This document shows positions 1-64,000 of a stretch of 64,000 nt of DNA, one piece after another. The DNA is from Herbinix hemicellulosilytica (GTDB lineage Bacteria; Bacillota; Clostridia; Lachnospirales; Lachnospiraceae). The stretch spans positions 434,001 through 498,000 of the forward strand of contig NZ_CVTD020000008.1 of the NCBI RefSeq assembly GCF_002904165.1, in the 5' to 3' direction. Under the pieces are notes generated by a model. That model did no database searches. It had not been told where the DNA came from and saw nothing but the letters and a program-made list of their open reading frames with translations. The position numbers and the translations under genes were made by a program. Every line of letters begins with the position of its first letter. Position 1 is the stretch's first letter.

Positions 1-86
1 TGAACCATGTAACAAAATCGCTCTTATATTATACAGATTTTTTTTTTACAGTATTCTTTTACTAAATTTAAAATTCTTTCATTCAT
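1..86 (-). pseudogene. Start of a nucleotidyltransferase-like gene, broken at an A10 run and cut by the window edge
   Basis: An ATG at 86-84 overlaps the TGA of the upstream kinase gene by the four bases ATGA and has an AGGAGG about six bases before it, so it looks like a translationally coupled start. The frame runs for 20 codons and stops at a TAA just after a run of ten A (plus-strand T38-T47). If one A is added to the run, or two removed, the frame continues to the window edge and reads NLYNIRAILLHGS, which resembles the Gly-Ser strand motif at the start of minimal nucleotidyltransferases. It may be a pseudogene, a slippage-controlled gene or a sequencing error at the homopolymer. The expected Asp-x-Asp motif would lie outside the window, so the family call is tentative. 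Confidence 0.4.
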
Positions 87-985
87 ATAGTAGCCTCCTG
101 TATTTCATTGGCAAATTCTTTAATATTCATCATTTTGCTGTTATATCGTAAATTTTGGATTATTTCATACTGTTCATTGGAAATATTTGCGCCTAAAATA
201 ATATTTTTATAAAAAATATTATTTATGAAATCATGCCGCATTATATTATTTTTATAGTCTGTTAAGATATAAATCTTTTTTATATTCTCAATCGATAAAT
301 CCTTACATTTTTTTAAATTTATATCTATAACTTTTTTGTATTCACCTGTAAGATAGCCTTTTATAATATAATGCAGTTTTAAATTACAGTCTGCAAAGAA
401 AGCGGCTTCTACATCCGGATTTATTGCTGGAAATCGTTCCAATACTTCAATGCTTTTTTTGTCTATGAGAACGAATTCATCTGTATATACATCCCATCCG
501 TTTATATATGCATACAAAACAGAAGATGTTTTTCCTGAACCTTTAGCCCCTATTATTAAATATAATGATTTATCACGACCAATTAAAGCTGCATGAAAAC
601 CAAAGGGATAAAGTTTTAGCTTACATTCCCTTATTATTTCGCAGATTTTGCTTCTTAAATATGAATAGATATTTTGAATGTCTCTAATAAAGAGAGTATA
701 TGAAAATTCTTCCTTAATCAGTATTTCATCAGAATCTATTTCAATGGTTCTTGTACTATACTGATCTTTCCATATTTCCCTACGGTTTAGAGGATGATAT
801 CCAACTCGAATGCAATTTTTTAGTGTATCACGGCTGTATTCTTGATACGGCAAAATAGTTATACTATATTTAGGACAATATTTTAGTACTTGATTGCCTC
901 CTAATTCCTTACTCAACAATATAACTTGATCTTTTATATCAAAAGATGAGTATATGTTTATGTTATAAAAAGAGAAATAAATCAT
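83..985 (-). CDS. HPr-kinase-like protein of a RiPP (lasso-type) locus
   Basis: A 300-residue protein with a P-loop GAKGSGKT at about residues 146-153, preceded by FGFHAALIG and followed by DVYTDEF at about 165-171. This is the layout of the HPr kinase C-terminal domain, but the protein is not canonical HprK and no ptsH lies beside it. Stand-alone HprK-like kinases of this size occur in Firmicutes lasso peptide clusters (PadeK, ThcoK), where they phosphorylate the C-terminal Ser of the precursor. Here two small peptides directly upstream both end in Ser, which fits that role. An AAAGGAGC lies before the ATG. The gene is co-directional with the precursors and overlaps the next gene by 4 bp. 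The kinase fold is well supported; the substrate is inferred. Confidence 0.75.
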   Translation of the reverse strand: MIYFSFYNINIYSSFDIKDQVILLSKELGGNQVLKYCPKYSITILPYQEYSRDTLKNCIRVGYHPLNRREIWKDQYSTRTIEIDSDEILIKEEFSYTLFIRDIQNIYSYLRSKICEIIRECKLKLYPFGFHAALIGRDKSLYLIIGAKGSGKTSSVLYAYINGWDVYTDEFVLIDKKSIEVLERFPAINPDVEAAFFADCNLKLHYIIKGYLTGEYKKVIDINLKKCKDLSIENIKKIYILTDYKNNIMRHDFINNIFYKNIILGANISNEQYEIIQNLRYNSKMMNIKEFANEIQEATI

Positions 986-1008
986 TATATGTAAGCTCCT
1001 TTTCGCAA

Positions 1009-1047
1009 ATATCGTATGGAAATAGAAGAGCTATTTCCATACGATAT
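1009..1047 (-). promoter_or_regulatory. Perfect 17-bp stem hairpin between precursor and kinase genes
   Basis: Arms 1009-1025 and 1031-1047 are perfect complements (arm ATATCGTATGGAAATAG) around a five-base loop. The hairpin lies in the 122-bp gap between the stop of the proximal precursor and the kinase start, just ahead of the kinase ribosome binding site. No T-run follows on the minus strand, so it is not a classic terminator. It more likely acts as an mRNA stabiliser, processing site or partial attenuator that keeps precursor expression above kinase expression; this role is inferred. Confidence 0.6.
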
Positions 1048-1107
1048 AATATGTAATAAATTAATTAATGCTTTGAGTGGTTTATGTTTTAGATTACAAG
1101 TTGATTT

Positions 1108-1248
1108 TTATGAAAGTAACCAAGTAATGAGTTTTTCATTCTTAGCCAAGAATCCACTTTCGCAGTCATCAAACATTGTAATCATGTCGATGTCGTTGTC
1201 TCTGGTCTCAACAGATGCTTCAAATTCGAGATATTTTTTATCTTCCAT
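1108..1248 (-). CDS. Putative RiPP precursor peptide A (46 aa)
   Basis: A 46-codon gene starting at 1248 with an AAAGGAGG about seven bases upstream. The protein has an acidic, variable N-terminal leader (starting MEDKKYLEFEA) and a C-terminal half that is nearly identical to the neighbouring peptide: MFDDCESGFLAKNEK, then LITWLLS at the end. The last residue is Ser. The pattern of variable leader, conserved C-terminal core, tandem copies and adjacent modifying kinase is typical of ribosomally made, modified peptides. If a lasso ring formed from Gly32 to Glu38 it would hold seven residues, but the usual Thr at leader position -2 is absent. The coding frame is well supported by the paralogue; the peptide class is not settled. 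Confidence 0.75.
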   Translation of the reverse strand: MEDKKYLEFEASVETRDNDIDMITMFDDCESGFLAKNEKLITWLLS

Positions 1249-1300
1249 TATAATACCTCCTTTACAATATTCGGATATTATGTAATAATGTTATATTGGA

Positions 1301-1438
1301 TTATGACAGTAACCATGTAAGAAGCTTTTCATTCTTTGCCAAAAAACCGCTTTCACAGTCATCGAACATAGTTATCATGTCGATATTCTCATTTGATTCA
1401 TTTGTAGCTTCGGGCTCAAGATATTTTCTTTCTTCCAT
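1301..1438 (-). CDS. Putative RiPP precursor peptide B (45 aa)
   Basis: A 45-codon gene at 1438-1301, with AAAGGAGG ahead of its ATG, 52 bp upstream of its paralogue. The leader starts MEERKYLEPEA and so contains a Tyr-x-x-Pro, the motif that the recognition element (B1) binds in many lasso leaders. The last 27 residues differ from peptide A by one residue (LLTWLLS in place of LITWLLS), although the third codon positions have diverged, which points to purifying selection on the core. One Cys, at residue 28, is conserved in both. It ends in Ser, like peptide A. The two copies probably arose by duplication and may give the same mature product. Confidence 0.75.
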   Translation of the reverse strand: MEERKYLEPEATNESNENIDMITMFDDCESGFLAKNEKLLTWLLS

Positions 1439-1481
1439 TGAATTTACCTCCTTTTATTTATTTTATTAATCACATAAACCA

Positions 1482-1517
1482 CTCTTTGTATATTTGATAA
1501 ATCAAATACACAAAGAG
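1482..1517. promoter_or_regulatory. Near-perfect palindrome in the divergent regulator/precursor gap
   Basis: Arms 1482-1498 (CTCTTTGTATATTTGAT) and 1501-1517 (ATCAAATACACAAAGAG) are complementary at 16 of 17 positions with a two-base centre. It sits 44 bp upstream of precursor B and about 80 bp from the presumed promoter of the response regulator. No T-run follows on either strand and the loop is too short for a good hairpin, so a protein-binding operator is more likely than a terminator. LytTR proteins normally bind direct repeats, so another regulator may also be involved. Confidence 0.5.
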
Positions 1518-1596
1518 GGATTTATATTTATGCACTATAAATACCATTTTCTGTTTATTAATGCAATAAATTTACAGGCAAAAGTAGTAAAAATAC

Positions 1597-1624
1597 TGGA
1601 CAAACGTATAAAATATGTTATAAT
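1597..1624 (+). promoter_or_regulatory. Probable sigma-A promoter of the LytTR regulator
   Basis: TGGACA at 1597-1602 and TATAAT at 1619-1624 are separated by 16 bp. They lie about 45 bp before the regulator start codon, and an AAGGGGGG ribosome site lies between. The -35 element differs from TTGACA by one base. Confidence 0.55.
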
Positions 1625-1668
1625 CTTACATATCTTGACTGCTATGACATAAGGGGGGTGCTAGTGTT

Positions 1669-2373
1669 ATGGACAATAAAATAAAAATTGCAGTATGTGA
1701 TGATGATAAATTTATTTTAAAAATAATAGAAAATAAGATAAAGGAAGTTCTACGCGAGATAAATTTTAATGACTATGATATATATTTGTTTCATAAAGGA
1801 TTAGATCTGTTAAAATCTAAATTGAATTACAATCTGGTTTTATTAGATATAGAGATGGCAGACATTGATGGCTTATCCATGGCTGTAAGATTAAATGCTT
1901 TAGAAAGTAAACCATTAATAATATTTATTTCGGCTCATAGAGATCTAATTGAATTAGGGTACCATGTAAAAGCATACAGATTTCTGACAAAGCCTATTAA
2001 TGACCTTTTATTTAGTGAAGCTATTGTAAATGCAATAAATGAGATTATACTTATAGATAAGTTAGTAGTAGTTGATAATGACAAAAAAATATTGCTGGAT
2101 TTGAAAGATGTCATATGTGTAGAAGCATTAGGAGAGGGATGTTGTATTTATACAACCCAAAATAATTACATAAAAAAGGAACCTTTAAAATATTGGCTGA
2201 AAAGATTGCCAAAGAAAGATTTTATACAGACACATAGGGCTTATATAATTAATTTAAGACATATTGATTTTATAGAACTAAATCAAATATGCATGAAAAA
2301 CGGTATAAAAATACCTGTTTCTGTGAGAAAACGAAAAACATTAAATGATATCTTACGTACATATTATAAGTAA
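1669..2373 (+). CDS. LytTR-family response regulator
   Basis: A 234-residue two-domain regulator. The N-terminal receiver domain shows CDDDKF (acidic pocket, residues 9-14), LLDIEM (phospho-acceptor Asp near 63), ISAH and the Lys of FLTKP near 108. The C-terminal half is a LytTR DNA-binding domain with FIQTHRAYIINLRHI. This is the class of AgrA and of bacteriocin regulators such as ComE and PlnC. It is transcribed away from the precursor genes across a 230-bp gap, so it may control them. No histidine kinase is visible; one may lie to the left of the window or be encoded elsewhere. The ATG is preceded by AAGGGGGG. Function as a LytTR regulator is secure; its targets are inferred. Confidence 0.9.
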   Translation: MDNKIKIAVCDDDKFILKIIENKIKEVLREINFNDYDIYLFHKGLDLLKSKLNYNLVLLDIEMADIDGLSMAVRLNALESKPLIIFISAHRDLIELGYHVKAYRFLTKPINDLLFSEAIVNAINEIILIDKLVVVDNDKKILLDLKDVICVEALGEGCCIYTTQNNYIKKEPLKYWLKRLPKKDFIQTHRAYIINLRHIDFIELNQICMKNGIKIPVSVRKRKTLNDILRTYYK

Positions 2374-2422
2374 ATTTAAATTACATTTAAGGTTAAATAT
2401 ATTATATTTTATTATGCTGTAT

Positions 2423-2491
2423 AAAGCTGTAATATCTAATTTGATTATATTAGACTAACGTTATATTCAAATTAGATATTATAGCTTTTTT
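2423..2491 (+). terminator. Terminator of the LytTR gene
   Basis: Arms AAAGCTGTAATATCTAATTTG (2423-2443) and its complement (2468-2488, one mismatch) are followed by a T-run. It ends the regulator transcript. Between here and the next terminator (2492-2662) I see no gene or clear signal. Confidence 0.8.
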
Positions 2492-2662
2492 ATTACTTAG
2501 AATATGCTTCGGGAGTATTTTGACTACGTGATTGCGATTGCCTGCGGATTAAGATATAATTGATACAGTATATATTTTTCTTACCTATATAATTGAAGAT
2601 TGATATATAAATCTGAACTACAATACCTGGTAATCGCTATATGTAAATATTATTTGGATAAT

Positions 2663-2690
2663 AAAAAACACATCGGAAAATCCGATGTGT
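2663..2690 (-). terminator. Terminator downstream of tRNA-Leu
   Basis: A 10-bp perfect stem (ACACATCGGA and TCCGATGTGT, 2668-2690) is followed on the minus strand by six T. It lies 35 bp after the tRNA 3' end. Confidence 0.85.
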
Positions 2691-2725
2691 CATTTAAAAG
2701 TTTTAATTCGTTAATTATAAAAAAA

Positions 2726-2808
2726 TGCGGATGAAGGGACTTGAACCCCCACGATGTCGCCATCGGCAGATTTTGAGTCTGCTGCGTCTGCCATTCCGCC
2801 ACATCCGC
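2726..2808 (-). tRNA. tRNA-Leu (anticodon CAA)
   Basis: The minus strand folds as a class II tRNA. The acceptor stem is GCGGATG/CATCCGC with discriminator A. The anticodon stem is GCAGA/TCTGC with loop CTCAAAA, giving anticodon CAA. A long variable arm follows, and the T-arm reads GGGGGTTCAAGTCCC. The CCA end is not encoded. The gene stands alone with its own terminator. Confidence 0.95.
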
Positions 2809-2915
2809 TTGCCGACGCAGTTTATTCTATCACAATTAAATTTAGATTTCAAGTATAAAAATAAAATATTATTTGATTTATTATATTATTAATAAGCCTA
2901 TAAAGGAGTATATTT

Positions 2916-3392
2916 ATGACCTGTATGGAAGCTCAGAGCCTGATAACCGGGTTTATCAATGATGAACTGGAGATTGAAGAGCTGGAAGAATTCATAAAAC
3001 ATATAGAATCCTGCAGCGAATGTCGGGAAGAGCTGGAGGTATATTATGCCTTACTTACGGCTATGAAACAGCTTGATGAGGATAAAAATTTGTCTCAGGA
3101 TTACAGTAAGGAACTTAAAGAAAAGATAGTACAGACCCAGGAAAAGATAATACATTTAAAATACAATTATTATCGTAAGAAGGGTGTCTTGGTAACTATA
3201 ATAATTATTATGGCCGTTTTGTTCAGCATAAGGTATTATTTTTATACGCAAGAACCCGAAAATCCTGTAGTAGAGAGCAAATTCCGGTTAAGGTACTCTT
3301 TTATGGAAAAAAGATTTGATGAGTACAAAACAGAATTGGACAGGTATTTGGAAGAACATAAGGAAGAAGGAACTACATTACCCATTGAATGA
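2916..3392 (+). CDS. Membrane protein with N-terminal zf-HC2 (anti-sigma-like) zinc finger
   Basis: A 158-residue protein. Residues 1-40 contain a putative zinc-binding set, Cys3 and then HIESCSEC (His29, Cys33, Cys36), as in zf-HC2 anti-sigma factors. A coiled, charged stretch follows, then one membrane segment at about 89-107 (LVTIIIIMAVLFSIRYYF) and a short charged extracellular tail. The usual partner, an ECF sigma factor, is not adjacent, so it may be an orphan anti-sigma-like protein. It lies 35 bp before polA and could share its transcript. The ribosome site is AAAGGAG. The domain is supported by the motif; the role is unknown. Confidence 0.7.
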   Translation: MTCMEAQSLITGFINDELEIEELEEFIKHIESCSECREELEVYYALLTAMKQLDEDKNLSQDYSKELKEKIVQTQEKIIHLKYNYYRKKGVLVTIIIIMAVLFSIRYYFYTQEPENPVVESKFRLRYSFMEKRFDEYKTELDRYLEEHKEEGTTLPIE

Positions 3393-3427
3393 AAGGAGGT
3401 TTCGCAGTATAAGCTGCGAAAATCGAT
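3392..3427 (+). promoter_or_regulatory. polA ribosome site separated from its start codon by a hairpin
   Basis: A strong AAAGGAGG (3392-3399) lies 28 bases before the polA ATG, too far for normal initiation. The intervening bases form a perfect 8-bp stem, TTTCGCAG (3400-3407) and CTGCGAAA (3414-3421), with a six-base loop. When folded, the hairpin leaves six bases between the ribosome site and the ATG, which is standard spacing. Translation of polA may therefore depend on this fold. Confidence 0.65.
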
Positions 3428-6094
3428 ATGAACGAAAATAAGAAGCTGGTATTAATTGACGGACACAGTATATTGTTCAGGGCATTTTACGGACTGCCGG
3501 ATTTGACGACGTCCAAAGGGCAGCATACCAATGCCATATTGGGTTTTTTAAATATTTTATATAAAATTCTGGATGAGGAAAAGCCGGATTATCTGGCGGT
3601 TGCTTTTGATACCCATCACCCTACTTTCAGAAACGAAATGTTTGACGAATATAAAGGGACCAGAAAGCCCATGCCGGACGAACTTAGGGAACAGGTTCCG
3701 GTAATGAAAGAGCTTTTAAAAGCTATGAATATATCGGTTATTGAAAAACCCGGATTTGAAGCGGACGATATATTGGGTACTTTGGCTACAAAAGCAGAAA
3801 AAGAGGGATATCAGGTATCTTTGGTTTCCGGTGACAGGGACCTTTTGCAGCTTGCCAGTGACAAGATTAAGGTGCGGATACCGAAAACCAAACAGACCGG
3901 TACCGAAATAGAAGATTATTTTGCTAATGATGTTATGGAGAAGTATAATGTTACGCCTAAACAGTTTATAGATATGAAGGGCCTTATGGGAGACAAATCG
4001 GATAATATTCCGGGTGTGCCCGGTGTAGGCGAAAAAACGGCTCAGAAACTGATAGTAGAATACAAGTCCATTGAAAATCTTTATGAGCATATTGATGAGT
4101 TAAAACCCGGCAAAATAACAAACGCTTTAATGGAAAATAAGGAACTGGCCTTTTTATCTAAAAAACTTGCCACAATCTGCACAGATTGCGACCTTATGTT
4201 CAATATAGAAGAGGCCGCATTAAAAGATATATATAATGAGAATGTTTATATTCTGTTTAAGAATTTGGAATTTAAGAGTTTGCTTGCCAGATTCCAGTCG
4301 GTTGAAATAAACCGTTCTTTAAATATTGAAGAAAACTTTAAAGTTATAGATAACCTTGGAGAGGCAGAGAGGATATTTAACCTTATATATTCCGAAATTT
4401 CATCAGGAAATAAGAAGCCGGTAGGCATTCACATGCTTATCGATAACGGTGAACTTCTCGGGGTATCTCTGTGTTTCGGAGAAAAGGATGTATATGTTAT
4501 TTTACGCCATGGACTTATAACAGAAGATTTTCTTACAGACCGGGTGGAAAATATAGTTAAAAATAAGATTGGCCTTGCGGTTATCGGGTTAAAAGAGCAG
4601 CTTAAGTATATTAAGGTAACGGAGGATGATTCTGTCTTTGACAATGCCATTGCGGCATACCTTCTTAATCCGTTAACTGATACCTACAACTATGATGACA
4701 TAGCCAGGGATTATCTTGGAATGACGGTACCGTCCCAGGTGGATTTGCTTGGCAAAAGCAAATTAAAAGATGCAATGGAAAATAATCCAAAGGAGTTTGG
4801 CTTGTTTGCAGGCTACAACGCATATGTGGCGTACGCGGCAGCTTCGAAATTAAAGGATAAACTTATCGAAACAGATATGCTTAAGCTTTATGAAGAAATT
4901 GAAAGGCCTTTGATTTTTACCCTGTATGACATGGAAATCAGAGGTATTCGAGTTAATAAAGAAGCTTTGAAGGAATACGGAGACCAGCTTGAAGTTGGAA
5001 TTTTGTCTCTGGAAAAACAGATATACGAACTGGTTGGGGAAACTTTTAATATCAATTCGCCAAAACAGCTGGGAGTAATTCTGTTTGAGAAGCTAAGGCT
5101 TCCTTTTGCAAAAAAAACCAAAACCGGCTATTCCACCGCAGCAGACGTGCTGGAAAAATTGCAGGGAGAACATCCCGTAATATCCATGATTTTGGAGTAC
5201 AGGCAGCTTACTAAGCTTAAATCCACTTATGCGGACGGTCTTGCATCATATATTAGGGAGGACGGCAGGATTCACGGAAAATTCAACCAAACTATCGCCG
5301 CTACCGGAAGGATAAGCAGTACCGATCCGAATCTTCAGAATATCCCAATAAAGATGGAATTGGGAAGAAAAATAAGAAAGGTATTTATTCCTGAAGATGA
5401 TTATGTGTTCCTCGATGCGGATTATTCCCAGATTGAGCTTAGAGTTCTTGCCCATTTGTCCGGAGATGAACGGCTGATTAATGCCTATAACGAAGCAAAG
5501 GATATCCACCGGATTACCGCATCGGAGGTATTCCATACTCCTTTTGAAGAGGTAACCCCCCTCCAAAGAAGCAATGCCAAGGCTGTAAATTTCGGTATTA
5601 TTTACGGGATAAGCTCTTTCGGCCTGGGACAGGACCTAAACATTACAAGAAAAGAAGCTGAAAGATATATTGAAAAATATTTTGAGACTTATCCTAAGAT
5701 TAAAGAATACCTGGATGGATTGGTGGCTAAGGCAAAAAAAGACGGGTATTCCACAACCCTTTTTGGCAGAAGAAGGCCTATTCCTGAACTTACCTCAAGT
5801 AATTTTATGCAAAGATCATTCGGGGAACGGGTTGCCATGAATTCCCCTATCCAGGGGACAGCAGCGGATATAATAAAGATTGCCATGAACAGGGTTAACA
5901 GAAGGCTCAAAGACAGCAATATGCGGTCACGCCTTATACTCCAGGTTCATGATGAACTGCTTGTTGAAGCCCATAAAGATGAAGTTGAAGAAGTTATGAA
6001 AATAATGACTGAGGAGATGCAGGGGGCAGCCAAGTTAAAAGTGCCTTTGGAAACGGAAGTTAAAATCGGAAACAACTGGTATGAGGCTAAATAA
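3428..6094 (+). CDS. polA: DNA polymerase I
   Basis: An 888-residue polymerase, the usual length. The N-terminal 5'-3' exonuclease (about 1-290) shows LIDGHSILFRAFYGL, SGDRDLLQL and a helix-3-turn region GDKSDNIPGVPGVGEKTA. The central 3'-5' exonuclease-like domain has lost the Asp-x-Glu and later Asp metal ligands (IHMLID where FDTET is expected, and YNAYVAYA in place of YAAxDA), so proofreading is probably absent, as in Bacillus PolA. The polymerase domain has motif A (DYSQIELR, about 666), motif B (RSNAKAVNFGIIYG, about 715) and motif C (VHDELLVE, about 839). It fills gaps and replaces Okazaki primers. It is followed closely by coaE, a common Firmicutes order. The start is unusual: see the hairpin entry just upstream. 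Confidence 0.98.
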   Translation: MNENKKLVLIDGHSILFRAFYGLPDLTTSKGQHTNAILGFLNILYKILDEEKPDYLAVAFDTHHPTFRNEMFDEYKGTRKPMPDELREQVPVMKELLKAMNISVIEKPGFEADDILGTLATKAEKEGYQVSLVSGDRDLLQLASDKIKVRIPKTKQTGTEIEDYFANDVMEKYNVTPKQFIDMKGLMGDKSDNIPGVPGVGEKTAQKLIVEYKSIENLYEHIDELKPGKITNALMENKELAFLSKKLATICTDCDLMFNIEEAALKDIYNENVYILFKNLEFKSLLARFQSVEINRSLNIEENFKVIDNLGEAERIFNLIYSEISSGNKKPVGIHMLIDNGELLGVSLCFGEKDVYVILRHGLITEDFLTDRVENIVKNKIGLAVIGLKEQLKYIKVTEDDSVFDNAIAAYLLNPLTDTYNYDDIARDYLGMTVPSQVDLLGKSKLKDAMENNPKEFGLFAGYNAYVAYAAASKLKDKLIETDMLKLYEEIERPLIFTLYDMEIRGIRVNKEALKEYGDQLEVGILSLEKQIYELVGETFNINSPKQLGVILFEKLRLPFAKKTKTGYSTAADVLEKLQGEHPVISMILEYRQLTKLKSTYADGLASYIREDGRIHGKFNQTIAATGRISSTDPNLQNIPIKMELGRKIRKVFIPEDDYVFLDADYSQIELRVLAHLSGDERLINAYNEAKDIHRITASEVFHTPFEEVTPLQRSNAKAVNFGIIYGISSFGLGQDLNITRKEAERYIEKYFETYPKIKEYLDGLVAKAKKDGYSTTLFGRRRPIPELTSSNFMQRSFGERVAMNSPIQGTAADIIKIAMNRVNRRLKDSNMRSRLILQVHDELLVEAHKDEVEEVMKIMTEEMQGAAKLKVPLETEVKIGNNWYEAK

Positions 6095-6118
6095 GGGACT
6101 ATAAAGGGGCTGAAATTT

Positions 6119-6712
6119 ATGAAAGTTATCGGAATTACCGGAGGAATTGGCAGCGGCAAATCCTTAGTGGCTGATATTATGATAAAAAAATATAATGCTC
6201 ATTTTATTAACACAGACAAAATAGCTTATGAGCAGATGCTGCCCGGAGGAGTAAGCTACAAAGGGGTGGTTGATTACTTCGGCAAGGAAATTTTAAATAA
6301 AGACGGTACCATCGACAGAGGCAGGCTGGCGGAGATTGTTTTCAATGACAGGGAAAAACTTTTAAAGCTTAACAGCCTTACTCATCCGAATGTTTTAATA
6401 GAAGTAAAAAATGAAATTGAGAAAAAAAGAGCTGAAAAAAATGTACCTTATTGTATAATAGAAACTGCATTGATGATAGAATCCGGATATGATTCGGTAT
6501 GTGATGAGGTTTGGTATGTCCATTGTCCGGCGGATATAAGAAGGCAAAGGCTAAAAAATAGCAGGGGTTACAGCGATGAAAAGATAGATTCTATCTTTGC
6601 CAGTCAAAGCAAGGAAGAGGACTTTTTTGGAAAGTTTAATAAAGTCATTTATAATGACGGAAAGAACGAAGATTTGGAAAAGCAGATAGAGGATTTACTT
6701 GTTTGTTCTTGA
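6119..6712 (+). CDS. coaE: Dephospho-CoA kinase
   Basis: A 197-residue P-loop kinase starting MKVIGITGGIGSGKS, with the Walker A at residues 8-15. It carries out the last step of coenzyme A synthesis, phosphorylating the 3'-hydroxyl of dephospho-CoA. Further family marks are INTDKIAYEQM and the LID-region arginines around RRQRLKNSRGYSDEKI. It lies 24 bp after polA and is probably co-transcribed with it. Full length for the family. Confidence 0.95.
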   Translation: MKVIGITGGIGSGKSLVADIMIKKYNAHFINTDKIAYEQMLPGGVSYKGVVDYFGKEILNKDGTIDRGRLAEIVFNDREKLLKLNSLTHPNVLIEVKNEIEKKRAEKNVPYCIIETALMIESGYDSVCDEVWYVHCPADIRRQRLKNSRGYSDEKIDSIFASQSKEEDFFGKFNKVIYNDGKNEDLEKQIEDLLVCS

Positions 6713-6819
6713 CAAAAAGATTCATATGAGGGATACTTGGTTAGAATGTACTATGAGCTTAGTATGTTTAATTTTAGACAAGTACGGAAAAAACATTACT
6801 TTAAGATAGGAAGATTGAC

Positions 6820-7611
6820 ATGAAGTTATTCAGCATAGCAAGCGGCAGCAGCGGAAATTGCATATTTGTAGGCAGTGAAAATACAAATCTGCTGGTGGAT
6901 GCAGGAATAAGCGCAAAAAAAATTGAGAACGGGCTAAAATTAATTGACATTCATCCGGATACAATCCAGGGAATATTGGTGACCCATGAACATATAGACC
7001 ATGTATCGGGGATAGGTGTAATGGCAAGACGGTATAATATACCGATCTATGCTACATATGAAACCGCCATGCAAATATGCAGGATGAAAAGCCTCGGGGA
7101 AATACCTGCCGAACTGTTTAGGTTTGTAAAACCGGACCAATCTTTTTCAATAAACGATATAAATATTGAACCTTTTTCCATTTCTCACGATGCCGCAAAT
7201 CCGGTTTGTTACACCATGAGTGCGGACGGCGAGAAAATCGGTATAGCAACGGATTTGGGCAAATATGATGATTATATCTTATCAAAGCTTAAAGATTCGG
7301 ATTTGTTGATGATAGAAGCCAATCATGATATAAATATGCTGTTGGTGGGAAAATATCCGTACTATTTAAAACAAAGGATACTGGGTGACAAGGGCCATTT
7401 GTCCAATGATACGTCTGCAGATTTAATAAGTAAATTGATTTCAGGGAAAAAACAACATATTATATTGGCCCATTTAAGCAAAGAAAATAATTATGAGGAA
7501 CTGGCTTACGAAACAGTACTTTGTGAATTAAACAAGGCAGGTTTCAGTTTGGGAGACTTTTCTTTAAGAGTAGCTCACAGGGACGTACCTTCGGATTTAG
7601 TAGTTATTTAA
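6820..7611 (+). CDS. WalJ/YycJ-type metallo-beta-lactamase-fold hydrolase
   Basis: A 263-residue protein with the metal-binding THEHIDH at residues 55-61, an N-terminal SIASGSSGNC typical of the YycJ (WalJ) group, later SISHDA and ATDLG metal ligands, and a C-terminal LAHLSKENN. In low-GC Gram-positives yycJ usually lies in the walRK operon; here no two-component genes are adjacent. WalJ has been described as a nuclease-type protein linked to coordination of replication and division. The catalytic fold is certain; the precise substrate is not. A 107-bp gap with no clear signal precedes it. Confidence 0.85.
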   Translation: MKLFSIASGSSGNCIFVGSENTNLLVDAGISAKKIENGLKLIDIHPDTIQGILVTHEHIDHVSGIGVMARRYNIPIYATYETAMQICRMKSLGEIPAELFRFVKPDQSFSINDINIEPFSISHDAANPVCYTMSADGEKIGIATDLGKYDDYILSKLKDSDLLMIEANHDINMLLVGKYPYYLKQRILGDKGHLSNDTSADLISKLISGKKQHIILAHLSKENNYEELAYETVLCELNKAGFSLGDFSLRVAHRDVPSDLVVI

Positions 7612-7708
7612 TAATTAATCAAGAAATTCAGAAGATATTTTCTTTTGACAATAAACCATAGGTCTTTTATTCTATTAGAAAAGCTAAAATCGGAAAGGTG
7701 ATTTTATT

Positions 7709-7981
7709 ATGAAAAGAACTGTTATTACAGTTGTAGGTAAAGATAAAGTGGGTATAATTGCAAGAATATGTACATATCTTGCGAACAACGGGATAAACAT
7801 CCTGGATATTTCCCAAACAATAGTGCAGGAATTTTTTAATATGATGATGATAGTAGATACTTCTAATACTCCTAAAAGTTTTGAAGAAATAGTGGAAGAA
7901 CTGGATCAGATCGGTAAAGAAATCGGAGTGGTTATAAAAGCCCAGCGGGAAGATATTTTTGATAAGATGCACAGAATATAG
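7709..7981 (+). CDS. ACT domain protein (UPF0237)
   Basis: A 90-residue single ACT domain starting MKRTVITVVGKDKVGIIARI, the form found in the UPF0237 family. Such proteins bind small ligands, often amino acids, and act as regulatory subunits. It lies 16 bp before a PFL/UPF0210 gene. The two are almost always neighbours in Firmicutes and archaea, which suggests they form one functional unit. An AAAGGTGAT ribosome site precedes the ATG. The cellular role of the pair is unknown. Confidence 0.9.
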   Translation: MKRTVITVVGKDKVGIIARICTYLANNGINILDISQTIVQEFFNMMMIVDTSNTPKSFEEIVEELDQIGKEIGVVIKAQREDIFDKMHRI

Positions 7982-7997
7982 ATAGGAGAATTGGTTT

Positions 7998-9362
7998 ATG
8001 ATTAATTTGCATGAAGTCATTGAAACCAACAAAATGATTGAACAGGAAAATCTTGATGTCAGAACCATTACTTTAGGCATTAATCTTTTAGATTGCGCAG
8101 GGCCGGATTTGGCAGTGGTAAAGCAAAAAATATATGATAAAATCACAAGAATTGCAAAAGATCTGGTGGCAGCAGGAAACAAGATACAAAGAGAATATGG
8201 AATTCCTATTGTTAATAAAAGAATAGCAGTTACACCCATAGCCTTAATAGGGGCAGCCTGCTGCAAAACTGCGGATGATTATGTTTCTATTGCCGAAATC
8301 CTGGACAAGGCGGCTGAGGATGTTGGGGTTAATTTTATCGGCGGTTATTCTGCCATTGTATCAAAGGCCATGACTGCTTCCGATGAACTTCTGATTAGAT
8401 CAATTCCTAAAGCCCTTTCCGTAACACAGAGGGTTTGCAGTTGTGCAAATGTTGGCTCAACCAGGACCGGTATCGATATGAATGCGGTCAAACTCTTAGG
8501 CGAGATTATTCTGGAGACCGCAAAACTTACCAAAGACAGGGATTCTATCGGATGTGCCAAACTGGTGGTATTTTGTAATGCACCGGATGACAATCCCTTT
8601 ATGGCAGGTGCTTTCCACGGTATATCCGAAGGCGATGCGGTTATAAATGTAGGTGTCAGCGGGCCCGGAGTTGTAAAAAAGGCTTTGGAAGCTGCCAGAG
8701 GGGCAGATTTTGAAACCTTATGTGAAACCATAAAGAAAACCGCATTTAAAATAACTAGAGTAGGGCAACTGGTGGCTCAGGAAGCATCCAAACTCCTTAA
8801 TATACCTTTTGGAATTGTGGATTTAAGTCTTGCTCCTACACCGGCAGTAGGTGACAGTGTGGCGGAAATACTTAAAGAAATGGGACTTGAATACGCCGGT
8901 GCACCGGGGACGACTGCGGCACTTGCCCTTTTAAACGATCAGGTAAAAAAGGGTGGCGTTATGGCATCTTCTTTCGTAGGAGGCTTAAGCGGCGCTTTTA
9001 TTCCGGTAAGTGAAGATCAGGGAATGATTGATGCCGTAGAAGCAGGAGCTCTTTCCTTGGAGAAACTGGAAGCCATGACTTGTGTATGTTCCGTAGGACT
9101 TGATATGATAGCCATACCGGGAGATACAAAAGCGACTACAATTTCAGGAATAATTGCAGACGAAATGGCTATAGGCATGGTAAACCAAAAGACTACGGCG
9201 GTACGGATAATTCCTGTATACGGTAAAAAAGTCGGTGACAGGGTTGAATTTGGCGGCCTTCTTGGGCATGCTCCTGTTATGCAGGTTAACGGTTTTGGAT
9301 GTGATGATTTTATTAACCGGGGAGGAAGGATTCCTGCACCGATTCACAGTTTTAAAAATTAA
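7998..9362 (+). CDS. PFL family protein (UPF0210/DUF711)
   Basis: A 454-residue protein of the UPF0210 family, whose fold is related to pyruvate formate-lyase-like barrels but lacks an activating-glycine role shown by experiment. Recognisable stretches include [14 protein letters not shown] near the start, [35 protein letters not shown] and the Cys-containing [16 protein letters not shown]. It is full length and follows its ACT partner directly. The Cys-rich segments and Gly loops suggest an enzyme, but no reaction has been established. Confidence 0.9.
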
Positions 9363-9509
9363 GATTGCTTTTTATGTTTCTACTCAAGATAGTATATTGT
9401 CTCATAAATATAGAATTATAGTTATAAATTTTATATTGAAGGATTTAATACTAAAGGAGATAATATAAAATAGACATGATATAACTTTTGAGGAAGGACA
9501 GGGTATATT

Positions 9510-10970
9510 ATGGATAAATATTTGGAGCAAATAGATTATAAGGGCATTTTCAAATTTTTCAGTGAGATTTCAAAAATACCAAGGGGATCGGGAAACGAAG
9601 AGGAAATAAGTAAATACCTGGAAGAGTTTGCAAAAGCCCGCAATTTAGAGTATAATAGGGATTCAGCCAACAATATTATAATCATAAAAGAAGCTACTCC
9701 CGGTTATGAAGATGAGCCGGCAATTATGCTTCAGGGTCATATGGATATGGTCTGCGAAAAGAAGAAAGACAGCACTCACGATTTTACTAAGGATCCAATA
9801 AAGCTTTTGGTTGACGGGGATTACCTGCATGCGGACGGTACAACTTTGGGTGCTGACAACGGCATAGCGGTTGCTTATATAATGGCCCTGCTTTCGGATG
9901 AGAATTTAAAACATCCAAGACTTGAAGCTGTTATTACAACCGATGAAGAAGTGGGAATGCACGGGGCTAAGGCTTTGGATCTTTCAAACCTTAAGGCCAA
10001 ATATATGATCAACTTAGATTCAGAGGAAGAAGGATATTTGCTGGTAAGCTGTGCGGGAGGACTTACGGCAACCTGCACCCTGCCTATAAATCGAATAGTA
10101 AAAAAAGGCAGAAAGATTTCTGTAAATATAGGTGGTCTTAAAGGTGGCCATTCGGGAATAGACATTGTTAATAACAGGACCAATGCTAATAAACTTTTGG
10201 CAAGGTTATTGTTTGACTTAAAGAAAAAATGTTCTTACAGCGTCCTTCATATGGAGGGAGGTTATAAGGACAATGTAATAACCCGAGAGGCATTTGCAGA
10301 AATTGTCATCGAACCGGAAGCGGATATGTATCGTCAAATTACAAATGAGATTGATGAAATTATGGAGGTATATAAAAAGGAATTAAGAAGCAGTGAGCCT
10401 GATCTTAATTTTTCCGTAAAGGATTTGGGTGAAGGTGAATTTAGTGTGCTGGATTCCGAATCTTTTGAAAAATTACTTTTCCTCCTGGTGCAGATCCCAT
10501 ACGGTGTACAGGTAATGAGTTCCGACATAGAAGGACTGGTTGAAAGTTCCTTGAATCTGGGGATTTTCCGCCTGGAAGATAAGCAGGCAATAGTCTGCAG
10601 TTCCGTAAGAAGCTCCAAGAGCAGTTACAAGAAATATATTCGTGACCGGCTGGAGTATCTTGTAAGCTTCCTTGGCGGAAGTTTTGAAGTACGTTCCGAA
10701 TATCCGGCATGGGAGTTCAGTAAAGAATCAAAACTCAGAGAACATTTGCAAAAGCACTATAAACAGATGTACGGGAAAGAAATGAAAGTAGAAGCTATTC
10801 ATGCAGGCCTGGAATGCGGTTTGATAGCTGAAAAAATGCCCGGCCTTGATATAGTTTCAATCGGACCTGATATGGAACGGGTTCATACTATTGAAGAACG
10901 ACTCAGCATTTCATCTGCTATAAGGGTATATCAATTTCTTGAACGTGTAATCGAAGATAAAATCCGGTGA
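9510..10970 (+). CDS. pepD: Aminoacyl-histidine dipeptidase (M20 family, PepD-like)
   Basis: A 486-residue M20 metallopeptidase. Metal and catalytic motifs are GHMDMV (His77, Asp79), TTLGADNGIAVAY (bridging Asp) and TTDEEVGMHGA (catalytic Glu pair near 147). A lid and dimer domain follows (GGLKGGHSGIDI), with a C-terminal metal motif around ECGLIAEKMPGLDIVSIGPD. It splits Xaa-His and other dipeptides in the cytoplasm. It has its own ribosome site (GAGGAAGG) after a 147-bp gap in which I see no clear signal. Confidence 0.93.
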   Translation: MDKYLEQIDYKGIFKFFSEISKIPRGSGNEEEISKYLEEFAKARNLEYNRDSANNIIIIKEATPGYEDEPAIMLQGHMDMVCEKKKDSTHDFTKDPIKLLVDGDYLHADGTTLGADNGIAVAYIMALLSDENLKHPRLEAVITTDEEVGMHGAKALDLSNLKAKYMINLDSEEEGYLLVSCAGGLTATCTLPINRIVKKGRKISVNIGGLKGGHSGIDIVNNRTNANKLLARLLFDLKKKCSYSVLHMEGGYKDNVITREAFAEIVIEPEADMYRQITNEIDEIMEVYKKELRSSEPDLNFSVKDLGEGEFSVLDSESFEKLLFLLVQIPYGVQVMSSDIEGLVESSLNLGIFRLEDKQAIVCSSVRSSKSSYKKYIRDRLEYLVSFLGGSFEVRSEYPAWEFSKESKLREHLQKHYKQMYGKEMKVEAIHAGLECGLIAEKMPGLDIVSIGPDMERVHTIEERLSISSAIRVYQFLERVIEDKIR

Positions 10971-11023
10971 GGATAAGTTTGCACAATTAATATTAAACCT
11001 AAGTTTTTATAGGAGATGAAGAT

Positions 11024-12670
11024 ATGTCAAAGGGCGATACGCATGACGATTTTGATTTTGGACCGGAGTTTGAAATGAACTTCCAAAAAAATATTGATAA
11101 TATTTTAAAGCTGGATAACGACGGAACAGACGATGCTGTTAAGGGGGATTTAAAATATCAGCCTGATAGGGATGAAAACTCCGGGAGTGTTAAACTTGAA
11201 GATAACAATAACAATAATAATATGAATACCACAGATAATGGGAATGAAAAACTTTCAGATGTAAATTCTTTAAATAATGCTTCTACAGATAAAGAGGATG
11301 TTGATAATTCTCTGAAAGAAGCTTCTTTGGATGATGAAAACAACAGCTTTCAGGATAATCTTAAAGAAAATACGCCAAATACGGGTATTCTAAATGAAAA
11401 CCCGTCAGCTGAAAATTTGACGGATGAAAAATCAGAATCTGAGGATGCAAGCAGTGAAAATGTTGCAGCCATGGAGCTTGCGGCTGCCGGTGAAACCTTA
11501 GATGAAACCTTAAGCACAATCAGCGATTCTTTGGCTAAGCAGATCAGTGAAGAACTTCAGAATCTTGAGGCTGAACAGAAAAAGAAGAAAAAAAGAGCCA
11601 GGATGATGAAGGTCCAGATAGGCATTATGGCCGGATTGCTGGTATTACTCGGTATGGCTTGTTTTCTTGGGTTTACAAAACCCGGAAACGAATTGCTGCT
11701 TAAGATGGGTATAAACATAGTAGGAAAAATATGGGATGCGGGGACCCAGGATTTTACCGACAATACAGATGTTGAAGAAGACGTAGATTATCTGGAAGAA
11801 GAAGATCTGGCATCCACTAACGAAGAAATCGATCCCGATACGATAGTTTGGCCGGATCATCCCGGTTACGGAAGGCAGGAAGAGGGAGTTTATAATATCC
11901 TTCTTTTGGGTGAAGAAGCTATCGGTTCTGGTAGTGCAAGAGGAAGGACAGACCTTATTATTATAGCAACATTAAATAAAAATCAGAAATCCATAAAACT
12001 GACCTCCTTAATGAGGGATTTGTTGGTTCAGATACCCGGATACAAAGACAATAAATTAAATTCCGCCTATGAAAAGGGTGGTATTGACCTTCTTTATGAA
12101 ACCATAGCCTATAATTTCAATTTAAGGATTGACGGGTGTGTATTGGTAAACTTTGAAAACTTTGAAAAGATTATAGACTTGCTCGGAGGTTTGGAAATTA
12201 CTTTAACGGCAGGAGAGGCCAGGTATTTAAATAGTACCAACTATATTTCAAATCCCAAGTATAGGAATGTAAAAGAAGGAAAACAGTTGATGAACGGCAA
12301 CCAGGTACTTGGTTATGCCAGAATAAGAAAAAGAGCTACCATTACGGGAAATAATAACGACTATGGCAGAACCGACAGACACAGAATAATACTTAATGCC
12401 ATCTTTGAAAAATATAAGACTAAGAGTGAGTTGGAACTGGTGTCTATTATGCTTAAGGTTTTGCCTTTGGTTAAGACCGATATAGACAGTAAGACGTTTG
12501 AAAAGCTTATAAGCACTTTCATTGAAATGGGTACAATGGAAATAGAACAACTTCGTATTCCCGCTGACGGTACATTTACCGATAATGTCAAGGTCAGGGG
12601 TATGGACGTTCTAATACCTGATTTAACTGAAAATATTAAAATACTGCATGAATTTATTTTCGGAAATTAA
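11024..12670 (+). CDS. LytR-CpsA-Psr (LCP) family glycopolymer transferase with long acidic N-terminus
   Basis: A 548-residue protein. Residues 1-185 form a low-complexity, Asp/Asn/Glu-rich cytoplasmic region with a poly-Asn stretch, ending in a basic KKKKKRAR stop-transfer motif. One membrane segment follows at about 196-218. The extracellular LCP domain begins near 288 (YNILLLGEE), with the conserved arginines and acidic residues of GRTDLIIIATLN, SLMRDLLVQIPG and KLNSAYEKGG. LCP enzymes move lipid-linked polymers such as teichoic acids onto peptidoglycan. The long acidic N-terminus is unusual in length compared with typical LCP proteins of about 300-400 residues; its role is unknown. Confidence 0.9.
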   Translation: MSKGDTHDDFDFGPEFEMNFQKNIDNILKLDNDGTDDAVKGDLKYQPDRDENSGSVKLEDNNNNNNMNTTDNGNEKLSDVNSLNNASTDKEDVDNSLKEASLDDENNSFQDNLKENTPNTGILNENPSAENLTDEKSESEDASSENVAAMELAAAGETLDETLSTISDSLAKQISEELQNLEAEQKKKKKRARMMKVQIGIMAGLLVLLGMACFLGFTKPGNELLLKMGINIVGKIWDAGTQDFTDNTDVEEDVDYLEEEDLASTNEEIDPDTIVWPDHPGYGRQEEGVYNILLLGEEAIGSGSARGRTDLIIIATLNKNQKSIKLTSLMRDLLVQIPGYKDNKLNSAYEKGGIDLLYETIAYNFNLRIDGCVLVNFENFEKIIDLLGGLEITLTAGEARYLNSTNYISNPKYRNVKEGKQLMNGNQVLGYARIRKRATITGNNNDYGRTDRHRIILNAIFEKYKTKSELELVSIMLKVLPLVKTDIDSKTFEKLISTFIEMGTMEIEQLRIPADGTFTDNVKVRGMDVLIPDLTENIKILHEFIFGN

Positions 12671-12805
12671 GGCATGCAAAATTTTGAAGGAAATTGCTTG
12701 AATTATCGGTCATAAAAATTACTTTCTTATATAATAAAATTATTAAGAATAAAATTAATTTCTAAATTAAAAATTTTAAATAATTCTATATAAAAGATAA
12801 TAGCA

Positions 12806-12846
12806 TAATGCATGGCAAAATCTTGATAGGGTTTTGTCATGCATTA
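12806..12846 (+). terminator. Hairpin after the LCP gene
   Basis: TAATGCATGGCAAAA and TTTTGTCATGCATTA (one mismatch) form a stem of about 15 bp. Only a weak T-rich stretch follows, so termination efficiency is uncertain. The rest of the 267-bp gap is AT-rich with no further signal. Confidence 0.55.
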
Positions 12847-12937
12847 TTCAAGTGTGTAAAGTCATAAACAACCTGCTTTTTTCATATATTTATTAGTCCG
12901 AATAATGGAACAATATAAGTGGAAAAGGTAGGAAGTT

Positions 12938-13831
12938 ATGCAAAAGTATAAGTCGTCTTTTTTTGTTTTATATACTTTTACTTTACTGCTTATTACTCTG
13001 TTTGTAACCGGAAGATGCCAAAAACTTATAATTTCTGAGCTGCAAATAAGGGATATACTTGCAAAAGAGTTAAATTACGATGATTTTCGTAATGTCCGGA
13101 TTAGCAAAAGAAACCTTGACAGGATAGTAAAAATATCGGATAAATATATAGGGTCAAATCCCGGGATTAGAAAATATCCTTATATGAATTATATCGGGTA
13201 TTTAACATTTTCCATGATGATGGCTGATTTTGACCTGGTTGCAGGCAGGGTACCTGATGCAGAAACATTTTTTAGGGGTATCGGTAGGGTAGCAAATACA
13301 ATAACATTCAGAGAACTATATTCCTATTATAAGGCCATTTTTTCGGATATTAAGTATTTTCCCATACCTAATATGGGAAAAGATGCGGATACAGTATCTT
13401 ATGAAGACAGCTGGTTTGCTCCAAGAACCTATGGGGGCAACAGAAAGCATGAAGGAACTGACATAATGGCGGGAAATAATATACGGGGGTATTTTCCTAT
13501 TGTAAGCATAACAGACGGAGTTGTCGAAAAGATGGGTTGGCTTGAAAAGGGTGGAAACCGTATCGGTATCCGTGCAAAAAACGGTGCTTATTTTTACTAT
13601 GCCCACCTGCATACATATGCCCCCGATCTGAAAGAAGGAGATTATGTGGTGGCCGGACAGCTTCTGGGATTTATGGGAGATTCCGGTTACGGCAAGGAAG
13701 GGACCATAGGAAAATTTGATGTTCATCTCCATTTGGGGATTTATGTTCCTTCTGGTAATACGGAGATGAGTGTAAATCCTTATTGGGTTTTGAAAATTTT
13801 AGAGAATAACAAAACGGATATGGTACATTAA
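12938..13831 (+). CDS. Membrane-anchored M23 family metallopeptidase
   Basis: A 297-residue protein with an N-terminal hydrophobic segment (about 7-24) that serves as signal anchor. The extracellular part ends in an M23 (LytM-type) domain with the zinc motifs His171-x3-Asp175 (HEGTD) and His263-x-His265 (HLHLG). YYAHLHTY supplies the further catalytic His. Such enzymes cut cross-bridges in peptidoglycan, or act as non-catalytic activators when residues are missing; here the zinc ligands are all present. It follows the LCP gene, in line with an envelope theme. Confidence 0.88.
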   Translation: MQKYKSSFFVLYTFTLLLITLFVTGRCQKLIISELQIRDILAKELNYDDFRNVRISKRNLDRIVKISDKYIGSNPGIRKYPYMNYIGYLTFSMMMADFDLVAGRVPDAETFFRGIGRVANTITFRELYSYYKAIFSDIKYFPIPNMGKDADTVSYEDSWFAPRTYGGNRKHEGTDIMAGNNIRGYFPIVSITDGVVEKMGWLEKGGNRIGIRAKNGAYFYYAHLHTYAPDLKEGDYVVAGQLLGFMGDSGYGKEGTIGKFDVHLHLGIYVPSGNTEMSVNPYWVLKILENNKTDMVH

Positions 13832-13981
13832 TGGTTGTAATAATTCTTTTATAATAAATAATTTCATTGGAAAACATACTATAATATAGTATAATTATAG
13901 TTATTATTGGATTTAAGTTGATTAATATCTTATTTTATGTTAGAGACGATTTTATTTGGACTGAGTAAGAGGGATTATCAT

Positions 13982-15169
13982 ATGGAAGTATATTTGGATA
14001 ATTCGGCAACAACAAAAATAACCGACCGGGTACGGGATATAATGATAAAGGTTCTGTATGAGGATTACGGCAACCCATCCTCAATGCACAGGATGGGGGT
14101 AAATGCAGAAAAATATATGAAGGAAGCTGCACAAATTATAGCCGACAGCCTTAAAGTTGAACCGAAAGAGATAATATTCACATCAGGCGGAACGGAGGCT
14201 AATAATCTTGCTCTGATAGGAACGGCAATGGCATATCAAAGGCGGGGCAAACACATTATCACAACAAGGATTGAACATCCTTCGGTGCATCAGCCCCTTT
14301 TATATCTTGAAGAAAACGGATATAAAATTGATTTTATTCCGGTAGACCGTACCGGAAAGATTTTTAAGGACAAGCTTTATAATGCTATTAATGATGAGAC
14401 TCAGATTGTATCCGTAATGTTCGTAAACAACGAAATAGGATCTGTTCAGGATATAGAAGAAATTGCAAGAGAGATTAAAAAGATTAAGAATGATATAATA
14501 TTTCACGTAGATGCGGTGCAGGCTTTCGGCAAATACAGAATTCATCCAAGGAGAATGGGTATAGACCTTTTGTCCATAAGCGGCCATAAGATACACGGGC
14601 CTAAGGGAATCGGAGCCTTATATGTTAATGACAATATAAGATTAAAACCGATTATTTTTGGAGGCGGCCACCAAAGAGGCTTAAGGTCAGGTACGGAAAA
14701 TGTACCGGCTATTGCCGGCTTAGGACAAGCGGTTAAAGATATATATGAGAACTTTGAGCAAAAAGTAAACAAAATGTATGAGTTAAAACAGCTTATAATT
14801 AAAGAATTAAGCGGGCTTGACGGGGTAACTATAAACGGGCTTCCTGAGGAATGCGAAAGTAATTATGAGATGGAACATATAAAAATGACGGCACCCCATA
14901 TTGTTTCGGCAAGCTTTGAAGGTGTAAGAAGCGAAGTATTACTTCATGCCCTGGAAGATCGGGGAGTATATGTTTCATCAGGCTCAGCCTGCAGTTCCCA
15001 TCACCCGCAGCCCAGTGCAACTCTTTCTGCAATAGGCATACCTAAGATTCTTTTAGATTCTACAATAAGGATTTCAATTTCGGAGATGACTACCGAAGAA
15101 GAGATACAATATGCGATAGAGCAGATTATGGATTTAGTTCCGAAATTAAGAAGATATACAAGAAGATAA
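13982..15169 (+). CDS. Cysteine desulfurase (IscS/NifS-like)
   Basis: A 395-residue PLP enzyme starting MEVYLDNSATTKI. An in-frame ATG 45 bases upstream exists, but AGAGGGA lies at the right distance from 13982 and family members start here. The PLP lysine lies in SGHKIHGPKG, near 202, and the catalytic Cys in SSGSACSSHH, near 335. It mobilises sulfur from cysteine. The next gene, thiI, is 30 bp away. This pairing is typical of Firmicutes that use a dedicated desulfurase (NifZ type) to feed ThiI for 4-thiouridine in tRNA, which is probably the role here rather than general Fe-S assembly. Confidence 0.93.
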   Translation: MEVYLDNSATTKITDRVRDIMIKVLYEDYGNPSSMHRMGVNAEKYMKEAAQIIADSLKVEPKEIIFTSGGTEANNLALIGTAMAYQRRGKHIITTRIEHPSVHQPLLYLEENGYKIDFIPVDRTGKIFKDKLYNAINDETQIVSVMFVNNEIGSVQDIEEIAREIKKIKNDIIFHVDAVQAFGKYRIHPRRMGIDLLSISGHKIHGPKGIGALYVNDNIRLKPIIFGGGHQRGLRSGTENVPAIAGLGQAVKDIYENFEQKVNKMYELKQLIIKELSGLDGVTINGLPEECESNYEMEHIKMTAPHIVSASFEGVRSEVLLHALEDRGVYVSSGSACSSHHPQPSATLSAIGIPKILLDSTIRISISEMTTEEEIQYAIEQIMDLVPKLRRYTRR

Positions 15170-15199
15170 AGGCACAGACAAATAAACGGAAAGGTTAAG

Positions 15200-16381
15200 A
15201 TGAGTATGTTTAAAGCATTTTTAATAAAATATGCTGAGATCGGATTGAAGGGAAACAACAGGTATCTGTTTGAAAACGCTTTATGTGACAGGATAAAGGA
15301 TGCTTTAAAGCCTTTAGGCACTTTCAGGGTATTTAAAGAACAGGGCAGGGTTTTTGTTGAATGCCCCGAGGATTATGACTATGAGGAAACTGTTGAAGCT
15401 TTAAAGAGGGTATTTGGCATATCATCATTTTGCCCTGTTGTGACTGTAGCAGATACTGACTGGGAGAGTTTAACCAAAGCCGTTGGGGATTATGTAGAGG
15501 CCATGTATCCGGATGCGGATTTTACTTTTAAGGTATTTGCAAAAAGGGCGGATAAGAATTATCCGATTTCATCTCCGGATATTTGCGGTATGATGGGAGC
15601 TTATCTGCTTGGCAGGTTTCCCAATCTTAAAGTGGATGTTCACAATCCTGAAGTCAGTTTAAACGTAGAAATTCGCACAAAGGCATATATATACTCCGTT
15701 GAAATACCGGGACCCGGCGGAATGCCTGTAGGTTCCAACGGAAAAGCCATGCTTTTATTGTCCGGAGGCATTGACAGCCCTGTTGCCGGTTACATGATTG
15801 CTAAAAGAGGCGTATCCGTGGATGCGGTATATTTCCATGCTCCCCCGTATACCAGCGAGAGGGCAAAACAGAAAGTAATAGATCTGGCAAAAAAAATATC
15901 CCGCTATGCCGGCAGGATGAAACTATTTGTGGTTAATTTTACGGACATACAGCTATATATTTATGACCAGTGTCCCCATGACGAACTTACTATCATTATG
16001 CGCAGGTATATGATGAGGATTGCCGAGCATTTTGCAAAGCAAGAAAACTGTCTCGGACTTATAACAGGAGAAAGTCTTGGCCAGGTGGCCAGTCAAACTA
16101 TGCAAAGCCTGGCTGCCACCAATGAAGTTTGCACCATGCCGGTATACAGGCCACTTATTGCCTTTGACAAAAAAGATATTGTTGAGATTGCGGAAACTAT
16201 AGATACTTACGAAACATCAATTCAGCCGTATGAAGACTGCTGCACTATATTTGTGGCAAAACATCCGGTTACAAAACCCAATCTTAAGAAAATCCGTCAT
16301 TCGGAAAGAAAACTGGAAGAAAAGATCGACGAGCTGTTGGAAACAGCCCTTAAGACAGTTGAGATAATTGAAATAGAATAA
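15200..16381 (+). CDS. thiI: tRNA 4-thiouridine synthetase ThiI
   Basis: A 393-residue protein with an N-terminal ferredoxin-like part, a THUMP domain (about 60-165) and a PP-loop ATPase domain with LLSGGIDSPVAGYM at about 185-198. It adenylates U8 of tRNA for sulfur transfer. It lacks the C-terminal rhodanese domain of the enterobacterial enzyme, as is usual in Firmicutes, so sulfur is expected to come straight from the desulfurase encoded just upstream. The ribosome site GGAAAGG fits the ATG. Confidence 0.95.
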   Translation: MSMFKAFLIKYAEIGLKGNNRYLFENALCDRIKDALKPLGTFRVFKEQGRVFVECPEDYDYEETVEALKRVFGISSFCPVVTVADTDWESLTKAVGDYVEAMYPDADFTFKVFAKRADKNYPISSPDICGMMGAYLLGRFPNLKVDVHNPEVSLNVEIRTKAYIYSVEIPGPGGMPVGSNGKAMLLLSGGIDSPVAGYMIAKRGVSVDAVYFHAPPYTSERAKQKVIDLAKKISRYAGRMKLFVVNFTDIQLYIYDQCPHDELTIIMRRYMMRIAEHFAKQENCLGLITGESLGQVASQTMQSLAATNEVCTMPVYRPLIAFDKKDIVEIAETIDTYETSIQPYEDCCTIFVAKHPVTKPNLKKIRHSERKLEEKIDELLETALKTVEIIEIE

Positions 16382-16411
16382 AATTTAGATAGAATTTATA
16401 CTAATAATATA

Positions 16412-16433
16412 GAGCTGCCTGCTTTGGCAGCTC
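16412..16433. terminator. Hairpin between convergent thiI and HPr-like genes
   Basis: GAGCTGCC (16412-16419) and GGCAGCTC (16426-16433) form a perfect 8-bp GC-rich stem with a six-base loop. The flanks are AT-rich on both sides but lack a clean T-run. It probably serves both convergent genes. Confidence 0.6.
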
Positions 16434-16447
16434 CAAAAATCTTATAT

Positions 16448-16681
16448 TTATTCGACGATATAAGGTTTTAGTGTTTTAAGAATCTCATCCAGGTTCTCTT
16501 CTGCATGTATGTGCAAATCGATAGGTTTGGATAAATCAAGGCTGAAAATACCCATTATGGATTTTGCATCTATAACATATCTGCCTGAAACCAAATCAAA
16601 ATCGGAATCGAATTTGGTAACATCGTTAACAAAGGCTTTAACCTTATCAATTGAGTTTAAGGATATCTTAACTGTCTTCAT
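16448..16681 (-). CDS. HPr-like protein lacking the phosphorylated His
   Basis: A 77-residue protein with the HPr fold pattern. Its central KSIMGIFSLDL matches the conserved region around Ser46 of HPr. The active-site segment GxHARPA of HPr is replaced by SIDKVKAF, so the histidine that receives phosphate from enzyme I is missing. It cannot act as a normal sugar-transport phosphocarrier but may keep a regulatory role through the serine. The start at 16681 has AAAGGAGG eight bases upstream; an in-frame extension to 16705 has no ribosome site. Such His-less HPr-like proteins recur in Lachnospiraceae genomes. Confidence 0.8.
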   Translation of the reverse strand: MKTVKISLNSIDKVKAFVNDVTKFDSDFDLVSGRYVIDAKSIMGIFSLDLSKPIDLHIHAEENLDEILKTLKPYIVE

Positions 16682-16762
16682 GGAACTAACCTCCTTTATT
16701 ATCAATATAAGTATATACTATAATTTAACAATTTAAAAGTCAATATACAAAGTATATAAAAA

Positions 16763-16827
16763 GGTGTCAGGCACCATGAACAAATTGTGAATAATCCGTT
16801 CACAATTTGTTCACAGTGCCTGACACC
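16763..16827. repeat. 65-bp palindromic REP-like element upstream of mtaB
   Basis: Two 30-base arms start and end with GGTGTCAGGCAC and GTGCCTGACACC, and continue as TGAACAAATTGTGAA and its complement, around a short centre. Only two or three positions mismatch. The core GTGTCAGGCAC is seen as a dispersed palindromic repeat in many low-GC Firmicutes genomes (from memory). It lies directly before the mtaB ribosome site, so it would form a stable hairpin in the 5' leader. Confidence 0.75.
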
Positions 16828-16845
16828 GAAGAAAGGATGTAAGGA

Positions 16846-18180
16846 ATGAAAAAAACGGCAGCATTTTTGACTCTGGGCTGCAAGGTCAATTCATATGAGA
16901 CCGAAGCCATAAGAGGTATGTTTGAAGCTGCAGGTTATGAAATTGTAGATTTCAAGGAGCTTGCTGATGTATATGTGGTAAACACATGCACAGTGACCAA
17001 TATCGCAGATAGAAAATCCAGGCAGATGCTTCATCAGGCAAGAAAAAGGAATCCCGAAGCTATAATAGCGGCTGTCGGCTGTTACGTTCAGGCGAAAGAA
17101 GAGGAACTTTTAAATGACAGCAGTGTGGACCTGGTTATCGGAAACAACAGGAAATCTGAAATTGTCAGGTTGGTTGAAAAATATATATCCGATAAAAATA
17201 GCTATAACATGGTAGTTGATATAGATGAAGAAAAGGAATATGAAGATCTGCATATTATATCAACCATGGAAAGAACCAGGGCTTTTATTAAGATTCAGGA
17301 CGGTTGCAACAGATTCTGCTCATACTGTATAATTCCTTACGTAAGGGGAAGAGTAAGAAGCAGGGATGAAGAGGATATCCTTGCAGAGATCAATAAACTG
17401 GCAGGTATGGGCTATAAGGAATTTGTCCTGACCGGTATCCATATTTCATCTTACGGTACTGACGGTAAAATTAAGAAGGAAGATAATGATGATATGCCTT
17501 TGGCAAAATTGATAAAGGCTATTTCCGTAATTCCCGGTGTGGAAAGAATCCGTCTGGGATCTTTGGAGCCCCGTATTATAACGGAAGCTTTTGTAAAAGA
17601 GATGGCGGGCGTAAAGCAGTTTTGCCCTCATTTTCATTTGTCATTGCAAAGCGGCAGCGACTCGGTGCTTATGCGTATGAATCGAAAATATACCGCCGAG
17701 GAATACGAAGAAAAAGTAAGGCTTATCAGAAAATATTTTGATATTCCGGCCTTTACTACCGATGTTATAGTGGGTTTTCCGGGAGAAACCGAGGAAGAGT
17801 TTAAGGAAACTCTTGATTTTGTGCAAAGGATCGGCTTTTCCCATATACATGTCTTTAAGTATTCCAAAAGGGAAGGCACCATAGCCGCAAAAATGCCGAA
17901 TCAAATACCCGAAGCCATAAAACAGCAAAGAAGCAATGAACTTATATCTGTGGCAAAAAAAATGTCTATGGATTATAAGGCTTTGTTTTTGGGAAGAATA
18001 GAGAAAATATTATTTGAAGAAGAAGAGGAAATTGATGGGGTTAAATATCAAATAGGCCATAATGAGCGTTATGTAAAATTTGCCCTTAAATCCGATGAGA
18101 ATTTAATTAACCGTATTGTTCATGTAAAAACTGATATATTATTAACCGATGATTTGCTGTTATGTACAATGCAGCAATAA
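16846..18180 (+). CDS. mtaB: tRNA t6A37 methylthiotransferase MtaB
   Basis: A 444-residue radical SAM methylthiotransferase. The N-terminal UPF0004 domain has the cluster cysteines in TLGCKVNSYE, NTCTVTN and AVGCYVQ. The radical SAM motif CNRFCSYC lies near 154-161, and a C-terminal TRAM domain follows. The N-terminal sequence and length match MtaB (YqeV), which makes ms2t6A at position 37 of tRNAs reading ANN codons, rather than MiaB or RimO. Its leader contains a palindromic repeat. The ribosome site is GAAAGGATG. Confidence 0.95.
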   Translation: MKKTAAFLTLGCKVNSYETEAIRGMFEAAGYEIVDFKELADVYVVNTCTVTNIADRKSRQMLHQARKRNPEAIIAAVGCYVQAKEEELLNDSSVDLVIGNNRKSEIVRLVEKYISDKNSYNMVVDIDEEKEYEDLHIISTMERTRAFIKIQDGCNRFCSYCIIPYVRGRVRSRDEEDILAEINKLAGMGYKEFVLTGIHISSYGTDGKIKKEDNDDMPLAKLIKAISVIPGVERIRLGSLEPRIITEAFVKEMAGVKQFCPHFHLSLQSGSDSVLMRMNRKYTAEEYEEKVRLIRKYFDIPAFTTDVIVGFPGETEEEFKETLDFVQRIGFSHIHVFKYSKREGTIAAKMPNQIPEAIKQQRSNELISVAKKMSMDYKALFLGRIEKILFEEEEEIDGVKYQIGHNERYVKFALKSDENLINRIVHVKTDILLTDDLLLCTMQQ

Positions 18181-18274
18181 TTTAATTGAATTTTCAACAT
18201 ATATATATTATAGTAGAGTATAAGGAATTTTTAGTTAAAGAGGATCAAACCCTAACTGGGAAGGATGTGATTCT

Positions 18275-18535
18275 ATGCCAAAGGTTAACAATACACAGTA
18301 TTTCAAAGTACAGAAAGATGCGGATACGAATGTGTCGGATGTGATTCATTCGGTTTTCGCCGCTCTAACGGAAAAAGGGTATAATCCTGTAAGCCAGATA
18401 GTCGGATATATAATGTCGGGAGATCCAACCTACATAACCAGCCATAAAGGGGCTAGAAGCCTGATAATGAAAGTTGAGAGAGATGAAATAATTGAAGAGT
18501 TGCTGAAATTTTATATAGAGAAGAAGTGTAAATAA
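18275..18535 (+). CDS. ireB: IreB family regulatory phosphoprotein (DUF965)
   Basis: An 86-residue protein with the family pattern GYNPVSQIVGYIMSGDPTYITSHKGAR. In Enterococcus faecalis IreB is phosphorylated by the PASTA kinase IreK on N-terminal threonines and modulates envelope stress resistance; a Thr is present at residue 7 here. It precedes ruvX and the DUF1292 gene, as yrzL-yrrK-yrzB do in Bacillus. The ribosome site is GGAAGGATG. Confidence 0.93.
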   Translation: MPKVNNTQYFKVQKDADTNVSDVIHSVFAALTEKGYNPVSQIVGYIMSGDPTYITSHKGARSLIMKVERDEIIEELLKFYIEKKCK

Positions 18536-18575
18536 ACAAGCACTAGCAAACAGATAGACTTAAGGGAGATAAATA

Positions 18576-19034
18576 ATGAGGATCATGGGACTTGATTACG
18601 GATCCGTCACAGTCGGGGTTGCAATAAGTGATCCGCTTTTACTAACAGCGCAGGGGATTGAGGTTATTCAAAGAAAACAGGAGAATAAACTAAGAAGAAC
18701 CTTAGCAAGAATTGAAGAACTTATAAAAGAATATGAGGTAACCAAAATAGTTGTTGGTTACCCTAAAAATATGAATAATTCCATCGGAGATCGGGCAAAA
18801 AAAACAGAAGAATTTGCTGAAATCCTCCGCAAAAGAACAAATCTGGAAGTAATTTTATGGGATGAGCGACTTACTACCGTTTCTGCTGACAATGTTCTTA
18901 CAGAAGGAGGATTGTCATTAAAAAAGAAAGAATCTGTAATCGATATGATTGCAGCAGTATTTATTTTGCAGGGATATTTGGACAAACTGTATAATCAGAA
19001 GGATAACGGTAAAGAAACGGAAAGGTATGAGTAA
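18576..19034 (+). CDS. ruvX: Holliday junction resolvase-like protein RuvX (YqgF)
   Basis: A 152-residue RNase H-fold protein starting [18 protein letters not shown], with [17 protein letters not shown] and a final Asp region (VIDMIAA), the normal catalytic set. The family is a putative resolvase, with evidence in some bacteria for 16S rRNA 5'-end processing. It overlaps the next gene by 8 bp, implying coupled translation. Confidence 0.93.
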
Positions 19035-19302
19035 TATGGGAAACAAGCCTGACGAAATTGTATTTACAACGGATGACGGAGAAGAAGTAGTATTTGAGGT
19101 AATAGAACAAACCAGACTTGGTGGAGTAAATTATCTTTTGGTATGCACAACAGACGGGGAAGAAGAGGAAGCTCTTATCCTTAAAGATATATCAAAAGAT
19201 ACGGATGCGGAAGCCGTATATGATATAGTTGACGATGACGCGGAATTTGCTTACGTGTCCGAAGTTTTTAAAGAATTATTGGATGATATAGAACTTTATT
19301 AA
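19027..19302 (+). CDS. DUF1292 protein (YrzB-like)
   Basis: A small acidic protein of about 89-92 residues, with [19 protein letters not shown] and [19 protein letters not shown], the family pattern. An ATG at 19027 overlaps ruvX; a second in-frame ATG at 19036 has better spacing from GGAAAGG and may be the true start. Its function is unknown, but it is a conserved neighbour of ruvX and ireB in Firmicutes. Confidence 0.9.
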
Positions 19303-19337
19303 TTGCATTGATATATATTAGATGGAACGGTGATAAA

Positions 19338-19805
19338 ATGCCTAACAATCAAGAGCAATTCAAAGATTTATTAAGGAAGAACGGACTTAAGGTTACAAAT
19401 CAGAGAATAGCGATTTTGGAGGCACTAAGCGATAGACCGGGTGAACATTTGACCGCTGAGGAAATTTATGATGTTGTCAAGAAAGATTATCCGGATATCG
19501 GCTTGGCGACCGTGTATCGTACTATTCAATTGTTATCGGAATTAAATCTTATTGATAAACTTAATTTGGATGATGGATATGTCAGATACGAAATAGGTAG
19601 TGAAAACCCTGAAGAAAATTGCCACCATCATCATCATTTAATATGTCTTGATTGTGGAAATATTTATGCATTTCAGGATGATCTGCTTGAGAATCTAGAA
19701 AGTAGGATTAAAGAAACTCTCGGATTTGACGTGGTCAATCATGAGGTTAAGCTATACGGCTATTGCAAGGAATGCATAAATAATAGGGCAGTGAAGTCTA
19801 ATTAA
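19338..19805 (+). CDS. Fur/PerR-family metalloregulator
   Basis: A 155-residue regulator with the winged helix LKVTNQRIAILEAL and GLATVYRTIQLL, a His-rich metal region (CHHHHHLIC) and two structural zinc pairs, CLDC and CKEC. Family members repress iron-uptake, zinc-uptake or peroxide-stress genes. The start at 19338 fits GGAACGGTG and the usual family start; an upstream in-frame start has no ribosome site. Whether it is Fur or PerR cannot be decided by eye. In Clostridia this position next to ruvX/DUF1292 is common for one Fur-family copy. Confidence 0.92.
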   Translation: MPNNQEQFKDLLRKNGLKVTNQRIAILEALSDRPGEHLTAEEIYDVVKKDYPDIGLATVYRTIQLLSELNLIDKLNLDDGYVRYEIGSENPEENCHHHHHLICLDCGNIYAFQDDLLENLESRIKETLGFDVVNHEVKLYGYCKECINNRAVKSN

Positions 19806-19865
19806 TATATCATGCACTTATATAATGGATAAATATGTACATAAACCATTGGAGGTGCAATTTTT

Positions 19866-21707
19866 TTGAAAGAAAAGGAAACATTGACAGTAATAAAGGA
19901 CAGAAAAACTGCCGGAATTAGAAAGAATATAAATAATACAGCAAATATAGCAAACGGTAAAAGTACCGCAAAAAGGAGCATTAGTAACGGAAACGGTAAA
20001 ACAAGCAGTTTGACAAATAGCATAGAATCATCAGTAAAGACAGACAATAAAAAAACCGGAGGATTAAAAATTATTCCTCTTGGCGGTCTTGAAAAGATCG
20101 GTATGAATATTACGGCTATTGAATACGATGACACCATTGTGGTAATAGATTGCGGTTTGTCATTCCCGGAGGATGATATGCTGGGAATCGATTTTATTAT
20201 TCCCGATGTAACATACCTTAAGGAGAATATCGAAAAGGTCAAAGGGTTTGTAATAACCCACGGCCATGAAGACCATATTGGGGCTTTGCCCTATATATTA
20301 AAAGAAATTAATGTGCCTGTATATGCCACAAAACTTACTACGGCAATCATTGAAAACAAACTTAAAGAACATAATCTTTTAAAAGGCACAAAACGAAAAG
20401 TTGTAAAATACGGACAATCTATTAACCTGGGTTGTTTCAGGATTGAGTTTGTAAGAACCAATCACAGTATTGCCGATTCGGCTGCGTTGGCAATATTCAC
20501 TCCTGCGGGAATTATATTCCATACTGGAGACTTTAAGATAGACTATACACCGGTATTCGGCGAGCCTATTGACCTTCAGAGAATCGGTGAAATAGGAAAA
20601 AAAGGCGTACTGGCCCTTTTATGTGACAGTACCAATGCCGAAAGACCCGGATACACCATGTCGGAAAGTACCGTAGGAAAAACTTTTGACAGTATTTTTG
20701 CGGACCATTACATGCAGAGAATTATTGTGGCTACATTCGCTTCAAACGTGGACAGAGTACAGCAAATTGTAAATTCTGCGGTTAAATACGGAAGGAAAGT
20801 AGTCATCGAAGGCCGCAGCATGGTTAATATCGTAACCACAGCTTCCGAGCTTGGGTATATTAATATACCTGACGGTGTGTTGATCGATATTGAGCATATG
20901 AAGAATTATACCGACGACCAGCTTGTGGTAATTACCACAGGAAGCCAGGGAGAATCCATGGCTGCCCTGTCAAGAATGGCAGCTTCAATTCATAAAAAGA
21001 TAACCATTAAACCGGGAGATGTGGTAATACTTAGTTCAACACCGATTCCCGGCAATGAAAAATCCGTTTCAAGGGTTATAAATGAGCTGTCCATGAAGGG
21101 GGCAAAAGTAATTTATCAGGATACCCATGTATCCGGTCATGCTTGTCAGGAGGAAATTAAATTAATATATGCACTGACTAAGCCCAAATATGCGATTCCG
21201 GTTCACGGGGAATACAGGCATCTTATCCGTCATGCTGAAATTGCCCAGATGATGGGTGTATCTAAAGACAATATATTTCTTTTGTCTTCCGGGGATGTAC
21301 TTACAATCACCGAGGAAAAAGCCGAAGTTACCGGTGAGGTTACCGCTCAAGGTATCCTGGTTGACGGTTTAGGTGTCGGAGACGTCGGAAATATTGTGCT
21401 TCGCGACCGTCAGATGCTTTCCGAAAACGGTCTGATTATTGTAGTTATATCCCTGGAGAGGGGATCAAATCAGGTACTTGCCGGTCCCGATATAGTTTCC
21501 AGAGGTTTTGTATATGTAAGAGAATCCGAAAACCTTATGGAAGAAGCAAAAGAAGTAGTAAGAATTGCATTAGACAGGTGTCTAACCAGATATATTACCG
21601 ATTGGAGCAGAATTAAGACGGAAATAAAAGACTCATTAAGCGATTTCATTTGGAAAAAGACCAAGAGAACTCCCATGATTCTGCCGATTATAATGGAAAT
21701 CGAATGA
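19866..21707 (+). CDS. rnj: Ribonuclease J with a basic N-terminal extension
   Basis: A 613-residue beta-CASP RNase. The metal site is THGHEDH at about 131-137, with later TGDFKID and PVHGEYRH motifs, and a C-terminal domain. It matures and degrades mRNA and rRNA, with 5'-3' exonuclease and endonuclease activity. The gene starts with TTG, with GGAGGT eight or more bases upstream. About 60 residues of low-complexity, Lys/Asn/Ser-rich sequence precede the catalytic domain (which begins GGLKIIPLGGLEKIG). Typical RNase J1 has only about ten residues there. The extension may bind RNA. Confidence 0.95.
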   Translation: MKEKETLTVIKDRKTAGIRKNINNTANIANGKSTAKRSISNGNGKTSSLTNSIESSVKTDNKKTGGLKIIPLGGLEKIGMNITAIEYDDTIVVIDCGLSFPEDDMLGIDFIIPDVTYLKENIEKVKGFVITHGHEDHIGALPYILKEINVPVYATKLTTAIIENKLKEHNLLKGTKRKVVKYGQSINLGCFRIEFVRTNHSIADSAALAIFTPAGIIFHTGDFKIDYTPVFGEPIDLQRIGEIGKKGVLALLCDSTNAERPGYTMSESTVGKTFDSIFADHYMQRIIVATFASNVDRVQQIVNSAVKYGRKVVIEGRSMVNIVTTASELGYINIPDGVLIDIEHMKNYTDDQLVVITTGSQGESMAALSRMAASIHKKITIKPGDVVILSSTPIPGNEKSVSRVINELSMKGAKVIYQDTHVSGHACQEEIKLIYALTKPKYAIPVHGEYRHLIRHAEIAQMMGVSKDNIFLLSSGDVLTITEEKAEVTGEVTAQGILVDGLGVGDVGNIVLRDRQMLSENGLIIVVISLERGSNQVLAGPDIVSRGFVYVRESENLMEEAKEVVRIALDRCLTRYITDWSRIKTEIKDSLSDFIWKKTKRTPMILPIIMEIE

Positions 21708-21712
21708 AAAGC

Positions 21713-21743
21713 ATATCCCGAAAGCTATAAACTTTCGGGATAT
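21713..21743 (+). terminator. Terminator after RNase J
   Basis: ATATCCCGAAAG and CTTTCGGGATAT form a perfect 12-bp stem with a seven-base loop, followed by a T-rich stretch. Confidence 0.8.
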
Positions 21744-21776
21744 CCCTTATATTTTAACAGTTAGGAGAGCAAAATT

Positions 21777-22199
21777 ATGGCTTCTTCATCTACATTTTTT
21801 AAAGTAACATTTAAGATATCAAGTTTTATTCTCAGGTTACTTTTAAATATTATATTTTTTATTCTGGTAATAGTTTTTGTCATTTACGGCAGCCGGACTG
21901 CTTTTGATTTTACATATCAGTTATACGGACCGGTATCCGTAGATCCGGAGCCCGGAAGAAACGTATATATTGAAATCGGTAAGGGCGAATCTACTATGGA
22001 AGTTGCCAAAAAGCTTGAATTATACCGTGTGATTAAAAACAAATATGCGTTTTATTTAAAAACCAAGCTTCAAAGCGAAGTACTTATGCCGGGCAAATAT
22101 GAAGTTAACTCATCCATGACCTATGATGAAATACTTGATATAATAACCGATTATTCAAAGTCGTTGGTACAGACTGAACAGATTGATGAAACCGATTAA
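21777..22199 (+). CDS. Short membrane protein with MltG-like (YceG) N-terminal module
   Basis: A 140-residue protein with one membrane segment (about 14-42) and an extracellular module of about 65 residues, VYIEIGKGESTMEVAKKLE, followed by LMPGKYEVNSSMTYDEILDII. This matches the LysM-like N-terminal part of endolytic transglycosylase MltG. The catalytic domain is absent, so it is a stub or a reduced paralogue. Its position before trmR matches yrrL (mltG) in the Bacillus yrrL-yrrM-yrrN-yrrO order, so it may be the clostridial remnant of that gene. Confidence 0.8.
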   Translation: MASSSTFFKVTFKISSFILRLLLNIIFFILVIVFVIYGSRTAFDFTYQLYGPVSVDPEPGRNVYIEIGKGESTMEVAKKLELYRVIKNKYAFYLKTKLQSEVLMPGKYEVNSSMTYDEILDIITDYSKSLVQTEQIDETD

Positions 22200-22233
22200 G
22201 TATGCATTTATCTTAAGAAGGATTTGAGGCAAG

Positions 22234-22893
22234 ATGATTACTCCGGAGAGAATTGCGGCATATATAAAATCCCTGGATAAAGAACTGCCGCCTGAGCTTT
22301 ATAATTTGGAAAAGGAAGCTTTAGAGAACATGGTTCCGATTATTCGCAAAGAAATTCAGGGAGTTATCCGCTTTTTGCTGACAATAAAACAACCGAAAAG
22401 AATTTTGGAGGTCGGAACAGCCATTGGCTTTTCCGCCCTCTTTATGAGTGAGTATTCACCGCATGATTGTAAGATTACCACTATTGAAAAAGTTCCCATG
22501 CGCCTGGTTGAAGCAAGAAAAAACCTGAAAAGTGAAGCCTTTCCCCACAGGAATAAAATAAAACTGCTTGAGGGGGAAGCCATGGAGATTTTAAATAATC
22601 TGGCAAATGCAAATGAAACTTATGACTTTATATTTCTGGATGCCGCCAAGGCCCAGTATTTGAACTTCCTTCCCTTGCTGATGAAGCTGCTGGAAAAAGG
22701 AGGACTGCTTCTGTCCGATAACGTCCTGCAGGATGGCACCGTTATAAATTCCAGATACAGCATTACCAGAAGGGACAGGACCATTCATACCAGGATGAGG
22801 GAATATCTTTATACAATAACCCATATGGACGAATTGGAAACAATAATTCTTCCTATTGGTGACGGGATCACAATCAGTTACCGCAAGCAATAA
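22234..22893 (+). CDS. trmR: O-methyltransferase, probably tRNA 5-hydroxyuridine methyltransferase TrmR
   Basis: A 219-residue class I SAM methyltransferase with ILEVGTAIGFSALFM (SAM-binding motif I), an acidic residue after TTIEK, and FIFLDAAKAQYLNFL plus LLSDNVLQDG, the pattern of the catechol-OMT-like family. In Bacillus the orthologous position (yrrM, trmR) methylates ho5U34 of tRNA to mo5U34. The next gene is a U32 protein like YrrO, which makes ho5U, so the two probably act in sequence at the tRNA wobble position. The family is certain; the tRNA substrate is inferred from context. Confidence 0.85.
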   Translation: MITPERIAAYIKSLDKELPPELYNLEKEALENMVPIIRKEIQGVIRFLLTIKQPKRILEVGTAIGFSALFMSEYSPHDCKITTIEKVPMRLVEARKNLKSEAFPHRNKIKLLEGEAMEILNNLANANETYDFIFLDAAKAQYLNFLPLLMKLLEKGGLLLSDNVLQDGTVINSRYSITRRDRTIHTRMREYLYTITHMDELETIILPIGDGITISYRKQ

Positions 22894-23155
22894 GGTGAAA
22901 TCCGACTGTAACCGTGATTTGAATCACAGGATAAACGGTATTAACGGATTAATATGTTATAAGAAGGACATGAAGGCAGGCTTTCCGTATGTAAGTGTAA
23001 ATTAAAGTGCTTTAAATTTAGTTTCAATCAAAATAAAATGTCCAAGAATTGCTAAAAATTTTTTATATAAATAATAAAATAAATAATAAAAAAATCATTT
23101 TTAAATTATGGATTAAAATAAAAGCCTTTGTTACTTTTATAGAAAGAAGGATATT

Positions 23156-24403
23156 ATGAATTTAGACAGAAGAAAGCCGGAGCTTTTAATGCCGGCAGGG
23201 GACCTGGAAACTCTTAAAATAGGAGTAATGTATGGGGCCGATGCCTTATACATAGGCGGCGATATGTACGGGCTTAGGGCTAAAGCAAAGAATTTTTCCA
23301 TGGAAGAAATGAAAGAAGGCATTGCCTTTGCCCACAGTCATGGTAAAAAGGTTTATGTTACCGCCAATATAACGGCCCACAATAATGATCTTGAAGGAAT
23401 AAGAAAATATTTTATGGAGCTTAGGGAGTTTGGGGATGATAAGCCGGATGCGCTTATTATAACTGATCCGGGGGTGTTTTCGATTGCAAAAGAAGTAGCC
23501 CCTGAGATTGAGATTCATATTAGTACCCAGGCTAACAACACCAATTATGCTACTTATAGATTTTGGTACAACATGGGGGCAACCAGGGTGGTTGCCGCAA
23601 GAGAATTATCCTTAAAGGAAATAGCAGAAATAAGAAAAAACATTCCCGAAGATATGGAAATTGAGGCTTTCGTTCATGGGGCTATGTGTATAGCTTATTC
23701 GGGACGATGCCTTCTTAGCAATTATTTTACCGGCAGGGATGCCAATTTGGGCGAATGTACCCATTCATGCAGATGGAAGTATCATTTGGTGGAAGAAAAA
23801 AGACCCGGGATGTATCTTCCTATCGAGGAAAACGAACGGGGAACATATATCTTCAATTCCAAAGACTTGTGTATGATTGAGTATATACCTGAACTTATAA
23901 ATGCCGGGGTTAACAGCTTTAAAGTTGAAGGAAGGATGAAAACCGCCCTGTATGTGGCTACAATAGCAAGAAGCTACAGGAAAGCTATTGATGACTATTT
24001 TACAGACCCCAAGCTTTATGAAGAGAATAAAGCCTTATATCTGGAAGAGGCCAAAAAAGGGGTCAATCGTCAGTTTACCACCGGCTTTTTCTTTAATAAG
24101 CCGACTTATGAGGACCAGATATATGACCGAAGCACTTACGAGAAATCATATACTTATCTTGGGACCATTACAGGAGAAAGAGACGGGTTGTATAATCTGG
24201 AACAGAGAAACAAATTCTTTGTCGGAGAAGAGATAGAGGTTATCAGGCCGAATTGGGAGACTATCAAAGCTGTTGTAAAAAGGATTACCGATGAGGAAGG
24301 TAACGATATGGACAGTTGTCCCCATCCTAAGCAAAGTATTTATATCGATCTGGGGGTTAAGCTTTATCCTTATGATATATTAAGACGAAAAGAGCAGGCT
24401 TAA
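23156..24403 (+). CDS. U32 family protein, probable tRNA hydroxylation protein TrhP
   Basis: A 415-residue U32 peptidase-family protein. It starts KPELLMPAGDLETLKIGVMYGADALYIGG and has the Cys-rich signature EAFVHGAMCIAYSGRCLLSNYFTGRDAN, with further Cys in GECTHSCRW. These cysteines hold an Fe-S cluster in characterised members. Long thought to be a collagenase group, this subgroup (YegQ, YrrO) is needed for prephenate-dependent 5-hydroxyuridine formation in tRNA. The methyltransferase that would act on the product lies just upstream. The 262-bp gap between them is AT-rich, with no signal I can support. The Bacillus partner YrrN is not seen here. Confidence 0.88.
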   Translation: MNLDRRKPELLMPAGDLETLKIGVMYGADALYIGGDMYGLRAKAKNFSMEEMKEGIAFAHSHGKKVYVTANITAHNNDLEGIRKYFMELREFGDDKPDALIITDPGVFSIAKEVAPEIEIHISTQANNTNYATYRFWYNMGATRVVAARELSLKEIAEIRKNIPEDMEIEAFVHGAMCIAYSGRCLLSNYFTGRDANLGECTHSCRWKYHLVEEKRPGMYLPIEENERGTYIFNSKDLCMIEYIPELINAGVNSFKVEGRMKTALYVATIARSYRKAIDDYFTDPKLYEENKALYLEEAKKGVNRQFTTGFFFNKPTYEDQIYDRSTYEKSYTYLGTITGERDGLYNLEQRNKFFVGEEIEVIRPNWETIKAVVKRITDEEGNDMDSCPHPKQSIYIDLGVKLYPYDILRRKEQA

Positions 24404-24544
24404 ACTAATACAGGCATAGGCTTTTTCGACGATATAGCAAGTACTTTTGCTCTTTTTGTCCTTTTTTAAGATGGATAGGCACTTTATGTCATTTATATTC
24501 ATAGTATAGTAATGAATCATTAAGCATTGAGGGTGCCTATCTTC

Positions 24545-25165
24545 GTGAAATCATTTCCAAAGCCGTTAAGTACAAAGGAAGAAGCTGATTATCTGCTACG
24601 ATGCAAAGCAGGAGATAAAGAAGCCAGAAACATATTGATTGAACATAATTTAAGGTTGGTAGCCCATATAGTTAAAAAGTATAGTATGTCAGACAAGGAA
24701 ACGGATGATTTAATATCGATCGGAACAATTGGTTTGATTAAAGCGATCGATACTTTTGATGAAGAGAAAGGGATTCGCCTGGCTACCTACGCATCCCGCT
24801 GTATTGACAATGAACTTCTTATGATGTTAAGAAGTAACAAGCGGCTGAATAAAGAGGTTTATCTGTATGATCCTATAGGTTCCGACAAAGAAGGCAACGA
24901 AATCAATCTGTTGGATATAATAGAAGAAACGGACACGGATATTGTAGAGAATATTGTTTTGGAAGAGGATATAAAAAAATTATATAATGTAATAGATAAA
25001 GTGTTAACAGACAGGGAAAAGGAGATTATATCTTTAAGATATGGGCTGATTGGAAGAAGAGAAGTAACCCAAAGAGAAATAGCAAAAAAACTTGGTATTT
25101 CAAGGAGTTATGTCAGCCGTATTGAAAAAAAGGCATTAAAAAAATTAAGGGAATGTTTTGAATAA
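24545..25165 (+). CDS. sigK: Sporulation sigma factor SigK
   Basis: A sigma-70 family factor with region 2 (NLRLVAHIVKKY, DLISIGTIGLIKAIDTFD, LATYASRCIDNELLM) and region 4 (LTDREKEIISLRYGL, TQREIAKKLGISRSYVSRIEKKALKKLR). The sequence KPLSTKEEADYLLR at the start is typical of SigK, the late mother-cell factor. I take the GTG at 24545 with GAGGG upstream as the start; TTG 24527 and GTG 24533 are in-frame alternatives. With any of these starts there is no room for the pro-sequence of about 20 residues found in Bacillus pro-SigK, so activity is not likely to need proteolysis. The gene is uninterrupted (no skin element). Confidence 0.92.
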   Translation: MKSFPKPLSTKEEADYLLRCKAGDKEARNILIEHNLRLVAHIVKKYSMSDKETDDLISIGTIGLIKAIDTFDEEKGIRLATYASRCIDNELLMMLRSNKRLNKEVYLYDPIGSDKEGNEINLLDIIEETDTDIVENIVLEEDIKKLYNVIDKVLTDREKEIISLRYGLIGRREVTQREIAKKLGISRSYVSRIEKKALKKLRECFE

Positions 25166-25183
25166 AAATGGATAGTAAAATGA

Positions 25184-25266
25184 AAAGAGAACTGTCGCAA
25201 ATTATTATGGGATACGGTAAAGCTTTATTTACCTGTATCCTATAAATATTTTGACAGTTCTTTTTT
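25184..25266 (+). terminator. Long-stem terminator after sigK
   Basis: GAACTGTC and GACAGTTC, plus inner arms GGGATACGGTAAAGC and its imperfect complement, form a long stem followed by six T. The rest of the 319-bp gap up to gtrA holds a possible promoter, TTGACG then TATGGT with a 17-bp spacer (about 25372-25400). Confidence 0.8.
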
Positions 25267-25484
25267 GGTTTTTGTCAAGTGTTAGGGTTGGGGAATGGTA
25301 TATCAAATTATATTAAAACACCAGGTATGAAATCTTTTTTACTAAAGTTGGCGAAAAAATATATTTTTTCTTGACGAAAACGGGTTGTAAGGGTATGGTA
25401 TATTTGATTATGAATATAGGATAAAAAATTGGTAATAGGTATCTTACAAGAATTTTATATATACGTCGCTGTTTTGGAGGAAAA

Positions 25485-25898
25485 ATGAATAAACTGATAA
25501 AAAAGATAGTAAACAAAGAAACAATATCCTATACGGTAGCAGGCATATGCACCACACTGGTAAATTTAATCAGCTACGAAATTCTGTATAGACTGGGGTT
25601 GTCAAATCTGATAGCAAATGGCCTAGCCTGGATAATAGCGGTGGCCTTTGCTTATGTAGTGAATAAATGGAATGTTTTCCACTCAAAAAGTGAAAGTTCC
25701 CGGGATGAAACCGTTAAAATCATAAAATTTTTTATTGCAAGGGTTGTTACTTTAGGAGTTGAACAGGCAGGAATGTATCTGTTTGTAGAAGTTTTGGGAA
25801 TTTATCGCTGGTTTGTCAAAGGAGCACTGGCTGTAATAGTTATTGTAATAAACTATATATTCAGTAAATTCTATATTTTTAAGAGGAAAAAAGATTAA
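25485..25898 (+). CDS. GtrA family membrane protein
   Basis: A 137-residue protein with four predicted membrane segments and the family pattern VAGICTTLVNLISYEILY and NKWNVFHSK. GtrA-like proteins help to flip or handle undecaprenyl-linked sugars in cell-surface polysaccharide synthesis. No glycosyltransferase lies beside it, so the polymer it serves is not evident. The ATG has GGAGGA upstream. Confidence 0.9.
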   Translation: MNKLIKKIVNKETISYTVAGICTTLVNLISYEILYRLGLSNLIANGLAWIIAVAFAYVVNKWNVFHSKSESSRDETVKIIKFFIARVVTLGVEQAGMYLFVEVLGIYRWFVKGALAVIVIVINYIFSKFYIFKRKKD

Positions 25899-26087
25899 GT
25901 TAAGGCTATAAGCTGATATTAGGAAGTAAAAATATTGGATAAATGATAAATACTTAAAAAGTTATGTCAGTAGCGTAAATGAATAAGGTTTAAGTAAAAT
26001 CAGCAATAGTGAAAGCTCTAAAAGAAGCGCTGACTGTTATCTATAAAACACTTATTGAAAAATAAAGCCGTATATAGGAGAAAGATA

Positions 26088-27485
26088 ATGACATATAATG
26101 AAGCTTTAGATTTTATAGAACAGGCAAAAAAATCCGGTACAATCCTCGGCCTTGCAAATATAAGGGAATTGCTGCGAAGACTTAATAATCCTCAGGAGAA
26201 GCTAAAGATTATTCATATAGCAGGAACCAACGGAAAAGGATCTACGGCAGCCTTTATTACATCAATTCTTTGTGCCGCAGGATATCGGGTGGGACGTTTT
26301 ATTTCTCCGTCTGTATTTTCTTACAGAGAAATGATTCAGATATCGGAAATCAGGCGTACAAGCGACAATGTAAAAGGGGCCAAAGAGTATGATTTATATA
26401 CAGAATATATTTCTGAAGAAGATATACAGGAACTTATATGCATGATTAAACCCCTTTGTGAGGATATGGTTAGAGAAAAGCTTTCGCATCCTACATCTTT
26501 TGAGATAGAAACAGCCATGGCGTTTTTATATATGGTTAAAAAGAAGGTCGATTTAATGGTCCTGGAAACCGGTATGGGAGGGAGGCTTGATGCTACAAAT
26601 GTAATATCCCGTCCAGTATGCAGTGTATTTACTTCAGTCAGCTTTGACCATATGCAATATCTTGGGGATACTCTTGAGCAGATTGCCACGGAGAAAGCCG
26701 GTATAATGAAGCCGGGTTCAGTTGCGATAACCTGCAATCAGAAGCCGGAAGTACTGTCGGTATTTAAAAGAAAAGCAGAGGAACTTAATATACCTTTGAT
26801 TATTGCAGACAGTGCGAATACAGGAAATATACGGTATAATATAAGCCATACCGATTTTTCATATACAGACCAAAATATTACCGAAAATTATAAGATACTG
26901 CTTTTGGGAAAACATCAGGTTCAGAATGCCGTTTTGGCTGTTCGGACCGCCAGGGTTTTAGAAAGTCTGGGATACAATATTAATGAGTATGCTATCAAAA
27001 CAGGCCTGTGGATGGCAAAATGGCCCGGAAGGTTTGAAAGGGTTGCGAATAATCCCGATGTTTTTATAGACGGTGGCCATAATGAGGAGGCTGCCATAAG
27101 GCTTAGAGAATCTATTGAAATGTACTTTACAAATAAGAGATTAATATTTATCATAGGGGTACTAGCGGATAAGGATTACAAAAATATGCTAAGAATCCTT
27201 GCTCCTTTGGCGGATACTATTATAACCTTAACTCCAAGTAACCCCAGGGCTTTGCCTTCGGATAAACTTGCGGGCGAGGCGTCAAAATATTGCGGTAATG
27301 TAATTGACGGAATTGATATAAGGCAAGCTTTAAAAAAAGCTTATAAAGAGGCAAAACAAAACGATATTATTTTTGCTTTCGGGTCGCTATCATTCCTTGG
27401 AGATTTTATAGATGAATTAAGAATACGAAAAAATTGCGATCTAAAAGATAAAGAAAAAAGTGAATATATTTGTCATAAAAAATAA
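26088..27485 (+). CDS. folC: Folylpolyglutamate / dihydrofolate synthase
   Basis: A 465-residue Mur-ligase-type enzyme with the P-loop GTNGKGST near 48-55, TSFEIETAMAF, ETGMGGRLDATNVI (metal and folate binding) and the C-terminal domain with FIDGGHNEEA. It adds glutamate to folates. The start at 26088 has AGGAGAAAG; an upstream in-frame ATG at 26055 lacks a ribosome site. No other folate genes are adjacent. Confidence 0.94.
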   Translation: MTYNEALDFIEQAKKSGTILGLANIRELLRRLNNPQEKLKIIHIAGTNGKGSTAAFITSILCAAGYRVGRFISPSVFSYREMIQISEIRRTSDNVKGAKEYDLYTEYISEEDIQELICMIKPLCEDMVREKLSHPTSFEIETAMAFLYMVKKKVDLMVLETGMGGRLDATNVISRPVCSVFTSVSFDHMQYLGDTLEQIATEKAGIMKPGSVAITCNQKPEVLSVFKRKAEELNIPLIIADSANTGNIRYNISHTDFSYTDQNITENYKILLLGKHQVQNAVLAVRTARVLESLGYNINEYAIKTGLWMAKWPGRFERVANNPDVFIDGGHNEEAAIRLRESIEMYFTNKRLIFIIGVLADKDYKNMLRILAPLADTIITLTPSNPRALPSDKLAGEASKYCGNVIDGIDIRQALKKAYKEAKQNDIIFAFGSLSFLGDFIDELRIRKNCDLKDKEKSEYICHKK

Positions 27486-27518
27486 GGTTTACCACAGAAA
27501 ACTTGTCCGTGGTAAACC
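27486..27518. terminator. Hairpin between convergent folC and DUF5050 genes
   Basis: GGTTTACCAC (27486-27495) and GTGGTAAACC (27509-27518) form a perfect 10-bp stem with a 13-base loop. There is no clear T-run; it probably serves both directions. Confidence 0.6.
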
Positions 27519-27535
27519 GGTAATTTGCCGTTTAT

Positions 27536-28558
27536 TTATGGATTTAGGTCCGGCGGGTTAAAAATGCTTACCTTTGCTTTTCCGTCTGCCGGTATAATAT
27601 AAGTGTTGGTATTGTCCATATCCTTAAAGAAAACATAATTTTCTGTTACATGAATTTGTTTGAAATGACCTTCCATCAAAATTTCGACTGCGGATGTTTC
27701 CAGATTCATTCGGCATAATTTGCTGTTGTCCGCATCATTCACCTGATAGTAAAGATATTTACCGGAATTTGTAATATTATAGGCGGAGCATTTTTCTTTT
27801 ACAAGTACAGTACGGTCCGTTCCGTTAAGGCTCATCCTGTTTATGGTACCTGCAGACCGGTCGATATAATATATATAATCACCGAAAAAGACAGGATAAG
27901 CAAAATCACCTTCAATAAATGTACCGGTTGTAAAGCTGGATAAATCAAGGTAACTGATACTGTAATCAGAATCGGCTTCTGTATAATATAATCTGTCGTT
28001 AATTACAGCAGCCGGTATAGCAGGCTCAATCAAAAGCAGCCTTTGATGAGAGCCGTCAGTCTGATTTCGGTAGAGGCTAACACCTCTGTCTACATCGTAA
28101 TTTTGATAATACAGATGATTTCCCTTTAAAGTAATGTAACTGCCTGGCTTACTGCTGATAAGTTTAAGGCCTTCACCGTTTCGGTTTATACGGTAAATAC
28201 CTGTATTATTAAATGGAAGGCTGCTTCCTGAATTAACCGATTTGGTATCAACGGCTCGGATATAATATATATAATTTTCATCGACATTTATATAGGCAGC
28301 TTTGTCATCATGAAGCTTTTTAATATCTGTGGCATCAGATTTCATCATATAAAGGCTGCCGTTATCTTTATCATTGCTGAAATAGATTATGCCGTCCTTT
28401 TCACAAAACAGGCCACCGTTATAAATGTTGCCCGCCGTATTGCCTATAAGGTTCTCATCATTGGCGAAGGTTCGATTCCAGGAATATAAAAGAATGCCTG
28501 CTAATGACAAAGTTGTAATTATAAAAAGTGTCAGCAAGACTTTTTTTATGGTTGACAA
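27536..28558 (-). CDS. Signal-anchored DUF5050-type beta-propeller-like protein
   Basis: A 340-residue protein with an N-terminal hydrophobic segment and, after it, repeated blades of the form IYFSNDKDNGSLYMMKSD, IYRINRNGEGLKLIS, LYYTEADSDYSISYLD and IYYIDRSAGTINRMSLNG. This is the DUF5050 pattern, a propeller-like repeat found on clostridial cell-surface proteins. The best start is TTG 28558, seven bases after GGAGGGG. A longer frame to 28648 has no ribosome site and would put 30 residues before the signal. It probably faces the outside of the cell. Its function is unknown. Confidence 0.8.
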   Translation of the reverse strand: MSTIKKVLLTLFIITTLSLAGILLYSWNRTFANDENLIGNTAGNIYNGGLFCEKDGIIYFSNDKDNGSLYMMKSDATDIKKLHDDKAAYINVDENYIYYIRAVDTKSVNSGSSLPFNNTGIYRINRNGEGLKLISSKPGSYITLKGNHLYYQNYDVDRGVSLYRNQTDGSHQRLLLIEPAIPAAVINDRLYYTEADSDYSISYLDLSSFTTGTFIEGDFAYPVFFGDYIYYIDRSAGTINRMSLNGTDRTVLVKEKCSAYNITNSGKYLYYQVNDADNSKLCRMNLETSAVEILMEGHFKQIHVTENYVFFKDMDNTNTYIIPADGKAKVSIFNPPDLNP

Positions 28559-28696
28559 AAAGGACCCCTCCAATTTTATTATAAATAAAGCTAATTTTAT
28601 TGTATATAAAGATACACATATTATATATCGGCCCGAGGGAATCGACAATTAATACAGGAATTATAAATAAGATAAATAATTTCACGGAGGAATTTT

Positions 28697-29842
28697 ATGA
28701 ATGATATGTTAAAATTAAGAAATGAAATTGATGAAGTTGATAAAAAGCTTAAGGAGCTTTTTGAATACAGAATGGATCTTGTTTTAAAAATAGCTGAATA
28801 TAAGAAAAAAAACGGGATTCCGGTTTATGATCCGGCAAGAGAAGAAGAAAAGTTAAGCCAGCTAAAGAATTCTTTAGCTGATAAAAAAAATGCAGATGCA
28901 GTTGTCGAATTGTTTTCTCAAATAATGGCTATAAGCAGAAGGGCACAATACGCAGCAATTAATTCGGCAGACGATCTGGGGTTTACAGCTGTTGATGAAT
29001 TCGAAGCAGGGGATGATACCGTTATTGCCTACTATGGTGAAACCGGTTCCTTTACCGAACAGGCCATGCTTGAATACTTCGACGGTAAGGGAAAAGGGAT
29101 TCCTATGGGTACATTCGAAGAGGTCATGGAAGCCCTTAAAAATAACAAAGCAGATTACGGTGTTCTTCCCATTGAAAATTCCTCAACCGGTACTTTGTCA
29201 GATATTTTTGACTTACTTGCGGAATATGATAATTATATAATAGGTGAACACGTTGTAGCTATCAATCATATTCTTTGGGGACTTCCTGATGCAGAATTAT
29301 CGGATATAAAGAGGGTATATTCCCACCGCCAGGGTTTATTGCAGTGTTCAAATTTTCTGAAAAAGTATCCGCACTGGGAATTGGTTGAAGGAGGCAGCAC
29401 TGCCGGGGCTGCAAAAAAAGTTAGTATGGAAAATGATATAACTCAGGCAGCCATTGCAAGCAGAAGAGCCGGTGAAACTTACGGATTAAAAATACTTAAA
29501 CCCTCTATACATAATGAGGAGCATAACCAAACCAGATTTATCATTATATCAAATAAAAGAAATTATATCAGGAATGCAAAACGAATAAGCATTTGCTTTG
29601 TACTTCCGCATAAAAGCGGTGCCCTTTATCATATGCTGTCGCATTTTATCCATAATAATATAAACTTAACAAAAATCGAATCAAGACCTATAAAAGGCCA
29701 GGCTTTCAGATACCGTTTCTTTATAGACTTTGAAGGTTCCCTGGAGGATCTTGAAGTGAAAAATGCCTTACTTAGCATAAAAAAAGAAGCATTGGAAATG
29801 AAAATATTAGGATCTTATGTTCCTGTTCCCAATAGCAATTAA
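28697..29842 (+). CDS. pheA: Bifunctional chorismate mutase / prephenate dehydratase
   Basis: A 381-residue protein in three parts. An AroQ-type chorismate mutase comes first (about 1-85; LRNEIDEVDKKLKELFEYRMDLV). A prephenate dehydratase follows (about 107-290; YYGETGSFTEQAM, LPIENSSTGTLSDIFDLL, HNQTRFIII). A C-terminal ACT domain (about 300-375; KSGALYHMLSHFIHNNINLTKIESRP) carries the ESRP motif for phenylalanine feedback. It commits chorismate to phenylalanine. The ribosome site is GGAGG. No leader peptide or T-box is visible in the 138 bp upstream. Confidence 0.95.
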   Translation: MNDMLKLRNEIDEVDKKLKELFEYRMDLVLKIAEYKKKNGIPVYDPAREEEKLSQLKNSLADKKNADAVVELFSQIMAISRRAQYAAINSADDLGFTAVDEFEAGDDTVIAYYGETGSFTEQAMLEYFDGKGKGIPMGTFEEVMEALKNNKADYGVLPIENSSTGTLSDIFDLLAEYDNYIIGEHVVAINHILWGLPDAELSDIKRVYSHRQGLLQCSNFLKKYPHWELVEGGSTAGAAKKVSMENDITQAAIASRRAGETYGLKILKPSIHNEEHNQTRFIIISNKRNYIRNAKRISICFVLPHKSGALYHMLSHFIHNNINLTKIESRPIKGQAFRYRFFIDFEGSLEDLEVKNALLSIKKEALEMKILGSYVPVPNSN

Positions 29843-29934
29843 AAATTATTTCAAAATCTAATCACAAAGTAAACATAAATAGCTGTTAGAATAACATACA
29901 TAAAGGTGGTTAGGATTTTGAAGGAGGAAAAAAT

Positions 29935-31308
29935 ATGAACGATAATTACAATAATGATAATTATAATAATGATAATTATAACAATGATAATTATAATATA
30001 AATAATCATGACAGTAACGAAAATTGGCGGATGGCAGAAGACAGCCCTAACCGGATTTATCCGACACCGGAGGTAAAGGATAAAGGTAAAAAGGAAAAAG
30101 GAAAGTTTAAAAAACTTATATGGTTTATGGCAGCAGCCCTTATTTTCGGTATAGTTGCCGGTATCGCAGTTACAGGATATCATTATTTTTTCCTTGGCGG
30201 CAGAGATTATATGAAGATGTCAGAACAGGACAAGGATGAAATTGAAGACAGTGGCCTTTCAGAGGAGTCAGACACCGACAAGGCGATTTATACGGACAGC
30301 AAGATAGACGGTTTAATTTCCGATGTTTCAGATATAGTGGACAAGGTTATGCCTGCCATAGTTTCAATTAATGCAACAGATATTATTACCAGTTATGATA
30401 TATTCTTTGGCAGAAGATTTAATGAACCTGTGGTCGGAAGCGGTTCGGGCATAATTATAGGCCAAAGTGATTCACACATTTTGATAGTTACCAACAATCA
30501 TGTAGTAAATGAAGCTGAAAAAATAGAAATAGTTTTCGCTGACGACAGCAAGGCTGAAGCAAGTATAAAAGGTACCGATTCTAACAGCGATCTTGCTGTT
30601 TTGGAAGTAGCAATAGAAGACTTGTCGGCAGAAACTTTAAACTCAATTAAGGTTGCCCGTTTGGGAAATTCGAATAATTTAAAAGCCGGTGAAATGGTAA
30701 TAGCCATTGGCAATGCTTTGGGATATGGACAATCTGTGACTGTGGGATATATCAGTGCCCTTGAGCGTGAGCTTAATGTCCAGGGTTTTAAAATGAAACT
30801 GATACAGACCGATGCGGCCATAAATCCGGGAAACAGTGGCGGAGCTTTACTAAATATTTACGGTGAAGTAATAGGAATTAATTCGATTAAACTGGCAGAC
30901 ACAAAAGTGGAAGGAATGGGCTATGCTATTCCTATATCGGATGCAATCCCCATGATTAACTTGCTTATGAACAACAAAGTTCTGGAAGTTTCAGAAATGG
31001 GCTTTTTGGGAATAAATGTTGAAACTGCACAAAATGTGACCGAAGATTTATCAAAAATATATAATATACCTGTAGGAATATTTATTAATGATGTCGTCAA
31101 AGATTCACCTGCAGAAAAGGCAGGATTAAAACCCGGCCATATAATAGTAGGTTTTGATGATATAAAGATAGAAACTATCGATGATTTATTGAATGTACTT
31201 ACTTATTCAAGGCCCGGCGATGAAGTGGTAATTAAAATAAAAGAACTGAATAACGGCCAATATGAAGAAAGAGAATTGAATGTCGTTCTGGGTAAAAGAC
31301 CTGAATAA
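29935..31308 (+). CDS. HtrA/DegP-like membrane-anchored serine protease
   Basis: A 457-residue protein with a cytoplasmic N-terminus of about 60 residues that begins with four tandem NDNYN repeats, a membrane segment at about 60-86, a trypsin-like domain and one PDZ domain (about 365-450). The triad is His189 (NNHVV), Asp near 218 (NSDLAVLE) and Ser301 (GNSGGALL). Such proteases degrade or refold misfolded exported proteins and are often under CssRS-type control; no such regulator is adjacent. The ribosome site is AAGGAGG. Confidence 0.93.
   Translation: MNDNYNNDNYNNDNYNNDNYNINNHDSNENWRMAEDSPNRIYPTPEVKDKGKKEKGKFKKLIWFMAAALIFGIVAGIAVTGYHYFFLGGRDYMKMSEQDKDEIEDSGLSEESDTDKAIYTDSKIDGLISDVSDIVDKVMPAIVSINATDIITSYDIFFGRRFNEPVVGSGSGIIIGQSDSHILIVTNNHVVNEAEKIEIVFADDSKAEASIKGTDSNSDLAVLEVAIEDLSAETLNSIKVARLGNSNNLKAGEMVIAIGNALGYGQSVTVGYISALERELNVQGFKMKLIQTDAAINPGNSGGALLNIYGEVIGINSIKLADTKVEGMGYAIPISDAIPMINLLMNNKVLEVSEMGFLGINVETAQNVTEDLSKIYNIPVGIFINDVVKDSPAEKAGLKPGHIIVGFDDIKIETIDDLLNVLTYSRPGDEVVIKIKELNNGQYEERELNVVLGKRPE
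29938..29997 (+). repeat. Four 15-bp tandem repeats in the 5' end of the htrA-like gene
   Basis: Four units of the form AAT-GAT-AAT-TAT-AAT, differing at a few third positions, encode NDNYN four times immediately after the start codon. Unit length is a multiple of three, so slippage would change the copy number without breaking the frame. Confidence 0.85.
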
Positions 31309-31388
31309 CAAACGGGGCATTAAAATTTAAAGATGAAGTAATGTTGCGGCAAAAACTGGGTTGTCGCACAACTTGATAAAGAGGATAT

Positions 31389-31445
31389 AAAGAGGATATA
31401 GATATAACCAAACCAGTGCATTGCAGTTATATCTATATCCTCTTT
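31389..31445 (+). terminator. Perfect 20-bp stem terminator after the htrA-like gene
   Basis: Arms 31389-31408 (AAAGAGGATATAGATATAAC) and 31426-31445 are exact complements with a 17-base loop. Half of the left arm is duplicated just upstream (AGAGGATATA twice in tandem). The remaining 250 bp to the next gene contain a possible operator, TGGTA-N8-TACCA at 31627-31644, and nothing else I can support. Confidence 0.75.
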
Positions 31446-31695
31446 AATTATGCAATCAGCGCTCCAGCAGTAAAATAGAACACCCCAATAAACGCTTGAC
31501 CAGTTTAGTTCATTTATATTTTTATTTAATGAATTTATGAAATATTTTAATCCTCCATATATATTCAATTATTTATGAGAAATTTGAGGTGAAAACCTTA
31601 ATATAAATTTATCGGGATTATTTATTTGGTATGAAATGGTACCAGATATTTAATTTTGCATATAGTAGATAGAAGAAAATTTTTAGGGAGGATAA

Positions 31696-32691
31696 ATGAA
31701 AAGAAAGTTTATTATAGTACTGGCTCTTGTTTTTTTGGCAGTACTTACGATGGCGGGATGTAAAAAGGAAGACGAGCTGATTGAAATTACTCTAAATGAA
31801 GTAGCACACTCCATTTTTTATGCTCCAATGTATGTGGCTTTTGAAGAAGGATATTTTGAAGAAGAAGGGCTAAAGGTTAATCTGGTAAACGGGCTGGGCG
31901 CCGATAAGACTATGACAGCACTGCTTTCAGGTGAATGTGAAATTGGATTTATGGGAGCCGAAGCTTCAATCTATGTTTATAATCAGGGTGCGGAAGATTA
32001 TGTAGTAAACTTTGCGCAGCTGACACAGCGGGCCGGTAATTTCCTGGTATCAAGAGACTTAAATGAGGATTTTAAGTGGGAAAACTTAAAAGGTAAGACT
32101 GTTTTGGGCGGGCGTAAAGGCGGAATGCCCCAAATGGTATTTGAGTATATACTTAAGAATAAAGGTATAGATCCTCAAAAAGACCTTAATATCATCCAGA
32201 ATATAGATTTTGGTCTTACTTCCCAGGCTTTTGCATCGGGCCAGGGAGATTATACTATTGAGTTTGAACCTGCTGCTACAGCACTGGAGCTTGAAGGTGT
32301 AGGCAAAGTGGTAGCTTCCCTCGGTATAGAAAGCGGAAAAGTACCGTATACCTCATTTTCTGCCCGCAAAAGTTATATAGAAAAGCATCCGGATATAATC
32401 CAGAAGTTTACCAATGCAATTCAAAAAGGCATGGATTATGTTCAAAGCCATACTCCCGAAGAAATTGCAAAAGCCATATCCGGACAGTTTAAAGAGACTG
32501 ATGAGAAGACACTTGTATTGCTGGTAACAAGATATTACGAACAGGAAACATGGAAAGAAAACTTAATATTTGAAGAGGAAAGCCTTGACCTGCTGCAGGA
32601 TATTCTGGAGTTGGCGGGAGAGCTGGATAAAAGGGTTCCTTATGAAAGCATTGTAACTACAGAGTTTGCTAAGAATGCATTGAGCAAATAA
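31696..32691 (+). CDS. ABC transporter solute-binding lipoprotein (SsuA/NMT1 family), orphan
   Basis: A 331-residue protein with a lipoprotein signal peptide (lipobox ending in Cys22, MAGC). The mature part starts ITLNEVAHSIFYAPMYVAFEEGYF, the pattern of SsuA/THI5-like binding proteins for sulfonates, pyrimidine precursors or similar small ligands. GECEIGFMGAEA is the usual second block. No permease or ATPase gene is adjacent on either side, so it must use a transporter encoded elsewhere or act as a sensor. The ligand cannot be told from sequence. The ribosome site is AGGGAGG. Confidence 0.88.
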   Translation: MKRKFIIVLALVFLAVLTMAGCKKEDELIEITLNEVAHSIFYAPMYVAFEEGYFEEEGLKVNLVNGLGADKTMTALLSGECEIGFMGAEASIYVYNQGAEDYVVNFAQLTQRAGNFLVSRDLNEDFKWENLKGKTVLGGRKGGMPQMVFEYILKNKGIDPQKDLNIIQNIDFGLTSQAFASGQGDYTIEFEPAATALELEGVGKVVASLGIESGKVPYTSFSARKSYIEKHPDIIQKFTNAIQKGMDYVQSHTPEEIAKAISGQFKETDEKTLVLLVTRYYEQETWKENLIFEEESLDLLQDILELAGELDKRVPYESIVTTEFAKNALSK

Positions 32692-32785
32692 AATATTAAA
32701 AGACAATATATAATGCAAATCTGTTAGATAAGAATGCACAAAATTTATTTATTATGTAATTTCCAACTATCTTTAACTTTATATG

Positions 32786-32831
32786 ATACCTCTTAAGCTG
32801 ATAGGATGAATCCTTATTGCTTAGGAGGTAT
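32786..32831 (+). terminator. Hairpin after the binding protein gene
   Basis: ATACCTCTTAAGC (32786-32798) and GCTTAGGAGGTAT (32819-32831) pair with one mismatch and are followed by an AT-rich stretch with short T-runs. Confidence 0.65.
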
Positions 32832-32912
32832 TATTTATAATAATATATATTTTTTAACTAATTATAGTAACTATCTTTATCTTAATATGGCGGTTAACAA
32901 TAATTTATAGAC

Positions 32913-32941
32913 TTGACATCAATGTATAATATTGATAGCAT
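32913..32941 (+). promoter_or_regulatory. Possible sigma-A promoter
   Basis: TTGACA (32913-32918) is followed after 17 bp by TAGCAT (32936-32941). It would serve the small membrane protein gene about 130 bp downstream. Confidence 0.45.
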
Positions 32942-33071
32942 AAACAAATATATACTATAAATGGAATAAAATGAAATTATATAATTATGAAATTATGAAA
33001 AGTTGACTGTAATTGTGATTAAAAGGTGAATTTAATGAAATGGTTTGAAGCTGATAAAAGGGATAGGAATA

Positions 33072-33284
33072 ATGAAAAGAAGAAAAGTAAGTAATTTGCT
33101 TATATTATGTAGTTTCCTTTTGGTATTAGGATTTATAATTAAAATTCTCGTTCATGGTTTATTAAATACGCTTAATCAGGAAAAATGGTTATTTAGTACA
33201 CTTGAGTGTATTTTACCGGCAATTATCCTTATGATAGTTGGGTTTTATTTAAGAAGACATGATAAAAGCCAAAAAAAAGATTAG
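33072..33284 (+). CDS. Small two-segment membrane protein, unknown function
   Basis: A 70-residue protein starting MKRRKVSNLLILCSF, with two membrane segments (about 7-29 and 42-60) and basic ends (RRHDKSQKKD). The start at 33072 follows GGGATAGG. A 19-codon frame at 33035-33094, with a good AAAGGTG site, overlaps this start in another frame and could be a coupled leader peptide. I recognise no family. Confidence 0.55.
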   Translation: MKRRKVSNLLILCSFLLVLGFIIKILVHGLLNTLNQEKWLFSTLECILPAIILMIVGFYLRRHDKSQKKD

Positions 33285-33291
33285 AAATAAA

Positions 33292-33350
33292 AAAGAATCA
33301 CAATCGATTTTAAACAACTGACAGGAAATAAAATCGACGGTGATTCTTTA
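33292..33350. terminator. Terminator hairpin between convergent genes
   Basis: AAAGAATCACAATCGATTTTA and TAAAATCGACGGTGATTCTTT form a stem of about 20 bp with one or two mismatches. It is flanked by A-rich sequence on the left and T-rich on the right, so it can work on both strands. Confidence 0.8.
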
Positions 33351-33364
33351 TATTGGGTACTTAA

Positions 33365-33655
33365 TTATTCTTCGGTAGTATCATCCTGTTCGGTTTCAAC
33401 TACATCAGCTTCATCATCTTCATAATCATCTTCGTCATCAAAGTCGTCTTCATATTCGTCAAAGTCATCATCAAAATCATCCAGATAGTTAGGATTCAAA
33501 TACCTGTAAACAGCATAAGCAATGGCTGCAACTGCCGCTATAGCACCGATAACAGCAAGAATACAGATGATAGGATTTCTCTTTTTTTCGGGTTTTCTAT
33601 GCATAAGTTCTCCTATCTTAATTGCACTTAAAAACTCATCTAATTTATTTCCCAT
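33365..33655 (-). CDS. Small membrane protein with strongly acidic tail
   Basis: A 96-residue protein with a short cytoplasmic start (MGNKLDEFLSAIKIGELMHRKPEKKRNP), one membrane segment at about 28-50 and a tail made largely of Asp and Glu (FDDDFDEYEDDFDDEDDYED). Similar small acidic-tailed membrane proteins are frequent in Lachnospiraceae, next to diverse genes. The function is unknown. An AAAGGAAG site precedes the ATG. Confidence 0.75.
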   Translation of the reverse strand: MGNKLDEFLSAIKIGELMHRKPEKKRNPIICILAVIGAIAAVAAIAYAVYRYLNPNYLDDFDDDFDEYEDDFDDEDDYEDDEADVVETEQDDTTEE

Positions 33656-33873
33656 GGCAGCACTTCCTTTCTGGTTTATTATATGACTAACTGCTTATAA
33701 ACAGTATAACATAATAATGGATTAATTACTATATATTATAATTTGTAATCGGCAATCTTTTTATTCAGTAAAAGTTTATCCTCAAATACTATTGATTAGT
33801 GATTCTATTACAAATTTAATTTATATAGTTTTTTAATTATTAAAAATTAATTTTATTTTTTCTTGACTAAAAG

Positions 33874-36144
33874 TTAGTCTACCTTTGTAAGATTGGCAAA
33901 CGATGCCATAAGTTTTTTAACTCCAAATCTGGGAAAATCCACGGTAACTTCATAATCTTTACCGCCCGCAACAATATTTGTAACGATACCGGTTCCAAAT
34001 TTGACATGTTTTACAGTATCGCCGATACCATAATCTATGGTGCCTAAATTACTGCCGCCAAAATTCTTTGGTTCGGGAGTAACAAAAGGTTTGTAGTGGG
34101 TTTGGGACAGATGATAAGCGGAAGTTTGTCCGGATTCTTTTGAAAAATCATCATCTGCAAATTTATATACAGTTTTTTTGTCGGGCGAAGTAATTTTCAG
34201 TAGATGTCTTGGTATCTCATGAATGAAGCGGGAGGGTTTATTATAGTGCATTTCACCGCGAAACATCCGGAATTTTGCTGCCGAAAGGGAAAGACGTTTT
34301 TGGGCTCTGGTTATACCCACATAGCAAAGCCTGCGTTCTTCTTCAATCTCTTCTTCTGGATTTTCCGCATTTATAGCCATATAGCCGGGGAAGGTGCCTT
34401 CCTCCATACCGCAGATATATACATACGGAAATTCCAGGCCTTTGGCACTGTGAAGAGTCATAAGTACAATATTATCCTTGCTTTCGTCCATACTGTCTAT
34501 ATCGGAAACAAGGGAAACCTCTTCCAAAAATCCGTTCAAAGTGGGAATTTCAGCAGTTTCTACATATGATACCAGTTTGTTTTTGAGTTCATAAATATTG
34601 TCTATTCTTTCTTCGGCTTCTTGTGTGCCTTCTTCTTCCAGCTCTTTTAAATAACCGGTTGCATTAAGGATATCATCGATTATTCCTGTCAGATCATAGC
34701 TGTCACTGTTTATACTTGAGCGAAGGCCTTCAATAAGGCTGACAAAAGGCTCTATTTTTGATGCAGTACGCTCAAGCCCAGGAATTTGCCTTGCTCTTAC
34801 CAAAGCTTCATAAAAGCTGATATCGTTTAAAACGGCATAATCATTCACCTTGTCAATGGTTGCAAGACCAATTCCTCTGCGGGGGACATTAATAATTCTT
34901 TTTACCGAAATGTCATCCTTGCCGTTAACTATTGTTTTAAGATACGCAAGGATATCTTTAATTTCCTTACGGGCATAGAAGTTTAAGGCACCAATTATTT
35001 TGTAAGGTATGTTTTTAAGGACTAGTTTTTCTTCGAAAATTCTGGACTGGGCATTGGTTCTGTAAAGAATGGCAAAATCGTTATAACTGGCCTGTTTGCT
35101 TTCTACAACCCGTTTTATTTCACTGGTTATGCGGTCAGCTTCTTCAAAGTCCGATTCAAAGAGGGTAAATGATACCGGTTCGCCTTCTTCATTGTCGGTC
35201 CAAAGGGTTTTTTGTTTACGGCCCTTGTTGTTTGCAATAACTTCATTGGCAGCATTAAGTATGTTTTTAGTTGAGCGGTAATTTTGCTCAAGCTTAATAA
35301 CTTTAGCATTTGGAAATGCCTGTTCAAAGTTAAGGATATTATATATATTGGCTCCCCGGAATTTATAGATACTCTGGTCGTCATCACCCACTACGCAAAT
35401 GTTGTATTCCCTTTCACCATACTCGTTTATACCGGAAGCCAAAAGATGAATCAACTTAAACTGTGCGGTATTGGTATCTTGATATTCGTCTACCATTATA
35501 TAGCGAAATCTGTTCTGATAGTAAGTAAGGGCTTCCTTATCATTCATAAAAAGTTCTACGGTCTTAAAAATCAAATCGTCAAAATCCAAAGCATTGCTTG
35601 CCTTAAGCCGTCTTTGATATTCCATGTAAGCGGCGGCGTATTTTCTTTGGGTATAATCATGACCGGCCCTTTTTTCAAATTCTTCGGGTGAGATAAGTTC
35701 ATCCTTTGCTTTTGATATAGCATTCAATATGCTCTTTTCCGGTATCCTTTTGGTATCTATATCAAGATATTTACATACGTCTCGCATCAATGTTTTTTGA
35801 TCATCCGTATCATAAATGGTGAAGTTTCGGTCATAACCCAGCCGGTCTATAAACCGCCTTAAAATACGGACACAGGTGGAATGAAAGGTGCTTACCCAGA
35901 TGTTTTCCGCACCGGCGCCGACAATTTTATCCACCCGTTCCCTCATTTCGTTTGCTGCCTTATTGGTAAAGGTAATGGCAAGGATATTCCAGGGATTTAC
36001 GTTTCTGTGTTCAATCAGGTATGCAATCCTGTAAGTTAAGACCCTGGTTTTTCCTGATCCTGCTCCTGCCAGGATAAGAAGAGGGCCTTTGTCATGCAAT
36101 ACAGCCTTTTTTTGTTCGGGGTTTAATGTATCATATATACTCAT
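33874..36144 (-). CDS. pcrA: ATP-dependent DNA helicase PcrA/UvrD
   Basis: A 756-residue superfamily 1A helicase. It shows a Q-motif (LNPEQKKAV), Walker A (AGAGSGKT, about 27-34), DEYQDTN, GDDDQSIYKFRGA, QNYRST, TLHSAKGLEFPYV and VGITRAQKRL. The C-terminus ends in a Tudor-like segment with VKHVKFGTGIVTNI. It unwinds DNA 3'-5' in nucleotide excision repair and in removal of recombination proteins. It is full length and a single gene on the minus strand. The 217-bp gap after it (toward 33656) shows no signal I can support. Confidence 0.96.
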   Translation of the reverse strand: MSIYDTLNPEQKKAVLHDKGPLLILAGAGSGKTRVLTYRIAYLIEHRNVNPWNILAITFTNKAANEMRERVDKIVGAGAENIWVSTFHSTCVRILRRFIDRLGYDRNFTIYDTDDQKTLMRDVCKYLDIDTKRIPEKSILNAISKAKDELISPEEFEKRAGHDYTQRKYAAAYMEYQRRLKASNALDFDDLIFKTVELFMNDKEALTYYQNRFRYIMVDEYQDTNTAQFKLIHLLASGINEYGEREYNICVVGDDDQSIYKFRGANIYNILNFEQAFPNAKVIKLEQNYRSTKNILNAANEVIANNKGRKQKTLWTDNEEGEPVSFTLFESDFEEADRITSEIKRVVESKQASYNDFAILYRTNAQSRIFEEKLVLKNIPYKIIGALNFYARKEIKDILAYLKTIVNGKDDISVKRIINVPRRGIGLATIDKVNDYAVLNDISFYEALVRARQIPGLERTASKIEPFVSLIEGLRSSINSDSYDLTGIIDDILNATGYLKELEEEGTQEAEERIDNIYELKNKLVSYVETAEIPTLNGFLEEVSLVSDIDSMDESKDNIVLMTLHSAKGLEFPYVYICGMEEGTFPGYMAINAENPEEEIEEERRLCYVGITRAQKRLSLSAAKFRMFRGEMHYNKPSRFIHEIPRHLLKITSPDKKTVYKFADDDFSKESGQTSAYHLSQTHYKPFVTPEPKNFGGSNLGTIDYGIGDTVKHVKFGTGIVTNIVAGGKDYEVTVDFPRFGVKKLMASFANLTKVD

Positions 36145-36380
36145 AATTTTACCTGCCTGTTTCTAGTTTTGAAATCGATAGAACAGGTTTAGTATAGCAT
36201 GGCCTCTTCTTAGTTGCAAGTCGGTGGCATTATCCTGTTCAAAATTGCATAAGATACCATGTTATATGGTTGTAATTTAACTAAGCAAATAGCACTCAAA
36301 ATCAGATTTGCGGATAACTGTTTTATAACATTCAAATAAATTGCTTTAATTTTGTGCTTTTAAATACAGAACTTTTAGCT

Positions 36381-36409
36381 TTGACATCTAGTATTGGATA
36401 CTATATAAT
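36381..36409 (+). promoter_or_regulatory. Consensus sigma-A promoter directly before a ribosome site
   Basis: TTGACA (36381-36386), a 17-bp spacer and TATAAT (36404-36409) match the consensus exactly. The transcript should start near 36416, the first base of the ribosome site GAGGTGAT, and the start codon is at 36428. The leader would be only about 12 bases. Confidence 0.8.
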
Positions 36410-36427
36410 AAATTTGAGGTGATCGGA

Positions 36428-37099
36428 TTGGAAACGTCAAAAGAGGAGTATATCTCCGGCCTGATAAATAACTTAAAAAAAATGAAATATATAATGCCCG
36501 ATGATATACCTAACATAGATTTATATATGGATCAGGTTACCACTTTTATGGATAAACACCTGAAATCCTCAAAAAGGTATAGTGAAGATAAACTCCTTAC
36601 CAAAACAATGATAAATAATTATACGAAGAACAAACTGCTTCCTCCCCCCATAAATAAGAAGTATACAAAGGAGCATATGTTTCTTCTTATATTTATTTAT
36701 TATTTTAAGAACATACTCACCATAAATGATATTCAAAGCATATTTAATCCCCTGACTAAGAGATTTTATGGTGGAAAATCCGATATAGGGCTGGAAGAAA
36801 TATATGAAGAGATTTTTGAACTTGAAAATGATTTAACCGATATCCTGACAAAGGATATGGTCCGCAAGATGGCAAAAGCCAAAGAATCTTTTGAGTTTGT
36901 AAAAGATTATGACGACCGCGATTTCCTGACATTGTTTGCATTCATTTGTATTCTTTGCTATGATGTTTATATGCGAAAACATGTTATAGAACAGCTTATA
37001 GATAATTATCTGAAACCAGAAGCAAAAGCCGAGGGTAAAGAAAACGGTAACAATAAAGTTAAAGGAAAAAGCAGCAATAACAACAGCAAGAAATCTTAA
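36428..37099 (+). CDS. DUF1836 domain protein
   Basis: A 223-residue protein of the DUF1836 family (YxeN/YcgL-like, with MerR-like helical start): LLTKTMINNYTKNKLLPPPINKKYTKEHMFLLIFIYYFKNILTI is split here by its two halves, MINNYTKNKLLPPP and the following helices. The first half resembles a MerR-type DNA-binding helix-turn-helix. It ends in a low-complexity Lys/Asn/Ser tail. The preferred start is TTG 36428 with GAGGTGAT upstream, rather than GTG 36419 that overlaps the site. It is probably a cytoplasmic DNA-binding protein with unknown targets. Confidence 0.85.
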   Translation: METSKEEYISGLINNLKKMKYIMPDDIPNIDLYMDQVTTFMDKHLKSSKRYSEDKLLTKTMINNYTKNKLLPPPINKKYTKEHMFLLIFIYYFKNILTINDIQSIFNPLTKRFYGGKSDIGLEEIYEEIFELENDLTDILTKDMVRKMAKAKESFEFVKDYDDRDFLTLFAFICILCYDVYMRKHVIEQLIDNYLKPEAKAEGKENGNNKVKGKSSNNNSKKS

Positions 37100-37171
37100 G
37101 TTTAATATGCTTTCTTTTAGGTCAAGAGTATATGTAAAAGACACCGAAATATTTAATTGTCTTAAATATAA

Positions 37172-37253
37172 ATAATACCTGCTGTGATTTCTGCATTTAT
37201 AATCTGTCTAAGACTTCATATGACTGCACAAATCACAGCAGGTGTTTATTTTT
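37172..37253. terminator. Terminator hairpin after the DUF1836 gene
   Basis: AATACCTGCTGTGATTT and AAATCACAGCAGGTGTTT pair over about 15 bp with a loop of about 40 bases that has inner pairing (TGCA/TGCA). A T-run follows on the plus strand; the AT-rich left side could also serve the convergent repressor gene. Confidence 0.75.
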
Positions 37254-37302
37254 GATCATTAATTTTAAGCGATATGTTCTTTATATTAAAAGCCCATCAT
37301 GA

Positions 37303-37617
37303 CTATTTTTCTGTTTGCTTTTCGGATTTTTTATTTTTCATCCGTGAAAATACCATATCATAACCATCATTACCGTAGTTTAACGAACGGTTTACCCGGC
37401 TGATGGTTGCTGTAGAAGCACCGGTCTTTTCTGCTATTTCAAGATATGTTTTTTGATTTCTTAACATTTTAGCAACTTCAAATCTTTGAGATAAAGAAAG
37501 AATTTCGTTCACGGTACAAATATCTTCAAAAAAGGTATAACATTCTTCAATATTCTTAAGGCAAAGGATCGCTTCGAACAATTGATCAACAGCCGGTGTT
37601 CGTATATTTTTGCTCAT
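37303..37617 (-). CDS. YerC/YecD TrpR-related transcriptional regulator
   Basis: A 104-residue protein with the TrpR-like fold: a helical start (TPAVDQLFEAILCLKNIEECYTFFEDICT), LSQRFEVAKML and the helix-turn-helix TYLEIAEKTGASTATISRVNRSL. The YerC group is widespread in Firmicutes and often next to pcrA, as nearly here; it is distinct from the true trp repressor. The targets are unknown. The start has AAAGGAG upstream. Confidence 0.9.
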   Translation of the reverse strand: MSKNIRTPAVDQLFEAILCLKNIEECYTFFEDICTVNEILSLSQRFEVAKMLRNQKTYLEIAEKTGASTATISRVNRSLNYGNDGYDMVFSRMKNKKSEKQTEK

Positions 37618-37721
37618 CGTCTGGACTCCTTTCTCTCATCCGTTGTGTTTTTCACACAGTATAATTTTATCATTCTGAAGTATTAAAGTAAAGATTTTTT
37701 TGCTTTCAAAAAGGAGCCATC

Positions 37722-37916
37722 TTATTTGTAATATTTCCGGTAATCGTAATAACCGCATTTTCTGCTGGGGCAGCTTAAATAGCCGTCTCTGTAAAGGTTT
37801 CTGTATCTGTAATGCCGGTGTAAATCCTTTCTTTCGTGCCGGTAGAAAGGATCGTAAGGGTCGAATCTGTCATAATGTCTTTCACGTCTAAATCCCCAAT
37901 TTTTGCAGCAACTCAT
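37722..37916 (-). CDS. Small Tyr/Arg/His/Cys-rich protein, probable spore coat component
   Basis: A 64-residue protein starting MSCCKNWGFRRERHYDRFDPYDPFYRHERK, here given only as its opening and its composition: about 15 Tyr, 14 Arg, 5 His and 4 Cys, with tyrosine-rich repeats at the end (YYDYRKYYK). Such composition is typical of small coat proteins that are cross-linked through Tyr and Cys. The ribosome site AAAGGAG lies before the ATG. No family name can be assigned. Its mother-cell expression is inferred from composition and from the presence of sigK in this genome. Confidence 0.65.
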   Translation of the reverse strand: MSCCKNWGFRRERHYDRFDPYDPFYRHERKDLHRHYRYRNLYRDGYLSCPSRKCGYYDYRKYYK

Positions 37917-38064
37917 ATACGCTCAACTCCTTTTTCTTTTATCATATGCAAAATGATGAAAAAAGGTGAATAATGTCGCAAAAATCAAATAAAGGCATTA
38001 ATATTATAATTTTATAAAATCAAATTAAATTTCAAATAATATTTTAGGATTAAAAATAGTCATA

Positions 38065-38093
38065 TTGACAATTAATAATTATTAGTTTATTAA
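38065..38093 (+). promoter_or_regulatory. Probable sigma-A promoter of the transglutaminase gene
   Basis: TTGACA (38065-38070) and TATTAA (38088-38093) are separated by 17 bp, about 50 bp before the gene. Confidence 0.5.
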
Positions 38094-38145
38094 ACCGGCA
38101 CATAATGGTAATAATTAGTAATAACCTAATGAATATGGAGGCACC

Positions 38146-39780
38146 ATGAGAAATAGAAGAAGAAAAAGAAAAATACAGGTTTTTCTTATGTTGCTAGACC
38201 TATTTGTATTGATACTTGTGATAAGTTTAGCATATATGAAAATGAAACCTGCCGTTGTAAAAGCTGTAACTGTTGAGGCAGGTACAGGCTCTATTAATAT
38301 TAAAGATTTTCTGACCAATAAACGGAAAAACGGCAGTTTTGTTACAGATATAAATAATATTAATCTGAATATTCCGGGAGCTTATGAAATAAAAATAAAA
38401 ATTAACGGACGTATTTATAAATCAAAGCTGGAAATTGTAGATACAGTAGCTCCAAAGGCTGATCCGGTTTCGGTTATTGCCTTAAAGGACCAAAAAATAG
38501 AAGCAACAGATTTTATTACGAATTTAAGTGATGCAACCGAGGTGACGGTTTCTTTTGAAGCAAAACCCGATACGTCTATTCCGGGAGAAAAGGATGTCAA
38601 TATAATACTGAAAGATATGGGGAATAACCGCACGGTTATAAGCTCCAAACTGACCGTATTGAATGTAAAAAGTTCCGTACAGGTTGAAGCAGGAACGAAA
38701 CTTAATATAAAAGCATCGGATTTTGCGGATGACAGCAAATTAAAAGTAAATATTTTATCAGACTTGTCAAAACTTGATATAAGCAAACCGGCAATCCATA
38801 CTATACAGCTTGAGGTAGACGGTTTGGTTGTGGAATCCAAAATTGAAGTTGTAGATACCACACCACCTAAGGCTGTAGCGCTAGATAAGGAAGTCTGGAA
38901 AGGAGATGTTTTGGCTGCTCAGGATTTTGTCACTGATATCAGTGACGCATCAGATGTAAAAGTTACTTTTGCAGAGGAACCCGATTTTGAAACACTGGGG
39001 ACAAAAGAAATAACAATAATTCTTGAGGATACCTACGGTAATAAATCGGAAGTAAAATCAATGCTTACAGTAAAAGAAGATACTGAGCCTCCCGTATTTT
39101 CGGGCATAAAGAATCAAATCGTTTATGTGGGAGATAAGATTTCATATAAAAAAGGAGTCAGTGTAAAAGATAACAAAGATACGGATATAAGTTTTCAGGT
39201 AGACTCAAGCAATGTAAACCTTAATAAGGCAGGGACATACAAAGTTTATTATATAGCAGAAGACTCCTCTGGAAATAAAGCAAAAGAAACTGCAACCATT
39301 ACGGTTTTGCCTCTTACCGTAACCGAGGAAATGCTCAATGAAAAAGTGGATAAAATCCTTGCAAAGATTATGAAGGAAGGTATGACAAAAAGGGAGATAG
39401 CATGGGAAATATATCAATGGGTTAAGAAAAATGTAGTTTACACCGGTTACTCCGACAAATCAGACTGGAGAAAAGAAGCTTATAGAGGTATAGTAACCGG
39501 AATGGGAGATTGCTTTACTTATTATGCGATATCCGAAGCACTTCTTACAAGGGCAGGAATTGATAATATGCGGGTAACCAGAGTCGGAGGAAAGACAGAG
39601 CATTTTTGGAATCTGATTAATTGCGGCGACGGCTGGTATCATTTTGATTCGTGCCCGAATAAGGATAAGCGGCAAACTTTTATGCTTACGGATGCGGAAG
39701 TGGAAGAATTAACGAGGCTAAGAGGAAACAATTATTATACCTTCGATAAATCCTTATATCCGAGGACACCTGAAAAATAA
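38146..39780 (+). CDS. Cell-surface transglutaminase-like protein with Ig-like repeats
   Basis: A 544-residue protein with a basic N-terminus and a membrane anchor (about 10-30). Three or more Ig-like modules (DUF5011 type) follow, marked by DTVAPKADPV, DTTPPKAVAL and DTEPPVFSGI. The C-terminal transglutaminase-like domain (about 415-540) has the triad Cys456 (GDCFTYYA), His486 (KTEHFWN) and Asp501 (YHFDSCPN). Enzymes of this type on the surface of Firmicutes cross-link or cut proteins. Two of the Ig-like modules are clear internal duplicates (the segments around 100-180 and 245-320). The substrate is unknown. Confidence 0.88.
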   Translation: MRNRRRKRKIQVFLMLLDLFVLILVISLAYMKMKPAVVKAVTVEAGTGSINIKDFLTNKRKNGSFVTDINNINLNIPGAYEIKIKINGRIYKSKLEIVDTVAPKADPVSVIALKDQKIEATDFITNLSDATEVTVSFEAKPDTSIPGEKDVNIILKDMGNNRTVISSKLTVLNVKSSVQVEAGTKLNIKASDFADDSKLKVNILSDLSKLDISKPAIHTIQLEVDGLVVESKIEVVDTTPPKAVALDKEVWKGDVLAAQDFVTDISDASDVKVTFAEEPDFETLGTKEITIILEDTYGNKSEVKSMLTVKEDTEPPVFSGIKNQIVYVGDKISYKKGVSVKDNKDTDISFQVDSSNVNLNKAGTYKVYYIAEDSSGNKAKETATITVLPLTVTEEMLNEKVDKILAKIMKEGMTKREIAWEIYQWVKKNVVYTGYSDKSDWRKEAYRGIVTGMGDCFTYYAISEALLTRAGIDNMRVTRVGGKTEHFWNLINCGDGWYHFDSCPNKDKRQTFMLTDAEVEELTRLRGNNYYTFDKSLYPRTPEK

Positions 39781-39879
39781 GCCCGGGTATAATTGATTGG
39801 TATCAACCATATATATAATTTATCGGAATATTCGTAAATAAATATTTATTAAATACCAATAAGTCGGGAAGGGAAGCAT

Positions 39880-40599
39880 ATGCCGAAAAGATTGGGTGTT
39901 ATAGGCGGTTTGGGACCGCTTGCAACTGCTTATTTTTATGAACTGATTTGCCGGATGACTGATGCCGGTAAAGATCAGGAACATCTGGATATGGTTATAA
40001 TCGGCAAGTCCTCAATTCCTGACAGGACAGAATATATACTTGGCAAAAGCAGCGACAGCCCCATGCCCCAAATTAAGGAATCCGCAAAAACACTTGAAAT
40101 AATGGGTGTGGACTATATTGCAATACCATGTATAACTGCCCATTATTTTTACAGGGAAATTTCAGAAAGCATTAAGGTCCCAATAGTTCACATTATAAAA
40201 GAAACCGTTAGGTATTTAAAAGAACGGGGGATAAAAAATGCGGGAATAATGGCTACGGAAGGAACCATAAAAAGCAACCTGTTCCAAAAAGAATTGCATG
40301 AAAATGGTATTAATCCTGTTATTCCTTCAAAAAATGGGCAAGAATATATTTCAGACATAATTTATAAAAATGTAAAAGCCGGAATGCCGGTAGATATGGT
40401 GCAGTTTAAAAAAGCAAGCGATGAACTGTTAAATAAGGGAGCCGATGTGATTATCTTAGGGTGTACAGAGCTTTCACTGGTAAAGCGGACGGCCGATATC
40501 GGCCCGGGTTTTATCGATGCCCTGGAAGTACTTGCCATGTGCTGCATAAATAAATGTGAAAGACCTGTAAGAAAGGAATTTTCAAATCTCATAACATAA
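39880..40599 (+). CDS. Aspartate/glutamate racemase family protein
   Basis: A 239-residue protein starting MPKRLGVIGGLGPLATAYFY, with the two catalytic cysteines at Cys84 (IPCITAHYF) and Cys195 (LGCTELSL). The family inverts the alpha carbon of amino acids, mostly aspartate, by a two-base mechanism. The residue after Cys84 is Ile where Asn is usual (PCNTAH), which may alter substrate choice. It lies about 100 bp before the dlt genes on the same strand and might supply a D-amino acid to them, although D-alanine is normally made by a different, PLP-dependent racemase. Confidence 0.88.
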   Translation: MPKRLGVIGGLGPLATAYFYELICRMTDAGKDQEHLDMVIIGKSSIPDRTEYILGKSSDSPMPQIKESAKTLEIMGVDYIAIPCITAHYFYREISESIKVPIVHIIKETVRYLKERGIKNAGIMATEGTIKSNLFQKELHENGINPVIPSKNGQEYISDIIYKNVKAGMPVDMVQFKKASDELLNKGADVIILGCTELSLVKRTADIGPGFIDALEVLAMCCINKCERPVRKEFSNLIT

Positions 40600-40695
40600 T
40601 TTAATTTATACAGGTTTTGAAATAATAAAAGAATCATTATTTAGTTATTTAAAACTTACTTAAAAATTACCGTATAAACAGGAAGGTAACAGGTT

Positions 40696-42201
40696 ATGCA
40701 AACCAATGTACTGGAATATCTGGAAAATATAATAGGAAAAGTGCCTGATAAAATCGCTTATGCCGATGATACAAATGAGGTTACATTTAAAGAAGTATAT
40801 AATAATTCAAGGGCTATAGGAACATATCTTTATAAGATGGGACATTACAAAGAACCTATAATGGTGTTTATGGGTAAACACCCAAGCACCATAATAACAT
40901 TTTACGGAGTTATTTATGCCGGATGTTTTTATGTCCCTATAGATGAAGAAATGCCAAGGCACCGGATTGAACTGATTTTCGAAAATGTCAAACCGAGAGC
41001 CGTTATATGTGACCATAAAACCGTTAAGGTTATGGAGACTTTTGATTATAAAGGGAATGTATATCTTTATGATGAGATAATTAAGACAAGCCCGAATGAG
41101 AAAGTGTTAAACCTCGTAAGAGAAAAACAGATAGATACCGATCCCATATATATTGTGTTTACATCGGGCTCAACGGGGATTCCGAAAGGGGTTGTAGCCT
41201 GCCACAGGTCGGTTATCGATTATATAGATAATCTTACGGCAGTGCTTAAAATTGACGAGAATGCAATTTTCGGTAATCAGACACCCCTGTATGTGGATGC
41301 TTGCCTTAAGGAATTGTATTCCACTTTGAAATTCGGGGCTACCACCTATATAATTCCGAAACATTTATTTATGTTTCCGTTAAAGCTTGTGGAATTTATG
41401 AATGAAAAGAAGATCAACACCATTTGCTGGGTGGTTTCCGCCCTTACCATAATCTCATCTTTCGGTACGTTTGAAAAAGCGGTTCCTAAATATTTAAAAA
41501 CCGTGGCATTCGGCAGCGAAGTGTTTCCCATAAAGCAGTTTAAACTTTGGAGAAAGTATCTTCCTGATGCCAGGTTTATAAACTTATACGGGCCTACAGA
41601 GTGTACAGGAATGTCCTGCTATTACGAAGTGGACAGGGATTTTGAACTTGATGAAGCTATCCCTATAGGACGGCCCTTTAAGAATACGGACATAATACTT
41701 CTAAACGAAGAAGATAAGCCGGCAAAGGAAGGCGAAGTGGGAGAGATTTGCATCCGGGGGACCTCACTTACCCTCGGATATTACAACAATTTTGAAAAGA
41801 CTTCGGAAGTATTTGTCCAAAACCCCTTAAACAATTCCTATCCTGAGCTTATTTACAGAACAGGGGATTTGGGAAAATACAACGAACGGGGCGAGCTGGT
41901 CTTTGTGTCCAGAAAAGATAATCAGATAAAACATATGGGACACAGGATAGAACTGGGAGAGATTGAAACGGTGGCAAATATGCATCCGGAGATTAAATCG
42001 GCATGCTGCATATTTGATGATGTATCAAAAAAGATTATTCTGTATTATGTCGGGGATATTTCCGAAGCAGATGTGGCAACTTATATGAAGGACAAGCTTC
42101 CCAGATATATGATACCAAACCTGACAAAAAAACTTGACAGAATGCCCCTTACGGCAAACGGGAAAATAGACCGGGTACTGCTAAAAAGCTTAAATAAATA
42201 A
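40696..42201 (+). CDS. dltA: D-alanine--carrier protein ligase-like adenylation enzyme
   Basis: A 501-residue adenylate-forming enzyme with the P-loop-like FTSGSTGIPKGV (about 154-165), NLYGPTECT (about 297), YRTGDLGKY (about 394) and the catalytic Lys in LTANGKIDR near the end. It would activate D-alanine with ATP and load it on the carrier encoded by the next gene. The length fits DltA. DltA identity rests mainly on the following carrier and MBOAT genes; the amino acid specificity cannot be read by eye. Confidence 0.88.
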   Translation: MQTNVLEYLENIIGKVPDKIAYADDTNEVTFKEVYNNSRAIGTYLYKMGHYKEPIMVFMGKHPSTIITFYGVIYAGCFYVPIDEEMPRHRIELIFENVKPRAVICDHKTVKVMETFDYKGNVYLYDEIIKTSPNEKVLNLVREKQIDTDPIYIVFTSGSTGIPKGVVACHRSVIDYIDNLTAVLKIDENAIFGNQTPLYVDACLKELYSTLKFGATTYIIPKHLFMFPLKLVEFMNEKKINTICWVVSALTIISSFGTFEKAVPKYLKTVAFGSEVFPIKQFKLWRKYLPDARFINLYGPTECTGMSCYYEVDRDFELDEAIPIGRPFKNTDIILLNEEDKPAKEGEVGEICIRGTSLTLGYYNNFEKTSEVFVQNPLNNSYPELIYRTGDLGKYNERGELVFVSRKDNQIKHMGHRIELGEIETVANMHPEIKSACCIFDDVSKKIILYYVGDISEADVATYMKDKLPRYMIPNLTKKLDRMPLTANGKIDRVLLKSLNK

Positions 42202-42333
42202 ATTTTTCATAAATAATGTTTAAAAGTTTGCATTTATATTAAGAATTGATTATGGGTGTAACTATAAGAATTAATTAGGGAATATTTTTGTTTTCCAATA
42301 AAATTAAAAATAATGAATAACAGGAGAAATGAT

Positions 42334-42564
42334 ATGGAAAAAGTAATTGAAATTTTAAAGAGCTTACATCCTGATGTTGACTTTGAAAACTGCACAACAT
42401 TAATAGACGATAAAATTATCGATTCATTTGATATTGTTACCCTTATATCGGAATTAAGTGATGAATTTGATGTAAATATTCCGGTAGAAGAGATTGTACC
42501 GGAGAATTTTAACTCCGCAAAAGCTATATATGAGCTTATTAAAAGGCTTCAGGAGGATGAATAA
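42334..42564 (+). CDS. dltC: D-alanyl carrier protein (acyl carrier type)
   Basis: A 76-residue carrier with the phosphopantetheine attachment Ser31 in KIIDSFDIV. The start at 42334 has AGGAGAAAT; seven extra codons upstream lack a ribosome site. It takes the activated amino acid from DltA and hands it to the membrane machinery. It lies 11 bp before dltB. Confidence 0.9.
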   Translation: MEKVIEILKSLHPDVDFENCTTLIDDKIIDSFDIVTLISELSDEFDVNIPVEEIVPENFNSAKAIYELIKRLQEDE

Positions 42565-42575
42565 CAAGAGTATTT

Positions 42576-44168
42576 ATGCTGTTTACATCGTTTGAATTTA
42601 TTCTATTTGCAACCGTACTGTTTGTACTTTATTATATAATACCCAAAAAACTTCAATGGATGCTGCTTCTTGCGGCAAGCTATGTATTTTACGCCTTTGC
42701 GGGAGTTAAATATCTGGTATATATCCTGGCTACTACCGTATCAACCTATTTTACAGGCCAAAGGATAGGAAAACTTCAGAAAATCGGATATGAGTACATT
42801 AAAATCAATAAAGAAACTCTCTCAAGAGAAGAAAGAAAGGCCTATAAGGAAAAGATTAAGAAAAAGCAAAGATACTGGCTTGCTTTTTGTCTGGTGCTCA
42901 ATTTCGGAATACTGGCGGTAATTAAGTATTACAATTTTACAGTCCTTAATATAAATTCTGTATTTGACTTACTTAAAATTAATGTAAATATACCGACTTT
43001 AGGTTTTGTCCTGCCCCTGGGTATATCATTTTATACGTTTCAGACCATGGGGTATATTATTGATGTTTACAGGGAAAAGTATGCTCCTCAGAAAAATATG
43101 TTCAGACTGGCCTTGTTTGTATCATTCTTTCCTCAGCTAATCCAGGGACCTATAAACCGTTATGATGATTTGGAAAAAACCTTGTTCGGGCCTCACAAGT
43201 TTGTTTCTAAAAAAGTATCTTTTGGCCTGCAAAGGATACTTTGGGGCTATTTTAAGAAACTGGTGGTTGCGGACAGGCTTCTTATTGCAGTTAATACCAT
43301 TGTAAAAAATCCCGACGAATACCAAGGGGTATATGTGCTTCTTGGCATGTTCTTTTATGCCATAGAACTTTATGCGGATTTTACCGGAGGTATAGATATA
43401 GCTATAGGTGTGGCCGAAGTCTTAGGAATCCGAATGGCAGAAAACTTCGAGCGGCCCTATTTTTCAAAATCTATTACCGAATACTGGAGAAGATGGCATA
43501 TTACACTGGGTACCTGGTTTAAGGATTATCTGTTTTTGCCCATATCGGTCAGCAAGTCTATGCTTAATCTTTCAAAGAAATGCAGAAAGCTTTTTGGGGA
43601 TTCCATAGGAAAAAGAATACCGGTATATATTTCTACAATAGTAGTATGGTTTACAACCGGTATCTGGCACGGGGCTGCCTGGAATTTTATAGTCTGGGGA
43701 CTTTTAAATGCCCTGGTTATTCTGATATCCCAGGAGTGTATTCCTCTATACAACAGATTTCATAAACGATTTAATGTAAGCGGGACCTTCTGGTATCGCC
43801 TGTTCCAGGTAGGACGGACTTTTTGGCTTATGAGTTTTCTTAGGACTTTGGACTGTTACAGGAATGTGCCTACGACATTCAGGATGTACGGTACCATATT
43901 TACAAAATGGAACTGGCATGAACTGTTTAACGGAAAATTTGCTTCCCTGGGCCTTGGTATTTCTGATTATATAATATTGACTCTGGCAGTTTTGCTGATA
44001 CTTTATGTAAGCCTGGCTTCAAGAGCAGGATCATTTAGGGAAAAGCTTTCCAAAAAACCTTTAATTGTAAGGTATTTGTCTTATTTTGGCCTTATTATAT
44101 CTATACTGATTTTTGGAGCATATGGAATAGGATATGATTCCAGCCAGTTTATTTACAGTCAGTTCTGA
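42576..44168 (+). CDS. dltB: MBOAT family membrane acyltransferase DltB-like
   Basis: A 530-residue protein with about ten membrane segments. MBOAT marks include GISFYTFQTMGYIIDVYRE, FPQLIQGPI and RRWHITLGTWFKDYLFLP. The catalytic His lies in TTGIWHGAAWNFI. It would move the acyl or alanyl group across the membrane toward the acceptor outside. A related role in polysaccharide acetylation (AlgI-like) is possible for MBOATs in general, but the neighbouring carrier and ligase favour DltB. Confidence 0.9.
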   Translation: MLFTSFEFILFATVLFVLYYIIPKKLQWMLLLAASYVFYAFAGVKYLVYILATTVSTYFTGQRIGKLQKIGYEYIKINKETLSREERKAYKEKIKKKQRYWLAFCLVLNFGILAVIKYYNFTVLNINSVFDLLKINVNIPTLGFVLPLGISFYTFQTMGYIIDVYREKYAPQKNMFRLALFVSFFPQLIQGPINRYDDLEKTLFGPHKFVSKKVSFGLQRILWGYFKKLVVADRLLIAVNTIVKNPDEYQGVYVLLGMFFYAIELYADFTGGIDIAIGVAEVLGIRMAENFERPYFSKSITEYWRRWHITLGTWFKDYLFLPISVSKSMLNLSKKCRKLFGDSIGKRIPVYISTIVVWFTTGIWHGAAWNFIVWGLLNALVILISQECIPLYNRFHKRFNVSGTFWYRLFQVGRTFWLMSFLRTLDCYRNVPTTFRMYGTIFTKWNWHELFNGKFASLGLGISDYIILTLAVLLILYVSLASRAGSFREKLSKKPLIVRYLSYFGLIISILIFGAYGIGYDSSQFIYSQF

Positions 44169-44218
44169 AAATAATATTAATAAACGGATGTGCTTTTACG
44201 GAAAGGCGGGATCAGAAG

Positions 44219-45298
44219 ATGCTAAAAAAGATCCTGATAAATGTTTTTTCTTTTGTTATATTGGTCGGAGTATTATTTTTTCTTCAGGAGTTATTTATGC
44301 CCAAATATATGACTGAGATTCCTGAAGGAAATTTAATAGAAGAGTATTATAAGGAAGAAAAAAAGCATGACGTAATTTTTATCGGGGACTGTGAGGTTTT
44401 CTCCAACATTTCCCCTGTTACCTTATGGGAAAAATACGGAATAACAAGCTACATAAGAGGAAGTGCGCAGCAGCTTATCTGGCAGTCCTATTATTTGCTG
44501 GAGGAAACCTTAAGATATGAAAAACCAAAAGTGGTTGTCTACAATGTCCTCGCCATGAAATACAACGAACCTCAAAAAGAAGCTTATAACAGACTGACTT
44601 TGGACGGTATGAAATTATCCGGCTCAAAAATCAAGGCGATTAAAGCTTCTATGACAGAGGGCGAAGACTTTATTAGCTATATCTTTCCTTTGCTTAGATA
44701 TCATTCCAGATGGAATGATCTTAAGGCTGAAGATTTTAAATATCTATTCGGTAAAAAAAAGGTTTCTCATAACGGATACCTGATGAGAATAGACGTAAAG
44801 CCTGTGGGTTATATTCCTAAGGGCAGAGTGCTGGCTGATTATAGATTTGGGGAAAACAGCTACTATTATCTTGAGAAGATGACTAAGCTTTGCAAGGAAA
44901 ATGATATAGAACTGATATTAATTAAATCGCCAAGTGTTTATCCCTACTGGTATCCGGAGTGGGATCAGCAGATGAAAGATTATGCGAAAAAGAATAATCT
45001 TACTTATATTAATTTCCTAGAGCTGGCAGATGAAATCGGAATTGATTATCAAAAGGATACATTTGACGGAGGTTTACATTTAAATCTCTCCGGAGCAGAA
45101 AAATTCACCACATACTTTGGTGAAATATTAAGCAAAGACTTTAATCTGCCTGACCACAGGAACGAGGAGGAATATCAAAGGATTTGGCAGGATAAGGTTA
45201 AGTTTTATTATGCCATGAAAAAAGACCAGGAAAGGGAACTTAGAGAATACGGATATTTAAAAAGTTATGGGGCAGTAGCCCAGACTATAGAAGAATAG
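44219..45298 (+). CDS. SGNH-fold membrane-anchored protein in the DltD position
   Basis: A 359-residue protein with an N-terminal anchor (about 5-25) and an extracellular SGNH-like domain. The nucleophile block reads FIGDCEVF, with Cys58 in the position of the usual Ser, and the Asp/His block is DGGLHLNLSG (Asp283, His287). DltD proteins have GDSSL-type motifs here. It follows dltB by 50 bp and is probably the last gene of the operon, completing transfer of the amino acid to the polymer. Sequence likeness to classical DltD is weak, so I give no symbol. Confidence 0.8.
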   Translation: MLKKILINVFSFVILVGVLFFLQELFMPKYMTEIPEGNLIEEYYKEEKKHDVIFIGDCEVFSNISPVTLWEKYGITSYIRGSAQQLIWQSYYLLEETLRYEKPKVVVYNVLAMKYNEPQKEAYNRLTLDGMKLSGSKIKAIKASMTEGEDFISYIFPLLRYHSRWNDLKAEDFKYLFGKKKVSHNGYLMRIDVKPVGYIPKGRVLADYRFGENSYYYLEKMTKLCKENDIELILIKSPSVYPYWYPEWDQQMKDYAKKNNLTYINFLELADEIGIDYQKDTFDGGLHLNLSGAEKFTTYFGEILSKDFNLPDHRNEEEYQRIWQDKVKFYYAMKKDQERELREYGYLKSYGAVAQTIEE

Positions 45299-45504
45299 GT
45301 ATATGAGATAAATCAGAGTTAAATGAATATTGCTTATGATATAAAAGTCTGTTTAAATAGGAAGAACAGTAAAATAAGAGGCGTGAATGCCTGGCTTATG
45401 AACTAATGAATTTATATCATATTTGATAATTTATATTTAATTTATAGATAAGGACATGTAGTTTTTTCTATAAATCAAAATTATTTAAAGACAGGTGAAT
45501 TATT

Positions 45505-46062
45505 ATGAGAAAAATATTGCTTTTATTAATTTTAATATCAGTGATATTGGGAGGTTGCGGTACAAAAGACAATTCATCAGATGTTAACGGAAATGACAAA
45601 AAAACTGCTGAAGAAGTGCAGACTGATGAAAAGCAAAATGAGCAGCAGGAACCTTCAGGATATGCCTTTGAATATAACGGAGTAACAATTTATATGAACA
45701 CGGATGTAAAATCTGTAATAGACAAATTGGGAGACCCTTTAAATTATTTTGAAGCCGAAAGCTGCGCCTTTAAAGGGCTTGATAAATTTTACACATACCC
45801 GGGATTTGAAATTACAACTTATCCTATGAACGGGAAAGATTATATATCTTCTGTTAATTTAATGGATGATACGGTAAGCACACCGGAAGGGATTTATCTG
45901 GGATCGACGGTTGATGATATGATAGCTGCCTATGGGGATAACTATACGGAGTCATCCGGATCATATACTTATATTAAAGATGATTCAAAAATTCAGTTTA
46001 TTGTAAAGGACGATGAAATAATTTCTATAACATATCTGGCAATAGTGGAAGGACTGGAATAA
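45505..46062 (+). CDS. Lipoprotein of unknown function
   Basis: A 185-residue protein with a lipoprotein signal (lipobox ending in Cys18, LGGC), a Glu/Gln/Asp-rich linker and a compact C-terminal part with two similar halves (VTIYMNTDVKSVIDKLGDP and GIYLGSTVDDMIAAYGDNY). This two-lobed arrangement resembles small periplasmic BLIP- or SmpA-like folds, but I recognise no family with certainty. It is anchored to the outer face of the membrane. A 206-bp AT-rich gap before it shows nothing supported. Confidence 0.75.
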   Translation: MRKILLLLILISVILGGCGTKDNSSDVNGNDKKTAEEVQTDEKQNEQQEPSGYAFEYNGVTIYMNTDVKSVIDKLGDPLNYFEAESCAFKGLDKFYTYPGFEITTYPMNGKDYISSVNLMDDTVSTPEGIYLGSTVDDMIAAYGDNYTESSGSYTYIKDDSKIQFIVKDDEIISITYLAIVEGLE

Positions 46063-46082
46063 GAACTGTAAGTAAATTATAA

Positions 46083-46131
46083 AGCTCTTAATCTGATGGG
46101 GACTGACATGTCCGAATTCGGATTAAGAGCT
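46083..46131 (+). terminator. Hairpin between convergent lipoprotein and DUF2804 genes
   Basis: AGCTCTTAATC (46083-46093) and GATTAAGAGCT (46121-46131) form a perfect 11-bp stem with a long loop, followed by TATTTAATTAATTATTT. It can serve both directions. Confidence 0.65.
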
Positions 46132-46164
46132 ATTTAATTAATTATTTAAGCAAAAAAGAACATA

Positions 46165-47199
46165 TTACCATCGGTTTTGTGTTCTTTGAGCAAACCCAAG
46201 AATTTCTTTAAGGTATATAACAGTCCCGTCATCAAGGATGGCCCTGCCTGTAAATTTACCGAATACCTGATGGCGATTAAGGGAAAACGGGAAAGGAAAT
46301 AAAGGAAATTGTAAACTACGGTCAATAATAGGTATAAATACCATATCTATTCGGCTGTCAGAGGAAGTAATTATCCAGGGTTTAAGATAATCATATCCGT
46401 TCTTTTTATCTTTGGGTATATGAAAGGATACATTTTCAAGCTTGCTTGATGTTCCGTCAAAAATGATCATATTTTCCGTAGCATAGGAAGAATCACTAAG
46501 TCCGCAGCCTAAATTGAAAGCAAAGATTTTGCCATGAATTTTACCTGCTGCCGAACTCCAATACCAGGTTGTCTTATAGGGCAATACCCCACGCACCCAG
46601 TTAATGACTGCAAAAGAATTTGCCGGTGAAAAACCGTAATTAACATTTCTGTACTTTACATAGCCGGATGCTCTCATACCAAATATTTTTCTGTTATAGA
46701 TAAAGTTATTGCTGCTTTCGTCAAACGGCGCTGCGATAACCATAGAATCATTAGGTTCGTTAAAAAGAATCAAGGAAATATCCAAATCTGTTTCCTTTTT
46801 AAGATTATATTTTTTCAGTATAAGAATACGGACGGAATTTTCAATTTTTACGCATAAACGGATGAATTTATCTTTGTATATAATGCTGCCCCTTGCGGAA
46901 TCTTTAGGAAGCTTAAATTTTTTTGGAGAAATTCTTATTGTATTTTTATTGATAATCTTTTTTTCTTTTATGTCAACAATTGAAACACATATAAAAACCA
47001 GGTTTAAACTTTTAGCGACAGTTAGATTTAGGGCATAATTTTTATTATAAACCAGATAATAATCCCATTCTTTTAGGCGATGCTTTTTCTTTACGAATTT
47101 TTTAGTATATCTAAGAAGCGGCCTTTTGGCATATCCTTTCTGGACTAATTTACCCTTATTATCAAGCAACATGGACGGTCTTGTGATTTCCAGCTGCAT
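46165..47199 (-). CDS. DUF2804 domain protein
   Basis: A 344-residue protein of the DUF2804 family, with the opening pattern LVQKGYAKRPLLRYTKKFVKKKHRLKEWDYYLV given here by its parts GYAKRPLLRY and RLKEWDYYLV, and WYWSSAAGKIHGKIFAFNLGCG in the middle. DUF2804 proteins resemble lipocalin-like or hydroxyneurosporene-synthase-type beta folds and are presumed to handle lipids, but no activity is established. The gene stands alone. The ATG lies after a weak ribosome site (GGGGG). Confidence 0.85.
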   Translation of the reverse strand: MQLEITRPSMLLDNKGKLVQKGYAKRPLLRYTKKFVKKKHRLKEWDYYLVYNKNYALNLTVAKSLNLVFICVSIVDIKEKKIINKNTIRISPKKFKLPKDSARGSIIYKDKFIRLCVKIENSVRILILKKYNLKKETDLDISLILFNEPNDSMVIAAPFDESSNNFIYNRKIFGMRASGYVKYRNVNYGFSPANSFAVINWVRGVLPYKTTWYWSSAAGKIHGKIFAFNLGCGLSDSSYATENMIIFDGTSSKLENVSFHIPKDKKNGYDYLKPWIITSSDSRIDMVFIPIIDRSLQFPLFPFPFSLNRHQVFGKFTGRAILDDGTVIYLKEILGFAQRTQNRW

Positions 47200-47250
47200 T
47201 ATTATCCCCCAAAAAAAGTGTTTTGTATATCATATGCAGATATACCAATG

Positions 47251-47451
47251 ATAAGCCATGAAATTATCTTTTTATCAATTCTATTTTGGTTTGTAATAAT
47301 TAGAACAGGCAAAATGGCGATTGAAAAAATAATTGTGCTTTTTGGCGGAAACGAAGAAATGCTAAAAGATATGGATGCTACAATTTCATTAGACTTTATA
47401 GAAAACTCTTTTAGAAAGGTTTTCGTTAGAGCAAATAATTTTTTTTCCTAA
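47251..47451 (+). CDS. Possible small membrane protein
   Basis: A frame of 66 codons from ATG 47251 (77 from GTG 47218) with one hydrophobic segment near the start and a soluble end. It is divergent from the DUF2804 gene and closes at a strong hairpin. No convincing ribosome site is visible before either start, so it may be spurious. I recognise no family. Confidence 0.3.
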   Translation: MSHEIIFLSILFWFVIIRTGKMAIEKIIVLFGGNEEMLKDMDATISLDFIENSFRKVFVRANNFFS

Positions 47452-47466
47452 TAATTAAACATAAAA

Positions 47467-47488
47467 CCTCCGGCTTTTATACCGGAGG
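47467..47488 (-). terminator. Terminator of the encapsulin operon
   Basis: CCTCCGG and CCGGAGG form a 7-bp GC-rich stem, with TTTTATGTTT following on the minus strand. It lies about 110 bp past the end of the shell gene. Confidence 0.7.
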
Positions 47489-47598
47489 CTATGATACATA
47501 TTACTTTATAAGCCGCTGCCATAGCATTATATATAAGTAAAATAAAATAAATGCTATATATGTTTTGACCTGTTATATGACAGATAAGTTTGCAGGCA

Positions 47599-48411
47599 TT
47601 ATTCAAATACGATTACAGCATTCTTATTCTTAATTCTTAAAAGAAGCGTTTCTATGATACGGAAGTAATGATTCAAATTCTTGGTTTCAAGATAAGTAGT
47701 AATCATATCCTGACCGATTACTAAATCTATATTATGCGGCTCGGCACAGACCATAACTGCTTTGTCGCCCTTTAATACCGGAGTGCTGAAAATATTGCCG
47801 TTTAATAGTCTGCTTATTCTATCATATTCGGTAGTGCCTGTGCCCGGTTGAATTCTTTGAAGTTCTACATAAAGCTTAGGGCTGACTACGAGAGCTTTTC
47901 TGCCTACAATACCGTTTTCAATAAATTTGGCAATTCCTACGGATATATCTTTAAAAGGATTTTCGCCTTCGCTCCAGTCGGATAATTGAAGTTTAATTAC
48001 TCCGTCTTCGTTTATAAGACCTTTGTAGCCAAGTTCTTCATTGCCTAAGAAAATTAATTCGTCTTCTTTTAAAGCGCATTGGGAAGCGGCCTGAATGGCT
48101 GCGGATAAATCAACCGGCAAACCCATTTGGTCGCTGAATTCTAAGTCTCTCCACAAAAGTGAAAAATCCTGATTTATCAAAGGAATATGTCTATATGTTC
48201 TTCCTTTAATAACGGAAATATCCCCTTCGCTTTCTTCCAATTCCGAAATGCTGTCAACGTTGATACTTTGAATACCGCCGCCTAATGGTCCGTAGTTACT
48301 AATAAATCTTCTTCCTGTAAGAATACTTTTAGCCGTTGATACAACAGTATCATCAATTTGCTTCCAAAGGTCTGCGGAAATCGGAGAACCTTCTCTGTAT
48401 AAATAGTCCAT
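47599..48411 (-). CDS. Encapsulin shell protein (family 1)
   Basis: A 270-residue HK97-fold shell protein, of the normal length for family 1 encapsulins (older name linocin M18 bacteriocin). Recognised segments are APISADLWKQID-type helix (here SPISADLWKQIDD), GRRFISNYGPLGGGIQSI, the E-loop with RTYRHIPLINQDFSLLWRD, and the P-domain GIVGRKALVVSPKLYVELQ. It self-assembles into a protein nanocompartment in the cytoplasm and packages cargo carrying a short C-terminal tag. Its cargo gene lies 40 bp upstream on the same strand. A GGAGGGAGAAT site precedes the ATG. Confidence 0.95.
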   Translation of the reverse strand: MDYLYREGSPISADLWKQIDDTVVSTAKSILTGRRFISNYGPLGGGIQSINVDSISELEESEGDISVIKGRTYRHIPLINQDFSLLWRDLEFSDQMGLPVDLSAAIQAASQCALKEDELIFLGNEELGYKGLINEDGVIKLQLSDWSEGENPFKDISVGIAKFIENGIVGRKALVVSPKLYVELQRIQPGTGTTEYDRISRLLNGNIFSTPVLKGDKAVMVCAEPHNIDLVIGQDMITTYLETKNLNHYFRIIETLLLRIKNKNAVIVFE

Positions 48412-48451
48412 ATTCTCCCTCCTTGTAAAAAATATTTAACTAACTTTAAAC

Positions 48452-48811
48452 TTACTTGTTAAGCAGGCTGCCTATGGTACTATCAGCTTTTGCGGAAGAT
48501 GTTTTTGTTACAATATTCAGCTGCTCTAGCATTTCTCTTACTTCTTGTTCACCTTCAGCGAAATGTTCTGCTTCCTCAGGATCAAGATGGCGAAGCAGGG
48601 TCATAAGTTCACCGACATGTGCTTTTTCTTCATCCCTAATATCTGCAAGAACTTTTTTTGCCACAGGGTCATCGGTTGCCTGCACATGGGCGTCATAAAT
48701 AAAAATAGCTTCAAGCTCGCCTGCTATATCAAGTCTTATTGCCTGTATCAGTTCTTCTTTAGAAATTTTTCCGGGTATGTTGCCGGCAAAGGGATTTGCA
48801 AAACTTGCCAT
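48452..48811 (-). CDS. Encapsulated ferritin-like protein (EncFtn) with C-terminal targeting peptide
   Basis: A 119-residue two-helix ferritin-like protein. Glu32, Tyr39, Glu62 and His65 (the last two in DEEKAH) match the ferroxidase-site residues of characterised EncFtn proteins in both identity and numbering. After a flexible linker (KTSSAKAD) it ends in STIGSLLNK, a match to the encapsulin cargo-loading tag (x-x-G-S-L). It would form rings inside the shell, oxidise Fe(II) and let iron accumulate there. It is translated first in the operon. The start has AAAGGAGG, and a TATAAT-like box (ATTATA on the plus strand near 48872) lies about 60 bp before it. Confidence 0.95.
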   Translation of the reverse strand: MASFANPFAGNIPGKISKEELIQAIRLDIAGELEAIFIYDAHVQATDDPVAKKVLADIRDEEKAHVGELMTLLRHLDPEEAEHFAEGEQEVREMLEQLNIVTKTSSAKADSTIGSLLNK

Positions 48812-49053
48812 ATGGTATTCCTCCTTTTTAGAAAATTGTATGATTTGTTTAATTAATTATATTGCTTAGCTTATATTATACTACTTAATAATTAAATTTA
48901 AATAAAATAATAATAAATTATTCTATTTTTAGTTTTATTTGTTTAAAAATGAAATAAATTCATGAATATTTTTTGATAATACATAACGACAAATTTGAAA
49001 GAAAGATGAAAAAATTAATAAAGGGAATGTAAATATATAAATATGACAATATT

Positions 49054-49111
49054 AATTATAGTATTTACAAAAATATAATTACAGTTATTACATATAATTA
49101 CAGTTTTTACA
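49054..49111. repeat. Three direct repeats of a 16-bp AATTAYAGTWWTTACA motif
   Basis: Copies at 49054-49069, 49077-49092 and 49096-49111 share AATTA-AGT--TTACA, with periods of 23 and 19 bp. They lie in the 647-bp divergent gap between the encapsulin operon and the next gene, about 240 bp from the cargo start. The ACAGTT core resembles LytTR/AgrA-type sites. The rest of the gap is AT-rich, with a TATAAT box at 49229-49234. Confidence 0.5.
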
Positions 49112-49400
49112 AATACATAAAAAACTTTCCTGCCTAGCACTTATAAATTATTATACCCAATAAAATTATAGTAAATCAGTAAAGCGACACAGATGTAATG
49201 GTGATACTTAATAACTTAGAATCTATGTTATAATTATTACATAATAATTGATAATATTTATGAAAAATCAGCTAAAGAAGTGAAAAACAGCTAATGTAAA
49301 AGTAAATAATGCCTCTATAAATGGCTAAAATATCATGACTATTTTATAAAGAGGATTTGACACAAGCAAATCTGATTTGAAAGTAAAGTTTTTAATTTAA

Positions 49401-49415
49401 TAAGAACGATTCTTA
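49401..49415. promoter_or_regulatory. Small palindromic operator candidate
   Basis: TAAGAA-CGA-TTCTTA is a perfect 6-3-6 inverted repeat, 43 bp before the next start codon. It may be a repressor site. It is too short to act as a terminator. Confidence 0.35.
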
Positions 49416-49458
49416 ATAATTATGGTTGCGCTTCTTATGAAAAATTAGGGGGGAAAAT

Positions 49459-49932
49459 ATGGCATATAAAGTTGATTTTTTAAATGTATCAACAACCGGT
49501 TTAGAATCTTCACCTGTAGCGGAAGCACTGGCAGGCCTTAGGGCTAATGAAGCCCGTTATTACAAGAACAAGTACAATCATGATTTTGTGGTAGTTCCTG
49601 CGGATGAAAGCCGGGAAACTATTGATTATGTTCAAAGAATTTTGAAGGATGAACGTGGTATTGAGTTTGAAGCAAAACCACTGGAAACATCACGCTTTAG
49701 AATCGAGAATACAGACTTTGCTTATGTTTTTTATGAGGATGGTCTTTGTGTAAATGTTATGTATTCGCTTGATGATCCTAAAAAAAGGGCTGTAGGATTT
49801 AAACTTTCCGAAGGAATGGATGTTCCCAAAGAACTTGAAGGAAAATTTAAATTTGCAAAGCAAAGATCAAAACTGGCAGGAACAATCAGAGGGTCGTTTT
49901 TTGTGATTAAGGGAGAGTATCAGCAAAAATAA
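49459..49932 (+). CDS. Uncharacterised 157-residue soluble protein
   Basis: A 157-residue protein with a strong AGGGGGGAAA site. It begins MAYKVDFLNVSTTGLESSPV, and the middle alternates strands and charged helices (VVVPADESRETIDYVQRIL, YVFYEDGLCVNVMYSLDD). There is no signal peptide or membrane segment. I recognise no family. It stands alone, divergent from the encapsulin operon across a long, repeat-bearing gap, and is followed by a decayed transporter fragment. A shared control with the encapsulin is possible but not shown. Confidence 0.75.
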   Translation: MAYKVDFLNVSTTGLESSPVAEALAGLRANEARYYKNKYNHDFVVVPADESRETIDYVQRILKDERGIEFEAKPLETSRFRIENTDFAYVFYEDGLCVNVMYSLDDPKKRAVGFKLSEGMDVPKELEGKFKFAKQRSKLAGTIRGSFFVIKGEYQQK

Positions 49933-49947
49933 ACTAAATATCACAGC

Positions 49948-50219
49948 TATGCGTTCGATTGTGCTTATGTGACACAGCATCCATTTATTTTTAATGATAC
50001 TCTTTTAAATAATATAACGCTTTATCGTGATTATGACCCTTTGCTACTAAATATTTTGGATTTGCTTGGTTTACGTGAGTTGATAGAAAGTAAGGGGCAT
50101 AAAATATTTACTGAAAATGATAAAAAATTTCAAGTGGTGAGAGGCAGAAAATTGCTATTGCATGTATTCTTTTTATGAAAAAAACTTTTTATTAAGACTC
50201 AAAAAATACTTTAACTAAA
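49948..50219 (+). pseudogene. Frameshifted fragment of an ABC transporter ATPase (exporter type)
   Basis: The frame reads YVTQHPFIFNDTLLNNITLY, the Q-loop region of an MsbA/LanT-type exporter ATPase. It runs on for about 55 residues and then switches frame at about 50131. The +1 frame continues as SSGERQKIAIACILF, the ABC signature region, to a TAA at 50219. Restoring one T (TTTCAAG to TTTTCAAG) would join the two parts. Walker A, Walker B and the membrane domain are all missing. It is a degraded remnant, perhaps of a peptide or lantibiotic exporter. Confidence 0.85.
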
Positions 50220-50333
50220 ATAAACACTTCTTGCATAAAAGATATTTTGTAAAGTAAAGGTGGCAAAAATGCGAATGTTAGTAAATATACTTTTTCTTTA
50301 CCTTAATATATAATTTTATTTAAGGTGATGATA

Positions 50334-51005
50334 ATGATCTTTTCTGAAAAATTGCAATTATTAAGGAAAAATAAAGGACTCACACAGGAAGAGCTGGCTG
50401 AAAAACTCGACGTATCAAGGCAAGCAGTTGCCAAATGGGAATCGGGACAGGGATATCCGGATATAGCAAATCTTATTCAAATAAGCAATCTGTTTAATGT
50501 TACAATTGATTATTTAGTAAAAGACCAGGCTTGCAATATAAGTATATCGCCTGATACTAAGACAGATATGGACAAGCTTATTGAATTCAGAATCGAAGCA
50601 GGCGCAAATACTTATGCGGCATGTATGAATGAAACAGCTTCAACAAGATTTGATTCCCATGATTATCAGTATTCGAAGGGACCTTTTATATATCATGATA
50701 CATATGTAGGCGGGGAACAATTTGCAGGTGAAGAAGCCATATGGCAAGACGGTAAAGCAGTATATGCCATGAATTACATGGGTCGGGTGTTGGGAGAACC
50801 TTTTAGCGGTGATTTCTTAAAAGAAGCTTTAAGAAAGGCAGACAAAAATATGCCGTATCGGGGGCCTGAATACTATCAGTCAGGGGAATACTTGTATAAG
50901 AGCAAAGTCATGGGGGATTTTACCTGGTTTCAGGGCTATGAAGAAATCTACTATAATGGGACAATTATTTATGAATGCTATTTTCATGGCGGATTGATCC
51001 GTTAA
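50334..51005 (+). CDS. XRE-family regulator with C-terminal DUF5680 domain
   Basis: A 223-residue protein with an N-terminal XRE helix-turn-helix (KNKGLTQEELAEKLDVSRQAVAKWESGQG) here cited in part as LTQEELAEKLDVSRQAVAKW, and a C-terminal domain (about 85-223) with AYAACMNE-type patterns, DYQYSKGPFIYHDTYVGG and FTWFQGYEEIYYNG. The latter matches DUF5680, a ligand or effector domain of unknown specificity. The start ATG 50334 follows AAGGTGATG. It is monocistronic and might regulate itself. Confidence 0.88.
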   Translation: MIFSEKLQLLRKNKGLTQEELAEKLDVSRQAVAKWESGQGYPDIANLIQISNLFNVTIDYLVKDQACNISISPDTKTDMDKLIEFRIEAGANTYAACMNETASTRFDSHDYQYSKGPFIYHDTYVGGEQFAGEEAIWQDGKAVYAMNYMGRVLGEPFSGDFLKEALRKADKNMPYRGPEYYQSGEYLYKSKVMGDFTWFQGYEEIYYNGTIIYECYFHGGLIR

Positions 51006-51171
51006 TATGAAATTATGGACTTTGAGTTGTATAGTGAAAATTCATTTAGGATACATTAATGGGAAACCGGTAAAGGTACATACTTTAAAAAGTAGACAAA
51101 TGCTCAGACTTTTCGTATAATGTTGTCGCTGTATTTAATACTGATTAAAAAAAGAAACAGGAGAATGCGAC

Positions 51172-52545
51172 GTGAAAAAAGGAACACAATATGTCGGTGA
51201 AGTTTTAAAGGTAGAATTTCCTAATAAAGGAATTCTTGAGATAGAAGATAAAAAGGTAGAGGTTAAAAATACTCTGCCCGGTCAGAAGATTAGCTTTATG
51301 GTAAATAAAATTCGTAAGGGTAAAGCTGAAGGCCGGCTTATAGAAGTACTTGAAAAGTCTCCGCTTGAAACGGCAGAACCAAAATGCATTCATTTTGGCC
51401 CCTGCGGTGGCTGCAGCTATCAGACATTACCCTATGAAACTCAGCTTAAACTAAAAGAAGAACAGGTAAAAAGACTGCTTGATGCGGTTTGCGACGAGTA
51501 TAGGTTTGAAGGAATAAAAGGAAGTCCAAAACAGTGGGAATATCGCAATAAGATGGAATTTTCCTTTGGTGACGAGGAAAAAGACGGACCTCTTGCCTTG
51601 GGCCTTCATAAGAAAGGAAGCTTTTACGATATTCTGACAACCGATCAGTGCCAAATCGTTGACAGTGACTACAATAAGATACTGGCCGATGTTCTTAGGT
51701 ATTTTGCAGGGTTAGGGGTAAGTTTTTATAAAAAGATGACCCATACGGGCTATTTGAGGCATTTGCTGATACGTAAAGGGATAAAAACCGGAGAAATATT
51801 AGTCAATCTGGTTACCTCAACACAGTGGGAGCATGAAAAACAGGAAAGAGAAGTTATAGAGGAGTTTAAAAACAGGTTGCTTAAGCTTGATTTAAGCGGT
51901 AAAATAGCGGGAATTCTCCATATATACAACGACAGTTTGGCGGATGTTGTACAGGGCGACAGTATCAATATTTTATTCGGCAGGGATTATCTGTATGAAG
52001 AATTACTCGGCCTGAAATTCAAGATATCCACCTTTTCATTCTTCCAGACGAATTCACTTGGGGCGGAGGTACTTTACAGTACCGTAAGAGAATATATAGG
52101 TGAAACAAAAGATAAGCTTATTTTTGATTTATACAGCGGAACCGGAACCATAGCACAGATTCTTGCCCCGGTAGCAAAAAAAGTAATTGGAGTGGAAATT
52201 GTTGAAGAAGCGGTTATGGCTGCGAGGGAAAATGCTGCCCTAAACGGCCTTGACAACTGTGAGTTTATTGCCGGAGATGTGCTTAAAGTTATTGATGAAA
52301 TCGAAGATAAACCGGATCTTATTGTTTTGGACCCACCCAGGGACGGAATTCATCCGAAGGCATTGGAGAAAATCATTGATTTTGGAGTGGACCGGATTGT
52401 GTATGTTTCCTGCAAACCTACGAGCCTGGCAAGAGATTTGGTAGTACTGCAGGAGAGAGGATATAAGGTTGAAAAGGTATGCTGTGTGGATATGTTTCCC
52501 AATACGGTGCACGTTGAGTGCGTAGTATTGATGACGCGGCTGTAA
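51172..52545 (+). CDS. 23S rRNA (uracil-C5)-methyltransferase, RlmD/RlmCD type
   Basis: A 457-residue enzyme starting at GTG with AGGAG upstream. The N-terminal TRAM domain is followed by the Fe-S cysteines of CIHFGPCGGCSYQ. The SAM-binding core has FDLYSGTGTIAQILAP, and the catalytic Cys lies in VYVSCKPTSLARDL. Enzymes of this group methylate U1939 and/or U747 of 23S rRNA; Firmicutes often have paralogues (RlmCD and relatives), so the exact target is open. It marks the end of the ordinary chromosome before the defence island. Confidence 0.92.
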   Translation: MKKGTQYVGEVLKVEFPNKGILEIEDKKVEVKNTLPGQKISFMVNKIRKGKAEGRLIEVLEKSPLETAEPKCIHFGPCGGCSYQTLPYETQLKLKEEQVKRLLDAVCDEYRFEGIKGSPKQWEYRNKMEFSFGDEEKDGPLALGLHKKGSFYDILTTDQCQIVDSDYNKILADVLRYFAGLGVSFYKKMTHTGYLRHLLIRKGIKTGEILVNLVTSTQWEHEKQEREVIEEFKNRLLKLDLSGKIAGILHIYNDSLADVVQGDSINILFGRDYLYEELLGLKFKISTFSFFQTNSLGAEVLYSTVREYIGETKDKLIFDLYSGTGTIAQILAPVAKKVIGVEIVEEAVMAARENAALNGLDNCEFIAGDVLKVIDEIEDKPDLIVLDPPRDGIHPKALEKIIDFGVDRIVYVSCKPTSLARDLVVLQERGYKVEKVCCVDMFPNTVHVECVVLMTRL

Positions 52546-52800
52546 GCCTTGATTTTACTGGATTTTCGGAAGCACATCCAAGTTGTCTACTCGACCTAAA
52601 GGGCTAAAATGCGTACGCGGAAACATATCGACAGGTGATTTTACAGGCAAAAATTTAGCTTAAAATTGGTAGGGTTGAGTTGACAGATTAGATAAAGGGC
52701 ATTTTTCATAAGGTTGAGGAGACAGGATGGATGTACATTTAATGCAGGTATACTCATTTTCTGAAAAAACTTTATTTATTATGTATAAAGTTGTAATATG

Positions 52801-52829
52801 TTGAAATTGTTCGTTTCTTCGCATATAAT
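52801..52829 (+). promoter_or_regulatory. Probable promoter of the defence operon
   Basis: TTGAAA (52801-52806) and TATAAT (52824-52829) are separated by 17 bp, 36 bp before the small HTH gene. The 320-bp gap from the rRNA methyltransferase holds a 25-codon frame at 52728-52805 of doubtful meaning and nothing else I can support. Confidence 0.65.
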
Positions 52830-52865
52830 AAAAACTGGAATCTCATGTTCTGCGAGGTATTCATA

Positions 52866-53042
52866 ATGGATTACTTAACGGCAAAACAAGCTGCTGAAAA
52901 ATGGAATATATCCCCGCGCAGAGTTCAAGTTTTATGCGAGCAGGGGCGCATTAAGGGCGCTGTACGCCTGGGATGGGCATGGGCGATACCTAAGGATGCT
53001 GAGAAACCTTACGATTTGCGTGTGAAAAAAGATAAAAAATAG
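52866..53042 (+). CDS. Small helix-turn-helix protein leading the restriction-modification operon
   Basis: A 58-residue protein, starting MDYLTAKQAAEKWNISPRRV and so reading as an excisionase- or MerR-like winged helix-turn-helix. It is followed by IKGAVRLGWAWAIPKDAEKP, a pattern common in small DNA-binding proteins next to mobile or defence genes. The start at 52866 has GAGGT; seven upstream codons in frame are less likely. It lies 14 bp before hsdM and is probably a local regulator (controller) of the operon. Confidence 0.8.
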   Translation: MDYLTAKQAAEKWNISPRRVQVLCEQGRIKGAVRLGWAWAIPKDAEKPYDLRVKKDKK

Positions 53043-53056
53043 AGGAGTAGAGTAGA

Positions 53057-54649
53057 ATGGCAAAAGTTAAAAAATCAAAAAATGAAGTAAAAGAGCAGCC
53101 TATTGAACAAGTACTTTGGGCAGCTGCGGACAAGCTCCGCAAAAATATGGATGCTGCGGAATATAAGCACGTTGTTCTCGGGCTTATTTTTTTAAAATAC
53201 ATATCAGACAGTTTTTATGATTTATATTATAAACTTAAAGAAGGCAAGGGCGAGTACGAAGGAGCGGACCCTGACGATCCCTATGAGTATCGTGCGGAGA
53301 ATGTATTCTATGTGCCACCGCAGGCACGCTGGGATTATCTTCAAAGTCGAGCCAAGCTGCCGACGATCGGCAAAGATATAGACGAAGCTATGGAGGCCGT
53401 AGAAAAGGATAACCCATCCCTCAAAGGCGTTTTGCCGAAAGAATACGCAAAAGAAAAGCTGGACAAGCAGTCTCTCGGTGGTCTGATTGATTTGATTGGT
53501 ACGATTGCGCTTGGTGACAGTGTTTCTAAATCAAGTGATATACTGGGGCAGGTATATGAGTATTTTCTTGGACAGTTTGCCCTTGCAGAAGGTAAAAAAG
53601 GCGGACAGTTCTATACGCCCCGTTCCGTAGTACAGTTGCTTGTTGAAATGCTCGAACCTTACGAGGGCAGGGTTTTTGACCCTTGCTGCGGCAGTGGCGG
53701 TATGTTCGTTCAAAGCGAGAAATTCGTTGAAGCTCACAGAGACCACTATAACGGAAAATCAAGAGAGATTGATAAGCTTTTCGAGCGTGTTGTTTCTATC
53801 TATGGTCAGGAAAGCAACCAAACAACATGGCGGCTTTGCAAAATGAACCTTGCCATACGAGGTATTGACAGTAGCAATGTTTTATGGAACAATGAAGGTT
53901 CTTTTTTAAACGATGCCCACCCCGATCTGAAGGCTGATTTTGTGATTGCCAATCCACCTTTTAATGACAGCGATTGGAGCGGAGAACTGCTGCGGAATGA
54001 CGGACGCTGGAAGTATGGTGTGCCACCAGTATCCAACGCAAACTATGCATGGATCCAGCACTTTTTGTATCACCTTTCGCCCAAAGGAACCGCCGGCTTC
54101 GTTATGGCTAAAGGCTCCCTTTCGTCAAAAACAAACGGCGAGGGAGAAATCCGTAAAAACATTATTGAAGCCGGTCTTGTAGATTGTATTGTAAACCTGC
54201 CGGCAAAGCTATTTTTGAACACCCAAATTCCCGCATGCTTATGGTTCTTGTCAAGGGAAAAGGAAACAAATCCGAACCACCCGCGTCGGAATACGATTTT
54301 GTTCATTGATGCACGGAATATGGGAACTTTGATAAACCGCAGGACCCGTGAACTCACCAATGAGGATATCCGTAAAATAGCCGACACTTACCACAACTGG
54401 AAGAAGAACGATGGTTCATATGAAGACATTCCCGGTTTTTGCAAATCAGCAACGCTTGATGATGTGCGGGAACTCGATTATGTGCTGACCCCTGGCAGGT
54501 ATGTCGGATTGCCCGAGGAAGAGGATGACTTTGATTTTGAGGAACGTGTAAAAAAGCTGACTGCCGAGCTTAAAGCGCAGATGGAAGAAAGCGCAAAACT
54601 GGATGAGCGGATAAAAGAAAACCTTGCAAAAGTGGGGATTGAGTTATGA
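53057..54649 (+). CDS. hsdM: Type I restriction-modification DNA methyltransferase subunit
   Basis: A 530-residue N6-adenine methyltransferase. The N-terminal helical HsdM domain ([31 protein letters not shown], cited by its parts [12 protein letters not shown] and [11 protein letters not shown]) precedes the catalytic domain. That domain has [17 protein letters not shown], the SAM motif [13 protein letters not shown] and the catalytic NPPF ([11 protein letters not shown]). It protects host DNA and forms the M2S core with HsdS. Its stop overlaps the hsdS start by 4 bp. Base use is somewhat richer in G and C than in the flanking chromosome, in line with transfer. Confidence 0.97.
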
Positions 54650-55818
54650 CGGAGTGGAGAGAGTTTAAATTAGGTGATATTTGTACAATTATTCAATATG
54701 GTTATACTGAAAGTGCAACTTTTGACCCGGTTGGACCAAAATTTCTTAGAATAACAGATATCGTACCTAATATTATTGATTGGTCAACTGTTCCTTATTG
54801 TAAGATTGATAAGGAGAATTATGAAAAATATAAACTGGATGTTGGGGATATAGTTATCGCTCGTACTGGTGCCACAACTGGATACAATAAAAGAATAAAA
54901 GATAGTATTAATGCTGTATTTGCGTCATACCTCATAAGATTTAAGATTAACAAAGAAATTGCTGATGATTGTTTTATTAGTTATGTGCTAAAAAGTGATT
55001 CATATTTTGGGTTTATTGATAATGCCGTTGGTGGTTCAGCGCAACCAGGAATAAATGCAAGAGTACTAAGCCAGTTTTCTTTTTTACTCCCCCCCCTCCC
55101 CGAACAAAAAGCAATTGCTGATGTTTTATCCTCCCTTGACGATAAAATCGACCTTCTGACAAGGCAGAATAAAACACTCGAAGATTTGGCACAGGCATAT
55201 TTCCGTAAATGGTTTATTGAGGATGCGAGCAAAGAGTGGGAAGTTGTTCCTATATCTGAAAAATTTGATGTTTTATTGGGAGGTACTCCTTCTCGAAAAA
55301 TTGAATCATATTGGACGAATGGTACAATAGGTTGGATTAATTCAGGGAAAATTAATGAGTTCAGAATAATTGAAGCAAGCGAATATATTACTGAAGAAGC
55401 TCTTAACAACTCTTCAGCAAAGTTACTTCCCGCTGGAACAACTGTATTAGCAATTACAGGAGCAACATTGGGAAAAATCAGCATGGTATTGCGCTCATTT
55501 GCAGCTAATCAGTCTGTAATTGGTTTAGTGCCAAAAGCAGAATTATCGAATAATTTTATTTTCCTTTGGTTAAAAGAGAATATAAATGCTCTGATTAGCA
55601 TGCAAACGGGAGGGGCTCAACAACATATTAATAGCAATGATGTAAAAAGTTTTGACGTTATTGTTCCAGATACAGTCGCATTAAGCCTGTTTAGAAGAAA
55701 AATTGATCCATTGATGTTAAAAATATCTCAAAATTGCTTTCAAATAAATACCTTAAATAAACTCCGCGATACCTTGCTTCCCAAGCTTATAAGCGGCGAA
55801 ATCCGCGTAAAAATGTGA
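54646..55818 (+). CDS. hsdS: Type I restriction-modification specificity subunit
   Basis: A 390-residue protein with two target-recognition domains (about 1-145 and 200-340), each followed by a conserved helix. The first spacer is [21 protein letters not shown] and the second ends [16 protein letters not shown]. It determines the bipartite DNA target. TRD regions are AT-rich compared with hsdM, as is normal for swapped modules. A run of eight C (55089-55096) encodes part of the PPLPEQ motif. It overlaps hsdM by 4 bp and is followed almost directly by hsdR. Confidence 0.95.
55089..55096 (+). repeat. C8 homopolymer inside hsdS
   Basis: Eight C in a row, followed by T and four more C, lie at the start of the central spacer of HsdS. 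Such a run is rare in this AT-rich sequence. Gain or loss of one C would shift the frame right after the first recognition domain. Confidence 0.8.
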
Positions 55819-55819
55819 G

Positions 55820-58800
55820 GTGAAAAAGGTGCCTAAGCTTTGTGAGTCTGAAATAGAGAAAATGGCAATAGAAGAACTGGTGGAATTGGGTTATACATAT
55901 CTTTCTGGGCCGGATATAGCACCGGATGCACCTTTTGCAGAGCGCAACAGTTACAGTGAAGTTCTGCTTAAAAAAAGACTGACCGATGCGGTAGTGCGTC
56001 TTAATCCCAACCTTTCCTATGATGTTATTTTGGAGGCAGTAAATAAAGTTGCACGTATAAGTTCTTCAAATCTGGTAGCAGACAACGAAGCATTTCATAA
56101 AATGCTGGTTGATGGTGTGCCCGTTGAATACCGCAAAAACGGAGATATAGTTGGCGATTATGTAAAGCTTGTGGATTTCTCGGAAGATGGAGTTAACAAC
56201 AACGAATTTCTTGTGGTCAATCAGTTTACCGTCATTGAAAACAATAATAATAAGCGGCCTGACATTCTTCTTTTTATCAACGGTATTCCTATGGTGCTGT
56301 TTGAACTTAAAAATCCGGCCGATGAAAACGCCACCATTCGCAAAGCTTATGATCAAATCTGCACATACAAGGCCACCATACCAAGTCTTTTTACATACAA
56401 CGAGATATGTGTTATTTCCGATGGGCTGGAAGCTAAGGCAGGTTCGTTAACTGCTCCGTTCTCACGTTTTTCAACGTGGAAAACCAAAGATGGACTAAAT
56501 GAAGCGTCCAAGTTTGAAGATCAGCTTACCACCCTTATTCACGGGCTGTGCAACAAGAAAACCCTGCTCGACTATATACGCAATTTTATAACCTTTGAAA
56601 AGAGCAAAACTGAGGATAAAAAGACCAAGATAATAAAAGTAGAAACTGTCAAGAAAATTGCCGCCTATCATCAGTATTACGCTGTGAATAAAGCTGTTAA
56701 AAGTACGATTGAAGCGGCAAGGGTAGGTGGCAGCAAAAAAGCCGGTGTTATATGGCATACTCAAGGATCCGGCAAATCCCTATCTATGGTTTTTTATGCT
56801 GGAAAACTGGTGCAAAACCTTAACAATCCAACTATAGTTGTTATTACCGACAGAAATGATTTGGACGATCAACTCTTTGATACTTTTGCTGGAAACAGCG
56901 ACCTTCTGCGCCAGCCGCCGAAGCAGGCGGAAAGCTGCGAGCATTTAAAAGAATTATTAAAGGTAGCATCCGGAGGCATAGTTTTTACCACTATTCAAAA
57001 ATTCATACCTGATAATGACAGCTCGGTTTATGAGCTTTTGTCGGAAAGAGACAACATAGTTGTTATAGCCGATGAAGCGCACCGCACGCAGTACGGCTTT
57101 AACGCGAAACTCAGAGATATAAAGGACGAAAACAATCAGGTTGTGGGGCAGCGTATAGCTTATGGTTTTGCCAAATATATGCGCGATGCCTTGCCAAACG
57201 CTACTTTCATAGGTTTTACCGGTACACCGGTAGAGAAGCAGGATGCCAACACGCCGGCGGTATTTGGCAATTACATTGATATTTACGATATTGCCCAAGC
57301 GGTTGAAGATAAGGTGACAGTTAAAATATATTATGAAAGCCGTCTGGCTAAAGTCAATCTCACCGAGGAAGGCAAAAAGCTGATTGAGGAGTTCGACAGG
57401 GAACTTGAAGAAGTAGATGAAAAAGACGAAGCAAAAGCCGCAAAAATGAAATGGGCAAAGCTGGAGGCTATTGTCGGGAATAAAGAACGCCTTGCCACTC
57501 TCGCAAAAGACATTGTTACGCATTTTGAGGATCGCCAAAAGGTTTTTGAGGGTAAGGCGATGATCGTTGCGATGAGCCGTAGAATCGCTGTTGATTTGTA
57601 TAATGAAATCATAAAGCTTCGCCCTGAGTGGCATAGTGACGATTTGGACAAGGGTGTTATCAAAGTTGTTATGACATCTTCCAGTTCTGATGGTCCTGAA
57701 ATGCAGAAACACCATACTACTAAGGAGCAGCGAAAAATGCTTGCACAGCGTATGAAAGATGAAAATGATCCACTGAAAATTGTCATCGTGCGCGATATGT
57801 GGCTGACTGGCTTTGACGTTCCATGCCTCAACACCATGTATATCGATAAGCCGATGAAGGACCACAACCTTATGCAGGCAATAGCGCGCGTAAACCGTGT
57901 TTTCAAGGATAAGCCGGGCGGGCTGATTGTCGATTATATCGGGATTGCCCCAAACCTAAAAAAAGCTTTAAGTTTCTATGCAGAGAGCGGTGGCAAGGGA
58001 GTACCTGCTGAAACTCAGGCAAGGGCTGTAGAAATAATGCTTGAAAAGCTTGAGGTTGTCCGGCAGATTTTACACGGATTTGATTATACGAGCTTTTTCA
58101 AAGCAGAAGTAAAGGACAAGCTTTCTATTATTCTTCGTGCTGAAGATTTTATTTTATCTACAGATGATAAAAAAGCGCGTTTTATTAAGGAAGTAACCCT
58201 CCTAAGCCAGGCTTATGCACTTGCCAAACCTGATAAGGCAACGGTTACACATGCAGAGGAAATAGCGTTTTTCCAAGCAGTTAAGGCAAGACTCACTAAA
58301 TTTGAAACAAGCGGCGAAAGTGGCATAAATTACGATTCTGTTATAAAAAACATTGTTGATTCGGCTATTGTATCAGATGAAGTTGTAGATATTTTTGATG
58401 CTGCTGGTATTGAAAAGCCGGAATTGTCCATTCTCTCAGATGAATTCCTTATGGAAATTAAAGGGATGAAACATAAGAATCTGGCTATTGAGCTACTAAA
58501 AAAGATTTTGTCCGATGAAATAAAAGTACGTTCAAAATATAACCTGACAAAATCAAAATCACTTATGGAAATGCTCAGTTCAGCGCTTAAGCGGTACCAG
58601 AATAATCTACTTTCAACGGCTGAAATCATAGAAGAGCTTATTCGTATTGCAAAGGAAATAAGAGAAGCAGACAGACGAGGTGAAAAACTTGGTTTGTCTG
58701 AAGATGAACTTGCTTTTTATGATGCCCTTGAAACCAATGACAGCGCGGTTAAGGTGTTGGGCGACGAAACGTTAAGAACAATCGCCCGCGAGCTTGCGGA

Positions 58801-59056
58801 CAAGGTGCGTAAAAATGCCACAATCGACTGGACACTGAAGGAAAGCGTCCGCGCAAAACTGATGGTATTGGTTCGTCGGACATTAAATAAATACGGTTAT
58901 CCGCCTGACAAACAGCAGCGCGCCGTGGAAACGGTCATGAAACAGGCAGAAAACTTAGCTGATGTATGGGCTTCACAAGGAGTAACCTATGGTGCGAGAC
59001 ATTTGTCAGGTCATTTAAAAGTAGCGGAAGAAATGGATAAATCGTATTTCGTGTAG
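55820..59056 (+). CDS. hsdR: Type I restriction endonuclease subunit R
   Basis: A 1078-residue motor and nuclease subunit, full length. The N-terminal PD-(D/E)xK nuclease has RPDILLF (about 147) and FELKNP (about 162). The helicase part has Walker A TQGSGKS (about 314-320), [10 protein letters not shown] (about 417), FTGTPV and [11 protein letters not shown] helical C-terminus contacts the methyltransferase. It translocates DNA and cuts unmodified targets. The start is GTG 55820, or GTG 55829 with GAGGTGA better placed. It starts just after hsdS. Confidence 0.97.
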
Positions 59057-59119
59057 CGCAAACATTTAATAAATATGGGTAGATAAAACTCCAATAAAGA
59101 GAAATACGGGGGTCTTTGC

Positions 59120-61936
59120 ATGTATTTCTTTCAAAAAATAATGGAGAGAGTTAAAAGCCCTGAAGTTCAATTACTCTGCCAAATATCTGTATCGGATGAC
59201 GAATATAAAGAGTTGTTAAAATATATACGCTCAAAAATATCAAATTTATATATGCAGGTAATCCCAGTACCTGATTTAATGCTTTCCATAACATTAGTTC
59301 AGATTGCAATTCGTAGATATGATGAAGGCAACTACTGGGATTGCTTTTTAAATGAGATTGGTGTAGAGGTTTCTGTAGCAAAAAGAAACTATTTAGGCCA
59401 GATTTTTATGAAAACATTACGACATTTTAATTTATTCATAATAGAACAAGAAAAAGGCTCAAGGCATGCTTATGTTGAAAACATTAAAGCTCATGCCTTT
59501 GTTCCTAATAATTACCTTTTCGGCTACTTTGACTTTCTGTTCTCATTTTACGATAGGAACCTTTTTAGACAGATTCCAGAAAATTTGGAAGATAGTATTT
59601 ATGAAATGATTGACTTTATGAATGATTCATTATCCTTAAATAGTGATAATGTGAGAATTGAAGGTTTTGGTAATAAACCACCAAAGATTTATCGTCTTCT
59701 AAAAGCAACAAAAAATGTGATTGCACAGTGCTCGCCTGTTACTATATGTGATTTGATATCTGAGCATTTGATAATGATTGATGAATATTATTACGACAGA
59801 AAACTCCCGAAAAAAGATAACAGAATTGCGTCCGGTTTTATTGCTTGGTGTGAGACAAAGGAAGCTGAAATTAATCTTGAACCAAATATTAATAGGCGAC
59901 GTAAGGCTATCGGTGTATTCTATAATAAACCGTACTTTGAAGTTAATCGTTCTCATGAGCAAGCTTTTATTGTGATACCGAGTCAAAAATTTAGGGAAGA
60001 AGAATTTAATGGAAGTGCTTTTATTAAGTTAGAATACGATAATAAGACAATAAAAAAACAACTCGATATTTATAGAGCGTATGGTGTTTTTGTATCTGAA
60101 AAACTAAAAATAGCAATTGATAATATATTTGCATCTTATCGTATTGACATTATTTCAAGTACAACACGTTCTTTTAAAATTCCTGAAAAAGAATATCGCT
60201 TATTTGATGAAGATTTTACAGAGATTCAGAAATTAAAAAAAGGGCAATGTTATATTCTCGCAAAGAAAGGCACTTCAGTCAAAAGTGATTTACATTCCGT
60301 ATACGTAAATCCCCATCATGACTTATGGGATGAGTATTCATATAGCAATATTAATGAAGATACGGTTATTTATATAAAAAACAGGCCTATTTCTATCTCC
60401 GGGGAGTTTTCTGAAGAACCAATATTTGAATATGTATCAAAAGAATACATTTTGTATAGTGGAGAAAGACAAATACAAACCGCATATAAACACCCTATTA
60501 TTTCATTTAAGGTTGCCAAAAAAGCTTTGGCAGGAACTTTTATATGGTGTAATAATAATCGTTTTTGCGCCAAAATGGAAAATGTCAGCTCCATTTATGA
60601 ATTTGATTATGATTTGGAAAACTGTGGAGTATCTATTGCGTTGAGTAATGTGTTGGACAACAAAGATGGTTTATATCAAATTTGGATAGATGAACCGGGA
60701 AAGCATAGAAGACTAATCTGTCAATATGTTTTGATTACTTCTTTACGTTGTCGTCCAGAAAAGCCACGTTTTATTTTTTGCGATAAAGCTTTAGTACATA
60801 TTATTGGAGACTATGACATCACTCCTTTGAATTGTGAGCGGGTTAGCGATAACGTGTATTCGCTTGATCTTACTTCTGGTACAGAAGAAGCGATATTTGA
60901 GTTATTATTAGAAGGGGTAAACTACACTTTAATTGTGCCGCTAAAAGTTTTCAAATACGGATTTTCCAAGCAGTGGAAATATAGAAGAGAAAATTACTTA
61001 TGGTTTCCGGAGATAGAAAATGATCTTTTTGTTTTTATGCCTGGCGCAACTCGAGCTTTTGTTTATCTTGGAAATGAAGAGGAATGTATAGAGGGTGAAA
61101 AGCAATCTAATGGAGAGTTTCGATTTGATATAACTGATTTTGTTAACAAAATTAGACAAAGCAGCAGTGCGTTTGCAAACATCAATCTAAAATATTTCGA
61201 TAATAAGTGGAGGAACCTACCACTTTTTAGAGTTTTGAAGAGATTGTGGCTGCATAAATTCGAAATGGTATATTTAAATAATATGGTTCGCATTATATCG
61301 GAATACGAGGGAAAAGCAAAATTAAAGGTTCGTATTTCAGATTTTGCAACCAAGGAAATTGTTACTGAAAAATATTTGGACAATGGTAGTACAGATTTTC
61401 CTGAACTTGATTATGATAAATTATACAGCTTGGAAAAGATTCAAGTCATTCCAGATCCATTTGGATTCTCAGACCAATCAACATCATTAGGAGTTATTTA
61501 TAAAATTGGAACAATAGACTTTAGTGATCTGACAAATTGTAAAATGGTTATAAAATCTATAGCTTGTAATGGTGTTATGCTGAATCTGGATCATATATAT
61601 ACGGTTTACAACTTAACAAAAATCTCAGACTTTACTTATATTGGCAAGCTTACATTTAAGCCTAAGTCAGCAAATAATAGTTCTAAAAAAATAAGAGAGT
61701 CAGATTTATTTGAGAAAATTCGTTTTGAAATAATGTTTGAAGATGGGGACGTAAATATTCTTTATTTACATGCACTAGAAGACGGCGATTGGACAGAGAT
61801 TTGGTATGATGCAAAAACTAATAAACTTATAAGCGCTTCTGATGACATACTTTATACCTCAACAAATTATGAACGGTTTATCCCGTTGTATGAAGATATT
61901 ACAGATTATAATATTGAATTTAGGAGGGTTAAATGA
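59120..61936 (+). CDS. Large uncharacterised defence protein, DruH-like candidate
   Basis: A 938-residue protein with no motif I can match to a known enzyme. The first 300 residues are helical and hydrophobic in patches (PNNYLFGYFDFLFSFYDRNLF), the rest mostly beta-rich with many Tyr/Phe/Trp blocks. It lacks signal peptide and membrane segments. It lies 63 bp after hsdR on the same strand and overlaps the following helicase gene by 4 bp (ATGA), so the two form a pair. In Druantia type III a protein of about 900-1100 residues (DruH, also annotated STY4851/ECs_5259 family) precedes a huge helicase (DruE); size, order and partner all fit. This is inference from layout and a general sequence impression, not an alignment. 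It is more AT-rich than hsdR. Confidence 0.55.
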   Translation: MYFFQKIMERVKSPEVQLLCQISVSDDEYKELLKYIRSKISNLYMQVIPVPDLMLSITLVQIAIRRYDEGNYWDCFLNEIGVEVSVAKRNYLGQIFMKTLRHFNLFIIEQEKGSRHAYVENIKAHAFVPNNYLFGYFDFLFSFYDRNLFRQIPENLEDSIYEMIDFMNDSLSLNSDNVRIEGFGNKPPKIYRLLKATKNVIAQCSPVTICDLISEHLIMIDEYYYDRKLPKKDNRIASGFIAWCETKEAEINLEPNINRRRKAIGVFYNKPYFEVNRSHEQAFIVIPSQKFREEEFNGSAFIKLEYDNKTIKKQLDIYRAYGVFVSEKLKIAIDNIFASYRIDIISSTTRSFKIPEKEYRLFDEDFTEIQKLKKGQCYILAKKGTSVKSDLHSVYVNPHHDLWDEYSYSNINEDTVIYIKNRPISISGEFSEEPIFEYVSKEYILYSGERQIQTAYKHPIISFKVAKKALAGTFIWCNNNRFCAKMENVSSIYEFDYDLENCGVSIALSNVLDNKDGLYQIWIDEPGKHRRLICQYVLITSLRCRPEKPRFIFCDKALVHIIGDYDITPLNCERVSDNVYSLDLTSGTEEAIFELLLEGVNYTLIVPLKVFKYGFSKQWKYRRENYLWFPEIENDLFVFMPGATRAFVYLGNEEECIEGEKQSNGEFRFDITDFVNKIRQSSSAFANINLKYFDNKWRNLPLFRVLKRLWLHKFEMVYLNNMVRIISEYEGKAKLKVRISDFATKEIVTEKYLDNGSTDFPELDYDKLYSLEKIQVIPDPFGFSDQSTSLGVIYKIGTIDFSDLTNCKMVIKSIACNGVMLNLDHIYTVYNLTKISDFTYIGKLTFKPKSANNSSKKIRESDLFEKIRFEIMFEDGDVNILYLHALEDGDWTEIWYDAKTNKLISASDDILYTSTNYERFIPLYEDITDYNIEFRRVK

Positions 61937-64000
61937 TGTTATTTAGACCTGCAGAAAGCTCAAAAAGAATCGTTGAATTCTTTCGAAAGTATCTTCTGAC
62001 TACATTCAAAACAAACAAAGATATTTACAATAGACAATTAAAAGAACAATTGTCTGAAGATGGTGTTATTTCGAAGGGTCCGTACATTAGTATGAGCGAC
62101 TCTTTTGAAAAGGATAAAACTTTGCGTGAATTGGTTGAAGAAGATATTTTATGCAGAGAACTGTTGCAGTTGTCTGAATTGCATCCTGACAGAAAACTAT
62201 ATAAGCATCAGGTGGAGGCTATATGTAAAGCAAATAATGGGAAAAATTTAATTATAACAACAGGAACAGGATCGGGTAAAACAGAATGCTTTTTGATTCC
62301 TATAATTAATCATCTGATGCGTGAGAAAGAAAAAGGCACTTTAGGTCCTGGAGTACGTACGCTTATCATTTATCCGATGAATGCTTTGGTTAATGACCAA
62401 ATCAGAAGGTTAAGAGATATATTTTCAAATTATCAGGAATGTGGCATTACATTCGGAAAGTATACAGGTGAAACTTTAGAAAAGTATAGTGATGCACTTG
62501 ACGAATTTATTGAACGTGAAGGTACTGAACCAATTAAGAATGAGTTGATATCCCGGGAACAGATGAGAAAAACCCCTCCTCATATCCTGATAACAAACTT
62601 TGCTATGCTTGAATATCTTTTACTGCGGCCTGGTGACAGCATTTTCTTTAATGAACAAAATGCATCAAGATGGCATTCAATCGTTTTTGATGAAGCGCAT
62701 ACCTACTGTGGAGCGAAAGGAATCGAAGTGGCTACTTTAATCAAACGAGTAAAGGCAATGCTTAATCGTAATGATATTCAATTCTTTCTGACTTCGGCAA
62801 CGTTGGGTGATGAAAAATCAAACCCACAAATTATCAACTTTGCTCATTCATTATGTGATGTACATTTTGATGAAGACTCTATAATAAGATCGTCAACTAT
62901 TGCACCTGCAAAACCAGAAAGCACAAGTAAATTAGATTTCTCAATTTATCGCGAACTTGCAGAAAAAATCAGAAATAACTTTGCTTCTGAACATATTCTT
63001 AAATTTCTTAGAGAAAAAGGCATTGACATTATTAAGGCAGAAAATGCAGATGAAGCTTTGGAAAAAACTCTCTATTCAATGATACTGCATGATGACTTTT
63101 ATTATGAAGTCAGGCATCATTTATTGAACAAAATAAAACCATTGAATCAGCTTGCTGAAGAATTAAGTGTTTCGGTTGATGATATAACAGATTTTATAGC
63201 AGTAGCTTCAAATGCTCAGAATAACGGTGACAGGATATTTGAAGCAAGATATCACATGTTTATTCGTGGTATTGAGGGCGTGTATGTTACTCTAAATCCA
63301 AGCAATAAACTTTTCATCAGGAAAATGGAGACTTATAAAGAAGACCCGGAAAGCAACGATTGTGGTTTTAAAGTATTTGAAATCACATTTTGTTATAATT
63401 GCAATGCTACATTCATTGTTGGACAAACAGAAGATGGATATCTTGTACAGAAGTCCAAATTTAACGATGATTACAGCCCAGAAGTTTACTTGTTAGATGG
63501 CGTATATGATGAATATGACGAAGAAAACGAAAATGAGAATAAATATATAGTGTGCGCAAAATGCGGAGCAATAGAACGCGCTTCATCCATAAATGGATTA
63601 TCATGTGGACATAGCAAAGAAAATTATAATTTGTTGATCAAAGTCAAAAATTCTGGGGACAAACTCCACACTTGCCCATGCTGTCATGTAGTTAACACTC
63701 AGCGCAGTATTTTGCGCCCATTCTTTTTGGGTAATGAAGCAGCAACAGCTGTTATTGCTACAGCATTATACAATGAGCTTCCTGATGTCAAAATAACAAA
63801 AAGGTTTATATCTATTGATGATCCTTTTTTTGGGAATAGTCCTGAAAAATTGATCGAAGAGCGTGAAAATTTAGTTAAGCAGTATTTAACTTTTTCTGAC
63901 AACAGACAAGCTGCAGCGTTCTTTGCTAGCTATCTGCAAACAACATACCGAGAAAATTTGGTTAAAAGAATAATGACTAAAATATGTGAAGACAATTCAC
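61933..64000 (+). CDS. DEAH-box helicase with zinc-binding cysteines, DruE-like, cut by the window end
   Basis: At least 689 codons, open to the last base. Start ATG 61933 overlaps the previous stop; ATG 61936 gives better spacing from AGGAGGG. Motifs are Walker A GTGSGKT (about 95), YPMNALVNDQ, TNFAMLEYLL, FDEAHTY (about 250), LTSATLG (motif III), then a Cys-rich insertion (CYNC, CAKCG, CPCC) and, near the window end, FSDNRQAAAFFASYL. The last block, with Ser-Asp-x-Arg-Gln, is typical of large superfamily 2 helicases that end in a DUF1998 domain, as in Druantia DruE and DISARM DrmA/B. The missing C-terminus should show DUF1998. Confidence 0.85.
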   Translation, partial: MMLFRPAESSKRIVEFFRKYLLTTFKTNKDIYNRQLKEQLSEDGVISKGPYISMSDSFEKDKTLRELVEEDILCRELLQLSELHPDRKLYKHQVEAICKANNGKNLIITTGTGSGKTECFLIPIINHLMREKEKGTLGPGVRTLIIYPMNALVNDQIRRLRDIFSNYQECGITFGKYTGETLEKYSDALDEFIEREGTEPIKNELISREQMRKTPPHILITNFAMLEYLLLRPGDSIFFNEQNASRWHSIVFDEAHTYCGAKGIEVATLIKRVKAMLNRNDIQFFLTSATLGDEKSNPQIINFAHSLCDVHFDEDSIIRSSTIAPAKPESTSKLDFSIYRELAEKIRNNFASEHILKFLREKGIDIIKAENADEALEKTLYSMILHDDFYYEVRHHLLNKIKPLNQLAEELSVSVDDITDFIAVASNAQNNGDRIFEARYHMFIRGIEGVYVTLNPSNKLFIRKMETYKEDPESNDCGFKVFEITFCYNCNATFIVGQTEDGYLVQKSKFNDDYSPEVYLLDGVYDEYDEENENENKYIVCAKCGAIERASSINGLSCGHSKENYNLLIKVKNSGDKLHTCPCCHVVNTQRSILRPFFLGNEAATAVIATALYNELPDVKITKRFISIDDPFFGNSPEKLIEERENLVKQYLTFSDNRQAAAFFASYLQTTYRENLVKRIMTKICEDNS

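Follow-up and report, generated by a model that had tools for sequence, protein, structure and literature searches.

The left end of the window, the 64,000-nucleotide stretch analysed here (G000:C8:434001-498000), carries the start of a minus-strand operon that, judged from its sequence, is a real RiPP operon, neither of lasso nor of linear polyphosphorylated peptide (LPP) type by the features tested, but a third kind of HprK/NTase RiPP. We consider it fairly probable that the complete reading holds, namely that this is a RiPP operon of an undescribed type in which the core is modified by a radical SAM (rSAM) enzyme, a Ser is phosphorylated and capped by a nucleotidyltransferase (NTase), and the leader is removed by an M16 peptidase. 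Precursor architecture and operon gene content are based directly on sequence, fold and synteny, and we infer the chemistry and the order of the steps. A further 20 kb to the left on the same contig was also examined, and the features are listed below in minus-strand order; coordinates preceded by C8 are those of the contig, and the others are those of the window.

1669..2373, plus strand: LytTR response regulator, divergent, in an insert of ~9.4 kb
1474..1525, minus strand: 25-nt inverted repeat, 88% complementary, upstream of precursor B (z -5.2)
1301..1438, minus strand: precursor peptide B, 45 aa, ending WLLS (MEERKYLEPEATNESNENIDMITMFDDCESGFLAKNEKLLTWLLS)
1108..1248, minus strand: precursor peptide A, 46 aa, ending WLLS (MEDKKYLEFEASVETRDNDIDMITMFDDCESGFLAKNEKLITWLLS)
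1009..1047, minus strand: perfect 17-bp hairpin separating the precursor genes from the enzyme genes (z -5.4)
83..985 (C8:434083-434985), minus strand: HprK-like kinase 1 (K1), 300 aa, with His131, the Walker A motif GAKGSGKTSS and a TDE motif
C8:433416-434086 (start at 1..86, mostly left of the window), minus strand: NTase, Pfam PF18765/PF01909
C8:432357-433406 (left of the window), minus strand: HprK-like kinase 2 (K2), by homology to K1
C8:431260-432384 (left of the window), minus strand: M16 peptidase, HxxEH-x76-E
C8:430230-431276 (left of the window), minus strand: RRE/M50-like (PqqD-like) membrane protein, RRE by fold
C8:429892-430152 (left of the window), minus strand: small membrane protein
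C8:428054-429880 (left of the window), minus strand: B12-radical-SAM enzyme (B12-binding and rSAM)
C8:427327-428004 (left of the window), minus strand: CPBP protease

Peptides A and B have in common a C-terminal block of 27 residues with a single substitution, and over these 27 codons 12 were changed synonymously and one non-synonymously (dN 0.015, dS saturated; NG86). An AGGAGG ribosome site lies upstream of each gene. The core FDDCESGFLAK[NK][ED]KL[IL]TWLLS was present in all four precursors compared (A, B and those of the congener G006 and of Anaerocolumna sp. AGMB13025), the two orthologues matching peptide A at 23 and 21 positions of the 27-residue block (85 and 78%). Since a nearly identical core recurs in two other genomes, the block is far beyond chance, and this recurrence, together with the synonymous divergence and the separate ribosome sites, confirmed the original prediction of two real precursor genes. 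The precursors, of ~46 residues, combine a leader that varies with a core that is nearly fixed; the C-terminal Ser, to which that prediction had also drawn attention, is invariant in all four, as are the aromatic residues Phe26, Phe33 and Trp43, and an invariant Cys29 lies near the invariant Ser31, Thr24, Thr42 and Ser46. A single-sequence scan of plasmids with precursor A gave no close relative, and a precursor profile gave no match in viral contigs.

From K1 through the RRE protein, successive genes overlap or are almost contiguous, and the order precursor-K1-NTase-K2-M16-RRE/M50-rSAM-CPBP is common to G006 (L007) and to the completely sequenced, named genome of AGMB13025 (NZ_CP121445.1; L009), while the small membrane protein is absent from the G006 cluster. 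Identity to the window proteins was 53-55% for the rSAM enzyme, 50-51% for RRE/M50, 43-47% for the NTase, 36-39% for M16, 35-36% for CPBP, 32-34% for K1 and 33-37% for K2. The peptide is thus held more tightly than the enzymes, with 78-85% identity in the block against 32-55%, and a core that stays almost constant while the enzymes diverge leads us to expect a defined product whose target is conserved. A short leader-core precursor, an RRE, a modifying enzyme and a leader peptidase are therefore found together in one operon in three genomes. The RiPP enzymes are encoded no more than 10 kb leftward of the precursors, all on the minus strand, and the proposal of a RiPP, and specifically of another phosphorylated RiPP, stands for this reason.

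The cluster was present in 2 of 34 genomes within the genus, and no further cluster was found with the RRE/M50 sequence or profile in ~1180 genomes drawn, with overlap between draws, from the order, family and class, the two short sub-matches in that survey being fragments. A search of 329 genomes of the phylum with an rSAM profile turned up no other close match, and single-sequence scans gave no close relative of RRE/M50 in viral contigs and plasmids or of K2 in genome contigs and plasmids. The same rSAM profile gave three matches in genome contigs, the orthologous cluster in L009 and two relatives of 36-39% identity (L010 and L011, the latter at a contig end), and only radical SAM proteins of 21-34% identity in viral contigs; rSAM matches on rhizobial and Lawsonia plasmids sit in unlike clusters and were rejected. 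Separately, the 36% identical B12-rSAM gene in a Clostridia MAG (L010:175-2307) is preceded by a 52-aa ORF ending SGLVTKAFVG, and is possibly another small rSAM peptide system.

A single insert, placed at a hotspot next to tRNA-Leu(CAA), contains both the operon and the LytTR gene. The site is empty in two congeners (G007 and G005), a NUDIX gene on the left being ~200 bp from tRNA-Leu, an anti-sigma-like gene and polA on the right, and in G000 the same flanks are separated by ~9.4 kb holding the whole operon and the regulator (L003:3303-12724, the right end being window position 2724, compared with L097, L099 and L102). A third congener (G020) has a different gene at the site, and it is this variety of contents, with the two empty sites, on which the hotspot reading is based. 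The G006 cluster lies ~0.9 Mb away from the tRNA-Leu site. No att-like repeats of at least 10 bases were present at the insert ends, and the insert showed neither an integrase nor a terminal repeat.

K1 gave no match in Pfam and only a weak one in NCBIfam (HprK_rel_A, E 0.002); the HprK-like assignment comes from its fold only, the predicted structure (pLDDT 83) being of PEPCK/HprK type, with Z 10.5 to PEPCK and Z 9.2-9.3 over 114-122 residues to the catalytic domain of L. casei HprK/P. This bears out the earlier assignment of an HprK-type kinase beside the precursors. The operon contains a second HprK-like kinase, K2, which lies outside the window and was not visible when that assignment was made. 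Homology between K1 and K2 extends over ~116 residues surrounding the P-loop (hhalign probability 96.6%). In both kinases the Walker A motif is preserved, along with a His that precedes the P-loop and an acidic motif (TDE/SDD). The NTase is without a close relative of known function. In G000 its frame from the ATG at window position 86 stops after 20 codons, the remainder being open in another frame past an A10 run (T10 on the plus strand at window 38-47), and the gene is intact in G006 and AGMB13025; the frame break could be explained by an assembly error, by phase variation or by slippage on the A run.

An RRE protein had been expected to the left and is present there, joined to a membrane protein. 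In the M50-like protein, the first ~85 residues adopt the RRE fold, matching the TigE RRE best (Z 11.2, rmsd 1.9 over 85 residues), followed in order by MccB, MibB, PbtF, TbiB1 and PqqD. Its HExxH motif is degenerate, HE[LV]W[LM], with the second His lost and the distal Asp-Gly retained, and the M50-like protein may therefore be a pseudoprotease; the membrane part was modelled at pLDDT 66.5 and gave a weak daptide-protease match (E 0.0097). The M16 active site is complete in all three genomes, as are the three CPBP motifs. The best named model for the rSAM enzyme was ApyD, a RiPP C-methyltransferase making beta-methyl-Tyr (PMC11117315), at 259 bits against a cut-off of 750, and the RiPP C-methyltransferase model gave 126 bits against a cut-off of 282.

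The 17-bp hairpin has a stable counterpart at the equivalent place in both orthologous clusters. It is likely an attenuator or a processing site, and its placement would fit an excess of precursor mRNA over enzyme mRNA. The 25-nt repeat upstream of precursor B may be a regulator site or a 5'-leader hairpin, both being candidate roles. One arm of this repeat, ACATAAACCACTC, was found again, inverted, at 1075-1087 after precursor A.

Given these components, a pathway can be proposed. The RRE of the M50-like protein would bind the leader and bring the peptide to the membrane. The B12-rSAM enzyme would C-methylate (or crosslink) the conserved core. Phosphorylation of a Ser would fall to one HprK-like kinase or to both, the most likely site being the invariant C-terminal residue, which is the first candidate target because of this invariance, with Ser31 as the second; Ser31, Thr24 and Thr42 are, however, equally invariant, which argues against singling out the C-terminal residue. 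The NTase would then cap the phosphate with a nucleotide or a sugar, as with the hexose of pseudomycoidin in vivo, and the M16 peptidase would cut off the leader. Processing or immunity may be the role of CPBP and the small membrane protein, and the LytTR or agr-type regulators would turn the cluster on. The product is probably a phosphopeptide, either linear or crosslinked locally, that acts as a bacteriocin or a signal. That the operon represents a new RiPP class, with a B12-rSAM-modified core, a membrane RRE-pseudoprotease and a phospho-nucleotide or phospho-sugar cap placed on the C-terminal Ser by two HprK-like kinases and the NTase, combining lasso-type end-capping with a non-lasso scaffold, is a tentative proposal that we hold with well under even confidence.

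The core is more conserved than any of the enzymes, and this would also be expected if the peptide were a carrier from whose fixed core a small molecule is cut, as in scaffold- or cofactor-type RiPPs such as PQQ, mycofactocin and the pearlins. PQQ biosynthesis combines M16, RRE and rSAM proteins, a set that the present operon recalls. The cluster is, however, rare and patchy (two of the 34 congeners and none further in the ~1180 genomes) and lies in an insert, unlike a cofactor pathway, which makes this explanation unlikely. Slightly less likely again is a kinase-lyase route, in which Ser or Thr would be phosphorylated for elimination and Cys29 would then add, closing a thioether ring of the kind found in class III/IV lanthipeptides; the phosphate would be transient. 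The proximity of Cys29 to the invariant Ser and Thr residues and the presence of two kinases are consistent with such a route, but Pfam and NCBIfam revealed neither a phosphoSer/Thr lyase nor a lanthipeptide cyclase among the operon proteins.

The closest systems to the phosphorylated RiPP proposed here are the LPPs and the paeninodin/pseudomycoidin peptides, both of which are without the rSAM/M16 part. The LPPs, linear polyphosphorylated peptides encoded by lpp clusters in Bacillota, carry several phosphates placed by their kinase on an internal Ser, S3 of the core (PMC13381572, 2026). Like the present system, they are non-lasso RiPPs with an RRE, an HprK-like kinase and an NTP transferase, and are patchy and horizontally moving; the kinase and transferase are present here by the fold of K1, the homology of K2 to K1 and the Pfam assignment of the NTase. 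The LPP systems, however, have an SpI-type leader peptidase, a discrete RRE and an MsbA-like exporter, whereas here there are M16 and CPBP proteases, an RRE-M50 fusion, a second kinase and the B12-rSAM enzyme, and no signal peptidase of SpI type was matched among the operon proteins with Pfam or NCBIfam. Their conserved N-terminal YxxPxVLxHQxIxFETxxS, followed by variable C termini, is the reverse of the variable leader and fixed core seen here, and this motif is absent from the four precursors.

The rSAM enzyme likewise recalls the aminopyruvatides (ApyA-ApyD; PMC11117315), with an ApyD-kind B12-rSAM in a RiPP pathway, but here there is no P450 or separate methyltransferase, the rSAM score is below the ApyD cut-off, and no MNIO, which defines that class, was found in the operon with Pfam or NCBIfam. 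In both the subtilosin A and the present systems an rSAM enzyme occurs with M16 half-proteases and membrane proteins. Subtilosin A depends on AlbA, AlbE and AlbF, AlbA being a SPASM sactisynthase, and is without a kinase or NTase. The SynChlorMet cassette pairs an HprK-like protein (ScmC, NCBIfam TIGR04249) with rSAM and PqqD proteins, its rSAMs being PqqE-like; the kinases here matched ScmC only marginally (E 0.006-0.05, cut-off 125 bits). The same enzyme combination was not found in the literature searched, subscription papers being mostly outside its reach, and to our knowledge this is the only kind of HprK/NTase RiPP with a B12-rSAM and an M16 peptidase.

A paeninodin-type kinase phosphorylates the C-terminal Ser of its precursor, and the pseudomycoidin NTase adds a hexose to the phosphorylated peptide in vivo (PMC8498205). 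The original prediction had considered a divergent lasso group. In a lasso peptide of paeninodin type, a cyclase elsewhere in the genome would thread the precursor and its C-terminal Ser would be phosphorylated. A precursor ending in Ser, a kinase (its activity here being predicted), an NTase and an RRE are indeed common to both, but the macrolactam cyclase, B2 peptidase and D transporter are missing. The window cluster and the ~20 kb on its left contain no Asn-synthetase-like cyclase, and neither orthologous operon has a cyclase or B2 peptidase; the sole PF00733 match in the genome (contig C24) begins MCGIAGF and is an ordinary asparagine synthetase, and the best genomic score for the transglutaminase-like B2 peptidase (PF13471) was 11.2 bits against a cut-off of 26. 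The anticipated minus-strand ABC exporter was likewise not found: no such gene in this region belongs to the operon. Of the [Y/W]xxP leader motif, only YLEP in peptide B is seen, the Tyr-x-x-Pro being absent in A, G006 and AGMB13025. The lasso interpretation consequently fails, and we regard it as highly improbable.

The LytTR regulator was confirmed at the predicted position and shares the insert with the cluster, and LytTR regulators lie near all three clusters. A complete agr system (LytTR regulator, histidine kinase, AgrB and AgrD) adjoins the G006 and AGMB13025 clusters (L007:913-3845 and L009:13669-16605), making quorum control of the cluster likely on this gene content. The AgrD peptides of the two systems are very different, and the three LytTR regulators are mutually only 24-27% identical and are therefore probably not an orthologous set; upstream of the precursors, no convincing conserved direct repeats of LytTR-box type were found. 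It is very doubtful that the peptides themselves are AgrD-like autoinducers feeding the LytTR regulator, as small size, a single Cys and the neighbouring LytTR and agr genes might suggest, since the AgrD model TIGR04223 matched the neighbouring true AgrDs and not A, B or the AGMB13025 precursors, AgrB is absent from the window cluster, and the peptide genes adjoin modifying enzymes.

The combination of an HprK-like kinase and an NTase was already known in phosphorylated lasso peptides, to which the linear LPPs were added in 2026. Here the pair occurs with wholly different core machinery (B12-rSAM, M16 and RRE-M50), which suggests that Ser phospho-capping may be a portable RiPP module. Three orthologous clusters, one of them in NZ_CP121445.1, make the class testable at once.
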